DNA of 60,494 nt from a bacterium (GTDB lineage: Bacteria > Patescibacteriota > Patescibacteriia > 2-01-FULL-39-33): contig JAKQDP010000038.1 of assembly GCA_029558735.1 (NCBI GenBank), positions 1 through 60,494 on the forward strand, written 5' to 3'. The position numbers and the translations under genes were made by a program. Under the pieces are notes generated by a model, which worked only from the letters and a program-made list of their open reading frames with translations, was not told the DNA's origin and did not search any database. Below are positions 1-60,494 of this stretch, piece by piece. Every line of letters starts with the position of its first letter. The first letter of the stretch is position 1.

Positions 1-537
1 GGCGAAGCAGTCACCCTGACTGCCCAAGCCGACGAAGGCTGGGGCTTTGACCACTGGACTGGCGATTTGGCCGGAACCGACAACCCGAGTGTCATCACTA
101 TGGATGGCAACAAGGAGGTCGACGCCGCCTTCAGCCAAGAACCGCCGGAAGAGGAAGGTGAAATAATCGTTGACCTGACTTGGGCTAACGGAACCTTGGG
201 TTTCACGGCTCGGCTGGGCAACGGTTATCCGGCGAACGGCTTCAGCGGCGTTGCCACTGAAGCCCAAATCCAAACAGTCGGCTTGGAACTGTATCATTTG
301 GCTGGTGGCGCACCCTGGATAGAGCGCGACACCTTCACCTTTAATGGGTGGCCGGTAAACGGAACGATTACCAAATTCCGTTTTGCCGACTCGCCAGTAC
401 TACGCTTTGAGGTGGTCGCCAACGCCATTAACGGCTATGGCGACATCTCCAAATTGGTTGTGCGGCTCAATGGAGAGCTTGTCCCTCGGGTGACCAATCC
501 CGAAGGCCAGACAGCTTTCCAGATTGAGCTGGAATAG
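1..537 (+). CDS. C-terminal end of a surface protein with an InlB-like repeat (5' partial)
   Basis: The reading frame is open from base 1, so the gene starts outside the window. The first ~45 visible residues (GEAVTLTAQADEGWGFDHW, then a TGDLAGTDNP turn and a K-EVDAAF strand) fit the divergent InlB B-repeat / Flg_new_2 beta-grasp module found in secreted bacterial surface proteins. After an acidic EPPEEEGE linker comes a ~120-residue beta-rich domain that I do not recognise. No membrane anchor or sorting signal follows, so any attachment depends on the missing N-terminus. The gene ends in TAG and a strong terminator follows at once. The role is probably extracellular adhesion or matrix binding, but that is inference. 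Confidence 0.7.
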   Translation, partial: GEAVTLTAQADEGWGFDHWTGDLAGTDNPSVITMDGNKEVDAAFSQEPPEEEGEIIVDLTWANGTLGFTARLGNGYPANGFSGVATEAQIQTVGLELYHLAGGAPWIERDTFTFNGWPVNGTITKFRFADSPVLRFEVVANAINGYGDISKLVVRLNGELVPRVTNPEGQTAFQIELE

Positions 538-547
538 CACATTTACT

Positions 548-585
548 GGGCAGAGGAGCAAATGCTCCCCTGCCCTCTTTTTTTA
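548..585 (+). terminator. Rho-independent terminator
   Basis: GGGCAG-a-GGAGC pairs with GCTCC-c-CTGCCC around an AAAT loop and is followed by TCTTTTTTT. It sits 10 bases after the stop of the surface-protein gene. Confidence 0.9.
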
Positions 586-621
586 TCCAAAATTAAACAA
601 AAAAATATTAATATTTATCTA

Positions 622-650
622 TTGACAAAAAGCTTGAAATATGATAAAAT
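622..650 (+). promoter_or_regulatory. Sigma70 promoter of the GT4 gene
   Basis: TTGACA (622-627), a 17-base spacer, then TAAAAT (645-650) preceded by TG (extended -10). The expected start is about 25 bases before the ATG at 682. Confidence 0.85.
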
Positions 651-681
651 TTATAGTTAAATTAAAACACTTTAAGCTAAT

Positions 682-1827
682 ATGAAAGTTGCATTTATTG
701 GTCAAAAAGGTATTCCGGCCCAACAAGGCGGAATCGAAAAGCATGTGGAAGAGCTTAGCGCCAAATTGGCCCAGGCCGGTCTTAATGTAACTGTTTATTG
801 CCGGTCCCATTATACGGGCAATAACAACAAATCATTTGCGGGAATTAGAACAATCAATCTGCCTTCGCTAAAAACCAAAAACTTAGATGCTATTTCCCAT
901 ACTTTTTTGGCGACTCTTCATGCTTTATTTCAAAATTACGACATTATCCATTATCATGGCGTTGGACCGTCGCTATTGTCATGGCTACCGAGAATTTTCG
1001 CTCCCCAAACCAAAGTGATTGCCACTTTCCACTGCATAGACCGAAAGCACCAAAAATGGAGCCGTTTTGCCAAGCTGATGCTAAAAGCCGGCGAATGGGC
1101 GGCTTGCCGTTTTCCCCATCAAACCATCACTGTTTCCCAGGCATTAAAAAAATATTGCCAACAGAATTTTAATCGAGAAACGACCTACATTCCCAACGGC
1201 GTTAGTATTACTCACAACGAAAACGAGAAAATTTTAGCCAATTTTGATTTAAAACAAAATAACTACTTTTTGGCTGTCTCTCGTCTGGTTCGGCATAAAG
1301 GCCTGCACACCCTGATCAGAGCTTACCAACAAATCACTACCGATAAAAAATTGGTTATCGTCGGCGCCGGCACCAATACTGACAGTTATGTTGACTACCT
1401 GCGCCAATTAGCTAAGGACAACAACAAGATTATTTTTACCGGCCAACAATCCGGTGCGAATCTGGAAGCGCTATTTAGAAACGCCTATCTATTTGTTCAG
1501 CCGTCAGAAGCCGAGGGGCTATCTATCGCCCTTCTGGAAGCAATCGCCTATGGCACACCAACTCTAATCAGCGACATTGAAGAAAATCTAGAAATTGCTA
1601 AAGGCTTAGCCAAAGAATTCAAAAATAAAGATATTGCCGGTCTGGCCCAACAATTAAGCTGGTCAGAACAAAATCAAGAAGCCATCAAAACTCAAGCCGC
1701 TGAAGCGGAAAAAATCATTAATCAAAAATATAATTGGCAACAAATAACCAAGGCCACCATTGCTCTCTATCAGCAAGCACTAACCAGTAAAAATCCCCGC
1801 CGGCTCTTAACGGCCGCTTTCAAATAA
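682..1827 (+). CDS. GT4-family glycosyltransferase
   Basis: A 381-residue GT-B fold enzyme of family GT4 that moves a sugar from a nucleotide-sugar donor, probably onto a cell-surface glycan or lipid carrier. The N-terminal half opens with KVAFIGQKGIPAQQGGIEKH, the glycine-rich loop and acceptor-side helix typical of this family. The C-terminal half has a donor-binding E-x7-E motif (EAEGLSIALLEAI, about residues 276-288) and VGAGTNTD in the UDP-sugar-binding Rossmann domain. There is no signal peptide or membrane segment, so it should act at the inner face of the membrane. The gene is monocistronic, with its own promoter and terminator. Donor and acceptor cannot be told from the sequence. Confidence 0.9.
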   Translation: MKVAFIGQKGIPAQQGGIEKHVEELSAKLAQAGLNVTVYCRSHYTGNNNKSFAGIRTINLPSLKTKNLDAISHTFLATLHALFQNYDIIHYHGVGPSLLSWLPRIFAPQTKVIATFHCIDRKHQKWSRFAKLMLKAGEWAACRFPHQTITVSQALKKYCQQNFNRETTYIPNGVSITHNENEKILANFDLKQNNYFLAVSRLVRHKGLHTLIRAYQQITTDKKLVIVGAGTNTDSYVDYLRQLAKDNNKIIFTGQQSGANLEALFRNAYLFVQPSEAEGLSIALLEAIAYGTPTLISDIEENLEIAKGLAKEFKNKDIAGLAQQLSWSEQNQEAIKTQAAEAEKIINQKYNWQQITKATIALYQQALTSKNPRRLLTAAFK

Positions 1828-1857
1828 ATACCCTGGCCAATAAAACTTTTTATGGCT

Positions 1858-1895
1858 AAAAATCCCCGCCGCCCAAGGCTAGCTGGGGATTTTTT
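1858..1895 (+). terminator. Rho-independent terminator
   Basis: AAAAATCCCC pairs with GGGGATTTTT around a GC-rich loop and a T-run follows. It closes the glycosyltransferase unit. Confidence 0.85.
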
Positions 1896-1960
1896 AATTG
1901 CTAATAAGCGCCTAACCCTCAAAAAAAATTATGCCAACTACCGTTATTAGATATTTCTGT

Positions 1961-1991
1961 TTGGACTTTACAGATGATTTTGTGTTATAAT
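1961..1991 (+). promoter_or_regulatory. Promoter of the type IV pilus operon
   Basis: A perfect TATAAT at 1986-1991 has TG two bases upstream (extended -10). A TTGGAC element lies 19 bases upstream, which is long, so the extended -10 probably carries the promoter. An AAGGTG ribosome-binding site at 2012-2017 lies 8 bases before the ATG at 2026. Confidence 0.75.
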
Positions 1992-2025
1992 AAATAACAA
2001 TTAAACAACTTAAGGTGACAAACTA

Positions 2026-3753
2026 ATGATCAATCAAAAAGATTTGGAAGAAATCCTGCTCCAAAACAAAATCTTGACAGAAAAACAAATCAAAGAGACC
2101 AAAAACAAAGCCAAAAAACTTGGAAAAATTTTTGAGGAATATTTACTGGAGCAAAAAATCATTTCACCGGAACTGCTATATGAAACCGCGGCTAAATATT
2201 ATGACCTGCCTTTTATCGAATTAAAAAATAAAACCATCAGAAAAGACATCTTGGAAATTGTTCCGGAAATCACCGCCCAGGCCCACCAAACTGTGGCCTT
2301 TGATAAAAATAAAAAAGAATTACTGGTGGCGACCCTGGATATTTCCAATATTGAATTGTTTGACTTTCTCGGTAAAAAAACTCAGCTGGAAATTAAAATC
2401 CATATCACTTCCCCCAAGGATATCCAGGAAGTTTTAAAACAATATCATAAGGGTTTAAGCGCCGAATTTGAAGAAATGGAAAAAGATTCTCAAGCCGACG
2501 AAAATGAAAAACCGGAAAACCTAAAAACGCTAGCTCAAGACTTGCCGATTGTCCGGATTGTCGACACTTTGCTGGAATACGCGATTTTAGAAAAAGCTTC
2601 GGATATCCATATTGAACCATCAGAAAAAGAAGTTACGGTTCGTTACCGCATCGACGGCGTTTTAAGAAATGTAATGACCTTGCCCAAAAACACCCACGCC
2701 GGCGTGGTCGCCAGAATCAAAATTCTTTCCAGTCTCAAATTGGATGAACACCGCTTACCCCAAGACGGCCGATTTAAAATCAAAACCGACACTTACCAGG
2801 TATCGTTTCGTGTTTCTATTTTACCCACCTTTGACGGCGAAAAAGTGGTAATGCGGTTGTTGCCAGAACAAAATAACCAACTATCGCTGGAACAATTGGG
2901 ACTTCAAAAGCAATCACTGGAAATAGTCAGGCGAAACATTGAAAAGCCCCATGGCATGATTTTGGTCACCGGCCCGACCGGCTCCGGCAAAACCACTACC
3001 TTATACACTATTTTGGCGGCGCTCAACAAACCAGCGGTAAATATTTCCACCATTGAAGATCCGATTGAATACCGGATGAATGGCATCACCCAAAGTCAAA
3101 TCCAACCTAAAATCGGCTTTACTTTCGCCACCGGCCTAAGGGCGCTATTACGTCAAGACCCGGATATTATTATGGTCGGCGAAATTCGCGACACTGAAAC
3201 AGCCGAAATTGCCATTAATGCCGCCATGACCGGGCATTTAGTCTTGTCCACCCTGCACACCAATGATGCGGTGACCACCATCCCTCGGTTCATTGATATG
3301 AAAATCCCCACCTTCCTAATCGCCTCAACCGTTAATGTTATTGTGGCCCAACGACTGGTGAGAAAAATTTGTAAAAATTGCATTGAGAGTTTTAATCTGG
3401 ACAAAAAAACCATTGACGAATTAGAGCAACAATTCAACCTGAAAAAAATGGAAAAAAACCTGTCTGACCATGGCTACTTGGACAAGAAACAAACCATTGA
3501 GTCGATTTTATTTTATCGTGGCAAGGGCTGTCAGCAGTGCGACAATACCGGCTACAAAGGCCGGCTTGGTATTTATGAAACCTTGGAAGTAGACGAAGAA
3601 ATTTCCCAAATGATTGTCCAAAAAGCCTCCCGAGACGAATTGGCTCAAAAAGCCACTGACAAGGGTATGATGACTTTGCTCCAAGACGGCTTTATTAAAG
3701 CCAAAAATGGCATCACTACCATTGAAGAAGTATTAAGAGTCACTCAAGAATAA
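2026..3753 (+). CDS. pilB: Type IV pilus assembly ATPase PilB
   Basis: A cytoplasmic hexameric ATPase that powers pilus extension. It is 575 residues, the normal PilB/GspE length. The N-terminal ~150 residues form the T2SSE_N (MshEN-like) domain. The motor domain has Walker A GPTGSGKTTT (316-325), the Asp box, Walker B ending GEIRD (Glu386) and the HLVLSTLHTND His box. Four cysteines at 449/452 (CKNC) and 502/505 (CQQC) form the zinc site typical of extension ATPases, separating it from the retraction ATPase PilT. It is the first gene of a tightly packed pilus operon and has its own promoter and a clear ribosome-binding site. No PilT, PilQ, prepilin peptidase or major pilin is visible in this window. 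Confidence 0.97.
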   Translation: MINQKDLEEILLQNKILTEKQIKETKNKAKKLGKIFEEYLLEQKIISPELLYETAAKYYDLPFIELKNKTIRKDILEIVPEITAQAHQTVAFDKNKKELLVATLDISNIELFDFLGKKTQLEIKIHITSPKDIQEVLKQYHKGLSAEFEEMEKDSQADENEKPENLKTLAQDLPIVRIVDTLLEYAILEKASDIHIEPSEKEVTVRYRIDGVLRNVMTLPKNTHAGVVARIKILSSLKLDEHRLPQDGRFKIKTDTYQVSFRVSILPTFDGEKVVMRLLPEQNNQLSLEQLGLQKQSLEIVRRNIEKPHGMILVTGPTGSGKTTTLYTILAALNKPAVNISTIEDPIEYRMNGITQSQIQPKIGFTFATGLRALLRQDPDIIMVGEIRDTETAEIAINAAMTGHLVLSTLHTNDAVTTIPRFIDMKIPTFLIASTVNVIVAQRLVRKICKNCIESFNLDKKTIDELEQQFNLKKMEKNLSDHGYLDKKQTIESILFYRGKGCQQCDNTGYKGRLGIYETLEVDEEISQMIVQKASRDELAQKATDKGMMTLLQDGFIKAKNGITTIEEVLRVTQE

Positions 3754-3756
3754 TCT

Positions 3757-4854
3757 ATGAATAATAATAACGACAACCCCAAAACTCCTCTCAAATCAAA
3801 AGACCTGGCATTTTTTTTAAAAATTCCGGTTTCGGCCAAAATTTTCTTTCTGCAAAACTTATCCGTAATGATCAAAACCGGCATTCCCTTGGCCGATGCC
3901 TTAAGAACCCTGGGCGAACAAACCAAAAACAAAAAACTCCAGGCCATTTTGCTGGCAGTTTATGAAAAAATCAAAAATGGCTCAACTTTTGGCGAAAGTA
4001 TCGAACAATACAAAAAGGATTTTGGTGAATTATTTATTAATATGATCAAGGCGGGCGAGGCGTCCGGTCGGCTGGAAGAATCACTCAATGAATTGTATCT
4101 CCAAAGCAAAAAAGATCATGAGTTGAAGATGAAAGTCAGAAATGCCCTAACTTATCCGGTGGTGATTATTATTGCCATGATCGGCATTGTCATTTTTTTG
4201 GTAATTTTTGTCTTACCGAATATTACCGCCCTATTTAAAGATTTAGATGCCGAATTACCCATCGCCACCAGAATTGTCATTGCTGTCAGTGATTTTTTCC
4301 AAGCCCATTCCATTGTGGTCGGCTTAAGTTTAGTGGTCGGGCTGACTATTTTCATTAAATTTATTCACACCAAAACAGGCAAAAAAGTCTTCGACCGCTT
4401 GTTTTTAAAATTACCAATCATTTCTCCCATTATTCAAAAAATCAACTTGGCCAGAATGTCGCGCAGCTTAAGCTCTTTAATTAAAACCGACATCGCCATT
4501 GTGGAAACTTTCAATATTACTTCTCGAATAGTGGGCAATACTATTTATAAAGAAACTTTGCAAGAGGTGGCCGAACAGCTGAAAAAGGGCCAAAAAATCG
4601 CTGAAGTAGCTAAAAAATATCCTCATGTTTTTCCACCGGTCATCACGCAAATGATTAGCGTTGGCGAGGAAACCGGCGCCTTGGACGAGGTCCTAGAAAA
4701 CCTCGCTAATTTTTATGAAGACGAGGTGTTCCAAACAATGAATACTCTGCCAACTATTATCGAACCAATCTTAATGCTCTGCATTGGTTTTGGGGTGGCG
4801 ATTATCGCTTTAGCCATCTTAATGCCCATGTATTCCTTAACGGAAAGCCTGTAA
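3757..4854 (+). CDS. pilC: Type IV pilus inner-membrane platform protein PilC
   Basis: A polytopic platform protein that couples PilB to pilin insertion. It is 365 residues with two tandem T2SSF domains (about 30-150 and 235-355), each ending in hydrophobic membrane helices (VVIIIAMIGIVIFLVIFVL; the last helix IEPILMLCIGFGVAIIALAIL). The conserved GxxxGEASG/GEETGALDE motifs (KAGEASGRLEE, VGEETGALDEVLENLA) occur once in each half. It starts 3 bases after the pilB stop, so the two are translationally coupled. An 8-T run near the start is read through without a frameshift. That makes the local sequence look reliable. Confidence 0.96.
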   Translation: MNNNNDNPKTPLKSKDLAFFLKIPVSAKIFFLQNLSVMIKTGIPLADALRTLGEQTKNKKLQAILLAVYEKIKNGSTFGESIEQYKKDFGELFINMIKAGEASGRLEESLNELYLQSKKDHELKMKVRNALTYPVVIIIAMIGIVIFLVIFVLPNITALFKDLDAELPIATRIVIAVSDFFQAHSIVVGLSLVVGLTIFIKFIHTKTGKKVFDRLFLKLPIISPIIQKINLARMSRSLSSLIKTDIAIVETFNITSRIVGNTIYKETLQEVAEQLKKGQKIAEVAKKYPHVFPPVITQMISVGEETGALDEVLENLANFYEDEVFQTMNTLPTIIEPILMLCIGFGVAIIALAILMPMYSLTESL

Positions 4855-4858
4855 GACC

Positions 4859-5320
4859 ATGACTCACCTACTCCCACAATACCGCCGCCGTCAAACTGGC
4901 TTTACTTTAATTGAGGTGGCCATCATTTTGTCGGTAATCGGCATTATTGCCCTTGTTAGTCTGCCGGTTTATCAACAAATCCAGCCCAATATCAGCCTCA
5001 ATTCAGAAATAAGAGAAATTGTTTCTAATTTGCGTTACGCTCAACAATTGTCCGTCACCGAACAAAAAAAATATGGCATTGTCTTCAATCAGGGCTCCAA
5101 TAACTATGCCCTAAAAAATACCGACACCGGATCAATTATCAAAAATTTTGAAATCCGGTCACAAATCACCATTGCCGATATTTCCGGCTTTACTGATAAT
5201 ACGGTAATTTTTAATGTCGCCGGCGCTGTTTTAGAAAGTGGTACCATCACGATTACCAATTTACAAAATGAACAAAATATCATTGAAATTAAGCCGTCAG
5301 GTTATGTTAAAATCAAATAA
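4859..5320 (+). CDS. Prepilin-type protein (GspH/FimT-like minor pilin)
   Basis: A 153-residue pseudopilin. A short basic leader (MTHLLPQYRRRQTG) is cut before F in the class III signal G-FTLIEVA, with Glu+5 present. A ~20-residue hydrophobic helix and an extended alpha1 follow. SEIREIVSNLRYAQQLSVTEQKKYGIVF is the pattern of GspH/FimT minor pilins, followed by a beta domain. It lies 4 bases after pilC. It probably belongs to the minor-pilin priming complex at the pilus tip. A prepilin peptidase must be encoded elsewhere. Confidence 0.88.
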   Translation: MTHLLPQYRRRQTGFTLIEVAIILSVIGIIALVSLPVYQQIQPNISLNSEIREIVSNLRYAQQLSVTEQKKYGIVFNQGSNNYALKNTDTGSIIKNFEIRSQITIADISGFTDNTVIFNVAGAVLESGTITITNLQNEQNIIEIKPSGYVKIK

Positions 5321-5729
5321 TCAACGGGGGCTGACTTTATTGGAAGCGGCCATTGCTATTGCCGTCTTATTAATCGGCGTCTTAACTATTGTTCAAATTT
5401 TCCCTTTATCTTTCAAACTGGGCAAAACCGCCGAACAAACAACCATGGCGATTAACCTGGCTCAAGCAAAAATCGAGGAACTGTTTTATTTGGGTTATGA
5501 TAACCTTGTTGTCGGCACCGTTGAACCTAAGCACCGACTTGCTGCTGATTCAACTAATCCGTTTTATCACTATCAGCGACAAACGGACATTGAGTATGTT
5601 GACCAAAACCTTAATTACTCGGCCGGGGAAACTGGACTAAAAAAAATCACCGTAACAGTCTACTGGTATCACCCCCTCTTAAAGAATGAGAGCAGTCAAG
5701 AAACTATAATTCTAATCAGTAAAAAATGA
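5304..5729 (+). CDS. Prepilin-type protein (PilV-like minor pilin)
   Basis: I place the start at the ATG at 5304 (141 residues), which overlaps the previous gene by 17 bases. Longer readings lack a prepilin leader. MLKSNNQRG-LTLLEAAIAIAVLLIG is a class III signal with a six-residue-plus basic leader and Glu+5, then a hydrophobic helix ending IFPLSFK, the pattern of PilV/GspI proteins. The C-terminal half is a beta domain ending KKITVTVYWYHP..., as in PilV/GspI. Its stop overlaps the next start as ATGA. Confidence 0.85.
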   Translation: MLKSNNQRGLTLLEAAIAIAVLLIGVLTIVQIFPLSFKLGKTAEQTTMAINLAQAKIEELFYLGYDNLVVGTVEPKHRLAADSTNPFYHYQRQTDIEYVDQNLNYSAGETGLKKITVTVYWYHPLLKNESSQETIILISKK

Positions 5730-6289
5730 TTAACCATAAACAGGGCTTTACTTTAATCGAACTAACCATTGCTATCAGTGTTTCTGTTTTGTTGCTGCTA
5801 GTAGTCACGGCCACCTATTTAGTCGGCCAAAAAACCTACAACCAAACCGATTCCCGAGCGGAAATCATTCAAAACGGCCGGGTGATTATTGACCGGCTAT
5901 CCCGAGAAATAAGACAAACCAGCGATATTATCACAGAATTGCCGCCCAACAACAACGCTCCGGAAATTTTGCCCGACGGACTGACTTTTCAAGATGGACA
6001 CGAGACTAATCAAACCAAATACATCCGCTACTACTTGGAGGATCACGCCATCAAAAGACAGGAAATTATCTACTATTTTCCGGACGTGCCCGACACTTAT
6101 GTCTACTGGCACGAGACAAATCAGGAGGGCAACCCGCCAATAATGAAAATTACCGACGACCGAATTATTGGCGAATATATTGATGATATAGAATTTTGGG
6201 GGGATAAATTGATTAATATTAATCTGTATCTAAGCAAAAACGAAGAGACCCAAATAATTAATACCGCTATTTATGGCCGCAACCTCTAA
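5726..6289 (+). CDS. Prepilin-type protein (PilW/GspJ-like minor pilin)
   Basis: A 187-residue minor pilin with leader MINHKQG and mature start FTLIELTIAISVSVLLLLVV. The segment after the helix (VGQKTYNQTDSRAEIIQNGRVIIDRLSREIRQT) is typical of PilW/GspJ proteins. It overlaps the preceding gene by 4 bases (ATGA) and the next by 17. It is one of four consecutive prepilins, matching the usual H-I-J-K order of minor pilin clusters. Confidence 0.87.
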   Translation: MINHKQGFTLIELTIAISVSVLLLLVVTATYLVGQKTYNQTDSRAEIIQNGRVIIDRLSREIRQTSDIITELPPNNNAPEILPDGLTFQDGHETNQTKYIRYYLEDHAIKRQEIIYYFPDVPDTYVYWHETNQEGNPPIMKITDDRIIGEYIDDIEFWGDKLININLYLSKNEETQIINTAIYGRNL

Positions 6290-7502
6290 CAATCGAGGGT
6301 TTATTTTGGTTACTTCATTATTGGTAATGGGTCTATTACTATTACTGGCGACTTATGTGGTCAGTTTTATGATAACAGAATTTAAAATATCGTTAAGCCA
6401 AACCACCGCCACCAAAACTTATTACTTAGCCGAGAGCGGCATTGCTGAAGCGATTTGGCGAATAAAATACGACCCGATTTGGAAAGCTGGTTTTGAAACA
6501 AATCCCAATTGGACTATTACTTATACCCATGATCCGGCCCTCTACCCTAATGGCGCCTACCAGATTCAAATCACCAATTTCGGCCGGGCCCGAGGAGAAA
6601 TAATTGCCACTGGCTTTATTGAAAATAACGGCCAAATAGCTCAGCGGGTCGTTAAGACTTCTATTTATAAAGCTTTGGGCGAAAGCGTAGTCGGCAATAA
6701 CGGCGAATACGCTGACGGCAATATCGACGTTTCCGGCTCAGTGATAAATGTTCATAACGGCAGTCTATTTGCCAATAATAATCTTATCGTTAATTTTTAC
6801 AGCGTGATTAATACTGATGATACGGTGAGCGCGGTGACTAACATCAACCAGCATTGGACATCTGGTATTAACGCTCCCGGCGGCATTTTTTCTCCGGAAA
6901 ACCCACCTGCTCCCGAGCCAATTCCGATGCCGGCTATCTCCTTTGACGATATCAACGATCCCAATTCTTATATTAACCAAGCCGACCAAATTTATACCCA
7001 AAATCAATTTGCCGACCTGTTATGGAACAACCAAAATCTGACTTTAAATGGCATTACCTATGTAACCGGCGACATTGACATCAAGGGCGGCCAACAGCTA
7101 ACCATTAATGGCACCTTAGTGTCGGAAGGCGACGTTGAGGTGGGAAAAAACACTATTCTGTGCTGCTGGGGCGCTCGATGCGGCTTATCAAATATAACCA
7201 TTAACCGGCCGGCCGAACCAGAAATTCCCTCGGGGTTGTTGGCTCGGGGAAAAATCGATTTCGAGTTTTGTTTGGGAAATCTTAATGCCCACGGCTTGAT
7301 TTACGGCACCGACCAAATCAGTATCCTGAGTATTCCTCAACAATTTGAAGTGCTAGGAGGATTAATTTCCAGAAAAATGACCTTGACCAGTGTTTGGCAG
7401 GGCATTAATATCACTTTTGACAATGAAGTTATTAGCTATACCATTGGCAATCCTCAATACGCGCCAGTAGTGACCGTGGAACATTGGGAAGAAGAATATT
7501 AA
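6273..7502 (+). CDS. PilX/GspK-like pilin-complex protein with beta-rich C-terminus
   Basis: 409 residues. The N-terminus RGFILVTSLLVMGLLLLLATYVVSFM, then a segment ending YYLAESGIAEAI, matches PilX/GspK proteins, whose first residues lack the usual Glu+5. The C-terminal ~270 residues are unusual for the family: short repeats such as NGTLVSEGDVEVGKNT, NGITYVTGDIDIKGGQQL and NAHGLIYGTDQISI look like a beta-helical or polymer-forming fold, with two adjacent cysteines (CCWGARC). A Pro-rich linker (PENPPAPEPIPMP) joins the parts. It is probably the tip protein of the pilus, possibly with adhesive function (inference). Confidence 0.78.
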   Translation: MAATSNNRGFILVTSLLVMGLLLLLATYVVSFMITEFKISLSQTTATKTYYLAESGIAEAIWRIKYDPIWKAGFETNPNWTITYTHDPALYPNGAYQIQITNFGRARGEIIATGFIENNGQIAQRVVKTSIYKALGESVVGNNGEYADGNIDVSGSVINVHNGSLFANNNLIVNFYSVINTDDTVSAVTNINQHWTSGINAPGGIFSPENPPAPEPIPMPAISFDDINDPNSYINQADQIYTQNQFADLLWNNQNLTLNGITYVTGDIDIKGGQQLTINGTLVSEGDVEVGKNTILCCWGARCGLSNITINRPAEPEIPSGLLARGKIDFEFCLGNLNAHGLIYGTDQISILSIPQQFEVLGGLISRKMTLTSVWQGINITFDNEVISYTIGNPQYAPVVTVEHWEEEY

Positions 7503-7575
7503 TTACAAAAATTATAAATTCAAAATTTCAAATTTCAAAATTTTATTATTTATATTTATGATTTTATCCTTTTCC

Positions 7576-7584
7576 TGCTATAAT
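7576..7584 (+). promoter_or_regulatory. Extended -10 promoter of pilM
   Basis: TGC-TATAAT at 7576-7584, about 30 bases before the pilM ATG. No good -35 is seen. The preceding 110 bases are AT-rich low-complexity sequence. Confidence 0.6.
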
Positions 7585-7613
7585 GATAATGAACTAATTA
7601 TTTTTAATATTTA

Positions 7614-8705
7614 ATGTCATTTTTTGAAACCAAGGAAACCGCCTTTGGCTTGGATATTTCTGAACGCAATCTCCGCCTGATTCAACTTAAAAAAAGAGGG
7701 AAAAAAATTGTTGTCCAATCATACAACGAAATAAAGCTTCCCCCCCAGTGCCTTGAGGAAGGAGAAATTAAACAACCTCAAGCCTTTTTGAATTCGCTTC
7801 ATAGGCTGACCAAAACCAAACAAGGCCGGGGCCGGTTAAGCGCCGAACTGGTTGGCGTTTTACCGGAGCGAAAAACTTTTCTCAAACTTATTGAACTGAC
7901 GCCGGACAATGACACCAAACCAGAAAAACCGGCTGACCAGCCCGCCGACATTGAAAAAAAAATTAAAAAAATATTGCCCGAGCATATACCAATTGACATT
8001 GATAATGCTTATATTGATTGGCAACTCATCAAAGAATGTCCGACTGGTCAGACTGTTTTGGTCGGCGTTTGTCCCCAAAATATTATTGATTCCTACGTCG
8101 ATATTTTTGCTCAGGCCAATTTGATTCCAACCGTCCTGGAAATAGAGGCGGCGGCCATTGCCCGGGTGGCCATTACCGAAGACAAAGAAAATGACACCCA
8201 AATAATCATTGATATTGGCGCCAATCGAACCGGCCTATTTCTTTATGACCAAGGAGTGATTAAATTCACTATTACCCTGCCCATTTCCGGCAACCAAACC
8301 ACCCAAATGATTATGGAAACTCTGGATTTTGATTTTGACAAAGCAGAAAAAGCCAAGATTATTTGCGGTTTGGACCGCCATAAATGCCACGGGGCGCTGC
8401 TAGAACTTTTTGCCGAAACCATCGACCAGCTTCAAAGCCACATTCAAAGAGCGATTGACTACTATCAAAGTAATTTTTATGAAACCAGCCCGGTCAGCCA
8501 AATAATGCTTTGCGGCGGCGGCTCCAATTTCATCAATATTGCCGAAATTATCCAAGAAAAAACCCAAATCAAAACCGTCAATTGCGACCCCTGGCATAAA
8601 ATTAAAAATCCCAACCCCAGATATTTTACTCCCCAAAAATCTCAATCTTTCATTACTGCGCTTGGTTTAGCTTTGCGAGGCATTGATTCTAAAAATCTAT
8701 TATGA
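7614..8705 (+). CDS. pilM: Type IV pilus assembly protein PilM
   Basis: A cytoplasmic actin-like ATPase-fold protein (363 residues) that binds the PilN tail and links the motor to the PilNO frame. FGLDISERNLRLIQLKK is the phosphate-1 strand-loop. IIIDIGANRTGLFLYDQGVIKF is the phosphate-2 motif, and IMLCGGGSNFINIAEIIQ is the adenosine motif, so the nucleotide pocket appears intact. The first of four genes (pilM-N-O-P-like) arranged as in other type IV pilus loci; its stop overlaps the pilN start (ATGA). Confidence 0.95.
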   Translation: MSFFETKETAFGLDISERNLRLIQLKKRGKKIVVQSYNEIKLPPQCLEEGEIKQPQAFLNSLHRLTKTKQGRGRLSAELVGVLPERKTFLKLIELTPDNDTKPEKPADQPADIEKKIKKILPEHIPIDIDNAYIDWQLIKECPTGQTVLVGVCPQNIIDSYVDIFAQANLIPTVLEIEAAAIARVAITEDKENDTQIIIDIGANRTGLFLYDQGVIKFTITLPISGNQTTQMIMETLDFDFDKAEKAKIICGLDRHKCHGALLELFAETIDQLQSHIQRAIDYYQSNFYETSPVSQIMLCGGGSNFINIAEIIQEKTQIKTVNCDPWHKIKNPNPRYFTPQKSQSFITALGLALRGIDSKNLL

Positions 8706-9238
8706 TCCAAATCAATCTCAATCTGTTGTCGCCCGAACATAAGAAAGAACTGAAAGTTAAAAGAATTTATATCACCATCAAAGAAATGGTCATGTTAATT
8801 CTGCTCTTTACCTGCATCTCCGCCATTCTGCTGTTATTATCAAGATACTTTTTAGAAGAGCAGTTGGCGATGTTGATGGACAAAAACGCCACCGCCATCC
8901 GAGTCGGCGAAGAAATCAACAAAAAGGTGGTGACTTTTAATGAAAAAATAACCAATGCCTATAATATCCAGCAAAAATCCAAACACTGGTCACAGCTACT
9001 AGTTACAATCGCCACCATCACTCCGGCTGATATCGCCTATAATTCAATAAAAATCTATCCGGAAAAAACCCTGATTGAACTCCAAGGTACGGCCCAAACC
9101 AGACAAGCGCTGATTAATTTTAAAAACGAACTGGATGATAATGACTCCTTCTCGGAAATTGACTTGCCGCTGACTGATTTATTGGCCAAGGAAAATAATT
9201 CTTTTACTCTCAAAGCTAAAATTAAATTAGACCATTAA
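8702..9238 (+). CDS. pilN: Type IV pilus inner-membrane protein PilN
   Basis: 178 residues. The conserved cytoplasmic N-terminus INLNLLSPEHKKELKVKR (PilN INLLP-type motif that inserts into PilM) is followed by one membrane helix (about 28-50), a coiled coil and a C-terminal ferredoxin-like domain. It overlaps pilM by 4 bases. It should form the periplasm-side frame with PilO. Confidence 0.92.
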   Translation: MIQINLNLLSPEHKKELKVKRIYITIKEMVMLILLFTCISAILLLLSRYFLEEQLAMLMDKNATAIRVGEEINKKVVTFNEKITNAYNIQQKSKHWSQLLVTIATITPADIAYNSIKIYPEKTLIELQGTAQTRQALINFKNELDDNDSFSEIDLPLTDLLAKENNSFTLKAKIKLDH

Positions 9239-9243
9239 AAATA

Positions 9244-9774
9244 ATGACTGGCGTCAAAAAAAATTTTATTTTTCCCATCTTAACCATCATCGCCGTCCTG
9301 GTGATAGTTGTTGTTTTTATTATTTATCCCACCCTGACAAAAATAACTACCATCAGTCAAGCTATTATCACTGAACGAATCGATTTGGAAAATAAATTAT
9401 CTTTCGGCATCAACCTGAATAAAGTCCAGAGAGATCTAGAGGACACTGCCGGCCTAGAAAAAGAACTGGAACAAATTTATATCAAAAAAGGACAAGAACT
9501 TGATTTTATTACCCGCTTGGAAAATTTGGCCGAAATCGACGGAGTCAATGTCAATATTGATTATGCCGATTTCAGCGGCAAGACAATCAGTCAAAATATC
9601 CGCGCCATTCCCCTGACAATAAACTTCAGTGGCGACTATAAAAATATTGTTAATTTTTTTCAATCACTCGAAACATTAAAGAATTACTATAATTTAGATC
9701 TGATTGTACTCGCTAAAAATCAACAAAATAACCTAAACGCCCAAACTGTCGGTCAGACTTATTTAATTGAATAA
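9244..9774 (+). CDS. pilO: Type IV pilus inner-membrane protein PilO
   Basis: 176 residues with one N-terminal membrane helix (FIFPILTIIAVLVIVVVFIIYP), a coiled coil that includes ITERIDLENKL and LEKELEQIYIKKGQELDFI, and a C-terminal domain whose IRAIPLTINFSGDYKNIVNFFQSLE stretch is the classic PilO signature. It lies 5 bases after pilN. It is the partner of PilN in the alignment subcomplex. Confidence 0.9.
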   Translation: MTGVKKNFIFPILTIIAVLVIVVVFIIYPTLTKITTISQAIITERIDLENKLSFGINLNKVQRDLEDTAGLEKELEQIYIKKGQELDFITRLENLAEIDGVNVNIDYADFSGKTISQNIRAIPLTINFSGDYKNIVNFFQSLETLKNYYNLDLIVLAKNQQNNLNAQTVGQTYLIE

Positions 9775-9777
9775 AAA

Positions 9778-10143
9778 ATGAAACTCTTCCAACTAAAATT
9801 CAAATTGCCGGCGACCAAAAATTTCTACTGGTTAAAATGCTTATACCCCATCACTATTCTACTGGTAATAATCGGCCTAACTTTGTTGCTGGTTTTCTTA
9901 TACCGCAATGTTTATCTGACACTGTCTCAAGCGGAAATAGTCACCATGCTTAAAAAAGAAACACCGGAACAAAACCTGGAAAAAAATAAATTAATGGAAA
10001 TTATTGAAAAATTAGAGGCAAAATCCACTCCACAACCTAAAATTGAATCAATCAGAAACCCCTTTCTACTGCCGGCGCTAATCGAACCAGTCGCGGAAAA
10101 TAATCCCGATCTGTTGCCAGCCACCACCACGCCCGAAAATTAG
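9778..10143 (+). CDS. Small membrane protein at the PilP position
   Basis: 121 residues with one membrane helix (about 20-44), then a charged helical stretch and a short Pro-rich tail. The only PilP-like hint is IRNPFLLP, resembling the R-(D/N)-PF motif near PilP N-termini. The HR domain of PilP is missing and there is no lipobox. Position, 3 bases after pilO and before the terminator, argues that it belongs to the pilus alignment complex. Function is inferred from context only. Confidence 0.6.
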   Translation: MKLFQLKFKLPATKNFYWLKCLYPITILLVIIGLTLLLVFLYRNVYLTLSQAEIVTMLKKETPEQNLEKNKLMEIIEKLEAKSTPQPKIESIRNPFLLPALIEPVAENNPDLLPATTTPEN

Positions 10144-10168
10144 CTGACCAAAAAAACTTTTTCAAATT

Positions 10169-10204
10169 AAAACGGCCCCCAACTACCGGAGCCGTTTTTT
10201 AAAA
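10169..10204. terminator. Terminator between convergent pilus and iscS genes
   Basis: AAAACGGC pairs with GCCGTTTT and T-runs lie on both sides, so it can stop the pilus operon (+) and probably iscS (-). Confidence 0.8.
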
Positions 10205-10221
10205 AAACTTTTTTTCTGATA

Positions 10222-11418
10222 TTATAAGGGCGACATTTTCCTTAATCGCTTAACCGCTCGAGTAAGTTCCGTAACGAAATAATCAATATCTGTTTGACGA
10301 TTAAACCGGCCTAGACTAACTCGTAAGCTGCCATGAGCCAATTCCGGCGCCAGGCCAAGCGCCGCTAACACATGAGACGGTTCCAAAGAACCGGAAGAAC
10401 AGGCTGAGCCAGTGGAAACGGCGATTCCTCGCTCCGACAAAAGCAAAACCAAGCTCTCCCCTTCCACGCCCCGAAAAACAAAATTAGCGTTATTGGGCGA
10501 ACGCTTAACTAAGTCGCCGTTAAGGACAACCCCGCTAATCTCCCGCTGGACTGTCGCAATCAATCGGTCCCGCAATTTCTCAATCCGCTGATTCTCCCGC
10601 TGACGATTGCTAGCGCCAATCAGGTCAATGGCCGTTGCCAAACCAACAATCCCACTGACATTATAAGTACCCGGCCGAATATTATTCTGCTGATGCCCGC
10701 CAAAAAATAACGGCTCCAACACCACGCCTGATTTCAAATACAACCCGCCAATTCCTTTGGGGCCATAAATTTTATGGCCGGAAAAAGATAACAAATCCAC
10801 TCCCAAGTGAGACACCCGACAATCGCAATAATTTAAAGCTTGAGTTGCGTCAGTATGAAAATATATTTTCTGCGGACGTTTCCGATTAAGTTTAGCAATA
10901 GTGGCGCCAATTTTTTCAATCGGCTGTATCGTGCCAATTTCATTATTAACATACATAACTGAGACCAAAACCGTATTAGCCTTAACCGCCGCGACTAATT
11001 TTTCAACCTTCACCACCCCCCGAGCAGTCACTGGCACATAGCTTACTTCCGCTAAGCCTCTGGCGGCCAAAGCCCTAACCGACTCCAACACTGCGTCATG
11101 CTCAATACTAGACACTATCAGATGGGGCTGAAAACCGGGCTGATCCAGTCGTAATCGCTGAATCAAGCCCCAAATCGCCAAATTATTGCTTTCGGTAGCG
11201 CCGGAAGTAAAATAAATTTCTGCCTTGGAACAAGCAAAAAAATCAGCAATTTTTTTCTGCGCCCTGTCCACTGCCACTCGCGCGTCAAGACCAAATTGAT
11301 GAAGAGAAGAAGCGTTGCCAAAATTATTTTCAAAATAGGGCAACATTGCTTTTAAAACCCGACTATCGACCGGCGTCGTAGCGGCATTATCCAAGTAAAC
11401 TTTTTTTACTGAAACCAT
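10222..11418 (-). CDS. iscS: Cysteine desulfurase IscS/NifS
   Basis: A PLP enzyme that takes sulfur from cysteine as a persulfide and passes it to the scaffold for Fe-S assembly (and perhaps tRNA thiolation). It is 398 residues, normal length. The PLP lysine lies in SFSGHKIYGPKG (Lys216). The persulfide cysteine lies in the mobile loop STGSACSSGS (Cys340). YLDNAATTP near the N-terminus and RPGTYNVSGIVG are also family hallmarks. It is the last gene of the Rrf2-IscU-Nfu-IscS run. Confidence 0.96.
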   Translation of the reverse strand: MVSVKKVYLDNAATTPVDSRVLKAMLPYFENNFGNASSLHQFGLDARVAVDRAQKKIADFFACSKAEIYFTSGATESNNLAIWGLIQRLRLDQPGFQPHLIVSSIEHDAVLESVRALAARGLAEVSYVPVTARGVVKVEKLVAAVKANTVLVSVMYVNNEIGTIQPIEKIGATIAKLNRKRPQKIYFHTDATQALNYCDCRVSHLGVDLLSFSGHKIYGPKGIGGLYLKSGVVLEPLFFGGHQQNNIRPGTYNVSGIVGLATAIDLIGASNRQRENQRIEKLRDRLIATVQREISGVVLNGDLVKRSPNNANFVFRGVEGESLVLLLSERGIAVSTGSACSSGSLEPSHVLAALGLAPELAHGSLRVSLGRFNRQTDIDYFVTELTRAVKRLRKMSPL

Positions 11419-11436
11419 AAATTATAATTAAGATGA

Positions 11437-11667
11437 TTAAACCGCCAGCACCTCTTTGACTGCTGGCACCTTGGCTTTGATGGTCCGACCGATTCCCTCT
11501 TGCAAAGTAATCTGCGACATTGGACAACCCTGACAAGCGCCCATTAGTCGGACTTCCAATTTGCCGCTGGCCGAATCGAAAGAAATAAATTCCACATCGC
11601 CGCCGTCCATTTGTAAATGGGGCCGAAGATCATCGAGAACCTTCCTAATAGTTTTTTCAGTTGTCAT
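11437..11667 (-). CDS. NifU C-terminal domain protein (Nfu-type Fe-S carrier)
   Basis: 76 residues, a stand-alone Nfu domain. LRPHLQMDGGDVEFISF and MGACQGCPMSQITLQEGI carry the conserved Cys-x2-Cys pair that holds a 4Fe-4S cluster between two subunits. It lies between iscU and iscS, 2 bases after iscU, so it is likely co-translated and delivers clusters made on IscU. Confidence 0.94.
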   Translation of the reverse strand: MTTEKTIRKVLDDLRPHLQMDGGDVEFISFDSASGKLEVRLMGACQGCPMSQITLQEGIGRTIKAKVPAVKEVLAV

Positions 11668-11669
11668 AA

Positions 11670-12059
11670 TTATGATTTATTTTTATTTTGGCGGTAATCT
11701 GCCACCGCCGCTTTTAAGCCGTCATGAGCCAAAATTGAACAGTGAAGCTTAGCTTCCGGCAAGCCTCCCAGCTCTTGAGCGATTTCCAGCTTACCGATTT
11801 TAAGCGCTTCATCAATGGTTTTTCCTTTGGCCATTTCCGTTAACATCGAGGAGGTGGCAATCGCCGCGCCGCAACCTAAAGTCTCAAATTTAATATCTTC
11901 AATAATAGGAACGGAATCGGCATTCTGGCCAACCTTGATATAAATCTTCATAATATCGCCGCAAACCGGATTGCCGACCTGACCAATGCCATCGGCCGCT
12001 TTCATTTTGCCCTGGTTGCGGGGGTGGTGAAAATGGTCTAAAACTTTCTCGCTATACAT
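11670..12059 (-). CDS. iscU: Fe-S cluster scaffold IscU
   Basis: 129 residues. The three ligand cysteines are in GNPVCGD, LGCGAAIATSS and KLHCSILA, with the Asp of CGD that controls cluster release. Length and the absence of the ~20-residue SufU insertion favour the IscU/NifU-N type. It receives persulfide sulfur from IscS two genes downstream. The start is preceded by a 22-base gap from the regulator gene, so both are in one transcript. Confidence 0.94.
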   Translation of the reverse strand: MYSEKVLDHFHHPRNQGKMKAADGIGQVGNPVCGDIMKIYIKVGQNADSVPIIEDIKFETLGCGAAIATSSMLTEMAKGKTIDEALKIGKLEIAQELGGLPEAKLHCSILAHDGLKAAVADYRQNKNKS

Positions 12060-12081
12060 AAATGTTAAAATTAATTGTTGA

Positions 12082-12483
12082 TTAAATTAAATCTTTAAGC
12101 GTAAATCGCCTCAGAGTACTAATGATATTTTTCTGCAATTCGCCCCAAACCATCTTTGTCATACATTTTTCCGGCGAACAGGTCATTTTTCGCTGATTGT
12201 CGGACATGCAATAAAAAACCGCCAAAGCGCCTTCGAGCGCCTCCACCACCTCAAACACGCTTATTTTTTCCGGCGCTCTGGTCAGTAAATAACCGCCGCC
12301 CACGCCCTTGGAGCTCTTAACCAAATTATCGGCCTTAAGCTTAGCAAATAGTCTTTCTAGATAGGGGCGAGAAATATGCTCCCGCCGCGATATCTCCGCC
12401 AACGACAGGGGCTGAGTTTGACCATGTTTTGCTAAAGCCACCATTGCCCTCAGGCCATATTCAGTTTTAGTGGTAAACAACAT
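12082..12483 (-). CDS. Rrf2-family regulator (IscR-like)
   Basis: 133 residues. An N-terminal winged helix (KTEYGLRAMVALA... ISRREHISRPYLERLFAKL) recognises DNA. Three cysteines follow in FYCMSDNQRKMTCSPEKC, in the position of the IscR 2Fe-2S ligands, although the spacing (C-x9-C-x4-C) differs from E. coli IscR. The conserved LTRAPEKISVFEVVEALEG wing-helix is intact. It leads the Fe-S operon and probably senses cluster supply to repress it. A palindrome suited to such a regulator lies just after the -10 of its own promoter. Confidence 0.92.
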   Translation of the reverse strand: MLFTTKTEYGLRAMVALAKHGQTQPLSLAEISRREHISRPYLERLFAKLKADNLVKSSKGVGGGYLLTRAPEKISVFEVVEALEGALAVFYCMSDNQRKMTCSPEKCMTKMVWGELQKNIISTLRRFTLKDLI

Positions 12484-12535
12484 AAAAAATTATTAAAGTT
12501 TATGTTCCCAATAAGCTGCTATTCACCCTATATCA

Positions 12536-12548
12536 TACTAAATTAGTA
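12536..12548. promoter_or_regulatory. Candidate operator of the Rrf2/IscR-like regulator
   Basis: A perfect 13-base inverted repeat, TACTAA-A-TTAGTA. It lies ~10 bases downstream of the -10 of the Fe-S operon promoter, about +4 to +16, a classic repressor position. Confidence 0.6.
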
Positions 12549-12558
12549 GGTTATAATT

Positions 12559-12587
12559 ATCATATCAATTCAATTTTTTCTTGTCAA
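12559..12587 (-). promoter_or_regulatory. Sigma70 promoter of the Fe-S operon
   Basis: Read on the minus strand: TTGACA (12587-12582), 17 bases, TATGAT (12564-12559). The -35 lies immediately after the stop codon of the upstream lipoprotein gene. Confidence 0.85.
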
Positions 12588-12594
12588 GGAAAAA

Positions 12595-13434
12595 TCATAA
12601 AATAATTCTAGATTTTTCCACCACTATTAACACTCTGGCTCCTTGGGCAATTTCTTCGTCTGTCATACCGTCTTCGGCCAAACGATGATCCCAATCATGA
12701 ATAGCCCCTATTAATCGGTCATAAGGATATCTAAAACCGTCACCCCGCTTGGTCCCCACATCATTGGTAATAAATTCCCGTTGATTATAGCCCTTAATTA
12801 CCAACATATGATAAATCGGACCGGGCGTTTGAAAATAAGGATTGCCCAATTCTCGGCCAGCAGCCGGAACAATAATCAAATTACCCAGAGATAATTCGTA
12901 TTTGATCCGATCTATTGTCGCTTCCGGCTCAACTCTGGCCGACAAACCGAAATAATCCGCCAGCACGGCTACTGCCTCAGTGGCGGTCAAATCAACCAGA
13001 TAGTCCTGCGCCGCCTCCCAGGCGATTAATTTTTGGATTTCTTCTTCCATAATTGAATGATTGAGCGACTGACCGCTAAAATAACGGCTGACTATAATCA
13101 TCGAAGCCTCTTCACAGGCTTCCTGATGAAGCTCGTCCCACCGACCAAATGGCGCTTGGGGCGCAAAAGCCACGGCTAATTCCAATTCAGTCGGGACGGC
13201 CGCGACGGCCGATCGAGGATTGTCCTCGCTACCAATAACGGCTGACTGCGACTGATTATTATCAGCTGACTCAACAACTGCCTCAGCTTCAATCGGTTTG
13301 GAGCCGTCAGAAACATCTTCGCTTACTGCTGATGGGGACAGATTGATTTGAACTTGTTCAAAATCCGGCTGTTTAAAACAGCCGGCTAAGCAACAACAAC
13401 CTAAAATTAAGCTAAGTATTTTGACTTGGTTCAT
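12595..13434 (-). CDS. Lipoprotein with C39-like cysteine peptidase domain
   Basis: 279 residues. The signal peptide ends in lipobox LAGC (Cys near residue 18), so it is probably lipid-anchored outside the membrane. An acidic low-complexity linker (~70 residues) leads to a Peptidase_C39_2-like domain: APFGRWDELHQEACEEASM supplies the likely catalytic Cys, and GPIYHMLVIKGYN the His, with FITNDVGT following. The catalytic role is inferred; it could instead be a non-peptidase papain-fold amidase. A second lipoprotein gene lies 6 bases upstream on the same strand. Confidence 0.82.
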   Translation of the reverse strand: MNQVKILSLILGCCCLAGCFKQPDFEQVQINLSPSAVSEDVSDGSKPIEAEAVVESADNNQSQSAVIGSEDNPRSAVAAVPTELELAVAFAPQAPFGRWDELHQEACEEASMIIVSRYFSGQSLNHSIMEEEIQKLIAWEAAQDYLVDLTATEAVAVLADYFGLSARVEPEATIDRIKYELSLGNLIIVPAAGRELGNPYFQTPGPIYHMLVIKGYNQREFITNDVGTKRGDGFRYPYDRLIGAIHDWDHRLAEDGMTDEEIAQGARVLIVVEKSRIIL

Positions 13435-13440
13435 ACTGGA

Positions 13441-14067
13441 TTAGCAAGGATTCTGTTGGGTGGCTGTCTGCAACGCCTCTTCAACTATATTTTGACCGAT
13501 AATCATCACCTCGCCCTCATAAGCTTTCAAAAAACAGCACTGCCCATCAAGAAAATTAAATTTATATTTCCCGCCCGCCAAATCCGCCAACTGAATCGCT
13601 CCGAGTTGTTTGATTTTTTCGTATATTGCCAACTCAGTCGGCAAGGAATATTTGTTTTTCAAAAATTCGGCTAATTCAAAATTACGATCAATTATCCCCC
13701 GTATCGCTTCCGGCTCGACCGGCGAAGGAGTGCCATAACAAATCCCGGGCTCATATTTATCCACCAGATAAATCTTAACCATCAGCTCCTCAGTCACAAC
13801 AAAATTCCTAGTGGCCTCCTTATGAATCGGCGGATTGGCAATAGCCGAACTGTCCGGATAAAATTTTTCCACCTGAACGACGGTGGCGGTTTGACCGGTG
13901 TCAGTCTGAATAGTCGATACTGAAGGATGATCAAGGTCAATTGATGATTCCCTATTTTCCTGTTCGACCGGCTCGTTAATGCCAGACTGATTGACTGCCG
14001 ACCCAAATGAACAACCTGCCAAAACTAATGGCACCAATAATCCCGTAAAAAAGCTTATTTTCTTCAT
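13441..14067 (-). CDS. Lipoprotein of unknown function
   Basis: 208 residues, not recognised. MKKISFFTGLLVPLVLAGC is a clear lipoprotein signal. After a disordered acidic linker comes a ~130-residue domain with PIHKEATRNFVVTEELMVKIYLVDKYEPG and several cysteines (GICYGTP, DGQCCFLKAY, final NPC). It is transcribed first in a pair with the C39-like lipoprotein, 6 bases apart, so the two may work together at the cell surface. No catalytic motif is seen. Confidence 0.75.
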   Translation of the reverse strand: MKKISFFTGLLVPLVLAGCSFGSAVNQSGINEPVEQENRESSIDLDHPSVSTIQTDTGQTATVVQVEKFYPDSSAIANPPIHKEATRNFVVTEELMVKIYLVDKYEPGICYGTPSPVEPEAIRGIIDRNFELAEFLKNKYSLPTELAIYEKIKQLGAIQLADLAGGKYKFNFLDGQCCFLKAYEGEVMIIGQNIVEEALQTATQQNPC

Positions 14068-14099
14068 AGTGTTTTAATTAACTATTTGCTTCTTTCTTT

Positions 14100-14128
14100 A
14101 TTATACAGGATAAACCGGCCAGTATAAA
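14100..14128 (-). promoter_or_regulatory. Promoter of the lipoprotein pair
   Basis: Minus strand: TTTATA (14128-14123), 17 bases, perfect TATAAT (14105-14100), ~33 bases before the ATG at 14067. Confidence 0.65.
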
Positions 14129-14164
14129 GCTTAATGGCGCCACCAGACAACTAGCGAATAAAAC

Positions 14165-14193
14165 TTGACTTTTAGCTGCTAATCAGCTAAAAT
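14165..14193 (+). promoter_or_regulatory. Promoter of rpmA
   Basis: TTGACT (14165-14170), a 17-base spacer, TAAAAT (14188-14193). The ATG is ~34 bases past the expected start, with no Shine-Dalgarno visible. Confidence 0.8.
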
Positions 14194-14233
14194 AAGTACT
14201 GTTGAATTTATTTAATAATAACAGTAATAAAAT

Positions 14234-14506
14234 ATGGCTCATAAGAAAGCCGCCGGCAGTACTAGATTGGGCCGAGATTCCAACGCCCAGCGATTGGGCA
14301 TTAAAATCTACGGTGGTCAAACAGCCGTGCCCGGCGCCATTATTGTTCGCCAACGCGGCACTCGCTATCGCCCGGGTAAAAATACCAAAAAGGGCAATGA
14401 TGACACCATTTTCTCCACCACGGCCGGTACTGTCAAATTCACAAAGAAAAAAATCAAAAAATACGACGGCCGACTGCAATACTCCCAACTAGTCAGCGTC
14501 GAATAA
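14234..14506 (+). CDS. rpmA: 50S ribosomal protein L27
   Basis: 90 residues, usual length. [16 protein letters not shown] is the extended N-terminus that reaches the peptidyl-transferase centre, so no N-terminal cleavage (as in Firmicutes) is needed. [23 protein letters not shown] is the conserved core. It stands alone; the usual partner rplU (L21) is not in this window. It has its own promoter and terminator. Confidence 0.97.
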
Positions 14507-14508
14507 AT

Positions 14509-14547
14509 AAAAATCACCCCCCGAAATATTCCGGCTGGTGATTTTTT
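14509..14547 (+). terminator. Rho-independent terminator of rpmA
   Basis: AAAAATCACC pairs with GGTGATTTTT, then T-rich sequence. Confidence 0.85.
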
Positions 14548-14644
14548 ATTTCCACCCTTAAATCAATTTTAAAACCGCCAATAACCAGCGGCTTTAAAAA
14601 ACATTAATTATTTTAGCCTTAAGACGTTTATAAAATACCAGTCG

Positions 14645-15085
14645 CTAATCCGAGACAATTAGCATTATCTCCGCCTCCAACCCGTGTTCCAAATTAACCA
14701 TTAAGGGATACTCACCCGGCTCCTTGATCGGCTCGGGTAATTGAAGCTGCTTTTTATCAATGTTAAATCCCCGCTCTTTTAGTTTCTTGACCACCGCCGT
14801 CGCTGTCACCGCCGCATATAATTTACCTTGATCATTGGTCCGGCCGCTGATTTCAATAGCCAGTCCATTCAATCGGGCGGCGTTTTTCTCAGCTAACAAC
14901 AAATCATGCTCAGCTTGTTTGGCGAGTTGTTTTTGATTAGCGGCCAATGTTTGTACTGTTTGGTCAGTCGCTAATTCAGCCAAACCCCGGGGAAATAAAA
15001 AATTGCGAGCATAACCGTCAGCCACATCTTTAATGTCGCCGGCCTTGCCCAACTGACTAATTTTTTTAAGCAAAATTACTTTCAT
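14645..15085 (-). CDS. rplI: 50S ribosomal protein L9
   Basis: 146 residues starting at the ATG at 15085 (MKVILLKKISQLGKAGDIKDV); a longer reading from 15175 only adds out-of-family residues. The N-domain signature GYARNFLFPRGLA is followed by the long connecting helix (Ala/Gln/Lys-rich) and the C-domain. L9 is missing from some CPR lineages, so its presence is a lineage marker. Acylphosphatase lies 4 bases upstream on the same strand. Confidence 0.95.
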   Translation of the reverse strand: MKVILLKKISQLGKAGDIKDVADGYARNFLFPRGLAELATDQTVQTLAANQKQLAKQAEHDLLLAEKNAARLNGLAIEISGRTNDQGKLYAAVTATAVVKKLKERGFNIDKKQLQLPEPIKEPGEYPLMVNLEHGLEAEIMLIVSD

Positions 15086-15089
15086 ATAA

Positions 15090-15362
15090 TTACTTAATAA
15101 CAAATCGACGGTATTGTTTTTGAGCCGGTTGCCACTGATAATCAATCCGGTCCACCCGGGCCAACCTGCTTCCATTATAACACCAAGCTAAAAATTGCTT
15201 CAACTCCTCTTCCGGACCTTCAACTGCCGCCTCGACCGAACCGTCCGGCCGATTTTTTATCCAACCAGTCAGCCCCAAAGCATTAGCCATTGTCTGGGCT
15301 TGATAACGAAAACCAACTCCCTGTACTCGGCCAAAAATCTTTAGGGCCAAACGCTTGACCAT
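15090..15362 (-). CDS. Acylphosphatase
   Basis: 90 residues. GRVQGVGFRYQAQ holds the phosphate-binding loop and catalytic Arg. GWIKNRPDGSVEAAVEG holds the catalytic Asn. It hydrolyses acyl phosphates such as 1,3-bisphosphoglycerate or acetyl phosphate. It sits between ctpA (0-base gap) and rplI (4-base gap) in one transcript. Confidence 0.93.
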   Translation of the reverse strand: MVKRLALKIFGRVQGVGFRYQAQTMANALGLTGWIKNRPDGSVEAAVEGPEEELKQFLAWCYNGSRLARVDRIDYQWQPAQKQYRRFVIK

Positions 15363-16658
15363 TTAGTTATTGCTAAAAATAATTTCCACTGCTTTATCCA
15401 GTTGGGGATCACGGAATTGATCATAATCAGCTTCAATCATTTCCACCGCCACATCCGGTTCAATCCCCTCATCGTCAATGGAACGACCCTGGGGTGTAAA
15501 CCACTTCGCCACCGTCAGCTTAACTGAAGAACCGTCAGATAGATTATTTAAATCCTGAATCGAACCTTTGCCAAAGGTTTTCTCGCCGACAATTACTCCT
15601 TCACCCCAATCCTGGAGAGCGCCGGCGACAATCTCCGAGGCCGAAGCGCTGCCGGCATTAACTAGAACCACTGTCTGATAAGCGTCCAGCCTGGCTTTTT
15701 TGGTGGAATTATGGAGAATTTCGCTCCCGTCCCGCAACTTTTCAGACACGACCAACTTGCCATTAATCCACTCACCGGAAACATCAATCGCTGTTTGCAA
15801 ATAACCGCCAGGATTATAGCGCAAATCCAAAATAATTCCCCGAATATCGGGTCGACTCAAAATATCCAAAACAGCATCATTAAATAGTGGCATCGTCATC
15901 TCATTAAACTGACGAATTTTAAGATAAGCAATATTATCGCTTCTGATTTCCCATTCCACACTTTTGATATTAATCGCCTCCCGAGTAATACTGATTTCCT
16001 TGCTGCTTGACTGGCCTTCACGATAAACCAATAAAGTCACTGCCGTCCCCTGGGGCCCGCGAATCAGACTAACCGCCTCGTCAACCCCCATGCCCTCGGT
16101 AGTTTGGCCGTCAATCTCCAAAATCATATCTTTCGGCTTTAAGCCGGCTTTAAACGCCGGCGTATCCGGCAAGGGAGCAATCACCGTCAAAATATTATTG
16201 CGAATCCCGATTTCCGCGCCCACGCCCTCAAAATTACCCTCCAATTCTTCCTTGAAAAAATCCGTATTTTGGGGGGTTAAAAAGACCGAATGTGAATCCT
16301 CCAGAGCCGCCACTAAGCCAGATAACGCCCCATAAAATAATTTAGTTTCCGGAATATTCTTGTCATAATATTTATTTTTAATTAAATTCCAAACATCCCA
16401 AAATAATCGAAAATCAACATCCTTGGTTAGGTACTCGGGAATTTCGCCGTCGGCATTAATAATATCGCCATAAGTGGAAGTGGCAGTCGGATCAACCCCC
16501 TTAATCACTACCTGGCCGCCGCTGCGAGGCAAGAATTTCGCCCCAATCGCCAAGCCCAAAAAAAATACCGCTGCCAAAGATAATAACCCTATTAGCCAAT
16601 ATTGCCGTTTGATAATGCTTTTATTAGTCGCTGAATCGACCATAATGATAAAATTCAT
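15363..16658 (-). CDS. C-terminal processing peptidase (S41, CtpA-like)
   Basis: 431 residues. One N-terminal membrane anchor (YWLIGLLSLAAVFFLGLAIGAKFL), then a PDZ domain (EGNFEGVGAEIGIRNN... MILEIDGQTTEGMGVDEAVSLIRGP). The S41 core has the catalytic Ser in VNAGSASASEIVAGALQDWG and the Lys in GEKTFGKGSIQ. It cleaves exported proteins from their C-termini on the outer side of the membrane. The start at 16658 is only a few bases after the predicted transcript start; a second ATG at 16643 would remove five residues. Confidence 0.93.
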   Translation of the reverse strand: MNFIIMVDSATNKSIIKRQYWLIGLLSLAAVFFLGLAIGAKFLPRSGGQVVIKGVDPTATSTYGDIINADGEIPEYLTKDVDFRLFWDVWNLIKNKYYDKNIPETKLFYGALSGLVAALEDSHSVFLTPQNTDFFKEELEGNFEGVGAEIGIRNNILTVIAPLPDTPAFKAGLKPKDMILEIDGQTTEGMGVDEAVSLIRGPQGTAVTLLVYREGQSSSKEISITREAINIKSVEWEIRSDNIAYLKIRQFNEMTMPLFNDAVLDILSRPDIRGIILDLRYNPGGYLQTAIDVSGEWINGKLVVSEKLRDGSEILHNSTKKARLDAYQTVVLVNAGSASASEIVAGALQDWGEGVIVGEKTFGKGSIQDLNNLSDGSSVKLTVAKWFTPQGRSIDDEGIEPDVAVEMIEADYDQFRDPQLDKAVEIIFSNN

Positions 16659-16670
16659 TTTAATAGTAAT

Positions 16671-16698
16671 ATTTTAACAGAAAAAAGTTTTTTAGCAA
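16671..16698 (-). promoter_or_regulatory. Promoter of ctpA-acylphosphatase-rplI
   Basis: Minus strand: TTGCTA (16698-16693), 16 bases, TGT-TAAAAT (extended -10, 16676-16671). Predicted start is ~6 bases before the ATG at 16658. Confidence 0.7.
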
Positions 16699-16700
16699 AA

Positions 16701-16741
16701 TAAAAAAGCCGGTTAATTTTCCCATGGGAAACTAACCGGCT
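16701..16741 (-). terminator. Terminator of the downstream SLT-like gene
   Basis: AGCCGGTTA pairs with TAACCGGCT, with an inner TTTCCCATGGGAAA palindrome, then a T-run on the minus strand. Confidence 0.9.
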
Positions 16742-16757
16742 AAGGCGCTTGAGCCAT

Positions 16758-17381
16758 TTATGCCTCCTCTTCGAGGAGCTGTTTGACCTTCCGCCAATAG
16801 CGGTCGGTCTTCTTCCACCAGGCCGGGTCGTCTTCAAACGGCCCGCCGTTCCAGATCCGGGCCAGAATCTCGGGATTGAGCTCCTTGCCCGTTTTCTTCT
16901 GGTAATCTTGGCCGTAGTGGTCAAGATATATCAGAAAAATTTCCCGCGACCTGGCCTGGTTATAGCGGTCGCGGCGGGTGTACTTCTTGTGACCGATGAT
17001 GCGATTAACATCATCAACCACTACCGGCCAAATTTGGACGATGCCGACGGCGTGACCGCGGTCGCCAATGGCCCGGTGCTCCAATTTCGATTCGACCCAA
17101 GCGATCAAGTAAAACAGATTGCCCGGGTCAATCGTTTCTTCCACCGCTACTGCCGGCTGAAGAATTGGCTCGACTGCCGAATTATTCACCGACGGATCAA
17201 CCGTTTCCGACGGATTCATCGGCTCAAACTCAAAAAAATTCTGAGTCGGCCGACCATTGCTCGGTTCCCTTTCAAGATAATCCGAGACCCGATCGAACAC
17301 TACCAAGCCGCCGATAAAAGCGGCCAACATCAGAAGAACTATCTTCTCAATGTTGTTGATGATTTTTTGAATGAACTCCAT
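16758..17381 (-). CDS. Membrane-anchored lytic-transglycosylase-like protein (copy B)
   Basis: Start set at the ATG at 17381 (207 residues): a strong AGGAGGAG at 17395-17388 lies 6 bases upstream, whereas the TTG at 17387 would abut it. One membrane helix (IVLLMLAAFIGGLVVF) is followed by a Pro/Ser linker and a ~120-residue SLT-like domain: LIAWVESKLEHRAIGDRGHAVG has the Glu expected to act as the catalytic acid; VGIVQIWPVVVDDVNRI and ARIWNGGP follow. It is a diverged paralogue of the gene just upstream. It probably cleaves peptidoglycan glycan strands, though activity is inferred. Confidence 0.82.
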   Translation of the reverse strand: MEFIQKIINNIEKIVLLMLAAFIGGLVVFDRVSDYLEREPSNGRPTQNFFEFEPMNPSETVDPSVNNSAVEPILQPAVAVEETIDPGNLFYLIAWVESKLEHRAIGDRGHAVGIVQIWPVVVDDVNRIIGHKKYTRRDRYNQARSREIFLIYLDHYGQDYQKKTGKELNPEILARIWNGGPFEDDPAWWKKTDRYWRKVKQLLEEEA

Positions 17382-17484
17382 TTTCAACTCCTCCTTTTTT
17401 GTTCTCCTGTTTCAGGCGGAACACTATTCCCGCCCACAACAAAAAATAAAAAATTAACAATCAAAAGACAAAAACCAATAATAA

Positions 17485-18123
17485 TTAGTTTTTTGCCAAT
17501 TTGTCCAACTCCTCGGCCTGGCTCTTCAATTGCCTATCAACCTTATACCAGTAATGACCAGTGCTGATTTTGCGCCAACCCTTGGGGCCGCCGTTCCAAA
17601 TCCTAGCGTAAATCTCATCAGTCGGCGCTAAGCCGGTTTGCCGCTGATAAACCTCGCCGTAAAAATCAACATAAATTTTAAAAATCTCTTTGGATTTTTC
17701 CGGATTATAACGGTCGTCATAAGAATAAGCCTGATAACCCAAAATCCGATTAACATCATCAATAGTGATTTTCCAAATCTGCAAAATGCCGATGGCCTGG
17801 CCATAATCGCCAACCGCCTGACTATTACCCTCTGATTCCACTTCAATACAAGCATTAATTAAATCTTCCCATTGGTCTTTGACTGTTTGGGAACGGTCAT
17901 TGCTCTGATGATTATTGACAGTCCTTTCGGTTTCGGTTAATACTAAGCCACAAATCGCTTTAACAATATTAATATTTTCAATAAAACAAGTATTATTAAC
18001 CGGCCAATTAATGGCTTGGGCCTTTCTGACGCTAATTCCATTAATCAGCAGCATTACCAAAAAAACAGCAAAAATTAGAGAAAAATTTGAATAAAAAGCT
18101 TTATTTTTTAGCATATTTAGCAT
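17485..18123 (-). CDS. Exported lytic-transglycosylase-like protein (copy A)
   Basis: 212 residues (or 209 from the ATG at 18114). A signal peptide or anchor (LIFAVFLVMLLINGI, then VRKAQA) leads to an SLT-like domain: LINACIEVESEGNSQAVGDYGQ gives the putative catalytic Glu, IGILQIWKITIDDVNRILGY the second motif and ARIWNGGPKGWRK the third. The same motif order is in the next gene, so this is a tandem duplication with strong divergence. It has its own perfect promoter. A second copy with a different membrane linker suggests split roles. Confidence 0.82.
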   Translation of the reverse strand: MLNMLKNKAFYSNFSLIFAVFLVMLLINGISVRKAQAINWPVNNTCFIENINIVKAICGLVLTETERTVNNHQSNDRSQTVKDQWEDLINACIEVESEGNSQAVGDYGQAIGILQIWKITIDDVNRILGYQAYSYDDRYNPEKSKEIFKIYVDFYGEVYQRQTGLAPTDEIYARIWNGGPKGWRKISTGHYWYKVDRQLKSQAEELDKLAKN

Positions 18124-18138
18124 TAAGCTAATAAAAAA

Positions 18139-18158
18139 TTGCTTTATCTCTAAAGCAA
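18139..18158 (-). promoter_or_regulatory. Perfect hairpin at the 5' end of the SLT-like mRNA
   Basis: Minus strand: TTGCTTTA-GAGA-TAAAGCAA followed by TTTTTT. It begins at the predicted transcript start, so it may protect the 5' end; it also resembles a terminator. Confidence 0.5.
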
Positions 18159-18164
18159 CATACT

Positions 18165-18193
18165 ATTATATCATATTTAGATAACTTTGTCAA
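18165..18193 (-). promoter_or_regulatory. Consensus promoter of the SLT-like genes
   Basis: Minus strand: TTGACA (18193-18188), 17 bases, TATAAT (18170-18165). All twelve consensus bases are present. Confidence 0.9.
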
Positions 18194-18248
18194 TAGTAAC
18201 TAATCTTCTTTAAGTCAACCCCCTACCCTACCAAAAAATCAAAAAATA

Positions 18249-18257
18249 TGCAATAAT
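18249..18257 (+). promoter_or_regulatory. Extended -10 of murA giving a leaderless mRNA
   Basis: TGC-AATAAT ends 7 bases before the ATG at 18265, so the predicted first transcribed base is at or next to the start codon. No Shine-Dalgarno is present. Confidence 0.55.
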
Positions 18258-18264
18258 GGATAAT

Positions 18265-19524
18265 ATGAGTAAATATCTAATCACTGGCCAAGCCAAATTA
18301 ACCGGCGAAATTGCCGTCACTGGCGCCAAAAACGCCGCCCTAAAGGCGATTGCCGCCTCTGTCCTAACTGATCAGCCTTGTGTTATTAAAAATTGTCCGG
18401 ATATTGAGGATGTCCGTCGCTTAACCGATATCCTGACTGATTTGGGAGCCATTATTAATTGGCAAGGCAACGCCCTGACTATTAATAATCGTCCGATCAA
18501 AAAAGCCAACCCCGATCCAAAACTGGTCAAAAAACTGCGCTCGTCAATTATGTTAGCTGGTCCCCTACTGGCCCGCTTCGGCGAAGTGACTTTGGCCCAT
18601 CCGGGTGGCTGCATTATTGGCCAGCGGCCAATTGATATGTTTTTGGCCGGCTTTGAAAAAATGGGCGCGACAATCAATGACCAGCAAACCGAAGATTGCT
18701 ACACCCTAACTGCCAAGCAGTTAACCGGCGCCAAAATAATTTTGCCCTGGATTTCAGTGACAGTGACCGAAAGTCTGATGTTAACCGCCTGTCTGGCCCG
18801 AGGCGTCACCACGATTATTAACGCCGCTATGGAACCAGAAATTCCAGCCTTAGCCGATTATTTAAACCGCCAAGGCGCTAAAATCAGCGGCGCCGGCACA
18901 CCCCGAATTACCATCGAGGGAGTGTCAGCGTTAACCGGCGGAGAAATTGAAATTATTCCCGATCGAATTGAAGCCGGGTCTTTTGCTATTATGGGTCTGG
19001 CGACCAACAGCTCAATTAAAATCACTCACTGCCGGCCCGAACATCTGGAAACAGTCATTTCCACCCTGGAAAGGGCTGGCGCCCGGTTGACTGTCGGTCC
19101 GGATTATATCATCACCAAACCCAGCCAACTGCGAGCGACAGAATTGCGAACTCATGAATACCCGGGCTTTCCGACTGATCTGCAAGCGCCCTTTGCTGTC
19201 CTGATGACCCAAGCCAAGGGCCAAAGCCTGATTCACGAAACTATTTACGATGGCCGGCTGTTTTATACCGACAAACTCAAACAAATGGGAGCCAATATCA
19301 TTATGTGCGATCCACATCGAGTCATTATTACCGGCCCCACCGAACTTTACGGCCGCCAACTGGAAAGTCCGGACCTGCGCGCCGGTATGGCGCTACTGAT
19401 TGCCGGACTAATCGCCACTGGCCAAACCACCATTGACAATGTCTACCAAATTGAACGCGGTTATGAAAATATCGTCAACCGACTACGAGCCTTGGGCGCC
19501 GCTATTAAAAAAATAGCCGACTAG
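18265..19524 (+). CDS. murA: UDP-N-acetylglucosamine 1-carboxyvinyltransferase
   Basis: First committed step of peptidoglycan synthesis: enolpyruvyl transfer from PEP to UDP-GlcNAc. 419 residues from the ATG at 18265, which gives the family N-terminus MSKYLITGQAKLTGEI and fits the promoter; an in-frame ATG at 18256 adds three residues. The active-site loop HPGGCIIGQRPIDM has the catalytic Cys116, so the enzyme should be fosfomycin-sensitive by class. VTGAKNAALKAI (Lys22-type ligand) and KLRSSIMLAGPLLARFG are intact. It is followed 2 bases later by the PEGA/propeller gene. Confidence 0.96.
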   Translation: MSKYLITGQAKLTGEIAVTGAKNAALKAIAASVLTDQPCVIKNCPDIEDVRRLTDILTDLGAIINWQGNALTINNRPIKKANPDPKLVKKLRSSIMLAGPLLARFGEVTLAHPGGCIIGQRPIDMFLAGFEKMGATINDQQTEDCYTLTAKQLTGAKIILPWISVTVTESLMLTACLARGVTTIINAAMEPEIPALADYLNRQGAKISGAGTPRITIEGVSALTGGEIEIIPDRIEAGSFAIMGLATNSSIKITHCRPEHLETVISTLERAGARLTVGPDYIITKPSQLRATELRTHEYPGFPTDLQAPFAVLMTQAKGQSLIHETIYDGRLFYTDKLKQMGANIIMCDPHRVIITGPTELYGRQLESPDLRAGMALLIAGLIATGQTTIDNVYQIERGYENIVNRLRALGAAIKKIAD

Positions 19525-19526
19525 CT

Positions 19527-20834
19527 ATGAATCTTATTTGTCGCCGAATTGTTTATCTAATTTTTGTCAGCGCTTTTTTTATCGTCACCCCGCTGATCTT
19601 AATGTACACTCAGGGGTATCGTTATAATTTCGCCAAAAGCCGCGTCCAAAAAACCGGCATTTTAATCATCAGTTCCCTGCCCAAAAAAGCGGAAATTTAT
19701 TTAAACGGCAAACTGCTGAAAAACCAATCCACTCCGGCTAGAATAGAAAAATTATTGCCGGCCGACTACGAAATCAAACTAACCAAAGACGGCTACCATC
19801 CCTGGCAAAAAAAACTGCCAGTCAATGAAAATGCCACTACTTTTGCCGAAGATATCATTTTGTGGAAACAAACCATCCCCTTGCAGCTGGCAACAGAAAA
19901 TATCAGTGATTGGTTAATTGCGCCAGAACGGGAAAAAATCGCCCTGCTAACCGCTGATAACCAATTAAAAATTTTAGACACCATTGACAGCCGGCTGACC
20001 ATTCCGAAAAATCAACCACCCCTAACCGCCCCGGAATTAATCGGCTGGTCCAATACAGGTAAAAAATTACTTCTTAAAGATTCAGTCCAGCAACAATCCC
20101 GCTACTACTTGCTCAATCTGTCCACTAATTCCGACAATCTCAGCAAAATCAACAGCCGTAATTATTTTTCAGTCAAATGGGACCAACAAAATGATAATCT
20201 GGTTTATGGCCTGGATAAAACCGGCCTGTGGGAAATTAACCTGTTTAATCAACAGGAAAAATTGATCTTTACCGATTCTCTTGATGATTTTTTGGTCACT
20301 GGCGGAGAAATTTTCATTTTAACGGGCTCCAATCTTTCTCGCTTGGACACCCCCGATAAGATTGATGCTCAATTAGACAGCCCTGACTATCAATTGATCG
20401 CCAAAGAAAATGGAAAAATTATCGCTATCAACAAAGCCCGTCAACAACTGGCCATTTTGGATTTGGCAACGCCGGCAAAAAATCTCCAGCTTAGCGCTAC
20501 CGGCTTTGACTGGCTAAATAATCTAACCTTATTGATTTTCAATGATTGGGAAATTTGGATTTATAATTTCCAAGACCAGGAACCGAAACTAATTACCCGG
20601 CTGGGCAAAAAAATAGCTGCTGCTGTCTGGCATAAAAGCGGCCAACATCTTATCTTTGCGGCGGAAAACGAATTGCGAATAATTGAATTGGACAACCGCG
20701 AATCGCGCAATATCATCACGTTGGCTGAGGTGCCGGAAATCCTTAAGTTGTCACTTGATCCGGCCGGCAAAAATATCTACTTCACCGGTCACTACTCCGA
20801 CCAAATGGAGCTCCTGAAATTAAATATCCGATAA
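19527..20834 (+). CDS. PEGA-domain and beta-propeller membrane protein
   Basis: 435 residues. One N-terminal membrane helix (IVYLIFVSAFFIVTPLILMY), then a PEGA domain (GILIISSLPKKAEIYLNGKLL... YEIKLTKDGYHPWQKKLPV; about residues 42-100), then ~320 residues of repeating beta strands with WD/TolB-like spacing that look like a propeller. It is anchored in the membrane and faces outward. The start overlaps the murA stop region by a 2-base gap, so co-expression with wall synthesis is likely. A role in envelope assembly or wall binding is inferred; no catalytic residues are seen. Confidence 0.8.
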   Translation: MNLICRRIVYLIFVSAFFIVTPLILMYTQGYRYNFAKSRVQKTGILIISSLPKKAEIYLNGKLLKNQSTPARIEKLLPADYEIKLTKDGYHPWQKKLPVNENATTFAEDIILWKQTIPLQLATENISDWLIAPEREKIALLTADNQLKILDTIDSRLTIPKNQPPLTAPELIGWSNTGKKLLLKDSVQQQSRYYLLNLSTNSDNLSKINSRNYFSVKWDQQNDNLVYGLDKTGLWEINLFNQQEKLIFTDSLDDFLVTGGEIFILTGSNLSRLDTPDKIDAQLDSPDYQLIAKENGKIIAINKARQQLAILDLATPAKNLQLSATGFDWLNNLTLLIFNDWEIWIYNFQDQEPKLITRLGKKIAAAVWHKSGQHLIFAAENELRIIELDNRESRNIITLAEVPEILKLSLDPAGKNIYFTGHYSDQMELLKLNIR

Positions 20835-20865
20835 TTAGCCGACCGACTTTTAAAAGGCCATCTCG

Positions 20866-20912
20866 GCAATCAAAAAACATCCCGACCCAATGTCGGGATG
20901 TTTTTTGATTGC
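20866..20912. terminator. Bidirectional terminator with a 21-bp perfect stem
   Basis: Arms 20866-20886 and 20892-20912 are perfectly complementary around CCAAT, and each carries a 6-base A or T run. It separates convergent genes. Confidence 0.95.
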
Positions 20913-20920
20913 TTAAATTT

Positions 20921-21328
20921 TTATAACTGCTTCCTTATTTTTTCTACTACAACCGCCGCTTCACCGGCGGGATATGGTTGGCCGGACCAAAGTTCGCGGC
21001 CATCGTCTTTAAAACGAGGAATCAGATGAAGATGAACATGACCAACCGCCTGGCCAGCCACAACACCATTGTTGAGCGTCAAATTAAAACCAGCCGCGCC
21101 AACCCCCGTGATGATGGCCGGAGCAATTTTTCGCGCCACTATTACCAGCTGGACTGCCAATTGTTCGGGCAACGCCAATAAATCAGGATAATGCGCCTTG
21201 GGAATAACCAAAACATGTCCAGGATTAACCGGCGCAATATCCAAAAATGCCACCACCTCATCATCCTCGTAAATTTTATCGCTGGGAATTTCGCCGGCGA
21301 TAATTCTACAAAAGATACAATCAGTCAT
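20921..21328 (-). CDS. HIT-family nucleotide hydrolase (Hint-like)
   Basis: 135 residues. The zinc-type N-terminus DCIFCRIIAGEIPS is followed by NPGHVLVIPKAHY and the catalytic histidine triad VGHVHLHLIPRF. It hydrolyses adenosine phosphoramidates or similar nucleotides. It is the last gene of the rsmI-metG-cvpA-tatD-GT39-HIT run. Confidence 0.94.
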   Translation of the reverse strand: MTDCIFCRIIAGEIPSDKIYEDDEVVAFLDIAPVNPGHVLVIPKAHYPDLLALPEQLAVQLVIVARKIAPAIITGVGAAGFNLTLNNGVVAGQAVGHVHLHLIPRFKDDGRELWSGQPYPAGEAAVVVEKIRKQL

Positions 21329-21350
21329 ATTTTTGAATTTAATTATTTTT

Positions 21351-22952
21351 TTAATTTAATTTATATAAAAATTCAGTCGGCGTTATTTCTGCTACCAGTT
21401 GCGGCGAAAAATCAGAATTATTAGTAATAAAATCAAGCTCGGCGCCGCTGTCAATGCTATAAAAATAAACCGGCGCCGCCTGAGAAATCAGCCGGATATT
21501 TTCCCAATAAGCGGGATCCTGCCAATAAAATATCACTCGACGTTTGGGGAAAAAAATTTTGTCGCTATAGCTGCTGACAATCACCGCCTCTGTTTCAGTC
21601 AGTGAGCGCACCTGCTTATTAATTTGGTGATAATTCTTGACCGTTGTCCGAATCGCCGCCAAACTTTCCGGACCAGCCCACCAAACTGAATTCAATGACC
21701 AATAAAACATCACCACCCCCAATGTCGCGCCGGCAATAAATTTAAAATTATCATTAGTAAACCGCTTGAATAACGCCACCAAAAAATAAACCGCCGGCGG
21801 GATAGCTAAAATATACAACGGCAAAAAATAACGCACCTGCGACGAGCCAATTAGCGGCCGTGCCAACAAATTATTATAAAAAAACCAGGAACCGTAATAT
21901 AGGAGCACCAAAGCGCCAACCAATAATAACGCCGCCAGATAAGCAATCTCTCTATTTTTAAGCTGACCCCGAAAATAACGCCAAATAATCAACGCGCCGC
22001 CCAAAAAACCGGCAACAAAGTACCACCAAAACATCCGGACATAGTAATAATAAAAATTATAAGCAAGATGGCGGAGATTGAAGCCAAAGGGAGCGACCAA
22101 TTGTTTGGCCAGGCCCAATAATTGATTATCGCCAAGCAATTTGGCATTGCCTTCGGGCACATAACCGGTCGTGAAGATGTTGCCATAAACCGCATACTGA
22201 TAACCGAGTACCGGTAAAAAAGAAAGCAAGCCCACAAACAGAAAAATAGAAAACTGAGTCCAGGAAAACTTTTTGGGATTAAAAATAAAAACTGCCAACA
22301 CCAACGATCCGACCCACAGTAAATCAGCAGTGCGAATAGTCAATGCCAAACCGATAAACAGGGCTGCCAATACCAACCGAGTCAAACCCTCCCGCCGCAA
22401 AAAATTAATTAACAGGCAAAAACCGATCAGTAAGAAATCAATAAACAGCACATTGTTAAATAGCGACCGGCTGTTGTAATACCAAAAAGCCGGCAAGACT
22501 AATAGCAACAAGGCTGAATAAAAAGCGATTTCCTGATTGAAAAATTCCTTAACCAATAAATAAAAACAGACTACGCCAATGATCGATACTAACGGAGTAA
22601 TAAACGGAATAAAGTGGACGGTAAAAACTGTGGCAAACATCCGGGCGATTAGAATAAAACCGAGAAAACTGGCCGGCGCAATGGCCTTATTAACCACCGT
22701 GGTGCTGCGCGGGTGGACTAAATTGAGCGCCCCGGAAACTTCGTTGAGCGGTTCCGGTTCAACCAGTTGGCCGGTCCGAGTGAATTTTTCAATAAAAAAA
22801 TAATTGGCTGTCTCATCGGGCGTATTAAAAATCCACATATCATTAGCCACGGCCGCTGGCCGGACACTAAAATATAAACTACTGTAAACAACAGTAAAAA
22901 TTACTGCCAAAACCAACAGAATCACGATGTAAGTTTTATTACTCAATTTCAT
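21351..22952 (-). CDS. Membrane glycosyltransferase (GT39/ArnT-like)
   Basis: 533 residues with about eleven hydrophobic segments. After the first helix, the outside loop has NTPDETANYF: the Asp-Glu pair expected of GT-C enzymes that use a polyprenyl-phosphate sugar. RTADLLW and other loop motifs also fit PMT/ArnT-like enzymes. It probably adds sugars to an exported protein or glycolipid on the outer face. Its start overlaps tatD by 4 bases (ATGA). Confidence 0.78.
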   Translation of the reverse strand: MKLSNKTYIVILLVLAVIFTVVYSSLYFSVRPAAVANDMWIFNTPDETANYFFIEKFTRTGQLVEPEPLNEVSGALNLVHPRSTTVVNKAIAPASFLGFILIARMFATVFTVHFIPFITPLVSIIGVVCFYLLVKEFFNQEIAFYSALLLLVLPAFWYYNSRSLFNNVLFIDFLLIGFCLLINFLRREGLTRLVLAALFIGLALTIRTADLLWVGSLVLAVFIFNPKKFSWTQFSIFLFVGLLSFLPVLGYQYAVYGNIFTTGYVPEGNAKLLGDNQLLGLAKQLVAPFGFNLRHLAYNFYYYYVRMFWWYFVAGFLGGALIIWRYFRGQLKNREIAYLAALLLVGALVLLYYGSWFFYNNLLARPLIGSSQVRYFLPLYILAIPPAVYFLVALFKRFTNDNFKFIAGATLGVVMFYWSLNSVWWAGPESLAAIRTTVKNYHQINKQVRSLTETEAVIVSSYSDKIFFPKRRVIFYWQDPAYWENIRLISQAAPVYFYSIDSGAELDFITNNSDFSPQLVAEITPTEFLYKLN

Positions 22953-23794
22953 CGGGCGATATTAAATAAATTCAGGGCATTATTGCCGGTCTGTTCAATC
23001 ACCTGGCTAACCGGCAAATTTTTCAATTCGGCTATTTTTCGGGCAACCAGTTCAACATAAATCGGCTCATTACGCTGGCCCCGATGCGGCTCGGGTGCCA
23101 AGTAAGGGCAATCCGTTTCAATTAATATCCGGTCTAGTGGCGTATTTTTTGCCACTAATTCTAAGTCGGCCGCTTTTTTGCCAAAAGTAATGATGCCGGT
23201 AAAACCAAGATAAAAACCTAAAGCCAAAAACTTCTCCGCCACCGGCCAATCCGCACCAAAACAATGAATCACCCCCCGAATCGACTGCTGAGCCAAAACG
23301 TCCAACATCTCATCATAAGCGGCCAGCGGATTATCAGCTTGGCCGCGACAATGAAAAATAACCGGCAACTGTTTAGCTTGAGCCAGAGCCAAGTGGCGCA
23401 AAAAATATTCCCGTTGCCGAGCTCTAATAGTAACGGGATCGTCAACCAGCTGAAAATAATCCAAACCGGTCTCGCCGATCGCCACTACCTGAGGTTGACC
23501 GGCCAAAGTAATAATTTGTTTAAAAGCGCGCTCCAAATCATTGACCGCCTGATCATCAGAAGCAGCCGTTTCTTTGGTATCGCGGCGACAGCCGGCCAAA
23601 TGAATCGGGTGAATACCCACTGCCGCCGATAAACAATCAAATTGCTCAGCCAACTCCACCGCTCGACGCGAAGTTGACAGTTGCGACCCGACATTAATCA
23701 CTTTCATTGGCCGCTGTCGCACCCGGCCGATCACTTCGTCCAGGTCATGATTAAAAGCCTCAAAATTCAAATGAGCATGCGAATCAATCAACAT
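22949..23794 (-). CDS. tatD: TatD-family metal-dependent DNase
   Basis: 281 residues. Metal ligands are visible in LIDSHAHLNF (HxH), IGETGLDYF (Glu), PVIFHCRG, VIHCFG (His) and ILIETDCPYLAP (Asp). This is the full TatD/YcfH set. It has 3'-5' exonuclease activity on DNA in studied members. Start and stop overlap both neighbours. Confidence 0.94.
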   Translation of the reverse strand: MLIDSHAHLNFEAFNHDLDEVIGRVRQRPMKVINVGSQLSTSRRAVELAEQFDCLSAAVGIHPIHLAGCRRDTKETAASDDQAVNDLERAFKQIITLAGQPQVVAIGETGLDYFQLVDDPVTIRARQREYFLRHLALAQAKQLPVIFHCRGQADNPLAAYDEMLDVLAQQSIRGVIHCFGADWPVAEKFLALGFYLGFTGIITFGKKAADLELVAKNTPLDRILIETDCPYLAPEPHRGQRNEPIYVELVARKIAELKNLPVSQVIEQTGNNALNLFNIAR

Positions 23795-24285
23795 TAGGGT
23801 AAAATATTAATAAATAACTGGGTAATAAAAACCACTAAATGAGCTAGCTGAGAATTATTTAGAGCAGTGACCAGCCAAAGCCAAGAACCGGAAAATTTAG
23901 CCAAGACATAAACACCGACGCCTAAAATAAACACCCCTTCCACTAATCCCAAAAACATACCGCCAAAACGGTTGATGCTTTTCAAAAAAGGAACCAGAGA
24001 AATAATATTAAACAGCTTGCTAATCAACCAAAAAATCAAAGCCGTTAAACGGTTAATCAATAAAAAAATGACAATAAACGATACGCTCTTGGCCAAACCG
24101 AGATTGCCCAACAGATAAGGCGATAACCAATTAGCGACCGGCTGATAAAAATTGTTGGCCACCCCAATACCGGCCGCCAAACCGACTAGAGCGCCAATTG
24201 TGCCAATTAAGCCCATCATAAAGCCAAGCGTCATAAAGACGACCAATAAACCGACTAAAATGACATCAACCAAGGTGAAAAGCAT
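23794..24285 (-). CDS. CvpA-family membrane protein
   Basis: 163 residues with four hydrophobic segments. FTLVDVILVGLLVVFMTLGFMMGLIG and the helical FGGMFLGLVEGVFILGV motif fit the CvpA/colicin V production family, whose members affect envelope homeostasis. It overlaps tatD by 1 base (TAATG). Confidence 0.82.
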   Translation of the reverse strand: MLFTLVDVILVGLLVVFMTLGFMMGLIGTIGALVGLAAGIGVANNFYQPVANWLSPYLLGNLGLAKSVSFIVIFLLINRLTALIFWLISKLFNIISLVPFLKSINRFGGMFLGLVEGVFILGVGVYVLAKFSGSWLWLVTALNNSQLAHLVVFITQLFINILP

Positions 24286-24364
24286 GAAAATAAATTTTAA
24301 TTTTTAATTTCAAGCCTTAACTAAAATTAAAAAATTTAAATTTTAAAAGATAACGAAAAAACAC

Positions 24365-25870
24365 CTATTTTTCTAACCGGGGAAACAACGCCTCACCTTT
24401 GACGACCTTCGTCCCCGCCTTCAATCCTCCCCAGCGGCTCAAATCAGGCAAGCTGCTTGCCTGCCAATCCGTCTGACCCAAAGAAATTAAAATCTTATCG
24501 GCGGTTATTGGCATAATCGGATAAAGCATCAACGCCAAATGGCGCAGCGCCTCCAATAAATTATAAATCACCTTGGCCAATTGGTTATTATTAGTCTGCG
24601 CTAATGCCCAGGGCTTGTGGCGCTCAATATAACCATCGCAAAAGATCTGCCATTTTTTGATAACTTCAACGGCCTTATCAATTTGAAAAGCCGCCATTGC
24701 TTCGCGGTATTGCCGCCAAATACCGGCCATCTCATCGGCAAATTCCTTATCTTGATCAGGTGTTTTGCCGGCCAAAAATTTATCGGCCATCGCTAGGACG
24801 CGCGACACCAAGTTGCCAACACCATTAGCTAGGTCGCTATTATACTGAATGACAAAATTAGACGCCTTAACATCGCCGTCAGCGCCAAAAGGAAATTGGG
24901 ATAACAATAAATATCGAACCGCTTCCGCTCCTAATTCATCAATCAAAGCGTCCGGATCAATCACATTGCCCAAAGACTTACTCATTTTTTGACCATCCAC
25001 AGTGAAAAAACCATGGGCAAAAATCACTTTCGGCACCTCCAAGCCGGCGGCCAACAACATTGCCGGCCAGAAAATGGCATGGAATTTAATAATGTCTTTA
25101 GCCATCAAATGAATATCGGCCGGCCAAAACTTAGCGAATTTTTCATCTATTTGGCCGTAGCCTAAGGCGGTAATATAATTCTGCAAGGCTTCCACCCAGA
25201 CATAAGTCACTTGGCGGTTGTCAAACGGCAAACCGATCCCCCACTTGACGCTCTGGCGAGAAATAGAAAAATCATCCAACCCCTGACGCAACAACCCCAA
25301 TACTTCCTGATGCCGACTGGTGGGAAGAATCTTAAGTTCTCCGCTGTCCAATAACTCCTTAACTTTCGGCAAATAATCCTTTAACTTAAAAAAATAATTC
25401 TTTTCTTTAATAACCTGGGGCGCCTTATCATGATTTGGACATTTGCCGTCAACGAGTTCTTTTTCAGTGATAAAGTTTTCACAACCGGTACAATAAAGCC
25501 CCTGATACTCGCCTTCATAAATAGCGCCGGCCTCTTTCAGCCGATTCAAAAAAGCCGCCACTCCCTGTTGGTGATAAGACGAGGTAGTCCGAATAAAAGC
25601 ATCATTGCTAATATCCAACCGGTCCCAAAGCATCTGGAATTTAGCGGAATTTTCATCGCAAAATTCCTGCGGCGTTTTATTGGCCGCCTCGGCTGATTCA
25701 GCCACCTTAGCACCATGCTCGTCTGTGCCGGTCAGAAAAAAAACTTCCTCGCCGGCCAAACGATGATACCGCGCCAAAACATCAGCGGCAATCGTGGTAT
25801 AAGCATGGCCGATATGTGGCTTATCATTGACATAATAAATCGGCGTAGTGACATAAAACTTTTTTGCCAT
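24365..25870 (-). CDS. metG: Methionyl-tRNA synthetase
   Basis: 501 residues from the ATG at 25870, giving the standard start MAKKFYVTTPIYYVNDKPHIGHAYT (HIGH motif PHIGH). KMSKS is QKMSKSLGN. The zinc knuckle has one CxxC (YCTGCENF) and CPNH, the single-knuckle MetG form. It stops after the anticodon-binding domain; the C-terminal tRNA-binding (EMAP-like) domain is absent, which is common in short MetRS. It lies 16 bases after rsmI. Confidence 0.96.
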   Translation of the reverse strand: MAKKFYVTTPIYYVNDKPHIGHAYTTIAADVLARYHRLAGEEVFFLTGTDEHGAKVAESAEAANKTPQEFCDENSAKFQMLWDRLDISNDAFIRTTSSYHQQGVAAFLNRLKEAGAIYEGEYQGLYCTGCENFITEKELVDGKCPNHDKAPQVIKEKNYFFKLKDYLPKVKELLDSGELKILPTSRHQEVLGLLRQGLDDFSISRQSVKWGIGLPFDNRQVTYVWVEALQNYITALGYGQIDEKFAKFWPADIHLMAKDIIKFHAIFWPAMLLAAGLEVPKVIFAHGFFTVDGQKMSKSLGNVIDPDALIDELGAEAVRYLLLSQFPFGADGDVKASNFVIQYNSDLANGVGNLVSRVLAMADKFLAGKTPDQDKEFADEMAGIWRQYREAMAAFQIDKAVEVIKKWQIFCDGYIERHKPWALAQTNNNQLAKVIYNLLEALRHLALMLYPIMPITADKILISLGQTDWQASSLPDLSRWGGLKAGTKVVKGEALFPRLEK

Positions 25871-25886
25871 AGTATTAATAGTGAAT

Positions 25887-26582
25887 TTATTTTTTCTGCC
25901 CCTCAATTATAACAACCAACTCCCCCTTGGCGCTGGTCTGATCCAACTGGGCGATAATTTCGCCAATATTGCCGCGGTAAATAGTCTCAAATTTTTTGGT
26001 CAATTCGCGGCCGACAACTATTTTTCTTGCCTCTGACCCCGGCGGCATCATTTCGGCAAACACTTTCAAGGTTTTCACAATACGGTGAGTTGATTCATAA
26101 AACACCACCGTCTCCACACTGTCAATCATCTTTTTCACTACTGTCTGTTTGCCTTTCTTGTGCGGCAAAAAACCAAAAAAACAGAACCGATCACTGGGCA
26201 AGCCGGCAATTGATAAAGCGCAGGTCAATGCCGCCGGACCGGGAATGGGAATAACTTCCAATCCAGTGCCAAGTTTCTCAACCGCCAAAGCCACCAATTG
26301 GTTGCCCGGATCGGCAATACCCGGCGTACCGGCATCGGTAATTACTGCTACCTGTTTACCTTTGGCCAGCTCCCCAATGATAAAATCAACCTTAGCCCCG
26401 CCGCTATGCTGGTGGTAAGACACCAGGCGGGCATTGATTTGATGGTGGGACAATAATTTTCGCGACACCCGCGTATCCTCACAAGCAATAAAATCAACTC
26501 GCTTAAGCGTCTCAAGAGCGCGCAAAGTAATGTCGGCTAAATTACCGATCGGCGTCGCCACAATGTATAATCGTCCTGTCAT
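25887..26582 (-). CDS. rsmI: 16S rRNA 2'-O-methyltransferase RsmI
   Basis: 231 residues from the ATG at 26582 (MTGRLYIVATPIGNLADI). It has the GN(L)xD, CEDTR and TDAGTPGIADPG SAM/tetrapyrrole-methylase motifs and methylates C1402 ribose in 16S rRNA. ALSIAGLPSDRFCFFGFLP is a strong RsmI signature. It is probably near-leaderless: its predicted transcript start lies ~4 bases before the ATG. Confidence 0.96.
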   Translation of the reverse strand: MTGRLYIVATPIGNLADITLRALETLKRVDFIACEDTRVSRKLLSHHQINARLVSYHQHSGGAKVDFIIGELAKGKQVAVITDAGTPGIADPGNQLVALAVEKLGTGLEVIPIPGPAALTCALSIAGLPSDRFCFFGFLPHKKGKQTVVKKMIDSVETVVFYESTHRIVKTLKVFAEMMPPGSEARKIVVGRELTKKFETIYRGNIGEIIAQLDQTSAKGELVVIIEGQKK

Positions 26583-26591
26583 AATGATTAA

Positions 26592-26620
26592 ATAATAACA
26601 ATTTAAATCAATAAAATCAA
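26592..26620 (-). promoter_or_regulatory. Promoter of the rsmI-metG operon
   Basis: Minus strand: TTGATT (26620-26615), 17 bases, TGT-TATTAT (extended -10, 26597-26592), ~9 bases before the ATG. Confidence 0.65.
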
Positions 26621-26714
26621 GCTTAAATATTGACGACCAAGTCAATTTAAAAACAAAAAAGCCCAACCACTAAAATTAATGATTGAACTCGATTGATACA
26701 ATTGTTAAATTTTG

Positions 26715-27581
26715 TTATTGGGTGACAACAGGGGCGGCCGCGGATTCCACCGGAATTTCCACTTTGACGATTTCGCCGGTAGCCAAGTCCTTGTGCGTAC
26801 CCATCTCTTCCAATTTAGTAAAAATATAAGTGCCATCTTCAGTCACTTGGCCGACGCTCGACCAAACCTGGCTGAGATAATTATACACCGACAAATCGCC
26901 GGTCAAAATGATAGTCGGCGCCAAAGTAATGTCGTATTTTTCCACCAACTGTTTGCCCTCGTCACTGGCAACATCAATCGTCTGGCTGTCAATCGGATTC
27001 ATCCCTAAATTATTAAGCGCTAACAGATGGTCCTGATAATTATAACATTCCTGACAAGACTGATCGACCAAATAAGTGAGGGAAAATTTGCCCCTTACCT
27101 CACCGGTGGTCAGATCAATATAAGGAGGAAGAATATCGCGAAAAACGAACACTCCGTCTATAACTTCGCCCAACACCGGCCAAGCCGAGGCCAAAGTGGG
27201 ATTCTTGTCCAATTCACCGGCAATCAATACGGTCGGAACTTTAGTAATTTTGTATTTATCAATAAGACTTTGAGTGGCAGCATCATCAACATAAACTGTT
27301 TCTAGGCCCTCTTCTTTAATGTTATTCTGTCTTAAGGCGTTCAAAAATAAATTAACATCCCAGCAATCGGGGCAATCTTTTTTGGTGATAACCGTAATTC
27401 GCAGCGCCGCCTGCGGATTGTCAACCTGGCCTTCTGTCGAACCAGCTGGTGTTGGTTCGCCTTGTTTGTTAAGAAAGAAAAAAACACCAACGGCAATCAA
27501 AGCCACTATTACCAACGCCACTCCACCCCCTAAAATCGCGCCTTTGAGTATACCGGCGCTTTTTTTATTTACTTCTTCCAT
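26715..27581 (-). CDS. Membrane-anchored protein with two thioredoxin-fold domains
   Basis: 288 residues. One N-terminal membrane helix (ILGGGVALVIVALIAVGVFFFL) puts the rest outside. Two thioredoxin folds follow: the first has KKDCPDCWDV and cis-Pro VPTVLIA; the second has VDQSCQECYNY and APTIILTG. Both CxxC pairs are intact. It probably moves thiol electrons or carries metal on the cell surface. It is the last gene of the metal/thiol operon, fed by the thioredoxin-CcdA protein. Confidence 0.82.
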   Translation of the reverse strand: MEEVNKKSAGILKGAILGGGVALVIVALIAVGVFFFLNKQGEPTPAGSTEGQVDNPQAALRITVITKKDCPDCWDVNLFLNALRQNNIKEEGLETVYVDDAATQSLIDKYKITKVPTVLIAGELDKNPTLASAWPVLGEVIDGVFVFRDILPPYIDLTTGEVRGKFSLTYLVDQSCQECYNYQDHLLALNNLGMNPIDSQTIDVASDEGKQLVEKYDITLAPTIILTGDLSVYNYLSQVWSSVGQVTEDGTYIFTKLEEMGTHKDLATGEIVKVEIPVESAAAPVVTQ

Positions 27582-27642
27582 GATTTTGAGTTAAATAATT
27601 AACGACTTAATTTTAACAAACTAAAAAATAAAAAGCAACTGG

Positions 27643-28779
27643 CTAAATCTGATTTTCCCTGTTATTTTCCTTTAACGGCCGAGGGGTATAAAACCAGACC
27701 GCCATTATTGTCGCTAACGGAATAGCCAAAGCCAAACCAATACAACCAACCAATGTTCTGACAATCTCCGTCGCTACCAATTCGCTACTAATCACTTGAG
27801 TCAGTGACAAAAACGGCGGCTGTTTAATACTAAACAACAACAATAGAGAAAAGGAAGCGCCGGCATAAGCCAAAAACAAAGTGTTAATCACCGACCCTAA
27901 ATGGGCATTGCCAACGGCCATAGCCATCTTAAACAATTTTTTTGCCGGCAAACTGGGATTGGCTTGCTTGATCTGGCCGACCGCTTCGATTTGGCCAACC
28001 ACCACATCATCCAAGATGCCTAAAGCGCCGATCAAAAACGCCGCCAACAACAAACCCTGGAAATTAATGTGCCCATAACCGGCACTAACCAAAAAAGCGG
28101 TTTCTTCTTGAACCGTGCCGCTCAAACTCAATAAGCCGACGAAAAAATCCGCCAGCAAAAAAACTAAAATTAAGCACAAGAAAATGCTTAAAACTGCCAA
28201 ATGAGATTTCCGATTAAACCCTTCGGTCAAATAAATTAACAACAATAAAATAAAAAAAGAACCGATTAAAGCAATAATAAGCGGATTGGAGCCAGCCAAC
28301 ACTCGGGGCACGATGAATTTTAAAATCACCAGAAAACTCATCACTAAAGCCAAGAGCGCCCGCAATCCCTTGCTCCGACCAACAATTAAAACCACCACTA
28401 CAAATAAACCGAATAAAAGATAAATATCGTTTCGCCGCACTTTTTCCAATACAAAAAATATCTCACTACCATCAGCGTCTTTGGTATAATTAACTAGCAC
28501 TCGATCGCCGATTTTGTAACTGCCACTACCAATCACCTCAATATCGCCAATACCATAATACTCAAATTGCCGATCAGTAAAGGCGCCGGTCAACCCTTCC
28601 AATTTAAGATTCTGTTGGATTTTTACGGCTTGATCACTGGTCAATGTCCGTTCTTCCAAAATATCAATCACCCGGGCCTCAAACACCTCGCCAACCGTAC
28701 CGCCTTCCTGAGCTGACAAATAACCAATCGGGGTCAGGACAAACAATAATAATATAATCAATAATACTTTTTTCACCAT
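27643..28779 (-). CDS. YibE/F-like membrane protein
   Basis: 378 residues. The N-terminus has an export signal and an extracytoplasmic ~90-residue domain (VFEARVIDILEERTLTSDQ... IGDRVLVNYT), then about eight membrane helices. GALGILDDVVVGQIEAV and NAHLGSVINTLFLAYAGAS are YibE/F signatures. The transported substrate is unknown in the family. Its place among ZIP, CDF and thioredoxin genes suggests a metal or redox link (inference). Confidence 0.85.
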   Translation of the reverse strand: MVKKVLLIILLLFVLTPIGYLSAQEGGTVGEVFEARVIDILEERTLTSDQAVKIQQNLKLEGLTGAFTDRQFEYYGIGDIEVIGSGSYKIGDRVLVNYTKDADGSEIFFVLEKVRRNDIYLLFGLFVVVVLIVGRSKGLRALLALVMSFLVILKFIVPRVLAGSNPLIIALIGSFFILLLLIYLTEGFNRKSHLAVLSIFLCLILVFLLADFFVGLLSLSGTVQEETAFLVSAGYGHINFQGLLLAAFLIGALGILDDVVVGQIEAVGQIKQANPSLPAKKLFKMAMAVGNAHLGSVINTLFLAYAGASFSLLLLFSIKQPPFLSLTQVISSELVATEIVRTLVGCIGLALAIPLATIMAVWFYTPRPLKENNRENQI

Positions 28780-28788
28780 TTTAAAAAA

Positions 28789-30015
28789 TTATTTCCAGGC
28801 CAAAAATTCCGGCCTGAATAAAATAGCTAAGCCCAAAAGCAGTAAGGCCAGTCCGCTAATCAATTTGATCGCTTTTAAATATTTTTCACTCACCTTGGTC
28901 ACCCGCAAAGTAATCACCGCCGCCAAAAAAATCAAAAAATCATCCAGCATATAAAAACCAATATAAACTAACAGGTAAAAATAATAAGAAACGGAGGGCA
29001 AACTAAAACCGGTCAAAATTTTGGTATAAGCTACCGGAAAGCCGAAGGAACAGAAGAGCTCAATCAAATTAATGCCGGCCGCCACCGTTGCTACTGTCAC
29101 CAAAACCAGCCATAATGGCATACTCGAATCGGTCACTTTAGTCATAATGGCAAAAAGTTTCCGCTGCCATTTAGTCAGTCGACCTTCGCGACCGTCTTGG
29201 GGCACATCGCAAATTTTACAAATGATGCCGGAAAAATAATCTTTAAGCAAAAACAGGGAAAATAATACCACCCCTATACCGACGACCATGGTAATAATCC
29301 GTAAATAACCCAAAAACATAAATAAATTCAACCAAGCGGAAATAAATAAAAAATAAATCAACCCGGAGACAAGAATAAATGTTCCCCCAATCAGAAATAC
29401 CTTCCGCCGATCAATGCTCTCGCCGCCCAAAATCATTGCCAATAAAAAGCCCAAGGCCACCATGGCGCAAGCATTAAAACCGTCAAGTCCGCCCATTACC
29501 GCGCTCAAGGTCAAAGGCGACAGTCCGGACAAGTTAATGGCGCCAATAAAAGGCAAAGATACCCGACCGCTAGTAGTCGATTCAATAGCATCATTGTCAT
29601 TGGGTTGATGATTGTCTCCCTCTAGAGCGATCAATCGTTGAACATAGCCCTCAATGGCTTCATCAACACTCTCGCTATAGCCGATCATATATTTTCCACC
29701 AACCCCTTCGGCTTCAATAAAGCTGACCGGCGTGCCGCCCCGCTTAGACTGCTCAATTTGATATTTATCATAAAAAGACTGCAATAAATCATAGCCATCA
29801 CTAGTGGTAACATTAATGCGCCTAATTGCCAATTGGGAATAATTAGCCTCAAGCCGCTCAATCAATTTTGACTGGCGGGCGCAGACTGAACAGGTTGGAC
29901 TGTAAAAAAAATAAAAAATCGGCTGGCTTTGAGCCTCGGCCACTGGCGCTAATAATCCCAGCAAACAAAATCCGACCAAAAACAAAATAATTAATCTGAC
30001 CGATGACTTAACCAT
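28789..30015 (-). CDS. Thioredoxin-CcdA/DsbD-like fusion protein
   Basis: 408 residues. Signal peptide, then an extracellular thioredoxin fold (FYFFYSPTCSVCARQSKLIERL), a linker rich in Asn/Asp, and a six-helix membrane part that carries cysteines in DGFNACAMVALGF and ELFCSFGFPVA, the pair expected to relay electrons in CcdA-type proteins. It should carry reducing power from cytoplasmic thioredoxin to outside partners. It lies 11 bases after a small cytoplasmic thioredoxin, which is a plausible donor. Confidence 0.85.
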   Translation of the reverse strand: MVKSSVRLIILFLVGFCLLGLLAPVAEAQSQPIFYFFYSPTCSVCARQSKLIERLEANYSQLAIRRINVTTSDGYDLLQSFYDKYQIEQSKRGGTPVSFIEAEGVGGKYMIGYSESVDEAIEGYVQRLIALEGDNHQPNDNDAIESTTSGRVSLPFIGAINLSGLSPLTLSAVMGGLDGFNACAMVALGFLLAMILGGESIDRRKVFLIGGTFILVSGLIYFLFISAWLNLFMFLGYLRIITMVVGIGVVLFSLFLLKDYFSGIICKICDVPQDGREGRLTKWQRKLFAIMTKVTDSSMPLWLVLVTVATVAAGINLIELFCSFGFPVAYTKILTGFSLPSVSYYFYLLVYIGFYMLDDFLIFLAAVITLRVTKVSEKYLKAIKLISGLALLLLGLAILFRPEFLAWK

Positions 30016-30026
30016 ATTTTAAAAAA

Positions 30027-30293
30027 TTATTTATCTTTATGTTGATTGATCAGCTCGCTTAGTTCCTCCTTTTCAACTAGGCCATTGAGCCGCAAAATTT
30101 CTTGGTCGGCCTTATCCAAAAAAATAAAGGTCGGCACATGATCGATTTGATATTGCTTTTTAATCTCCGGCTGCTGGTCGTAATCAATATATTCAGTTTG
30201 CAGTTCTGGCATCGCCCGCTCTATTTCCGCCCATCGTGGTCGCATAATGACGCATTCCGGACACCAAGTGGTGCCAATTTTTAAAATTTTCAT
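30027..30293 (-). CDS. Small thioredoxin-like protein
   Basis: 88 residues, just one thioredoxin fold with IGTTWCPECVIMRPRW and cis-Pro VPTFIFL. No signal peptide, so it is cytoplasmic. It sits directly before the thioredoxin-CcdA fusion, and may supply it with electrons. Confidence 0.88.
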   Translation of the reverse strand: MKILKIGTTWCPECVIMRPRWAEIERAMPELQTEYIDYDQQPEIKKQYQIDHVPTFIFLDKADQEILRLNGLVEKEELSELINQHKDK

Positions 30294-30295
30294 AA

Positions 30296-31045
30296 TTATT
30301 CAAAAAATATTTTTAAAAACCACATTAAAACCAAAGCCGCTCCGAAAACCACAAAATTCAATAATGAATTGGCAATCTTTTTTGTTTGGTGCAATTCAGG
30401 CACTAAATCAGAAGCGGCGATATAAATAAATCCACCGGCCGCTAACGGTAATAAAAAATCTTCGATTGACAGATTATAATAATAGAAAATAAAAGCGACT
30501 ATCACACCGGCAAAGCTTAACAGCGCGGAAATGAAATTGTAGACCAAGGCCTTGAAACGGCTGAATCCGGAATAAACCAAGACACCGAAATCGCCCAATT
30601 CTTGGGGAATCTCATGAAAAATTATTGATAATAACACCGGCCCGCCCAATAATGGCCCGACACTGAAAGCGGCGAATATCACCATGCCGTCAATAAAATT
30701 ATGAACACCGTCCCCCACTAAATTAAGCCAGCCCAAATGAGCATGGGTGTCGCAATGCCCCTTGTGGCAATGATGCCAACGCAATATTCTTTCCAAGAAA
30801 AAAAACAGGCAAAAGCCGGCAACCACATAAACAAACAACTGCAAGCTATCATTGCTAGCCTCAAGCTGTTCAGGTAAGATATGAAAAAAAGCTCCGCCCA
30901 TCAGACTGCCGGCGGCGAAAGATACCAATATAATTAATGCCTTATCTAAGATATTTTTGCTGAATATCAAACCGATTACCCCTACCAAAGACGCCAAACT
31001 GACCACCAAAACAGCCAATAAAGACAAAATTAAATTATTACTCAT
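30296..31045 (-). CDS. ZIP-family metal transporter
   Basis: 249 residues from the ATG at 31045; the longer frame from a TTG at 31081 adds 12 odd residues. Eight membrane helices are expected; the metal-binding helices are GDGVHNFIDGMVI and IIFHEIPQELGDFGV, and a His/Cys loop (WHHCHKGHCDTHAHLG) lies between helices 3 and 4. ZIP proteins bring Zn, Fe or Mn into the cytoplasm. It shares an operon with a CDF exporter. Confidence 0.9.
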   Translation of the reverse strand: MSNNLILSLLAVLVVSLASLVGVIGLIFSKNILDKALIILVSFAAGSLMGGAFFHILPEQLEASNDSLQLFVYVVAGFCLFFFLERILRWHHCHKGHCDTHAHLGWLNLVGDGVHNFIDGMVIFAAFSVGPLLGGPVLLSIIFHEIPQELGDFGVLVYSGFSRFKALVYNFISALLSFAGVIVAFIFYYYNLSIEDFLLPLAAGGFIYIAASDLVPELHQTKKIANSLLNFVVFGAALVLMWFLKIFFE

Positions 31046-31081
31046 ATCTAATATTCTACCAATAAAAAAGAAAGCTGGCAA

Positions 31082-32122
31082 TCAATCGTTTTTCCTCTCC
31101 AGTTTGGAGCCGCAAACCGGACAAACCGTCTCTTGGCAGGGACGGCTGCGCTGATGGCTTTGTTTATGACCGCATTTAGGACAAAAGCACTGGCCGCCCG
31201 GTCCGGAACCGGACAATTTACTGCCCCAACGCCTAAGAAAACCGCGGCCGATATTTTTCTGCTGGGCAGAAACCTGCAAATCTAAAGACTTTATCCGCAA
31301 AACCACCTGGCTCAACTGGGGAATTTCTGCCAATAATTTCTTTTCTAAAACCTCCATCAAAGAAGTGGCCCGATTAATATTTTCATTGGCTCGGCATAAT
31401 AGAGATATCTCGCCATAAGTGTTCAGGCCAATTTTTCTGGTTTTTATTTCCGAAAAGGATATGCCGTCGCCTTCCAAGATATTTTTTATTTCCGCCTCTA
31501 CTTTTGGATCATACTTATCAACCAGTGAGTCAACTGATTCACCAATGATATGCCAACCCTCATAAAACACATAAACCGAAACACCAATGGCCAAAAGACT
31601 GTCCAGCCAAGAAAAATAACCGACCAGCAACAAACCGATAAACACTACCACCGAAGAAATGGCATCAGCCCGAGAATGTTCGGCATCAGACAACAAAGCC
31701 AAAGATGAATCTCTTTGGCCAACCCGAAACTTCAGTCTGGCCATAATCTCATTAATAATAACAGTAGATAAAATCAACCCGGCGCCCAATAAGGAAAACC
31801 TCACCTGATGCGCGCCGGAAAGAATATTAACAACCGCTTCCCACAGTATCAAAATGGCCGAGACAAACAATAAAAGCACAATTACAAAAGCGGCCAAGCT
31901 TTCATATTTTTCATAGCCGTATTGGTGCTGCTGGTCCGCCGGTTTGGCGGCGGTCTTAATGCCAAAAAAGGCGACTGCCGAAGACAACACATCCAATCCG
32001 GAATGTATGGCATCGGCAATAATGGCCATACTGCCGCTAAACAGTCCAACGGCCAATTTGGAAACTGCCAATATTAAATTAACCGCCACTGACAATAATG
32101 ATGTTTGTTTGGCGCTCATCAT
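31082..32122 (-). CDS. Cation diffusion facilitator with zinc-ribbon tail
   Basis: 346 residues. CDF membrane domain with the metal site in IIADAIHSGLDVLSS and LLSDAEHSRADAISS (HxxxD pairs), then the cytoplasmic dimer domain. The last ~45 residues add a zinc-ribbon-like unit (CFCPKCGHKQSHQRSRPC, then VCPVCGSKL) that ordinary CDF exporters lack and that could sense metal. It starts 4 bases after DUF134. Confidence 0.92.
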   Translation of the reverse strand: MMSAKQTSLLSVAVNLILAVSKLAVGLFSGSMAIIADAIHSGLDVLSSAVAFFGIKTAAKPADQQHQYGYEKYESLAAFVIVLLLFVSAILILWEAVVNILSGAHQVRFSLLGAGLILSTVIINEIMARLKFRVGQRDSSLALLSDAEHSRADAISSVVVFIGLLLVGYFSWLDSLLAIGVSVYVFYEGWHIIGESVDSLVDKYDPKVEAEIKNILEGDGISFSEIKTRKIGLNTYGEISLLCRANENINRATSLMEVLEKKLLAEIPQLSQVVLRIKSLDLQVSAQQKNIGRGFLRRWGSKLSGSGPGGQCFCPKCGHKQSHQRSRPCQETVCPVCGSKLERKND

Positions 32123-32126
32123 ATCT

Positions 32127-32402
32127 TTATTGAATTATTTCAATCGCTTTGCCCTCTACCAACGCTTGAGCCACTTTTTTGTTGGCCGAAGCCAAAATGC
32201 GCTGAAAAGTGCTTTGCGAGGTATTCATTTGTTTGGCCGCTTCAATCTGCTCTAAACCAAGTTCATATTTCAAACGCAAAGCTTCCAATTCCTCATGGCT
32301 CAAAATAACCACCTCAAGCTGCCTCAAGGGAATGCCTTGAGGCTTAAAAAATTTAACTTGAGGATTAAAAGCTATTCGACGGCACAATCTTGGTCTGGTC
32401 AT
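32127..32402 (-). CDS. DUF134 DNA-binding protein
   Basis: 91 residues. RPRLCRRIAFNPQVKFFKPQGIP and EVVILSHEELEALRLKYELGLEQIEAAKQMNTSQSTFQRIL are the DUF134 family; the second part is a sigma70-region-4-like helix-turn-helix. It is the only regulator in the operon, and the likely reader of the palindrome in the promoter (inference). It lies 3 bases after the DUF5320 gene. Confidence 0.88.
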   Translation of the reverse strand: MTRPRLCRRIAFNPQVKFFKPQGIPLRQLEVVILSHEELEALRLKYELGLEQIEAAKQMNTSQSTFQRILASANKKVAQALVEGKAIEIIQ

Positions 32403-32405
32403 AAT

Positions 32406-32645
32406 TTATTTCCCCTTCTTCAGGCTGGCGATCTGCTGGTCAATCGACTGCATTTCTTCGGACAATAGTTTTTTCTCATTCTCCAATTCCTCAACGCCAT
32501 AAGCGCGATTTTGGCCTTGGCCGTAAAAAAAACGACCGCCCCAGCCGCGACCGCGGCCCCAAGCCATACCTCGACCGCAAGGACCAAGTCCTTGACCGGT
32601 CATCGGACCTTGGCCCATCGGGCCGGTACCATTAAATCCTGGCAT
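32406..32645 (-). CDS. DUF5320 protein
   Basis: 79 residues. The Gly/Met/Pro-rich N-terminus MPGFNGTGPMGQGPMTGQGL with one Cys (GPCGRGM), an Arg-Gly-Trp stretch and a C-terminal Glu/Lys coiled coil define DUF5320, a family that travels with DUF134 and metal genes. Function unknown. Confidence 0.86.
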   Translation of the reverse strand: MPGFNGTGPMGQGPMTGQGLGPCGRGMAWGRGRGWGGRFFYGQGQNRAYGVEELENEKKLLSEEMQSIDQQIASLKKGK

Positions 32646-32667
32646 ATTATTTAATTTATGAATTATA

Positions 32668-32687
32668 TTATGAGTATATACCCATAA
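32668..32687. promoter_or_regulatory. 20-bp palindrome over the -10 of the metal/thiol operon
   Basis: TTATGAGTATATACCCATAA: 9 of 10 base pairs match, the exception being A32673/C32682. It covers the -10 hexamer, so a bound protein would block transcription. Confidence 0.65.
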
Positions 32688-32701
32688 CTAAAGTTTGTCA
32701 A
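32673..32701 (-). promoter_or_regulatory. Sigma70 promoter of the metal/thiol operon
   Basis: Minus strand: TTGACA (32701-32696), 17 bases, TATACT (32678-32673). Confidence 0.85.
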
Positions 32702-32717
32702 GCCATAAATCCAATTA

Positions 32718-32746
32718 TTGACAAATATATTAAAATATGATATAAT
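32718..32746 (+). promoter_or_regulatory. Very strong promoter of the 907-aa exported protein
   Basis: TTGACA, 17 bases, perfect TATAAT with an extended TGA. This is the best promoter in the window, which suits an abundant product. Confidence 0.92.
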
Positions 32747-32809
32747 TATATATTAACCATAAAAATTCTAAATAAAATAATTATTATCTAAATTTAAACA
32801 AAAAATAAT

Positions 32810-35533
32810 ATGAATAAACACAACCTTAAGCCAATAATTATCCTGCCCATAACTATCACGGCTTTTTTCTTTGGTTTATTTTTGCCGGTCCAAAACGCTT
32901 TTGCCGGCAATATTCCCCTGTTAATTAAATCGCCTAATGACAATGCCATTTATTTTGTCAGCGAAAGCTTAAACGCCAAAAAGCTGATTAACAGTGAAAC
33001 CGTTTTTTTGTCTTACGGTGATAAGTGGGAATGGGTCAAAACCGTCCCCCAATCCACCATCCAATCTTATCGCGATGTCCGACTGGTAAAAACTAGTGAC
33101 AGCAATAATGTTTATTATATTTTTAACGGCGCTAAACGGCTGGTTCCCTCGCCGGAAGTCTTTAAGTCTTTAGGCTTTAATTGGAATGAAATTCTGACTA
33201 TCAACCAAATCGATCTGGACAGTTACCGCCCTGAAGCGCCCCTGGGCGCCGGTATGAGTATTTCCGGCGACAGCCAAATTGCCACCAGCCACTTGGCTGT
33301 TTCCTTAGTCGATGAACAATTGCCTACGGTGGTGGTGCCGGACAATGTCTGGTTTAATTTTACTAAAATAAAATTTACCGCTACCGGCAATCAGCCAATT
33401 TTTATCAACGGCCTGACTATTAATCTCTACGGTTTAAATAACGGCGACCAGCAAATCGGCGAAATTTATCTTACAGATATCAATGACCGGCCCATCGGCC
33501 AACCTCAGATATTTCGCGGCCGGCGAGCCACTTTCAATCTGGCCAGTGAACCAATAATGATCCCAGCCGGCCAGAGCCAAATAATCAAAGTCTGGACCAG
33601 CGCTAAACTGCCCAACATCTATGTTGGTTTCGGCTTGGAAACGGCGGACTTCATTTATACCACCGCCCAAATTAGCGGCCAATTCCCTATCAAGGGCTAC
33701 CAATACCGTATTGTTGACCGCACCGGCCTGGCCGGCCAGGCCACTATAGAAGCGTTGGAAATTTCCAGTCAGATGCGGGAAGTGGTCATCGGCGCCGACA
33801 ATCAAATCATTACCAAATTCAGAATATTGGAAACCTCCCAACAACAGAATATCCTGCTTAAAAAAATAATCCTAACTGCCAAAGGCAATTTTGATAATGA
33901 CAATTTAACCAATATCGACCTAGTGGACGAACGCAACCGAGTCTTGGCGACTGCGCCGCAAATGATTGGCGGCCAAGTAATTTTCGACCTTAGCGCCAAG
34001 CCGCTCAAGATTGAAGCCGGCCGCTTTGCGACCGTCTCCGTTCGCGGCGACTTTAAGGGTGGCCGGGACCAGTCATTGCAATTGGTTATCAACAGCCAAA
34101 ATGATCTCTGGCTTGAAAACGAAGAATCTGGTTGGCGACTACTGGCCCAAAATGATTTCCCTGTTGGCTTAACTGGCGGTACGACTTTTAATAAAGTCAA
34201 GCCGGTTAGTCGACCGGCCTCGCTTTATGCCAGCTATTCCGGCCAAACCGGCGATATTGTTGCCGGCAGTCGCGATGCCAAGCTGGGCGCCTTCACTATT
34301 AAGGCCACCGGCGAAGAATTGGAGTTTAATGGTTTTGCCTTGAAAATCAACCGCGGCGGTCAATACCCGCTGATCGGCCACCTTATTGTTAAGCTTAACG
34401 GCGAAACTATTGCTGATTATTATGCCCGCGATTTTGCCGATAAATTCAACCGCATTAATTTTGAAAAAGATGTCCGCTTGACGGAAAACCGCACCTATCA
34501 ATTTGAAATCTTGGGCAGCGTTGATGACCGCGCCAGTAATCTTGACTCTTACCAATTAACTTTTGCCAATTTTAACTTACGTAACGATAATCATGATTAT
34601 TTTGGCGATAACTTAGAAATTAACAGCCCCACTATCCGCGTTAAAACAGTCGAAGCCAAAATAACACTCAATAACAAATACGAAAGTTTCGCGGTGATTG
34701 CCGACCGTGACAAACAGCTTATCGGCAGCTTTAATCTGGCCGTTGGCGCCGCCGAAGATGTGGAAATCACCAGCGCCAGCATTGCCAATTTAAGCGGCAA
34801 TTATTTCTATGACAAATTATATTTGAAAATCGGCAACCGACTGGTGGCCACATTGGACAATCCCCTGTCCTCGCCTCATATTTTCACCCTGACCAAACCG
34901 TATAAACTGTCACGCGGTAAAACCTACCAACTTAATGTTTATGCCGACATCGCGCCTGACGCTCACGGGGACCAAACCGCTTTAAGTGTTGTCGACCTCA
35001 CCTTGGCCGGCAAAAATTCCCAAGTCGCCGCCGAGCTGACCAATTTACCGCTTGATGGCCAACCAATATTATCGCTGGTTTCCAGTATCGATTTAAACCA
35101 AGAACCAACCAACACCACTATCGTTGCCGGCGAAAAAAACCAATCAATCGCCAAACTGACCATTACTAATAACTCGGCGGAAAAAGTAAAAATCAAAGAA
35201 ATTTATGTTTATCAAACTCCGGATTCTGACGAGTTTTCCTATGACAGCGGGTTCAGCAACCTGCAGCTGGTCTTAAGCGACAATCAGCGCAAACGGATTG
35301 GCAAAAAAGTCAGCAAACCAATTTTTGGTGGCAATAATCTAGGGGGCTTTAATTTGAACCCCTTCGAAAGCCTGACCTTAAACTTAATGGTTGACACTTC
35401 ACTGGCAGCAGGCAATAAAACCATCGAGCTAACCATCCAAGACATCATCGGCTATGGCTATACTTCCAAACAGAACCTGCCGATAAATGTGTCCGGCGAC
35501 AGCAACTCGATCAATATCAATCACCTGGATTAA
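32810..35533 (+). CDS. Large exported beta-rich surface protein (possible S-layer protein)
   Basis: 907 residues, no family recognised with certainty. Signal peptide IIILPITITAFFFGLFLPVQNAFA. Residues ~30-135 contain two copies of a short module whose key part is N-x-(I/V)-Y-(Y)-(F/I)..., ending in NNVYYIFNGAKRLVPS. The rest is a chain of 100-130-residue beta domains: one type recurs as IATFNLASEPIMIPAGQSQ/VIFDLSAKPLKIEAGR and the last NPFESLTLNLMVDTSLAAGNKTIEL. No membrane helix at the C-terminus. High promoter strength, tandem Ig-like domains and lack of enzyme motifs support a structural surface protein. Confidence 0.7.
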   Translation: MNKHNLKPIIILPITITAFFFGLFLPVQNAFAGNIPLLIKSPNDNAIYFVSESLNAKKLINSETVFLSYGDKWEWVKTVPQSTIQSYRDVRLVKTSDSNNVYYIFNGAKRLVPSPEVFKSLGFNWNEILTINQIDLDSYRPEAPLGAGMSISGDSQIATSHLAVSLVDEQLPTVVVPDNVWFNFTKIKFTATGNQPIFINGLTINLYGLNNGDQQIGEIYLTDINDRPIGQPQIFRGRRATFNLASEPIMIPAGQSQIIKVWTSAKLPNIYVGFGLETADFIYTTAQISGQFPIKGYQYRIVDRTGLAGQATIEALEISSQMREVVIGADNQIITKFRILETSQQQNILLKKIILTAKGNFDNDNLTNIDLVDERNRVLATAPQMIGGQVIFDLSAKPLKIEAGRFATVSVRGDFKGGRDQSLQLVINSQNDLWLENEESGWRLLAQNDFPVGLTGGTTFNKVKPVSRPASLYASYSGQTGDIVAGSRDAKLGAFTIKATGEELEFNGFALKINRGGQYPLIGHLIVKLNGETIADYYARDFADKFNRINFEKDVRLTENRTYQFEILGSVDDRASNLDSYQLTFANFNLRNDNHDYFGDNLEINSPTIRVKTVEAKITLNNKYESFAVIADRDKQLIGSFNLAVGAAEDVEITSASIANLSGNYFYDKLYLKIGNRLVATLDNPLSSPHIFTLTKPYKLSRGKTYQLNVYADIAPDAHGDQTALSVVDLTLAGKNSQVAAELTNLPLDGQPILSLVSSIDLNQEPTNTTIVAGEKNQSIAKLTITNNSAEKVKIKEIYVYQTPDSDEFSYDSGFSNLQLVLSDNQRKRIGKKVSKPIFGGNNLGGFNLNPFESLTLNLMVDTSLAAGNKTIELTIQDIIGYGYTSKQNLPINVSGDSNSININHLD

Positions 35534-35544
35534 ATATCATTTTA

Positions 35545-35579
35545 CACCACCCCGCGCTCAAGCGCGGTGTGGTTTTTTT
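35545..35579 (+). terminator. Rho-independent terminator
   Basis: ACCAC-c-CCGCGCT pairs with AGCGCGG-t-GTGGT, then seven Ts. Confidence 0.92.
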
Positions 35580-35596
35580 ATTATTAAATCAATATC

Positions 35597-35605
35597 TGCT
35601 ATAAT
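35597..35605 (+). promoter_or_regulatory. Extended -10 giving a leaderless mRNA
   Basis: TGC-TATAAT ends 6 bases before the ATG at 35612, so the first transcribed base should be the start codon. Confidence 0.6.
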
Positions 35606-35611
35606 ATCATT

Positions 35612-36487
35612 ATGGACAAGCAATTAATCATTTTGCCTTTCGATCATCGCCATTCATTCTTGCGCGATATTTTAGGCTTAAAAAAAAATCCTTCCTGGCG
35701 CCAAAAGAAACAAGTCACTGCTTTGAAACAAATAATTTTTGACGCTTTTTTATTAGCCGCTAAAAACTGCCGCCAGCCCCAAAACTTGGCAATCTTAATT
35801 GACGAGGAGTATGGCGCCAAAATCATCAAACAGGCCCAAAAACGAAAAATAAAAATTTGTCTGCCAGTGGAAAAAAGCGGCCAAGACGAGTTCGATTTCA
35901 ATTACAGTGAAAAATTTTCCAGCCATATCACTAAAATCAAGCCAGATTATGTCAAAGCGCTAGTAAGATATAATCCGTTGGAAAAAGAAAAAAACAAACG
36001 CCAGCTTAGCAAGCTAAAAAAATTAAGCGATTGGTGCCGGCAAAAACATTATCCACTGATTTTGGAGCTACTGGTCCCGCCGACCGACCAAGACCTCAAA
36101 TTAGCCGGCTCCAGAAAACAATACGACCAAAAACTGCGTGGCCGGCGGACCATTGCCGCTATTAAAGAAATAAGAAAAGCCCTCACAATCGCCCTTTGGA
36201 AGCTGGAGGGATACGATGATGAATTATCTTGCCGACAAATCACTCACGCCGTCGGCCCTCGGGAAAAAATTATCATTTTAGGCCGCGGCGAAAATAAAAG
36301 CCAAGTTGAGCGCTGGTTGAAAAACAGCAAACCGAATCAAAATGTAATCGGTTTTGCTATTGGCCGAACAATTTTTCTAAAAGCGCTCCAACAATACGTC
36401 GCCAACCCAAAAAACAAAAAACAAACCACTGAAATTATTGCCAAGAATTTTCTTCATTTCATCAATTACTGGGAAAATATTAAATAA
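35612..36487 (+). CDS. DUF2090 / IolC C-terminal-type aldolase-like protein
   Basis: 291 residues. LPFDHRHSF at the start and ALWKLEGYDDELSC... IIILGRGENKSQVERWL... VIGFAIGRTIFLKAL match DUF2090, the C-terminal part of two-domain IolC proteins, which is a class I aldolase-like TIM barrel. Here it stands alone, without the sugar-kinase half. LELLVPPTD and a Lys in ALWKLEG fit a Schiff-base enzyme, but the substrate is unknown, as no inositol genes are nearby. Promoter and terminator are its own. Confidence 0.8.
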   Translation: MDKQLIILPFDHRHSFLRDILGLKKNPSWRQKKQVTALKQIIFDAFLLAAKNCRQPQNLAILIDEEYGAKIIKQAQKRKIKICLPVEKSGQDEFDFNYSEKFSSHITKIKPDYVKALVRYNPLEKEKNKRQLSKLKKLSDWCRQKHYPLILELLVPPTDQDLKLAGSRKQYDQKLRGRRTIAAIKEIRKALTIALWKLEGYDDELSCRQITHAVGPREKIIILGRGENKSQVERWLKNSKPNQNVIGFAIGRTIFLKALQQYVANPKNKKQTTEIIAKNFLHFINYWENIK

Positions 36488-36499
36488 ACCAACTGAAAT

Positions 36500-36533
36500 A
36501 AATCTCGGCCCGAATGTTCGGGCCGAGATTTTA
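36500..36533 (+). terminator. Rho-independent terminator
   Basis: A perfect 15-bp stem, AAATCTCGGCCCGAA / TTCGGGCCGAGATTT, with a 2-base loop, then T-rich sequence. Confidence 0.93.
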
Positions 36534-36626
36534 TATTGATAATTAAAATTTGACTAAAGACCAGCTCATTTCACCCCCTAAAGGATTAACCAAGCTCAAC
36601 AGACTTTCTGACTTTATGGCGCGGAC

Positions 36627-38201
36627 TTATCTAATCACACAAGTACCGGTCATTTCCGGATCCTTAGGTAAGCCGACTATCTCCAAAATGGTCGGCGCCA
36701 CATCGGACAAGATACCGGCCGGCCGCATCAATGATAAATCCTCGCCTGATTGATTGGCGCTAACAAATTTCGGCGCGGCAACAATAAAAGGAACCGGGTA
36801 AATATTATGTTCCTTATCCACCTGACCGGTAGCCAAATTAAACATCTCTTCGGCGTTGCCATGGTCGCCGACAATAAAAGCAATGCCGCCCTGTTCCAAA
36901 ATCGCCGGCACCACTCTAGACAAGCACTCGTCAACCGTCTCAATGGCTTTAATGGTCGCCGACAAATTGCCGGTATGACCGACCATATCCGGATTGGCAT
37001 AATTAACGGCAATAAAGCCATATTGTTTACTCTTAATCGCCTTCAACAACTCTTTTGTCACCTCCAAAGCCGACATCTCCGGCTTTTGGTCATAACTGGT
37101 GACCGCCGGTGATGGCACCAAAATCCGCTCTTCGCCGGCAAACGGCTGCTCAATCCCCCCATTCAAGAAAAAAGTGACATGGGCATATTTTTCTGTCTCG
37201 GCAATATGCAACTGCTTGATATTATAATCGCTAAATATCTTAGCCAAAGGATTGGTGATGTGCTCCGGCTCAAACAATACCTCGGCCGGTAAATTCTGAT
37301 CGTATTCGGTAAAAGTCAGCAACATTAAATCATTAAATTTCTTGTTGGCAAATTCTTTAAAATCTTGGCCGACTAAGGCTTGGCTCAGCTGCCTGGCGCG
37401 ATCCGCCCGAAAATTAAAAAATATTACTGTATCGCCGTCGTTAATCGGGCCGACGGGTTGATTCTTTTTATTGATAATCACTGTCGGCTCAAATTCTTCG
37501 TCAAAAATATTATTAGCATACGACTGCTCAATCGCTTTAACCGGGTCACTGGCCGTCTGAGCCGCCTGACCCAAGACAATCGCCTCATAAGCTTTCTTAA
37601 TCCGGTCCCAATTGTTATTGCGGTCCATCCCGTAAAAGCGTCCGCCAAGGGAAGCAATTTCGCCGGTTTTTTCTTTTTTGCATAAACGAAGCAATTGAAC
37701 CATAAAATCCTTGCCGGCATCGCGGGCGCTGTCACGGCCGTCTAAAAAAAGATGCAAATAAACCCGCTTGTTGATCTTAGCGGTCCGGGCAAAGTTTATC
37801 AGCGCCTCCAGGTGATCTTGGGAACTGTGAACCCCGCCCTTGCCAATCAGACCAATTAAATGCAGGGCGCCTTTATTTTTTTTGATTCGCCCAATTACCC
37901 CCTCCAGGGGAGGCAATTTAAAAAATTGACCAGTGGAAATTGATTTGTCTATCCGGGGCAGGCTCTGATAACGCAGAATGCCCGAGCCAATGGTCAAGTG
38001 CCCGACTTCACTGTTGCCCACTTCACCCCACGGCAAACCAACCGCTTCACTTGAGGCCTCTAATAATACCGTCGGATAAGTAGCCACCAGTGAATCGATA
38101 AAGGGCTTTTTGGCCAGACTAACAGCATTGGATTTGCTCTGAGGCGCAATACCAAAACCGTCCAACACAATTAGGGCGACTGGAAAAAAATTCAAAGCCA
38201 T
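36627..38201 (-). CDS. gpmI: 2,3-bisphosphoglycerate-independent phosphoglycerate mutase
   Basis: Glycolytic enzyme that interconverts 3- and 2-phosphoglycerate with two Mn ions. 524 residues, normal. LIVLDGFGIAPQ gives metal ligands, GEVGNSEVGHL the catalytic Ser, HLFLDGRDSARDAG and FINTDVG-like GMVGDHGNAEEM-type segments (here FIVGDHGNAEEMFN and NYANPDMVGHTG) the second metal site. It is at the end of a small operon after a response regulator and a 77-residue protein. Confidence 0.95.
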   Translation of the reverse strand: MALNFFPVALIVLDGFGIAPQSKSNAVSLAKKPFIDSLVATYPTVLLEASSEAVGLPWGEVGNSEVGHLTIGSGILRYQSLPRIDKSISTGQFFKLPPLEGVIGRIKKNKGALHLIGLIGKGGVHSSQDHLEALINFARTAKINKRVYLHLFLDGRDSARDAGKDFMVQLLRLCKKEKTGEIASLGGRFYGMDRNNNWDRIKKAYEAIVLGQAAQTASDPVKAIEQSYANNIFDEEFEPTVIINKKNQPVGPINDGDTVIFFNFRADRARQLSQALVGQDFKEFANKKFNDLMLLTFTEYDQNLPAEVLFEPEHITNPLAKIFSDYNIKQLHIAETEKYAHVTFFLNGGIEQPFAGEERILVPSPAVTSYDQKPEMSALEVTKELLKAIKSKQYGFIAVNYANPDMVGHTGNLSATIKAIETVDECLSRVVPAILEQGGIAFIVGDHGNAEEMFNLATGQVDKEHNIYPVPFIVAAPKFVSANQSGEDLSLMRPAGILSDVAPTILEIVGLPKDPEMTGTCVIR

Positions 38202-38207
38202 AAAAAA

Positions 38208-38441
38208 TTATTGGTTACCGGCTTCAAAAATACTTTTAATCTTCGCTTCTGTTTCCGCCAACTCTTCGATGATTTGCTTTTTTCGATAAGCGTCGGCTTC
38301 TTTCTCGTAGTTGACAACCTGGAGGTTGTAATCATAAATAACATCCGTGAGGAGCGGCAGTAACTTGGCTTTTTGATCGGCGTCAGTAACGCCATGGTCC
38401 TGAAAAAACGATTCAATCGTTTTTTGAGAAAAATCACTCAT
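38208..38441 (-). CDS. Small helical protein of unknown function
   Basis: 77 residues, mostly charged alpha helix (KTIESFFQDHGVTDADQKAKLLPLL... YEKEADAYRKKQIIEELAETEAKIKSIF). It fills the gap between the response regulator (4 bases) and gpmI (6 bases) and has no better overlapping frame. Not recognised. Confidence 0.65.
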   Translation of the reverse strand: MSDFSQKTIESFFQDHGVTDADQKAKLLPLLTDVIYDYNLQVVNYEKEADAYRKKQIIEELAETEAKIKSIFEAGNQ

Positions 38442-38445
38442 CTGC

Positions 38446-38832
38446 TTAAGTTAAATATTTTTTAGTTTTCTCCACAATATCATTAATGGCAAAATTGCTC
38501 TTAATCAAATAATCTTTAGCGCCAAGTTGTTTGGCTTTGGCAATGTCGCTATCCTGCCCCAGATTGGACATCACCACCATGTTAATCTTTTTAGTCGCTG
38601 GATTTTTTTTAATTTCCTCCAGCGCCTCGAAACCGTTTTTTATCGGCATAATGATATCCAACAAGATTAATTGGGGTTGCTCGCTGACGGCTTTCTTAAC
38701 CGCTTCGGCGCCGTCTTTGGCTAAAACCACCTGATAGCCACGCCGAATCGGCTTGTTCATCAGTACCGAAGATAATGACTTATCATCTTCGGCTAAAAGT
38801 ATTTTTGCTCCCGGTGTCGGTTGTTTGGCCAT
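38446..38832 (-). CDS. Stand-alone response regulator (CheY-like)
   Basis: 128 residues with only a receiver domain. ILLAEDDKSLSSVL gives the acidic pocket, LLDIIMPIKNG the phospho-acceptor Asp, VVMSN the Thr/Ser and YLIKSNF the Lys. No output domain, so it works by protein contact. The sensor kinase upstream on the same strand is broken, so its partner may be elsewhere. Confidence 0.92.
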   Translation of the reverse strand: MAKQPTPGAKILLAEDDKSLSSVLMNKPIRRGYQVVLAKDGAEAVKKAVSEQPQLILLDIIMPIKNGFEALEEIKKNPATKKINMVVMSNLGQDSDIAKAKQLGAKDYLIKSNFAINDIVEKTKKYLT

Positions 38833-38862
38833 AACTCTTAATTAATTTTTAAAACCAATATT

Positions 38863-38871
38863 ATTTTATCA
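38863..38871 (-). promoter_or_regulatory. Extended -10 promoter of the response regulator
   Basis: Minus strand: TGA-TAAAAT, ~30 bases before the ATG at 38832. No convincing -35. Confidence 0.5.
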
Positions 38872-39019
38872 GCTGTTTTATCTAAAAAATCGATTTTACC
38901 CCTGAATCCCCTCTCGCCCAATCCTAACTTCGTTGCCGTAATTGGTCAAAATAATCGCCCATCGCGCCAAGGGATATGCTTAAGTGCCATTTTATTGGTC
39001 TATAATCATTATACAACAA

Positions 39020-41330
39020 CTAGCCTGGGCCGGCTAATCCCTTCTCGCCTTTTATCTTTTTACTGCCAGATAATGGCAAGGAGAAATAAAAGACGCTGCC
39101 CTGGCCTTCTGTTGATTCAAACCACAACCGGCCACCGGAAATTTCCACAATCATTTTAGAAATATATAATCCCAAGCCCGAGCCTTCTGTTTCCATTTTT
39201 ATCACATTGTCGGCGCGGAAAAATTTTTCAAAAATTCGACTTTGATTAATCTTAGGTATGCCCACTCCGTTATCTTGGATGGCAAAAATCACCTCCCGTT
39301 TGTTGGTCTTTAAGATAACTGTCACAATGCCGGTTCTGGAAGCGGCTGAATACTTAATAGCATTGGAAATAAAATTGGTCACTACTTGCCGGATTAAAGA
39401 GCTGTCAATATTTATTTTTTGGTTTCAGCTTTGGGGTCTTGAAATTAATGACACAATTTTTAGACTGGGCGATCGGCTGATACTCCTTGATCACTCCCTT
39501 AATTAGGGCAATCAAATCAGTCGGCCGCGGATCAACGCTCAACCGGTCGATTTCCAGTCTCGAGACATTCAATAAATCATTGACCAAGTTCATCATCCGC
39601 TCGCTGGATTCCAAGGACTGATTGAGGTAATCCCTCTGTTGCCCGTTGAGTGTTCCCAATTCTCCGCTGGCCAATTCTTCCAATATCCAACGAATGGCGG
39701 TCAGCGGGGTCCGCAATTGATGCGAAGCGACCGAGACAAATTCTGTTTTCATCTTGTCTATCTCCCGCTCTTTGGTCACGTCACAGAAAACCACCACGCA
39801 ACCGGTAACCGCGCTAGCCGAATTTTTAATGGGCGCGGCGGAATCAGCCACCGGCAACTGACTGCCGTCCTTTCTAACAAGCAAGGTATGATTGGACATT
39901 TCCTGAATTTTGCCGGTAGTAAGGGCATTGTTAATAAACTGATCATTAACTATGCCGTCTTTTTCAAAAATAAATTTCAATACCTGGTCATACTTTTGGC
40001 CAATCGCCTCTGTGATGCTAAAACCGGACAACTGAGCGGAAATTTCATTATACATAATAATTTTCAAATCTTTATCTACCACAAATACGCCGTCACCAAT
40101 GCTGTATAAAATGGCATTAGACTTTTCTTTTTCCAAAAATGCCGCCTCTTTTTCCGCTTCGGCGTCCTCCAAAATATTCAACATCGCCGTTTATTGTTTT
40201 TCTAACGCTTTATTTTTTGCTGAATTTCTTTGGTTTGCTCGGCGACTTGCCGGTCAACCTCAGCCCGAGATTTTCTAACTTCTTTCGACATCTGGTTAAA
40301 AGCCCGGAAAAGTTCGCCGATTTCGTCCCGATCTTTCAAGCCAACCCGATAATCCCAATTGCCCCGGCCGATCTCCTTGGCGCCTAAACTCAGCTTGGAC
40401 AATGATTCCGTCACTCCCTGAGTAATCCATTGGGTAATAAAAAAATAAAAAACCACTGAAGTCAAAAAAATAAAAATTAAAAAAACCAGTAGCGCTATTG
40501 GCGCCGCCATAATTTCTCGGTTGTCAATCTTAGCCACTAGCCCCAATTCAAAATCATCAACATAACTGGAAACAGCTACCGCTTTCTGCTGACGATAATC
40601 AAAAATATTAAAAAAGACTGTCTCAACTCCAGCTAAGGCCTGAAGCATTGGCACGGACACCGCATCAAGCGACTGATCATCAAATCGCCTGGCCACCGGA
40701 TACTTAACCTCACCCGCCTCATTTCTAAAAGCTAGTACAACTTCGCCGGTCTTTCCCAGACCGATAGCGCTTTGGATGATTTGCGACAATTTATCAATAT
40801 TGACCACGCTAATGCCCAACGCCACCAACTTCCCATTGTTAAAAATCGGCCCGGAAACGAAAATCTTATAAACACCGTCTTCCTCGACAAAATAAATGCC
40901 ATTATCTTTTAGGCCACCAGTAAAAAATTTTTATCCGCCACCTCGCGGCCGATAAATCGGCTATCGGTGGGAGCGATTATCCGGCCATTCAAATCAATTA
41001 TGCATACTCTCTCAAATTCTCTGATTGGTTCCTTGGCGTCGCTAATAATCTTAATAATTTCCGCCCGGACTGCCTCAGCCGGCTGGTCTCGATAACTGGC
41101 AATCAATTTTCTCAACTGTGTCCGACTGCTGATCAACTTAAATCTCTCTATATTCTGATTAAGATAAGTCGCAACATGTTCGGCGTGCGATTCAGCCGCC
41201 GACTTAAGTAAAGCCACTGATTCTTGGCTGATTGACGAAAAAGAAAACCAACCGACGACTAAAATAATCAACGCCATCAATACAAAAAAGGGGAGAAAAA
41301 AGCCAGATTGATTTTATTCCTAATTCTCAT
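39020..41330 (-). pseudogene. Sensor histidine kinase, broken by several frameshifts and a stop
   Basis: The remains run from an ATG at 41330 (MRIRNKINLAFF) and would give ~770 residues. Order: membrane helix, extracellular Cache-like domain, second membrane helix, HAMP (LGAKEIGRGNWDYRVGLKDRDEIGELF), coiled coil, PAS domain, HisKA H-box (VSVASHQLRTPLTAIRW), HATPase (NFISNAIKYS, DNGVGIP, GSGLGLYI). Four single-base length changes in A/T runs break the frame (41284-41289, 40922-40927, the A6 run around 40211, 39415-39420). There is also an in-frame TAA after ALEKQ near 40190. Restoring 7 or 5 bases in those runs gives smooth family sequence at each junction. It is either a decayed gene or has assembly errors; no active kinase can be read as it stands. 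Confidence 0.85.
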
Positions 41331-41336
41331 AAAAAA

Positions 41337-41537
41337 TTATTTCACCAAATTTAACAGCGCTTTAGCTATCTTCATGTGTTTGACCTCATCATTCCTAATC
41401 TGACTAATTATTTTCCGAGCCTTATCGTCTTTGAGGGTAGTCAGAAAATCATCATAAAGCTCCTTCGCCTGTTTTTCCAATAAATACAAATCCGACATCA
41501 TTTTAATCAGCCGATTTTTGTTTTTTATTTCGTTCAT
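41337..41537 (-). CDS. Small ferritin-like helical protein
   Basis: 66 residues. Two helices with LYLLEKQAKELYDDFLTTL and RNDEVKHMKIAKALL look like half of a ferritin-like bundle (E...E-x-x-H pattern), but a whole metal site is not present. It overlaps the previous ORF by 35 bases and ends 6 bases before the broken kinase. Possibly a real small protein, possibly a fragment. Confidence 0.5.
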   Translation of the reverse strand: MNEIKNKNRLIKMMSDLYLLEKQAKELYDDFLTTLKDDKARKIISQIRNDEVKHMKIAKALLNLVK

Positions 41538-41697
41538 AATTAATCAAGCTATTAATTTTTCGACGATGACTAACGTTTTCTTTCGTCAACTGACTCAACA
41601 GCGCTTTGGCTCGCCGTTTCTTAAAAAAACTGATCGTTGATTCTTCAATTGCCTGCCGATAAGTATCGTTCAATTGCCAAATAACATCTTCTTCCAT
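41503..41697 (-). CDS. Small helical protein in the PAS-kinase locus
   Basis: 64 residues from the ATG at 41697 (MEEDVIWQLNDTYRQAIEESTISFFKKRRAKALLSQLTKENVSHRRKINSL). All helix and strongly charged. It overlaps both neighbours in other frames, so it may be the broken continuation of one reading frame. Not recognised. Confidence 0.45.
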   Translation of the reverse strand: MEEDVIWQLNDTYRQAIEESTISFFKKRRAKALLSQLTKENVSHRRKINSLINYERNKKQKSAD

Positions 41698-42326
41698 GGC
41701 CACCACTTCTTTAAACTTGTCCGACCAAGATCGGCTTTGGCTTTTGGTGCCACCTTCGCTTTTCCGGTTAAGGCTCTTATTTTTTCTTTCAGTTCCACCA
41801 TTTTTAATTCTCGACCAACCATCAAATCATTAAACCTCTCCAATTGATTGATCTTCTCCTTCAGCTGAGACACGTCATTCATGGTGCCGACCATCCGTTG
41901 CTTGTCTACCAACACCCCCGCGTCTTCAATAAAAGCATACTGACCGTTTTTTCGCCGAAACCGGTATTCAATGTGATATTTGGTTCGCGTTTTAATCGCT
42001 TTGGCCAATAATTTCGCCGCCAATTTTCTGTCATCAGGATGAATTAGTTTCTCCCAGCGAGCCAAATCGCAATCAATAAATTCTGCCGGCGAATAGCCGG
42101 CCACGCTAGAAATATTACCCGACCAAACAATCCGGCCGGTTTTTAAATTGAAGTCATAAAGCAATTGCTTGCTGTTTTCCAAAGCGACGCGATAACGAAT
42201 TTCCAGTTCTGTTAATTTTTTAAGCACGGCTGAACCGGTTACGGCCAAATCAACTTACCGCCCCTGGGCGGAAGCTTTTGTTTTCTAACTCGGATGTTTG
42301 TTGCTGCCAGTTGGTTTGATTGCCAT
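41670..42326 (-). pseudogene. PAS-domain protein with two early in-frame stops
   Basis: A good promoter and an AAGGTG site at 42336-42331 point to the ATG at 42326, which reads MAIKPTGSNKHPS then TAG, nine codons, TAA, and then the PAS protein in the same frame. The body (residues LTELEIRYRVALENSKQLLYDFNLKTG... GYSPAEF... LIHPDDR... YRFRRKNGQYAFIEDAG) is a PAS-fold-3 with PAC. A TTG at 42248 or GTG at 42227 could restart translation and give ~185 residues. No output domain follows. Confidence 0.65.
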
Positions 42327-42352
42327 TAGTCACCTTGTTCAATATTTTTTTA

Positions 42353-42361
42353 ATTATAACA
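42353..42361 (-). promoter_or_regulatory. Extended -10 promoter of the PAS locus
   Basis: Minus strand: TGT-TATAAT. Its start would lie ~20 bases before the ATG at 42326. Confidence 0.6.
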
Positions 42362-42371
42362 TTTTTCCCAG

Positions 42372-42398
42372 AAAAAAAATACGCCGCTCTAGCGGCGT
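42372..42398 (-). terminator. Terminator of the ABC exporter
   Basis: ACGCCGCT pairs with AGCGGCGT and is followed on the minus strand by eight Ts. Confidence 0.92.
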
Positions 42399-42415
42399 AA
42401 CAATTGGCCAACCGA

Positions 42416-43183
42416 CTAACTTTCCATTCGACTAAACAACCAACTGCCGACACTTAAAATAATCGTCACCAACGCCATAAGCACCAAAAAATCCCAACTA
42501 ATTGAATAATGAAACTGACCGGTTAGACCGCCCCGTACGCCGTCAACACCATAGCTCAATGGATTGAATCGAACAATAACTGACAGGCCGGCCGGTAAAT
42601 CCTCCACCGGAAAAAGCGCTCCCGACAAAAAAAATAGGGGCATCACAATCATATTAATAACCACCGGAAAAGCGTGCATATCATTGAAAAAAGTCGCCAA
42701 TAAGGTGCCAAAAGCGGTAAACATTAGGGCGATTAAAAACATAAACATTAACGCCAGCAACCAGCCGCCCAAAGAAATCGGGGTAAAACCGATTAAAAAA
42801 GCGATAAAAAAAACCAGCAACCCCTGTAACATCGCCACTGAAGCTCCCCCCAATGTTCGTCCCAACATAATCGCCAGCCGAGAAATCGGCGCCACTAAGG
42901 TTTCCTTGAGAAAACCGAACTGCTTATCGCTAATCACTTCGGTGCCGGTAAACATCGCACTAAAAATCACACTCATGGCAACAATGCCCGGCGCCAAAAA
43001 AGTAATGTAATCGCCCTGACCGGCTTGGGCGTAAACATTTTTAAAACCAAAACCAAAAGCGACCAAAAATAATACCGGTTGAAATATCGACATAACCAAC
43101 CTGGCCTTGGAGCGAAGATGCCTCTTGATTTGACGCAACCACAGAATATAAACTGCGGCTAATTCATGATTTATTTTTTCCAT
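42416..43183 (-). CDS. ABC-2 type exporter permease
   Basis: 255 residues with six membrane helices, the ABC-2 membrane family. FLAPGIVAMSVIFSAMFTGTEVISDKQFGFLKETLVAPISR is the coupling region and MPLFFLSGALFPVEDLP is another hallmark. It overlaps the ATPase gene by 13 bases. It probably exports a drug, lipid or polysaccharide (DrrB-like), with substrate unknown. Confidence 0.92.
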   Translation of the reverse strand: MEKINHELAAVYILWLRQIKRHLRSKARLVMSIFQPVLFLVAFGFGFKNVYAQAGQGDYITFLAPGIVAMSVIFSAMFTGTEVISDKQFGFLKETLVAPISRLAIMLGRTLGGASVAMLQGLLVFFIAFLIGFTPISLGGWLLALMFMFLIALMFTAFGTLLATFFNDMHAFPVVINMIVMPLFFLSGALFPVEDLPAGLSVIVRFNPLSYGVDGVRGGLTGQFHYSISWDFLVLMALVTIILSVGSWLFSRMES

Positions 43184-43962
43184 TTTCTTTGATTTAATAA
43201 GCGCAGCCGTTCAGCGGCGCTGATATTTTCATCGCGAAGGTCATAGCCGGTCAGCTTTAAAAAAGCCTGTTCCAAGCTATCACTGTCCGTTTGCCGCTGC
43301 AAATCTTGCGGAGTACCTCGAGCAACAATTTGACCCCGATCAATAATGGCAATTTGATCGGCATAACGCTGGGCCTCATCCATATAATGGGTGGTAAAAA
43401 ATACCGTCAACTGGCGTTGTTGATTCAAATTCTTGATGTAAGCCCAGATATGATTGCGCGTTTGCGGATCCAACCCCAAGGTCGGTTCATCCAAAAACAA
43501 CACTTTCGGCTCATGGAGTAAACCGCGGGCAATCTCCAGTCGCCGCTTCATGCCGCCGGAAAAATCCTTGACCAGACTTTTCTGCCGCTCGGTTAAATTG
43601 ACCAACTCCAATAATTTGGCAATTTTTGCTCGACGTTCAGCTTTGGGTAAGGCGTAAATCAGCGCATGAAAATACATATTTTCATAAGCCGTCAGCTCAT
43701 CATCCAGACTGTAATCTTGGAACACTACCCCAAATGAACGGCGCGCTTGGGCCGGAGCGGCCAAAACATCAAAACCGTTTATTTCCAATTGACCACTAGT
43801 TGGCTTGAGCAGGGTGACTAACATTTTTATAGTGGTGCTTTTGCCGGCGCCATTAGGACCCAAAAAAGCGAAAATACTGCCCGGCGCCACGCCAAAAGAA
43901 ACGCCATCAACGGCCTTAAGACCATCAAATTGCTTGGTTAGATTGTCAACCTTAATTATCAT
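43171..43962 (-). CDS. ABC exporter ATP-binding subunit (DrrA-like)
   Basis: 263 residues from the ATG at 43962 (MIIKVDNLTKQFDGLKAVDGVSF). Walker A is GPNGAGKST, Q-loop VFQDYSLDDEL, signature DFSGGMKRRLEIARGLLHEPKVLFLDEP (signature + Walker B), H-loop FFTTHYMDEAQ. The tail (DSDSLEQAFLKLTGYDLRDE) resembles the DrrA family. Partner of the downstream permease. Confidence 0.94.
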   Translation of the reverse strand: MIIKVDNLTKQFDGLKAVDGVSFGVAPGSIFAFLGPNGAGKSTTIKMLVTLLKPTSGQLEINGFDVLAAPAQARRSFGVVFQDYSLDDELTAYENMYFHALIYALPKAERRAKIAKLLELVNLTERQKSLVKDFSGGMKRRLEIARGLLHEPKVLFLDEPTLGLDPQTRNHIWAYIKNLNQQRQLTVFFTTHYMDEAQRYADQIAIIDRGQIVARGTPQDLQRQTDSDSLEQAFLKLTGYDLRDENISAAERLRLLNQRKWKK

Positions 43963-44136
43963 TAAATGATTTATAATAATTAAACCAAGAAGCACCAACT
44001 AAGCAAGCTGCTTACTCCTGGTCCAAATTCTCCGGGGGCAATCTTACCGGAAGCAAAAGGAATTTGAGCAAGCCTAACTTTAAAATTATTAATTATGAAG
44101 GCTGACATCTTTATAGCATTTTTTAAAAAAAGATAC

Positions 44137-44172
44137 AAAAAAAGAGCGGATTAGATTTTAATCTAATCCGCT
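44137..44172 (-). terminator. Terminator of the 469-aa lipoprotein gene
   Basis: A perfect 13-bp stem, AGCGGATTAGATT / AATCTAATCCGCT, then a T-run on the minus strand. Confidence 0.93.
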
Positions 44173-44188
44173 AAATTTGGCGGCGCTT

Positions 44189-45598
44189 CTAAGGAATAAC
44201 AAATTCCCAAGCGCCATTGTTGGCAATAATCTCCCTTTCCTCCTCAAACGCCTGCCAGACGTCGGTGTTGATATAATGATAATTGCCAGCTTGATCAATG
44301 GCCACTATCGTTAATCGGGCGCGGGGCGAATATTGTTTCAATTCCAGATAAGCCGGCCAGCCCTTAAACTCAATCGGCTCTTCTTCGACAATCCACGGTG
44401 CCTGGGGGTAATAATGGATCACCACTAACTGGCTGATCTGAGTCTGCTCCTCAAGCCCCCAAAACAATCCGCGCATATCCCAGTCGTCAGCGTCTATAAC
44501 CGCATACGGCTGAGGACCGGTTGCAGTCGACCACCTGCCAAATCTCAATTGGGCCATTGGCGCCTGATAATCGGCCAAAGAAAATTCAATAATGCTGTTG
44601 CCACTGCCGTCATCTTTAATCAGTTGACGATTGGCGCCAAAACTGAATTCCCAATCAGGATTGTCGGGCGGGCCAAGATTGAAATAAACCACCCGCGCCA
44701 AATTGGTGATCACAAACGGCGTGCCGCGAAAATGGTAATTGGCGTCAAAGCCGGTCACCAGATTGGTAATCGGCAAGCCTTCAAATGGATAAACATCCGC
44801 CGAATCCTCGCCCCAACCATGAGGACCGCCAACGCCAACTTCGTAAATCGTCTCGTACAGCAAAAAATCAAATCCCGGCACCAGAAACTCGGCCACTTGG
44901 CGGTCCGGCGGCAGTTCCAAAATCAATCTCAACTGTCCCGAATCATCAGGGTACAAGAATCGGCCGCGGGGCTTATTTGCCTCAGGTGTTACCAGCGACG
45001 AATGGTTGCCGGCCTTATCTCGGCCTTGAACGGCAAAATCATATCCCCCGTTCTCAACCGGCAGAACAAATTGAAACACTCCGCTACTGGCGGCAATCTC
45101 CTGGCTGGTTGGCTGCCAAACTTCGCCAGTCGGCTTAACCCACAGCCGAACTGTCTCTAACCCGCTGCCTTCAATCAAAGAACCACTGGGCGCATCCTGG
45201 GCCTGACTATAACCAATCATTGAAGTCCGGTCATCAGACATCACGCTGGCCGCCTTAACTTGCGGCTGACTGTTGTCAACAATGACGGCGCCGGCATTGG
45301 GCACTTTGATTCGCCAATCCGGCCCAACCACTATCGGCTCAACTGGTAACGAAACTGATTGGTTATTGCTAATATCAACGCCAATTTCCGGTTCACCTGA
45401 ATCTTCCGGCCAATAAAATTGTTCCGGCTGACTGATTGGCTGATAAGAATTGCCAATCGGTTGGGGCAAGTAATCGGATATTGGCTCTTGACCGCCTAAA
45501 AAAGAATCATTAGGTTGATAATAACTCTCTTCCATGGACGACTCAGGGCATCCGCTTAAGCAGATCACTATGCCCGCCATTAACCAATATTTCTTCAT
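44189..45598 (-). CDS. Large lipoprotein of unknown function, behind an SD-masking hairpin
   Basis: 469 residues from the third ATG of ATGATGATG (45598): the AGGGAG at 45610-45605 is then 6 bases away. Lipobox LSGC (MKKYWLMAGIVICLSGC). A disordered Pro/Gln/Ser region (~60) precedes a beta-rich Ig-like domain (WVKPTGEVWQPT... YDFAVQGRDKAGNHS) and further beta domains with Trp/Asp motifs; the end (LTIVAIDQAGNYHYINTD) resembles the Ig pattern again. No catalytic motif. Its leader RNA is described separately. Confidence 0.72.
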   Translation of the reverse strand: MKKYWLMAGIVICLSGCPESSMEESYYQPNDSFLGGQEPISDYLPQPIGNSYQPISQPEQFYWPEDSGEPEIGVDISNNQSVSLPVEPIVVGPDWRIKVPNAGAVIVDNSQPQVKAASVMSDDRTSMIGYSQAQDAPSGSLIEGSGLETVRLWVKPTGEVWQPTSQEIAASSGVFQFVLPVENGGYDFAVQGRDKAGNHSSLVTPEANKPRGRFLYPDDSGQLRLILELPPDRQVAEFLVPGFDFLLYETIYEVGVGGPHGWGEDSADVYPFEGLPITNLVTGFDANYHFRGTPFVITNLARVVYFNLGPPDNPDWEFSFGANRQLIKDDGSGNSIIEFSLADYQAPMAQLRFGRWSTATGPQPYAVIDADDWDMRGLFWGLEEQTQISQLVVIHYYPQAPWIVEEEPIEFKGWPAYLELKQYSPRARLTIVAIDQAGNYHYINTDVWQAFEEEREIIANNGAWEFVIP

Positions 45599-45604
45599 CA
45601 TCAT

Positions 45605-45658
45605 CTCCCTTTCTTTGTGTTTTAGGAGCCCAAAAGCTCCGCCACTAAAGAAAGGGAG
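45605..45658 (-). promoter_or_regulatory. 5'-leader hairpin covering the Shine-Dalgarno
   Basis: On the minus strand CTCCCTTTCTTT (45658-45647) pairs perfectly with AAAGAAAGGGAG (45616-45605), which includes the ribosome-binding site. A bulged A, GTG/CAC and GGAGC/GCTCC extend the stem. Folding should block translation initiation. Confidence 0.75.
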
Positions 45659-45709
45659 CTAATCGACTCCTGAGGCTGACTTGTTTTTAAAGTACTAAAT
45701 TAACCATAT

Positions 45710-45738
45710 ATTTTAGCAAAATATCCTATAATTGTCAA
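45710..45738 (-). promoter_or_regulatory. Promoter of the 469-aa lipoprotein gene
   Basis: Minus strand: TTGACA (45738-45733), 17 bases, TGC-TAAAAT (45715-45710). The leader is then ~105 bases long. Confidence 0.85.
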
Positions 45739-45835
45739 ACTTAAATCTGCTTAAACCCTTAAAGCCACCAACATCAACAACAAAAATAAAAAAATAAATA
45801 TTTAATTTACCTAAACTTAGCGACAATTTAGCTTA

Positions 45836-45864
45836 TAGACAACCACTAATATAAAAGATAAAAT
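45836..45864 (+). promoter_or_regulatory. Promoter of the 296-aa secreted protein
   Basis: TAGACA, 17 bases, TAAAAT. Confidence 0.65.
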
Positions 45865-45923
45865 ACAAATAGCCAAGGGTCGGCATTGTTCTTTATGTTT
45901 CCTTTAAAAAATAACTGAAACAT

Positions 45924-46814
45924 ATGAAAAAAACAATTATCGCTGTTGCCGGTTTAATTGTCTTATTGGGCTTGGCCGACGGAGTCGGCGCTGAAGTCAA
46001 TTCTGTCACCCCCAGCACCAATGACCTTAACCGCACCAGGGGCTGGGCCCATGTCAACCAGCTAAGCGCCGGCATTGGCACGACCAATTTGCAATTTGTC
46101 AGCACCAGAGGCTTTCTAAGCTGTTTTGAATACCGTACTGACGGCGACACCGGCCAGAAAATCAGCGACACTAATTACAATACCAATATTACCGACGGCC
46201 TTTATCCTTATTACTGCGAGAATAACAGCTCCAGCACCCACACCTTTACTGCCAACCATTATGTGGAAGTCAGAATGGTGTTTGGCGCTGAGACTGATGA
46301 GCGCTTTGACTGGACCAGATTTGACGTGATTTATCCACGCAGCGCTTCAATTACTGCCCCCACCTCCAGCGCCGAAGTCTACGACTTGGTCGATTTTACC
46401 GCCTATCTTAACGACGATAACATCGACCCGATTCAATGGACGATTAGGCAGGGCACTTGCGCTGCCGGCACCAACACTGTCTTGGGCAATGTAGACGGTC
46501 ACAATGATGTCGCCATTATTGATACCAGCGATTTATCACATCAGACTTTTTCCTTTACCGCCGATGTCAGCGGTTTGGCGCTAGGCGATTACTGCTTTAT
46601 CTATAACCCGACTGAAGACAGTGGTGAAACCAATATCCGAAAAACTGTTGAATTCAAAGTAATTGACGAGCCGACTCCACCGCCGGTCGGACCAACCAGC
46701 AAAGACGACTGCAAGCAAGACGGCTGGAAAAGCTTTACTAATCCGTCATTTAAGAATCAAGGCCAATGCATCAGCTACTTAATGAGTAACTACCACGCCG
46801 GCAAAAGGGATTAA
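45924..46814 (+). CDS. Secreted protein with a short Cys-rich C-terminal motif
   Basis: 296 residues. Signal peptide KKTIIAVAGLIVLLGLADGVGA, then a beta-rich body with paired cysteines, a PTPPPVGPT linker and a final ~35-residue unit (DDCKQDGWKSFTNPSFKNQGQCISYLMSN), a small motif recurring at the C-termini of exported proteins in Parcubacteria genomes. It has its own promoter and terminator. Function unknown; the final motif may be a sorting or binding element. Confidence 0.72.
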   Translation: MKKTIIAVAGLIVLLGLADGVGAEVNSVTPSTNDLNRTRGWAHVNQLSAGIGTTNLQFVSTRGFLSCFEYRTDGDTGQKISDTNYNTNITDGLYPYYCENNSSSTHTFTANHYVEVRMVFGAETDERFDWTRFDVIYPRSASITAPTSSAEVYDLVDFTAYLNDDNIDPIQWTIRQGTCAAGTNTVLGNVDGHNDVAIIDTSDLSHQTFSFTADVSGLALGDYCFIYNPTEDSGETNIRKTVEFKVIDEPTPPPVGPTSKDDCKQDGWKSFTNPSFKNQGQCISYLMSNYHAGKRD

Positions 46815-46832
46815 TTTCCCAATGATAAAAAT

Positions 46833-46877
46833 AAAATTCTCCGGAGATAGCTCAATAGATATCTTCGGAAATTTTTG
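46833..46877 (+). terminator. Terminator of the secreted-protein gene
   Basis: An imperfect stem AATTCTCCGGAGATA / TATCTTCGGAAATT (with bulges), then TTTTTG. Confidence 0.65.
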
Positions 46878-47117
46878 TTTGATTCTAATAAAAAAACTGC
46901 CGGCCGACAATAAACTGAGTTATCAAATATTTCAATTTAATTGCCCTTGACGGGGCTTCTTTTTTACTTTCTTACTAAATCAATTATCAATACTCCCTTG
47001 TCTAATGTTGGTTTTATCCACCTATACCCCTCTTCTTTGATTGTTTTTATCATATAGGTACTCATTCCCTCATTTTAGAGAAAACCGCCATATGTGTGTG
47101 CACATCATCCTTTAAAT
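46878..47117. other. Intergenic region upstream of the GH17 gene
   Basis: Holds a short GCCC/GGGC hairpin with a T-run at 46942-46965 (weak second terminator). The rest is AT-rich with no recognised element. Confidence 0.5.
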
Positions 47118-47146
47118 TTGACTTTCTATCAAGCAAGAGGTATGAT
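47118..47146 (+). promoter_or_regulatory. Promoter of the GH17-PASTA gene
   Basis: TTGACT, 17 bases, TATGAT; an AGGAG site at 47191-47195 precedes the ATG at 47204 by 8 bases. Confidence 0.85.
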
Positions 47147-47203
47147 TAAATTAGTGTTCTTTGTAAATTGACCAATAAACACAACCAAAAAGGAGTCAGA
47201 AAG

Positions 47204-49096
47204 ATGAGACAGTCTGTTTTGCAGGGGAGTTTAATGAAATTAGTGGTTATTTCCTTGGGAGTGATGTTGATAGGATGTCCTCCCCCCCTGGGTCCAATCA
47301 ATGGCCCCGGCGATCCGACAATTGAGTTTACTCATGTGCCGAAAATCGGTAGTGCTGAGGATTTGGAAGGTCAAGTCTGGCATGTTACTGCGGCTGATCA
47401 CGGTGTAGCTGTTTATATCAAAGTTGGGGTTGGTTGGTGGACAAAACCCTACTGGGATCAACCAGTCTCTTTGATCTATCCCGACGGCAGCTGGCGGTGT
47501 GATATCACTACCGGCGGCTATGATCAACAGGCTACTGAAATAATTGCTTTCTTGATCGAAAGTGATTATGATCCACCTTTGGCCCAAAATATCCAATCCT
47601 TGCCCGAAGAGATCTTTAATCAAGCTCTGAATTGGGTGAAAGTCAACAGAGAACAGAAACCACCGGCTACAGTGGTCGTACCAAATGTAGTCGATTTGAC
47701 CGAATCCGAAGCTCGGCAACTGATCGAGGCCGCCGAGTTGGCAGTCGGTCAGGTTAGCACCGAGTATCACGAAACAGCTTCGGTTAATCAGGTAATCTCC
47801 CAATCGCCTCAGGCCGGAGTGGAACTGGAAATCAATTCTCAAGTTAACTTAACTGTTTCTCTGGGTTCGAAACCACCGGCATATCAAGTTTACGGATTAA
47901 ACTTCGGTCCGTACACCAAGGAAGGCCAAAATCCGGAGCACGGGACAGTGATCCCGAAAGAACAGATCAGGGAATTGTTGGAGATAATCGCTCCTTATAC
48001 TCAGTGGGTACGAACCTTTGGAACTACTCACGGTTTGGAGCATGTTGGACCAATAGCCAATGAGCTTGGCTTGAAGGTGGCAGTCGGTGCTTGGCTGGAC
48101 TCTAATTCGGAGACTAACCAAGAACAGATCGACGGAATGATTGAAATAGCTAATGCCGGTTATGCCGATCTTCTGATCGTTGGCAGCGAAACTCTACTAC
48201 GTGGGGATCTGTCTGCCTCTGAGCTGATAGGTTATATCAATCAAGTTAAATCTCTGGCTCCCGGACTGCCAGTGACTACCGCCGATATCTATGGTAATTT
48301 ACTGAACGAACCGGAAGTAATTGAGGCCGTAGACATAGTCCTAGTCAACTACTATCCGGTTTGGGAAGGGATATCAATAGACTACGCCGTAGCTCACCTT
48401 CACCAACAGCATCAAATGATGCAAGAAGTAGCTGGTGACAAGCAGGTTATAGTCTCAGAGACCGGCTGGCCTAGCCAAGGTGAACCGTTAGGTCAAGCCG
48501 TGCCGTCTAAAGAAAATGCCGCTTTCTACTTTTTGAATTTTGTCTCCTGGGCTCGAGCCGAAAAAGTGGACTACTTCTACTTCGCTGCCTTTAATGAACC
48601 CTGGAAACAAGAATGGGATTGGGGCCCCTACTGGGGCGTCTGGGATCAATTCGGTCAGATGAAACCTGGCATGGAAGCGGTGTTTGAAGACATGACCATA
48701 CTGGATAACTGGAGCGGTCAGGAAATTATCGGTGGTTGCGGTGATCCAGTGATCGAATTCACTTTTGTACCGGATTGTGGCAGCTACGATGACCTCGTCG
48801 GTCAAGTCTGGCATGTTGCTGCGGCTGATCACGGTGTAGCTGTTTATATCAAAGTTGGGGTTGGTTGGTGGACAAAACCCTACTGGAATCAACCAGTCTC
48901 TTTGATCTATCCCGACGGCAGCTGGCGGTGTGATATCACTACCGGCGGCTATGATCAACAGGCCACTGAAATAATTGCTTTCTTGATCGAAAGTGATTAT
49001 GATCCACCTTTGGCCAATGGCGATCAAAATCTGCCGGCCGAGCTAGAACAAAATGCTTTGGTCTGGGTCGAGGTCAAACGAGATCCAGATTCATAA
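47204..49096 (+). CDS. GH17 glucanase-like lipoprotein with PASTA domain and duplicated flanking modules
   Basis: 630 residues from the ATG at 47204; an upstream in-frame TTG/GTG lacks a site. Lipobox LIGC. Domains: module A (residues ~38-128, with VGWWTKPYW and SWRCDITTGGYD), a PASTA domain (~158-223, VPNVVDLTESEARQLIEAAEL), a GH17 barrel (~228-502), module A' (~516-605). GH17 acids: Glu329 in VGSETL and Glu419 in VSETGWPSQ, matching the expected acid/base and nucleophile; the first motif is normally GNE, so S for N is odd. GH17 enzymes cut or extend beta-1,3-glucans. The flanking modules are probably carbohydrate-binding (inference). Modules A and A' share almost identical DNA. Confidence 0.82.
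   Translation: MRQSVLQGSLMKLVVISLGVMLIGCPPPLGPINGPGDPTIEFTHVPKIGSAEDLEGQVWHVTAADHGVAVYIKVGVGWWTKPYWDQPVSLIYPDGSWRCDITTGGYDQQATEIIAFLIESDYDPPLAQNIQSLPEEIFNQALNWVKVNREQKPPATVVVPNVVDLTESEARQLIEAAELAVGQVSTEYHETASVNQVISQSPQAGVELEINSQVNLTVSLGSKPPAYQVYGLNFGPYTKEGQNPEHGTVIPKEQIRELLEIIAPYTQWVRTFGTTHGLEHVGPIANELGLKVAVGAWLDSNSETNQEQIDGMIEIANAGYADLLIVGSETLLRGDLSASELIGYINQVKSLAPGLPVTTADIYGNLLNEPEVIEAVDIVLVNYYPVWEGISIDYAVAHLHQQHQMMQEVAGDKQVIVSETGWPSQGEPLGQAVPSKENAAFYFLNFVSWARAEKVDYFYFAAFNEPWKQEWDWGPYWGVWDQFGQMKPGMEAVFEDMTILDNWSGQEIIGGCGDPVIEFTFVPDCGSYDDLVGQVWHVAAADHGVAVYIKVGVGWWTKPYWNQPVSLIYPDGSWRCDITTGGYDQQATEIIAFLIESDYDPPLANGDQNLPAELEQNALVWVEVKRDPDS
47369..47584 (+). repeat. 216-bp direct repeat, copy 1
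   Basis: 213 of 216 bases match copy 2 at 48800-49015; the three differences are single bases. Confidence 0.95.
48800..49015 (+). repeat. 216-bp direct repeat, copy 2
   Basis: See copy 1. Two of the three differences change the residue (T to A, D to N), and one is silent. Confidence 0.95.
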
Positions 49097-49129
49097 TAGA
49101 AAAAATTGGTTTGTTTACTCAAGCGGCTT

Positions 49130-49148
49130 CTCCGGAAGTCGCTTTTTT
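49130..49148 (+). terminator. Terminator of the GH17 gene
   Basis: AAGCG-g-CTTC pairs with GAAG-t-CGCTT, then TTTT. Confidence 0.75.
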
Positions 49149-49223
49149 AGTTGGAGTGATCAAATCGAACAAAAATGGTGATTAACTCCATTTTCACAGA
49201 AACAAGGTTTAGCCCTTTTATTT

Positions 49224-49348
49224 TTTAAAACAAACAAAATAGGACTTGTCGATTGGCAAATCCGAAACAAACTGAATGAAGAAACAATTACAACCATCTA
49301 TCTTCCCCTTTCTCGCAATCTTCTCAGAATCTTCTTTCTTCTTCTTCC
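49224..49348 (-). pseudogene. Possible C-terminal remnant of the interrupted ATPase
   Basis: A 42-codon open stretch runs up to the IS end (SEKIARKGKIDGCNCFFIQF... YFVCFKK, then TAA). It may be the tail of the ATPase gene interrupted by the IS3 element, but no motif proves it. Confidence 0.25.
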
Positions 49349-49401
49349 TGGCAGGTACCCCTTTTTTAAGACAAAGTTTCTACATTTCTGTTAATAAACT
49401 T

Positions 49402-50190
49402 TTATATTTCATATTGCCCGGCGAAAGCATTAGGCGCCATATTAAGCGAAGTGTGAATTCGCTCTTGATTGTAGTAATAGATTTGTTGATAAATTAAGAC
49501 CATCAGTTCCCCTAGTAATTGAAGGCGACCAGGATCACCTAATTCAACCTTAAATTGAGAACAGAATGATTCTTGGTAGCCATTCTCTCAAGGGCAACCT
49601 TTACCGGCCATGGAGGGAGTAATACCAACCTGTTTGAGTAGATTTTGATAATCTCGGGAGCAATACTCTCTACCATGATCGGAGTGAATAATTTCAAGAC
49701 GACCGTAATGAGCCAAAGCCGATAGTAGGGAGGTAATAACTAGATGTCGATCATGATTTTTGGAAATAGCCAGACCAACAATACGTCTAGTGAATAGATC
49801 AATAATGGTGGCTACATACAACCAAGCTCCATCAAACCAAAGAATAGGTAAAGTCTGAAGCCCAGATGTGATTAGGGTAGCTTGGAGTATTGGTAAGTGG
49901 TAGATTAGGATGGTCTACTGCTCCCACGGCTTTGTTTGGCTGTTTTCTGCCTCTTCGGCGATAGGGTTTAAGGTTGTAGAGTTTCATTACTCGAAGAACT
50001 CTCTTTTTGTTTAACTTTTAATGTCCGGCTAATCATTTGTGACCATAGGCCGGATGTTTACGGAGAGCTTCTTCGATCATGATCTTAACCTTCTCGTCTT
50101 TTTGGGGTTGTTTAGCTTGATAGTAGAGATTGGAACGGGATAGACTCAACAGACCAACCTGATTGGTTTTATTGCCCTGATACCTCATGA
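49402..50190 (-). pseudogene. IS3 OrfB integrase, inactivated
   Basis: DDE integrase fragments in order: KTNQVGLLSLSRSNLYYQ, EEALRKHPAYGHK, then TGA where a CGA (Arg) is expected, RVMKLYNLKPYRRRG, HIWASDFTY, a small deletion/frameshift, GAWLYVATIIDLFTRRIVG, IHSDHGREYCS, then TGA where Trp is expected in KGCP-(W)-ENGYQESF, and NQERIHTSLNMAPN. Two TGA, a TAA and a frameshift show it is dead. Entry would have been by -1 frameshifting at A-AAA-AAC (50203-50197) at the end of orfA. Confidence 0.85.
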
Positions 50191-50448
50191 TTAACTGTTT
50201 TTTGGGGCTCGTTTGAGTTCCATGGTAACTTCACCGAGCATTTCCTTGAGAGTCTGATTTTCTTTCTTTAAACGAGAATATTCCAATAGGCTGGGTTGAT
50301 TACTAATACCTTTAGAAAACCAAGGGTAGATAGTGCGATTACTGATTCCGTGATCAGAAGCGGCCTGACTAATACTTACTCCTTCATTTTTAATACGATT
50401 GATAATTTGTTCTTTAACTTCTTTAGAGATTTTATTTGTCTTTTTCAT
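50191..50448 (-). CDS. IS3 transposase OrfA
   Basis: 85 residues. Helix-turn-helix (EGVSISQAASDHGISNRTIYPWF) and leucine-zipper-like tail (EYSRLKKENQTLKEMLGEVTMELKR) as in IS3 OrfA. It ends in a slippery A-AAA-AAC. Intact, but the element cannot move without OrfB. Confidence 0.88.
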   Translation of the reverse strand: MKKTNKISKEVKEQIINRIKNEGVSISQAASDHGISNRTIYPWFSKGISNQPSLLEYSRLKKENQTLKEMLGEVTMELKRAPKNS

Positions 50449-50459
50449 ATGCCCCTATT

Positions 50460-50738
50460 TTAACTTAATTGACATAGAATGTTTGTCTTACATTTGGGGT
50501 ACCTTGCAATAGGATTTTGGAAATCTTGAAAATCACTTATGTCAAGTTTGTTTTGTACAGAGTAACTATTTAATATTAGATAGTTTATTACCTCCAATAA
50601 AGTTGTTTTTCCATTCCCATTTTCACCAATCAAAATATTTAAACCGCTTCCTTTTTCTCCATTTGGAATCGCTAAATCTTCAAAGGTTTTATCTCCGAAA
50701 CATTTGAAATTTTTTATTTGTAAAGTTTTTATAAACAT
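50460..50738 (-). pseudogene. AAA/SMC-like ATPase N-terminus cut by the IS3 element
   Basis: Starts at the ATG at 50738 (MFIKTLQIKNFKCFGDKTFEDL). Walker A GENGNGKTTLLEVINYL is intact, as in OLD/RecF-type AAA ATPases. Native sequence ends at the IS (50508); the last ~15 residues are IS-encoded. The rest of the ATPase is missing, except perhaps the fragment at 49224-49348. Confidence 0.75.
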
Positions 50739-50773
50739 ATTTAAAAATTCAAAATTTCCCAACCTTTGAAAGA

Positions 50774-51036
50774 TTGATCAATAGAAGAAAATTATTAAGA
50801 GACAGAGCTCTATCATATAAAGGCGGGAAATGCGAGCTTTGTGGATACGATAAATGTCAACAGGCATTAGAATTTCATCACCTAGAATTAACCAGGAAAG
50901 ACTTCGGTATTTCGGCAAAGGGATTTGCCAGATCCTGGAAAAAATCATAAAGGAATTGGATAAATGCATATTGGTTTGCGCCAACTGCCATCGGGAAATC
51001 CACAGTAAAGCCCAAACAATAAAAAAAGAGGCCTAA
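50774..51036 (+). pseudogene. HNH endonuclease with a single-base frameshift
   Basis: Frame 1: RRKLLRDRALSYKGGKCELC, then YDKCQQALEFHHLELTRK... FARSW. Frame 2, after A6 at 50939-50944: KIIKELDKCILVCANCHREIH. Together these give the CxxC, HH and CxxCHxxxH zinc-finger HNH layout of free-standing HNH nucleases. One more A in that run would restore one frame. No clear start codon or ribosome site precedes it, so the N-terminus is also uncertain. Confidence 0.75.
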
Positions 51037-51048
51037 ACCTCTTTTTTT
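51021..51048 (+). terminator. Rho-independent terminator
   Basis: AAAAAAAGAGG pairs with CCTCTTTTTTT. Confidence 0.85.
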
Positions 51049-51053
51049 ATCTA

Positions 51054-51069
51054 GCTCCGCGAACTGGAT
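51054..51069 (-). other. Copy of the tRNA-Asn 3' end
   Basis: GCTCCGCGAACTGGAT is identical to 51276-51291, the acceptor and part of the T arm of tRNA-Asn. Such copies often mark an attachment site of an inserted element. Confidence 0.6.
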
Positions 51070-51240
51070 ATTTATCCTTCACCGCTCCGACGGTGAAGGT
51101 CGCCTTCCAGTCAAGACGGCTTCCGCCGTCTTGCCTTCAGGCCGGCCCTCGCGGTCCGTCTCGTCAAATTACTCGCCGGACATCGCTCCGGGCTTCGAAT
51201 CCAGACGCAAGCCAAGCAGTTGGCTTGCTTTCGCTTTTCA
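51070..51240. repeat. GC-rich cluster of perfect hairpins
   Basis: Contains CCTTCACCG/CGGTGAAGG, CAAGACGGC/GCCGTCTTG and GCAAGCCAA/TTGGCTTGC, each with a 4-6-base loop. No ORF of note. Confidence 0.7.
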
Positions 51241-51275
51241 AATAAAAAATACGCCAAAAGGCGTATTTTTTATTT
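51240..51275. terminator. Bidirectional terminator after the tRNA
   Basis: A 16-bp perfect stem (AAATAAAAAATACGCC / GGCGTATTTTTTATTT) around AAAA. Confidence 0.9.
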
Positions 51276-51276
51276 G

Positions 51277-51616
51277 CTCCGCGAACTGGATTCGAACCAG
51301 TAACCTACCGGTTACACTTGTCTTTAATTTTCATTAAAGTGTGGACTATATCATTACCATAACCCCTGCTTCCCGAAAAAATCGAGAATGACAGATGCCT
51401 TAGGTATCGGGCGCTTCGCCCCGATCCCGAGTACTCGGGATCGGGACTACTCCCATATGGGATAGTCTCTGCACGTTTCTCCGCCGAGGCGGAGACTTCG
51501 CTCAGGATCACCATTTTAAAGGCTTCCCTGAATTCACCCGATTTACATTCCGAGGTTTCCCCCGAAAGCTGCGTATTTGTTCACAGCCGGTTGCTCTACC
51601 ATTGAGCTATCGCGGA
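51277..51616 (-). tRNA. tRNA-Asn(GUU) split by a group I intron
   Basis: Exon 1 is 51616-51583 (34 nt) and exon 2 is 51314-51277 (38 nt). Joined, they give 72 nt: acceptor TCCGCGA/TCGCGGA, D arm GCTC/GAGC, anticodon stem ACCGG/CCGGT with loop CTGTTAA (anticodon GTT), T arm ACTGG-TTCGAAT-CCAGT. CCA is not encoded. It is read from a consensus promoter upstream. Splicing is needed before the anticodon exists. Confidence 0.9.
51315..51582 (-). ncRNA. Group I intron in the tRNA-Asn anticodon loop
   Basis: 268 nt, starting after U of exon 1 and ending in G. P1: exon GCUGU pairs with GCAGC (51572-51568) with the U-G wobble at the cut site. The four core elements are in order: P (51535-51521, GAATTCAGGGAAGCC), Q (51509-51496, GATCCTGAGCGAAG), R (51472-51462, GCAGAGACTAT), S (51352-51343, GATATAGTCC). 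TCAGG in P pairs with CCTGA in Q (P4), GACTA in R pairs with TAGTC in S (P7). No ORF inside. Confidence 0.9.
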
Positions 51617-51644
51617 ATATTGTTGAGTTGTGAAAAAGAACGTT

Positions 51645-51783
51645 GCCGGTTGCTCTTCCTGGGCAGCGCTGAATGCTCCCAGAGGTTGCATCCATCGTCG
51701 TCTCGCCTGCTCCGCCTATCGGCGGATTGGCTCACTCCTGCCCGTTGGTCGCTATCGCTACCAACCCATTGAGCTATCGCGGA
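51645..51783 (-). other. 5' fragment of tRNA-Asn with a 109-nt insertion in the D loop
   Basis: 51783-51766 repeats TCCGCGATAGCTCAATGG; 51656-51645 repeats AGAGCAACCGGC. Between them lie 109 nt with hairpins (GTTGGT/ACCAAC, CCGCC-GATA-GGCGG). The anticodon and 3' half are missing, so it is not a working tRNA. Confidence 0.7.
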
Positions 51784-51825
51784 ATATATTTTTTACAAGG
51801 ACCTAAAAATAATAACACCCTAAAC

Positions 51826-51854
51826 ATTTTAGCAAATTTTAGAGACAAAGTCAA
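51826..51854 (-). promoter_or_regulatory. Promoter of the tRNA-Asn locus
   Basis: Minus strand: TTGACT (51854-51849), 17 bases, TGC-TAAAAT (51831-51826). It would read the partial copy first, then the intron-containing tRNA. Confidence 0.75.
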
Positions 51855-51904
51855 CAAGTGTCCGTAACTCGCAACTCGTAACTCGCAACTCGAAAAAACA
51901 AAAA

Positions 51905-52279
51905 TTATTCCATTATATCTGCCGTTGCCCTGATGAGTCCGTTCAATATTTGCATCACCTGTTTAGCTCTTTGGCCCATGTTTTTATAATCATCAAAAGT
52001 AATAAATCCCAGATCTCTGGATAAAATCAAAAAATTCTGCACCTCGGCGGCCGACCCTCTCGATTGATAATAAAACTTTATTTTATCCTTGAAATGATAA
52101 CGCTCGAAACCCTCCGCGATATTGGCCGTAATTGAACTCGCCGCTCTTCTTAATTGACTTACCAGACCAAAAATCTCGGTTTGGAGAAATTGCTCCGTAA
52201 TTTTATAAACATCCAAAACCAACTGATGGGCGACCTACCAAGCATCCAATTCATAAAAATTTTGAATCTTGCCGTCCAT
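51905..52279 (-). pseudogene. S23/four-helix-bundle protein with an amber codon
   Basis: From the ATG at 52279: MDGKIQNFYELDAW, then TAG (52237-52235), then VAHQLVLDVYKITEQF... LRRAASSITANIAEGFERYHFKDKIKFYYQSRGSAAEVQNFL, the conserved 23S rRNA-IVS/four-helix-bundle family. A family Gln (CAG) at this spot would explain TAG. A TTG at 52222 could restart 105 residues. Confidence 0.75.
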
Positions 52280-52321
52280 TTGTAATTTTAATTCCGAATT
52301 ACGAATTACGAGTTATCCCCC

Positions 52322-53638
52322 TTAAAAATCCCTCAGCTTCTCAATTCCTCTGATCTTCTCGATTTTCTCCAGTGCCTTAGCTTCAATCTGACGGATGCGC
52401 TCACGAGTGACATCAAATTCCTGCCCCACCTCTTCCAGGGTGTGGGCCACGCCATCTCTAAGCCCGAAACGCATTTCCAAGACTTTTTGTTCTCGCGGCG
52501 TTAGTTCGGAAATCACTTGTTGGACATAATCACGCAACACTTCCAAGGCCGCCGCCCGGTCCGGACTGATTGTTTTCCTGTCTTCGATAAAATCCTCCAA
52601 GACACTGTCATCGCTGTCGTCGCCGACCGGCGTACCCAAAGAGATGGTCTCCTGGGAAATTTTGATAATATGATTGACCTTGTTCAATTCCTCGCCCATT
52701 TCGGCAGCAACTTCTTCCGGCATTGGCTCCCGTCCCAAATCCTGAACCAAGCGCCGCTCCACCTGCTGAAATTTGTTGATATTTTCCACCATGTGAACCG
52801 GAATACGAATCGTCCGTGACTGATCGGCCAAAGAGCGGGTAATCGCCTGTCTGATCCACCAAGTGGCGTAAGTGGAAAATTTATAACCCTTGTGATAATC
52901 AAACTTATCGACCGCTCGAAACAAACCAATATTACCCTCTTGGATTAAATCCAACAGGGATAAGCTTTTACCGGTAAATTTTTTGGCAATCGACACCACC
53001 AGGCGCAAGTTGGCCTTGATTAATTGCTGACGCGCTTCAATATCACCCCGTTCAATCCGCTTGGCCAACGCTACTTCCTCATCCGATTTTAGGAGCGGCA
53101 CCCGGCCAATTTCCCTAAGATACATCTGAATGGAATCGGCGGAAATGTCACCCAAATTAATATCGCCAGTAGCTAAGGCTTTGACTTTCTTTTTGTCCTT
53201 ATCCGGTTCTGGTTTGGGCGCCTCTTTTTTAATCACCGAAGCGAAAAATCCGTCCCCTTCGACCAAGGCAATATTCTGCCGATCCAGGATTTCCAATAAT
53301 TCTTCATAACGCTCGACATACTCTTCCAATTCCGGCAAGGCCATTAAAATTTCTTGTTCAGTAATAAAACCACGCGATCGGCCCTTTTTGATTAAGTTTT
53401 CGATCGCTTGTTCGTCAGCCTGAATTTTGGTTTTAGAAATTTTTCTTTTTCGCTTCTCCGAAGAGCTGGTCCCCTTGGCGTGTTTGGTGGCTTTCTTCTT
53501 AGTGCCAGCGTTTTTAGTTTTTCGCCGAAGGGGTGACTTGGTTTTTTTGGTTTTCGGAGAACTGGATTTTTTTCTTACCTTTTTCCTGCTCACTTTTTTA
53601 CCGGTAGTGGGTTTGCCTTTATTTTTCTTAGCAGGCAT
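52322..53638 (-). CDS. rpoD: RNA polymerase primary sigma factor
   Basis: 438 residues. The first ~80 are Lys/Ser-rich, replacing most of region 1.1. Regions: 1.2 [18 protein letters not shown], 2 [26 protein letters not shown]... [29 protein letters not shown], 3 [13 protein letters not shown], 4 [15 protein letters not shown]... [16 protein letters not shown]. Close to the consensus primary sigma, consistent with TTGACA/TATAAT promoters in this window. Last gene of the rbr-dfx-dedA-dnaG run. Confidence 0.97.
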
Positions 53639-53671
53639 TGTTTATCTAAAATTATTTTATAGAGTTAAGAG

Positions 53672-55486
53672 TTAGTTATTTTTTTCCATAATCAACTGCT
53701 GGAGCTTGATATAAAGACGTTCACTTTCCGCCTGCTCCCCGCGTTTCTCCGCCGCTATCAACTGCAGTTTCAAATCGTTAATCAGTTGATCGAGCGACAA
53801 ATTTTTTATTTTTTTCACAAGACCAGAAAATTCTTTCTGGGCCGAATCAAAATCAATCTCAACAAAAGAATTCTGGCCGACTAAAAAGGCCTCCTTGACC
53901 AGTTTGTTATCGTCAGCTTCGCCCAGCCAAGTTAACATTGAATCCAGCAAATCACCTTGGCTGACGGAGTTATCCACATCCAATTTGGTAATTGAGTCAA
54001 CATTTTTAGTATAAAATAATATTATTTTTTTGTAAAGGTCGAGGGTGGCCGGATCAGTCAAATAATCAATCAGCCCGGCCTGAGCCAGCTTGCTATATAG
54101 CCGGGGGAAAATAAAGCCCAAACCCAATAATTTTTGGAGTAAATCCAACTGCGGGTTGACCGGCGGAGCAACTGGTGGCTGGCTAACCGGCTGACGAGAC
54201 AAAGCGGCTCCGGCTGATTTGGGTTTGACAATCAATTCGCGCAAAATCGCTTCGGAGATTGACAACCGCTGAGCCAATTCCTTGAGCCAATAGTCCCGTT
54301 CAATCGGATTGCCAATGGCGCTGATTTTGGCCAACAAAAATTGGCCGATTTTTTTCTTAGCTTCCGGCTTGGCCGCTGGCCATTGACCAAACGCTAGGTC
54401 AAAAAAATAATCCAATGCCGGTTGAGCTTGCTCAATGGCCCGGCGCCAATCGTCCGGATTGGTTTTGATGCATTCGCCCGGATCTTTGCCCTGGGCCAAG
54501 GTAAGAACCCGAACATTCATCTCCTGGCTCAAAGCCAAATCAATGCTCCGTTCGGCGGCCTGACGGCCAGCCGCATCCATATCCAAGGCAATCGCCAAAT
54601 TGTTGGAATAACGCTTAAGAAGTTTTATTTGCTCCAGCGTCAGAGCAGTGCCGGAAATCGCTACCACATTCTTGACGCCGATCTGATAAGACGGAATCAC
54701 ATCCATATACCCCTCGACCAAAATCGCCAAGTCCTTTTCCTTGATCGCCGCTCTGGCTTGGTAAAGGCCATATAATACCGCGCTCTTGTTGTAAATGACG
54801 GTCTGGGGCGTGTTGATATATTTGGCCAGGTCATCAACCTTTAGGGCCCGCGCGCCAAAGCCGACCGTTCGGCCATGTAAATCAATAATCGGAAAAGTAA
54901 TCCGATCGCGAAAACGATCATAAAAGCCAATGCCCTGATTTTTTTTGACACTCAAGCCGGCGGCAAATATTTCCGCCTGACTAAATCCCCGCCCGGTTAA
55001 AAATTTCAACAAGTTGTCCCAGGAATCAACCGCATAACCAAGATTAAAATCTTCAATTGTTTCTTCTGACAAGCCCCGCTGCTGCAGGTACGCTCGAGCG
55101 TTCTGTCCTTTGGGCGACTCCCGAAGCACCTTGTGCCAATAACGGGCGGCTAACCGGCAAATATCATAGTGACGATTGCCCTTGTCCTGTTTCGCTTGAT
55201 TCATCCCAGACAGCTTGACCCCCGCTTTATCGGCCAATAGCTTCAGAGCCTCACCGAATTCCACCCGTTCAATGCCCATTAAAAAATCAAAAATATCGCC
55301 GCCGGCGCCGCAACCGAAACACTTCCAAATCTGCTTGGACCGGCTGATCATCAAGGATGGCGTTTTTTCATTATGAAACGGACACAACGCCCGATAGTTC
55401 ATTCCGGCCGGCGTTAACCTTATGTATTCGCTCATCAAATCCACCAGATCCAATTTAGCTTTTATTTCTTCAGTTTCCCGACTCAT
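53672..55486 (-). CDS. dnaG: DNA primase
   Basis: 604 residues. CHC2-type zinc finger LCPFHNEKTPSLMISRSKQ... KCFGCGAGGDIFDF; TOPRIM with LVEGYMDVIPSYQIG and ALDMDAAGRQAAERS; helicase-binding C-terminus. Makes primers for the lagging strand. It overlaps dedA by 17 bases and lies 33 bases before rpoD, like the rpsU-dnaG-rpoD operon of other bacteria. Confidence 0.97.
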   Translation of the reverse strand: MSRETEEIKAKLDLVDLMSEYIRLTPAGMNYRALCPFHNEKTPSLMISRSKQIWKCFGCGAGGDIFDFLMGIERVEFGEALKLLADKAGVKLSGMNQAKQDKGNRHYDICRLAARYWHKVLRESPKGQNARAYLQQRGLSEETIEDFNLGYAVDSWDNLLKFLTGRGFSQAEIFAAGLSVKKNQGIGFYDRFRDRITFPIIDLHGRTVGFGARALKVDDLAKYINTPQTVIYNKSAVLYGLYQARAAIKEKDLAILVEGYMDVIPSYQIGVKNVVAISGTALTLEQIKLLKRYSNNLAIALDMDAAGRQAAERSIDLALSQEMNVRVLTLAQGKDPGECIKTNPDDWRRAIEQAQPALDYFFDLAFGQWPAAKPEAKKKIGQFLLAKISAIGNPIERDYWLKELAQRLSISEAILRELIVKPKSAGAALSRQPVSQPPVAPPVNPQLDLLQKLLGLGFIFPRLYSKLAQAGLIDYLTDPATLDLYKKIILFYTKNVDSITKLDVDNSVSQGDLLDSMLTWLGEADDNKLVKEAFLVGQNSFVEIDFDSAQKEFSGLVKKIKNLSLDQLINDLKLQLIAAEKRGEQAESERLYIKLQQLIMEKNN

Positions 55487-56066
55487 AATGTTTGAACTTA
55501 ATAATCTGCCTGACTGCTAAACGCAAAACTGCCAGCCCCACCAAAACCAACAGCAACGAATATTTTATATAAGAATTATATTCACTCAGTCTATTCCAGG
55601 AAAAACCCAGCAAATAGCCGAGAGAAACAACTATAATTATCCAAATTATAATACTTAATAAATTGTAATAAAAAAATTTTCGGTAAGGCACTTTTTTGTA
55701 ACCGGAAGTAATCATCGTGACAATCCGGGTGCCGTAAACAAACTTGCTTAGAATGATCAGCTTGCCGTAATGGCTATTAAAATAACGATCCAGCAACCGG
55801 TTGTGATAATTTTTCAAGCACAGCCAATTTTTGCAGGTGAGGATAAAATTTTTTCCCTTTCGACCCAACAAATACCACAAACTATCCGAGAGGATAATGC
55901 CAGCCAAGCTGATCAGCACTACGGCGTAAATATTGAAATAACCCAAAGAAGCCATAAAAGAGGCGGCTAGAATAAAAATCTCACCGCCGGCCACCGCGCC
56001 AAAAAAGACAATTAGATAACCGTACTGCTCCAAAAAATGAAGCGCCATCGGAATTAATTCTTCCAT
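55470..56066 (-). CDS. DedA-family membrane protein
   Basis: 198 residues with four to five hydrophobic segments. FFGAVAGGEIFILAASFMASLGYFN and SDSLWYLLGRKGK, with GTRIVTMITSGYKKVPYRKFF, are DedA motifs (the conserved Arg and Gly segments). Members act in lipid carrier recycling and membrane energetics. It overlaps dnaG and lies 8 bases after the superoxide reductase gene. Confidence 0.9.
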   Translation of the reverse strand: MEELIPMALHFLEQYGYLIVFFGAVAGGEIFILAASFMASLGYFNIYAVVLISLAGIILSDSLWYLLGRKGKNFILTCKNWLCLKNYHNRLLDRYFNSHYGKLIILSKFVYGTRIVTMITSGYKKVPYRKFFYYNLLSIIIWIIIVVSLGYLLGFSWNRLSEYNSYIKYSLLLVLVGLAVLRLAVRQIIKFKHYESGN

Positions 56067-56074
56067 GCTTTAAA

Positions 56075-56455
56075 TTATTCGGACTGCCATAAGCCGTGGA
56101 GATTGCAATACTCCCTAGCAATAATAGTCTGACCGCTGATAGTAAACTCGGCTTCCGGCAACTCACCCGGCTTGAGCCAGTGACGATAACTCCGGCCATC
56201 AACAATCGCCTCGATCCATTCAATATAATGACTAACCTCCATCGGATGGGCCACGGCGCCAATTTTAATTTTGATGCCACTAGCAGTCTTGGTAATGACC
56301 GGCACATGTTTTTCGGCCGCCGCGTCAACCGTCCCGGCCGCCAGTTGCTCCATCTCTTTACTACAGCAAACCAGGGTACCACCGCCAACTCGAACTACCG
56401 CCACCATATTCCCGCAGACCGAGCAACGATAAATTTCATTGAGCTTTTTAACCAT
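56075..56455 (-). CDS. Desulfoferrodoxin (superoxide reductase)
   Basis: 126 residues. Desulforedoxin-like N-domain with four Cys ([12 protein letters not shown]) and the SOR domain with His ligands in [21 protein letters not shown] and the Cys-His of EYCNLHGLW. It reduces superoxide to hydrogen peroxide without making O2, a trait of anaerobes. Rubrerythrin upstream (33 bases) can remove the peroxide. Confidence 0.96.
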
Positions 56456-56488
56456 AAAAAATTTAATTATTATAAACCGCCTCTAGCC

Positions 56489-57073
56489 TTAATAGGTCTC
56501 GCACTTCAATTGATAAAAAGCCTGAGCGTGGTCGCAAGACGGGCATCGTAAGGGCGCTTCTTTACCAAAATGCTGATAACCGCATTCGCGGCAAACCCAC
56601 CATGTCTCCTCGTCTTTTTTAAAAATCATATTGGCTTCCACTTCTTTGAGCAGCTTTAAATAGCGCTCCTCATGATGTTCCTCGGCTTTGGCAATAGCCC
56701 GAAAACGAATAGCGATTTCCCGCAACCCCTCTTTTTCGGCAATGTCGGCAAAGACCGGATACATTTCTCTATATTCATACTTCTCACCGGCCGCCGCCGC
56801 CCGCAAATTGGTTGCCGTATCGCCATAAGCGATCGGCGCAGTCGCGCTAACCGTAATTTCCGGCATCGATTCGCCGGATTTATCTTTCAAATCCTGGATA
56901 TGGACAAATAATTTTTTAGCATGCTGACGTTCCTGTTCAGCCACCTCTTCAAAGATGGCCGCAATTTGCTCAAAACCCTCTTTGCGAGCCACGGAAGCAT
57001 AAAAACTATAACGATTTCTAGCCTGAGATTCGCCAATAAAGGCTTTGGCTAGATTTTCCAAAGTTTCTTTCAT
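56489..57073 (-). CDS. Rubrerythrin
   Basis: 194 residues. Ferritin-like diiron domain ([20 protein letters not shown]... [12 protein letters not shown], then [27 protein letters not shown]) and a C-terminal rubredoxin-like site ([12 protein letters not shown]... RCPSCDHAQ). Peroxidase of anaerobes. First gene of the operon into dfx-dedA-dnaG-rpoD. Confidence 0.96.
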
Positions 57074-57114
57074 AATTTTTTATTTGATTAATGATTAAAA
57101 CTGGCTATTGTGCT

Positions 57115-57123
57115 ATTTTAACA
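57115..57123 (-). promoter_or_regulatory. Extended -10 promoter of the rubrerythrin operon
   Basis: Minus strand: TGT-TAAAAT, ~40 bases before the ATG at 57073. No good -35. Confidence 0.5.
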
Positions 57124-57147
57124 TCAATAAAAATAAAGGGCAAATCA

Positions 57148-57399
57148 CTAAATCGCCCCTTCTTGTTTCAGTTTGGCCAGCTTTTGGGCTGAGCCCCGAT
57201 TATAACCGCCCGGCCGGCCGTCGCTCCTAATGACCCGATGACAGGGTATAGCCGAATCATAGTTCCGACTGAGAATATTACCCACTGCCCGGTACGCCCG
57301 GGGCCAACCGGCTTGACACGCCACCGCCTGATAGGTCCTGGTCTGGCCGGCGGGAATCTGAGAGACAATTTTTAAAACTCGCTGAGAAAAATCTTTCAT
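57148..57399 (-). CDS. Alkyltransferase-like protein (MGMT/Ogt C-terminal domain)
   Basis: 83 residues from the ATG at 57399. AIPCHRVIRSDGRPGGYNRG keeps the PCHR alkyl-acceptor Cys; SQIPAGQTRTYQAVA and RAYRAVGNILSRN form the DNA-reading helix-turn-helix. The N-terminal ribonuclease-H-like domain is absent, so it is the minimal form, and repair activity is likely (with Cys, not the Trp of ATL proteins). Three bases after the lipoprotein gene. Confidence 0.9.
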   Translation of the reverse strand: MKDFSQRVLKIVSQIPAGQTRTYQAVACQAGWPRAYRAVGNILSRNYDSAIPCHRVIRSDGRPGGYNRGSAQKLAKLKQEGAI

Positions 57400-57401
57400 A
57401 A

Positions 57402-57842
57402 TCAAATATCGGGGCAATTGTTGGATTTTTTCCAGCCAGCTTGAAGGGCTTCCGCTTCGGAACAGAACCAACTATCGCCGTTATCCAAATTGATTGTTAC
57501 ATTGTCGTAATTCAAGCACTGGGGCAAATGATAAATCTTGTCGCCTTGGCCGTTGATATTGCCTTTAATCTGGCAGCCATTTTCTGAAGGACAATTATTG
57601 GACTTTCTAAAACCGGCTTGCTGAGCCTCAGCTTCGGTGCAAAAATATCTTTCCCGCTGCTTCTGACTGATACCAATCTGGTCATAGCCAAAACACTCCG
57701 GCAAATGATAGACTTTCTCCCCCTCAGTGTTGATATTACCCTTGATTTGGCAGCCGGCCAGATAATTACGAGAAAAATCAGCCTGACAGCCAGCCAAAGC
57801 CAAAACGGCAAGCACCGCCAAAGAAAGCCAAATTTTTTTCAT
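57402..57842 (-). CDS. Lipoprotein with two GNIN/Ada-like repeats
   Basis: 146 residues from the ATG at 57842. Lipobox LAGC. Two copies of a ~45-residue unit: CQIKGNINTEGEKVYHLPEC... YFCTEAEAQQAGFRKSNNC and CQIKGNINGQGDKIYHLPQC... WFCSEAEALQAGWKKSNNC. This unit occurs fused to secreted nucleases and Ada-like proteins; here it is alone. Cys pairs probably bind metal or form disulfides. Confidence 0.8.
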   Translation of the reverse strand: MKKIWLSLAVLAVLALAGCQADFSRNYLAGCQIKGNINTEGEKVYHLPECFGYDQIGISQKQRERYFCTEAEAQQAGFRKSNNCPSENGCQIKGNINGQGDKIYHLPQCLNYDNVTINLDNGDSWFCSEAEALQAGWKKSNNCPDI

Positions 57843-57916
57843 TCTTTTAATAATAATTATTACAATGACAGTATAATCCAAAAAAAGCATTTAAACAAGA
57901 CCTCGTCTTTGACCGC

Positions 57917-58108
57917 TTAATCAAAAATAAATAATTTATCAATAGTAGTTTGAAGCGCCTTAGCCACATCATGAGCCAATTTTAACGATGGATTATACTT
58001 GCCCTGTTCCAAAAAAACAATTGTCTCCCGCCGCACCCGAGCCAACTCCGCCAACTCCTCTTGAGTGATGGCCAATTTGGTTCTGAATTCCTTGATTCGA
58101 TTTTTCAT
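57917..58108 (-). CDS. XRE-family regulator
   Basis: 63 residues, a single helix-turn-helix ([42 protein letters not shown]). This short type usually pairs with DUF2178 membrane proteins, as here, and probably represses its own operon. Confidence 0.93.
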
Positions 58109-58139
58109 AAAAATTTATTGACTGGTTTAGGGCCGGAAT

Positions 58140-58517
58140 TTATTTATGCCGGCGCAAATATTGAAAGATAAAACTATAAGTCAGCATTATACCGCAGAGC
58201 ATCAGCGACAAAGTCATGCCAATCGCTTCATAGAGCGGGTCAACCTCCCGCCGAGCATAAAAAACAAACATTACCACCACGGCCAACCAGGAACAAATTT
58301 GAATGGACAAGAACGCGGCGCGGCCAGCCAAAGCCCAATCGCGCTCGTCAGCCAACACTCCGGTCACTTGCCGCCGCAAATAAAATAACAACAAAAAACC
58401 GACGACTAAAACGGCAATCGGTACAAAATAATTTTTCAAAACCAGCGCCTGGCTAAAAATTAGCGCTAATACCGCCACCACCACTAATTTGGCCCCTTGA
58501 TACTGTTTGAGAGTCAT
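58140..58517 (-). CDS. DUF2178-like four-helix membrane protein
   Basis: 125 residues with four hydrophobic segments and ADERDWALAGRAA between helices 2 and 3, the mark of DUF2178. Function unknown; paired with the XRE gene. Confidence 0.82.
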   Translation of the reverse strand: MTLKQYQGAKLVVVAVLALIFSQALVLKNYFVPIAVLVVGFLLLFYLRRQVTGVLADERDWALAGRAAFLSIQICSWLAVVVMFVFYARREVDPLYEAIGMTLSLMLCGIMLTYSFIFQYLRRHK

Positions 58518-58526
58518 AAACTTATG
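58515..58526. promoter_or_regulatory. Second candidate XRE operator
   Basis: CATAAACTTATG: CATAA/TTATG palindrome covering the start codon. Confidence 0.45.
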
Positions 58527-58538
58527 TTGGAATTAATT

Positions 58539-58554
58539 AACATAAATTTATGTT
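58539..58554. promoter_or_regulatory. Candidate XRE operator
   Basis: AACATAAATTTATGTT, a perfect 16-bp palindrome overlapping the -10 at 58550-58555. Confidence 0.65.
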
Positions 58555-58578
58555 ATATTATTCTAACATTATTGTCAA
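58550..58578 (-). promoter_or_regulatory. Promoter of the DUF2178-XRE operon
   Basis: Minus strand: TTGACA (58578-58573), 17 bases, TAACAT (58555-58550). Confidence 0.75.
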
Positions 58579-58626
58579 GAGCGATTATCGCCGCTTGGGG
58601 CTCCTGTCGATGGCTCGGCCGACCGG

Positions 58627-58654
58627 TTGTGTTTTTTATCTATTGGAGTAAAAT
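58627..58654 (+). promoter_or_regulatory. Promoter of the Hef-like helicase
   Basis: TTGTGT, 16 bases, TAAAAT; an AGGAGG site lies 8 bases before the ATG at 58710. Confidence 0.6.
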
Positions 58655-58709
58655 AGAATCACCCCAATCAACAATTGGCTTCGCACCTTAACAAAAAGGA
58701 GGTTTTTCC

Positions 58710-60239
58710 ATGGCCCCACCCCGAAAAATTCTGAAAAGTTTGCCCCTGGTCGGTTTCGGCCAAACCCCAATGGAACTGGACCGGCGCGCCGACTGGGAAA
58801 ATTTCGCCTTGAAAATCATTAACCATTTTCGCTCCGGCAATGTCGCTTTGGTGGCGGAAACCGGGGCTGGCAAAACCGTCATCGCCCTGATGGCGATTAT
58901 CGCCAAAGATTGGCGGACGCTGTTTCTAGCGCCGCAACGCTATTTGGCCGGCCAACACCAAAAATTGCTAGATCGGATTTCCGGCGAAAGGGTGCCCAGC
59001 CAAATGTACACCGGCCTGACCAAAAAACGAGACTGGAACAGTTTGGCCGACCGGATTATTTTTGCCACGCCCCATATCGCCCTCAATGATTACCGGCGGC
59101 AATTAATCGACCTGTCTCAATTTGACCTGGTCGTCATTGATGAATTTCACAAAGCGATCGGCGATTATCCTTATGTGTCGCTCGCCCAAGTCGCCAGCTC
59201 AAAACGGCTAAAAATTCTCGCCCTGTCCGCCTCACCGGGCGGCGATTTGGAAAAAATTGAAACAGTCCGAAAAAATTGCCGTATCAGCCACTGGCTCAAA
59301 GCGGAAATCAAAACTCCGACAAAAAACGAATACCTCGAAATGGTCAAGCTGGACGACAATCTGAAAAAAATCGAGCAACTGTTTTTGTCCCTGCTAAGAG
59401 ATACTGCTCTGGACCTGACTTGTTACGGTTTGACCGTTAATGAAAAAAAACTGCCGACCATCAAAGAGCTGAATCGGCTCAAGGAATGCGTCGACAGTCT
59501 TAAAGGCGAAGAAGTATTCTACCCGGCGATTTCCGCCTATGCTCGTTACGCCAAATTGCGCCACGCTTATGCGATTACCATTTCTGAGGGCTATGGTTCG
59601 TTTTTGGCCTATTTGGAAAAACTGCGTAAGGATCAAAGCCGGGCGGTCCATGATATTTTCCAGAAAAACGACTTCCACGAAATTGTCGCCTTGGCGCGAC
59701 AAAACCAGCTCAACCACCCCAAAGTCTATCAGCTGCTGCAACTGGCCAGCAATTTGAAAGAACGGGGCAAAACTGCGCTGGTATTTGTCGGTCTTAAAGA
59801 CACCGCCGAAATGCTGCTTGATTTTATGGAGCGCTATAAAATCAAAGCCGACATCGTTTTTGGCGGCGCTGACAAAAATCTTAGTCACCAAGAAAAAGTC
59901 TTGGACCAATTGGCCGACCGCCAATTGGACTGTCTAATTTGCACCTCCGTCATGGAAGAGGGGGTATCAATCGGCGAAGTGGATAGCGTTATCCACTACT
60001 CAATGCCGCCGACGGAAATCTCCCGCCTGCAACGAAGCGGCCGAACCGGTCGGCTGCGTAGCGGCGAAGTGATTTATTTGGCGATTGACCATGCGCTGGA
60101 CACCAATCGCTACTTTGCCACCAAAAGAAAGCTAGAGCGAATGAAAGAGGCCTTGCGCCAAAATTCGTTCGACCCGGCCGATTCAGAAACTATCCGCTAC
60201 CACAAGCGGAAAATCGACCGGACTCTGCCACTTATTTAA
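58710..60239 (+). CDS. Hef/FANCM-like SF2 helicase
   Basis: 509 residues. Motif I ETGAGKT, II DEFH, III SASPG, V CTSVMEEGVSIGEVDSVIHY and VI RLQRSGRTGR, in the layout of Hef/FANCM/Mph1-type fork helicases. A helical insert sits between the two RecA domains. No nuclease domain follows, unlike archaeal Hef. It likely remodels stalled forks or branched DNA. It has a strong ribosome-binding site and own terminator. Confidence 0.82.
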   Translation: MAPPRKILKSLPLVGFGQTPMELDRRADWENFALKIINHFRSGNVALVAETGAGKTVIALMAIIAKDWRTLFLAPQRYLAGQHQKLLDRISGERVPSQMYTGLTKKRDWNSLADRIIFATPHIALNDYRRQLIDLSQFDLVVIDEFHKAIGDYPYVSLAQVASSKRLKILALSASPGGDLEKIETVRKNCRISHWLKAEIKTPTKNEYLEMVKLDDNLKKIEQLFLSLLRDTALDLTCYGLTVNEKKLPTIKELNRLKECVDSLKGEEVFYPAISAYARYAKLRHAYAITISEGYGSFLAYLEKLRKDQSRAVHDIFQKNDFHEIVALARQNQLNHPKVYQLLQLASNLKERGKTALVFVGLKDTAEMLLDFMERYKIKADIVFGGADKNLSHQEKVLDQLADRQLDCLICTSVMEEGVSIGEVDSVIHYSMPPTEISRLQRSGRTGRLRSGEVIYLAIDHALDTNRYFATKRKLERMKEALRQNSFDPADSETIRYHKRKIDRTLPLI

Positions 60240-60245
60240 AAGACT

Positions 60246-60280
60246 ATCCCGTCCCGAATCCTCGGGGCGGGATATTTTAA
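60246..60280 (+). terminator. Terminator of the helicase gene
   Basis: ATCCCG-t-CCCGA pairs with TCGGG-g-CGGGAT, then ATTTTAATT. Confidence 0.88.
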
Positions 60281-60288
60281 TTCCATAT

Positions 60289-60494
60289 TTGTTAAAAAAA
60301 ATCGAAACGATATTAGCAGTTGAAGCCAAACCGCAAGCCCAACAGAAAAAACACGCCGAGCGAGGCCGCTTTCCCGGGGTGGCACCGATTGGCTATCTCA
60401 ACGACCGGAAAAATAAGACGCTTCTTGTTGATGAAGTAAAAGCACCATACATTAAAATGGCTTTTGAGTTTTATGCTACCGGCAAGCATTCGTA
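60289..60494 (+). pseudogene. Serine recombinase fragment (cut by the window end)
   Basis: The frame reads from a TTG at 60289: KKHAERGRFPGVAPIGYLND, NKTLLVDEVKAPYIKMAFEFYATGKHS. This is the start of the Recombinase domain of large serine recombinases. The catalytic resolvase domain that should come before it is missing: the helicase terminator is there instead. So it is a 5'-truncated relic, although what lies to the right is not seen. Confidence 0.7.

Follow-up and report, generated by a model that had tools for sequence, protein, structure and literature searches.

A tRNA gene on the minus strand of the window (here the whole stretch of 60,494 nucleotides that was analysed) is interrupted at its anticodon, which raises the question of what the interrupting element is, which tRNA it divides and how it came to be kept there. 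The initial annotation had read the locus as a tRNA-Asn gene cut at CTGT|TAA by a 268-nt element in a CPR-like genome; the genome assignment holds and the coordinates proved to be exact, the whole split tRNA-Asn(GUU) gene occupying 51277-51616(-). The gene and its upstream neighbour are laid out as follows:

51583-51616, minus strand: 5' exon of tRNA-Asn(GUU), positions 1 to 35, with the end ...CCGGCUGU (sequence, trial excision and the G002 orthologue)
51315-51582, minus strand: group I intron of 268 nt, GAACAA...CAAGUG, between U35 and U36 (RF00028, covariation and single-strand fold, z = -7.7)
51277-51314, minus strand: 3' exon of tRNA-Asn, positions 36 to 73, UAACCGGU...CGCGGAG (sequence, trial excision and the G002 orthologue)
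52322-53638, minus strand: rpoD-like sigma-70 gene, upstream of the tRNA-Asn gene (Pfam Sigma70 regions 1.1 to 4)

Boundaries of the gene and structure of the intron

Trial excisions evaluated with ARAGORN gave Asn(GUU) from the CTGT|TAA cut alone, and therefore the cut lies within the anticodon, at U35|U36; the earlier placement in the anticodon loop was right about the location and is here refined to the anticodon itself. Excision at this point leaves a tRNA of 72 nt, and the exon and intron boundaries can be regarded as fixed because the intact tRNA-Asn of G002, which belongs to a sister genus of the same family, is identical to it at 71/72 bases. The 5' exon carries U1, a D stem and an anticodon stem pairing with the 3' exon in 12/12 relatives, while the 3' exon has discriminator G73 and does not encode CCA. 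Without its intron search ARAGORN reports zero tRNAs in the window, and ordinary annotation would therefore miss the gene; as standard tRNA finders do not see it, draft genomes of this group can seem to be devoid of tRNA-Asn. In several relatives (loci L031, L038, L041, L043 and L044) a sigma-factor coding sequence is also found, by reading, upstream of tRNA-Asn. In the window, a gene for a 23S rRNA-intervening sequence protein (PF05635; 51905-52222(-)) is located between the sigma factor gene and the tRNA-Asn gene.

The group I identity proposed from the letters was borne out by the covariance model RF00028 of Rfam, which matches 51322-51592(-) over its full length (model 1-253/253; 95.7 bits against a gathering score of 50; E = 1.9e-23) and is the sole Rfam family matched in the whole window. 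Three elements of the core are particularly informative:

51568-51572, minus strand: internal guide GCAGC, forming P1 with exon GCUGU (51583-51587), with U.G at the 5' splice site (invariant in 12/12 aligned relatives)
51463-51467, minus strand: 5' strand of P7, GACUA (R element), with its partner UAGUC at 51344-51348 (S element; invariant in 12/12)
51418-51462, minus strand: 45-nt insert between the P7 5' strand and the P3 3' strand, with two hairpins, P7.1 and P7.2 (covariation)

We aligned 12 tRNA-Asn introns together with their exons, wrote the structure from the window sequence and counted it on all of them. Paired cells amount to 93.2% of the pair cells, against 75.4% in shuffles, and pairing falls to 34-47% when the partners are slid, a control in which the structure has an advantage, having been drawn from one of the aligned sequences; the compensatory changes sit in the other eleven. 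Changes on both sides are seen in 51/87 pairs, and covariation reaches 0.506, compared with 0.177 in shuffles. The P4 and P7 pairings claimed by the initial annotation are paired in 71/72 and 60/60 cells, respectively, as are P8 in 36/36 and P3 in 76/84 with compensatory changes. The core has the pseudoknot of P3 and P7 along with P4, P6 and P8. Covariation extends over P2, P3, P4, P6a, P7.1, P7.2, P8, P9 and the acceptor and T stems of the tRNA (12/17 pairs of the P7.1 and P7.2 hairpins show compensatory changes), while P1 and P7 are invariant; the U-G wobble that had been placed exactly at the cut is conserved in 12/12. The last intron base, G, is likewise invariant in the 12/12 aligned introns.

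The window sequence taken alone folds 7.7 standard deviations below its shuffles, and its unconstrained fold displays the acceptor stem, the D stem, P1 to P6, P7.1, P7.2 and P9. The window intron has no open reading frame of its own at the place where relatives hold a homing endonuclease. Two palindromes within the intron, CCCGAGTACTCGGG and TCCGCCTCGGCGGA, were considered as dispersed repeats and rejected; neither is repeated within the window, and the 12-base core of the first has no more than three occurrences in the genome, for which reason they are regarded as peripheral helices and not as a repeat insertion. The element is thus confirmed as a group I intron splitting tRNA-Asn(GUU), and from its sequence and covariation we infer that it splices itself out.

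Probable dependence on a single tRNA-Asn gene and other readings of the locus

The host genome comprises 991 kb in 75 contigs and is 99.2% complete. Its 45 tRNA-model matches cover all other amino acids and include none for Asn (two matches without an ARAGORN call are, by reading, tRNA-Trp and a broken 5' half of tRNA-Gly), and a pattern for an intact tRNA-Asn has no match in these contigs. The split gene therefore appears to be the only tRNA-Asn of the genome, as the earlier claim of single-copy dependence had supposed, although a second copy in an assembly gap is possible given 75 contigs and 99% completeness. With no second tRNA-Asn in these contigs, the decoding of every Asn codon should require the intron to be spliced out, and the ribozyme would be required for a tRNA that all Asn codons need. 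Asp is probably loaded first onto the mature tRNA and then amidated by GatCAB, as may be deduced from the gene content: GatB has a match above the cut-off, and AsnRS has none. Among the ten genomes of the family, five (G000, G003, G004, G006 and G008) possess the intron and no intact copy, and three (G002, G005 and G009) have an intact tRNA-Asn and no intron; neither form was matched in G001 and G007 by the patterns used.

The locus might instead be a dead pseudogene, the Asn codons being read by a different tRNA, one hidden in an assembly gap, imported or encoded elsewhere. The division of the genome into 75 contigs leaves room for this, and partial copies of tRNA-Asn stand on both sides of the gene (at 51645-51787 a broken 5' half, at 51054-51069 the final 16 bases of the 3' end). 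However, every stem of the exons is paired, the core of the ribozyme is undamaged and conserved, compensatory changes occur in exons and intron across the 12 relatives, and five independent genomes of the family carry the intron, all without an intact copy, so that we judge this reading to be very improbable. Still less credit is due to a tRNA-Thr(UGU) host cut two bases upstream, after position 32, even though the intron mode of ARAGORN reports exactly this tRNA with a 268-nt intron. At that cut P1 would present U-A and not U.G, the genome already has an intact tRNA-Thr(UGU), U1-A72 and G73 are asparagine-like, and the intact gene of the sister genus reads CTGTTAA; the Thr host was rejected on the P1 wobble and on this intact tRNA-Asn orthologue.

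A third alternative concerns the splicing reaction and holds that the intron needs a host protein, for example a DEAD-box helicase or tRNA synthetase. A need for protein help in the cell is known for several group I introns (PMC3984707), but the short, GC-rich RNA reaches most of the expected helices unconstrained and an intron-encoded maturase is absent, and we are inclined to doubt the requirement without dismissing it as we do the two readings above. The reading that we prefer, with a probability of roughly 0.93, is that of an autocatalytic group I intron at U35|U36 of the sole tRNA-Asn gene, which most likely arrived by HNH homing and was kept after its endonuclease had decayed.

Spread of the intron and diversity of its cores

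An Asn host is not as exceptional as the initial annotation had implied. The intron is present in tRNA-Asn in 5/10 genomes of the family, and among the RF00028 matches of 38 related genomes tRNA-Asn is the commonest tRNA host (G000, G003, G004, G006, G008, G018, G021 and G033); the remaining matches lie in tRNA-Phe(GAA), cut at U33|G34 (G008, G026, G027 and G032), and in rRNA genes. A restrictive pattern for the 5' junction matches 42/381 genomes of the class, and most of the 30 pattern loci that were checked yield a tRNA-Asn once 197 to 626 nt are removed at the same site, while chance matches and an intact tRNA-His account for a few others. In a scan of named genomes, with lineage names taken as given from the record titles of the MAGs, the same site is occupied in Patescibacteria titled Buchananbacteria, Portnoybacteria, Uhrbacteria, Berkelbacteria, Jacksonbacteria, Moranbacteria, Peregrinibacteria, Doudnabacteria, Kerfeldbacteria and Magasanikbacteria. 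Outside the Patescibacteria it is occupied in MAGs labelled Omnitrophota, Nitrospirae, Deltaproteobacteria, Ignavibacteriales and Armatimonadetes. An exact search of viral contigs with the 19-base 5' junction gave no match. The tRNA-Asn intron at U35|U36 is therefore not rare but common to many related bacteria and some other phyla.

Other group I introns were seen along the way. The tRNA-Phe(GAA) loci L032, L037, L039 and L046 of the same class have one at U33|G34, and G008 holds both Phe and Asn introns; at L036, L048 and L050 (G028:C67) several group I introns are clustered in one LSU rRNA gene.

The cores at the tRNA-Asn site are of more than one type. Subgroup IC3, to which the classic tRNA introns belong, has a short joining segment between the P7 5' strand and the P3 3' strand, and subgroup IA is marked by extra hairpins, P7.1 and P7.2, in that place. 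The window intron, with its 45-nt two-hairpin insert, lacks the short joint of IC3; its two hairpins covary, and it may or may not belong to IA, the model used to detect it being a general and not a subgroup-specific one. Among 51 distinct tRNA-Asn introns, the two-hairpin insert of the window form is the most frequent (21/51), followed by the short joint (GACTAGATACC; 14/51), a mostly one-hairpin form (11/51) and another form (5/51), with a few of the one-hairpin inserts shortened by the pattern used for sorting. Several intron lineages may thus have used the same tRNA-Asn site, or else hairpins were gained and lost within one lineage.

The HNH endonuclease and the probable history of the intron

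The neighbourhood of the gene holds one further feature, which lies outside 51277-51616 and is absent from the initial annotation:

50765-51033, plus strand: decayed gene for an HNH homing endonuclease, in convergent orientation to the tRNA (tblastn)

The remnant shows 63% identity over 60 aa (tblastn, E = 7e-24), has lost its N-terminus, is broken in frame near 50944 with the C-terminal part in another frame, and ends about 240-250 bp from the 3' end of the tRNA-Asn. An intact intron-encoded endonuclease, as expected of a homing intron, is wanting in the window intron, and a broken HNH copy is found outside it. In relatives, the P1 loop holds an HNH-type gene of about 100 aa (G003, G006, G021, G041 and an Omnitrophota MAG), or an HNH relative stands beside the tRNA instead of within the intron (G008 and G033); the gene of G008 is convergent with the tRNA, as in the window. 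HNH proteins from the three main core types share 49-72% identity. Searches of Pfam and NCBIfam gave no match over the cut-off for the Patescibacteria proteins, and their HNH reading follows from the residues CxxC...FHH...CxNCHxxxH and from the Omnitrophota relative, which has a near-threshold match to PF01844. An N-terminal fragment (100 aa) of an AAA/RecF-like ATPase (50460-50762(-)) directly adjoins the HNH remnant, and the junction suggests that DNA was once inserted or deleted at this point.

The observed anatomy, covariation, single copy, empty site in sister genera and broken endonuclease can be joined in a scheme that supplies the splicing chemistry in the host cell, the target of the endonuclease and the order of events. 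In the precursor RNA, the five bases GCUGU at the end of the 5' exon would pair with the internal guide GCAGC; an external guanosine in P7 would cut after the U of the U.G pair, and the freed 5' exon would attack after the terminal intron G, so that the exons are joined to tRNA-Asn(GUU). Homing is the most likely route of arrival, by way of an HNH endonuclease with the intronless tRNA-Asn gene as its presumed target. The endonuclease would later have decayed, leaving the remnant near the gene, and the intron would now be retained because the tRNA-Asn gene is essential and loss is possible only if it is precise. Arrival by homing, decay of the endonuclease and retention, in this presumed order, form the simplest history.

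A wider version of this history can be put forward tentatively, and we give it somewhat less than an even chance. One small HNH family aimed at the tRNA-Asn anticodon would have been shared by several separate lineages of group I introns, with short-joint, one-hairpin and two-hairpin cores, and unrelated ribozymes would have converged on U35|U36 across Patescibacteria and several other phyla, with repeated loss of the endonuclease, escape to a free-standing gene beside the tRNA, and decay as in the window. With its varied cores, an endonuclease inside the intron, beside the gene or broken, and empty sites in sister genera, the system offers a good case for intron invasion and persistence in essential RNA genes.

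Bacterial group I introns were reviewed in 2014 without mention of an Asn host, and the authors of tRNAscan-SE 2.0 give the fMet and Ile2 cases. The window intron resembles the classic bacterial tRNA introns in its small size, its place in the anticodon loop, its U.G 5' splice site and its terminal G, in the absence of an open reading frame, which is frequent among them, and in its essential single-copy tRNA host; it differs from them in its host, tRNA-Asn(GUU) cut at 35/36, and in the two-hairpin P7-P3 insert. PMC8172020 states that group I introns in some tRNAs of circularised, mostly CPR, genomes hinder detection, and a preprint (10.1101/2025.07.03.662931, via PMC12641178) announces in its title patescibacterial tRNA introns and a novel insertion site; host phylum and gene class are as here, and the novel site may or may not be the tRNA-Asn 35|36 site. 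Group I introns in CPR tRNAs are already reported, and the window intron is a well-supported further example. Tsurumaki et al. 2024 (PMC11270868) is cited for introns with homing endonucleases in CPR rRNA genes, that is, group I introns in the same phylum with rRNA hosts, whereas the tRNA-Asn introns found here carry theirs, a small HNH gene, in the P1 loop.

Fragments of tRNA genes were also noted. The upstream 5' half of tRNA-Asn (51645-51787(-)) consists of 22 identical bases, about 110 other bases and then AGAGCAACCGGC, the tRNA-Asn fragment being followed by a hairpin and GGGCAGGAGTGAGCC (51729-51743); the downstream piece (51054-51069(-)) comprises the last 16 bases, ATCCAGTTCGCGGAGC. 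A 5' half of tRNA-Gly (G000:C55:15192-15385; L065) adjoins an intact tRNA-Gly and is likewise followed by a hairpin and GGGCAGAAATGAGCC. The hairpin-associated motif has only two matches in the genome, each behind a broken tRNA 5' half (Gly and Asn). Elsewhere in the window, a 642-aa protein (47168-49096(+)) combines a PASTA domain with a glycosyl hydrolase family 17 domain and has a near-identical segment at both ends.
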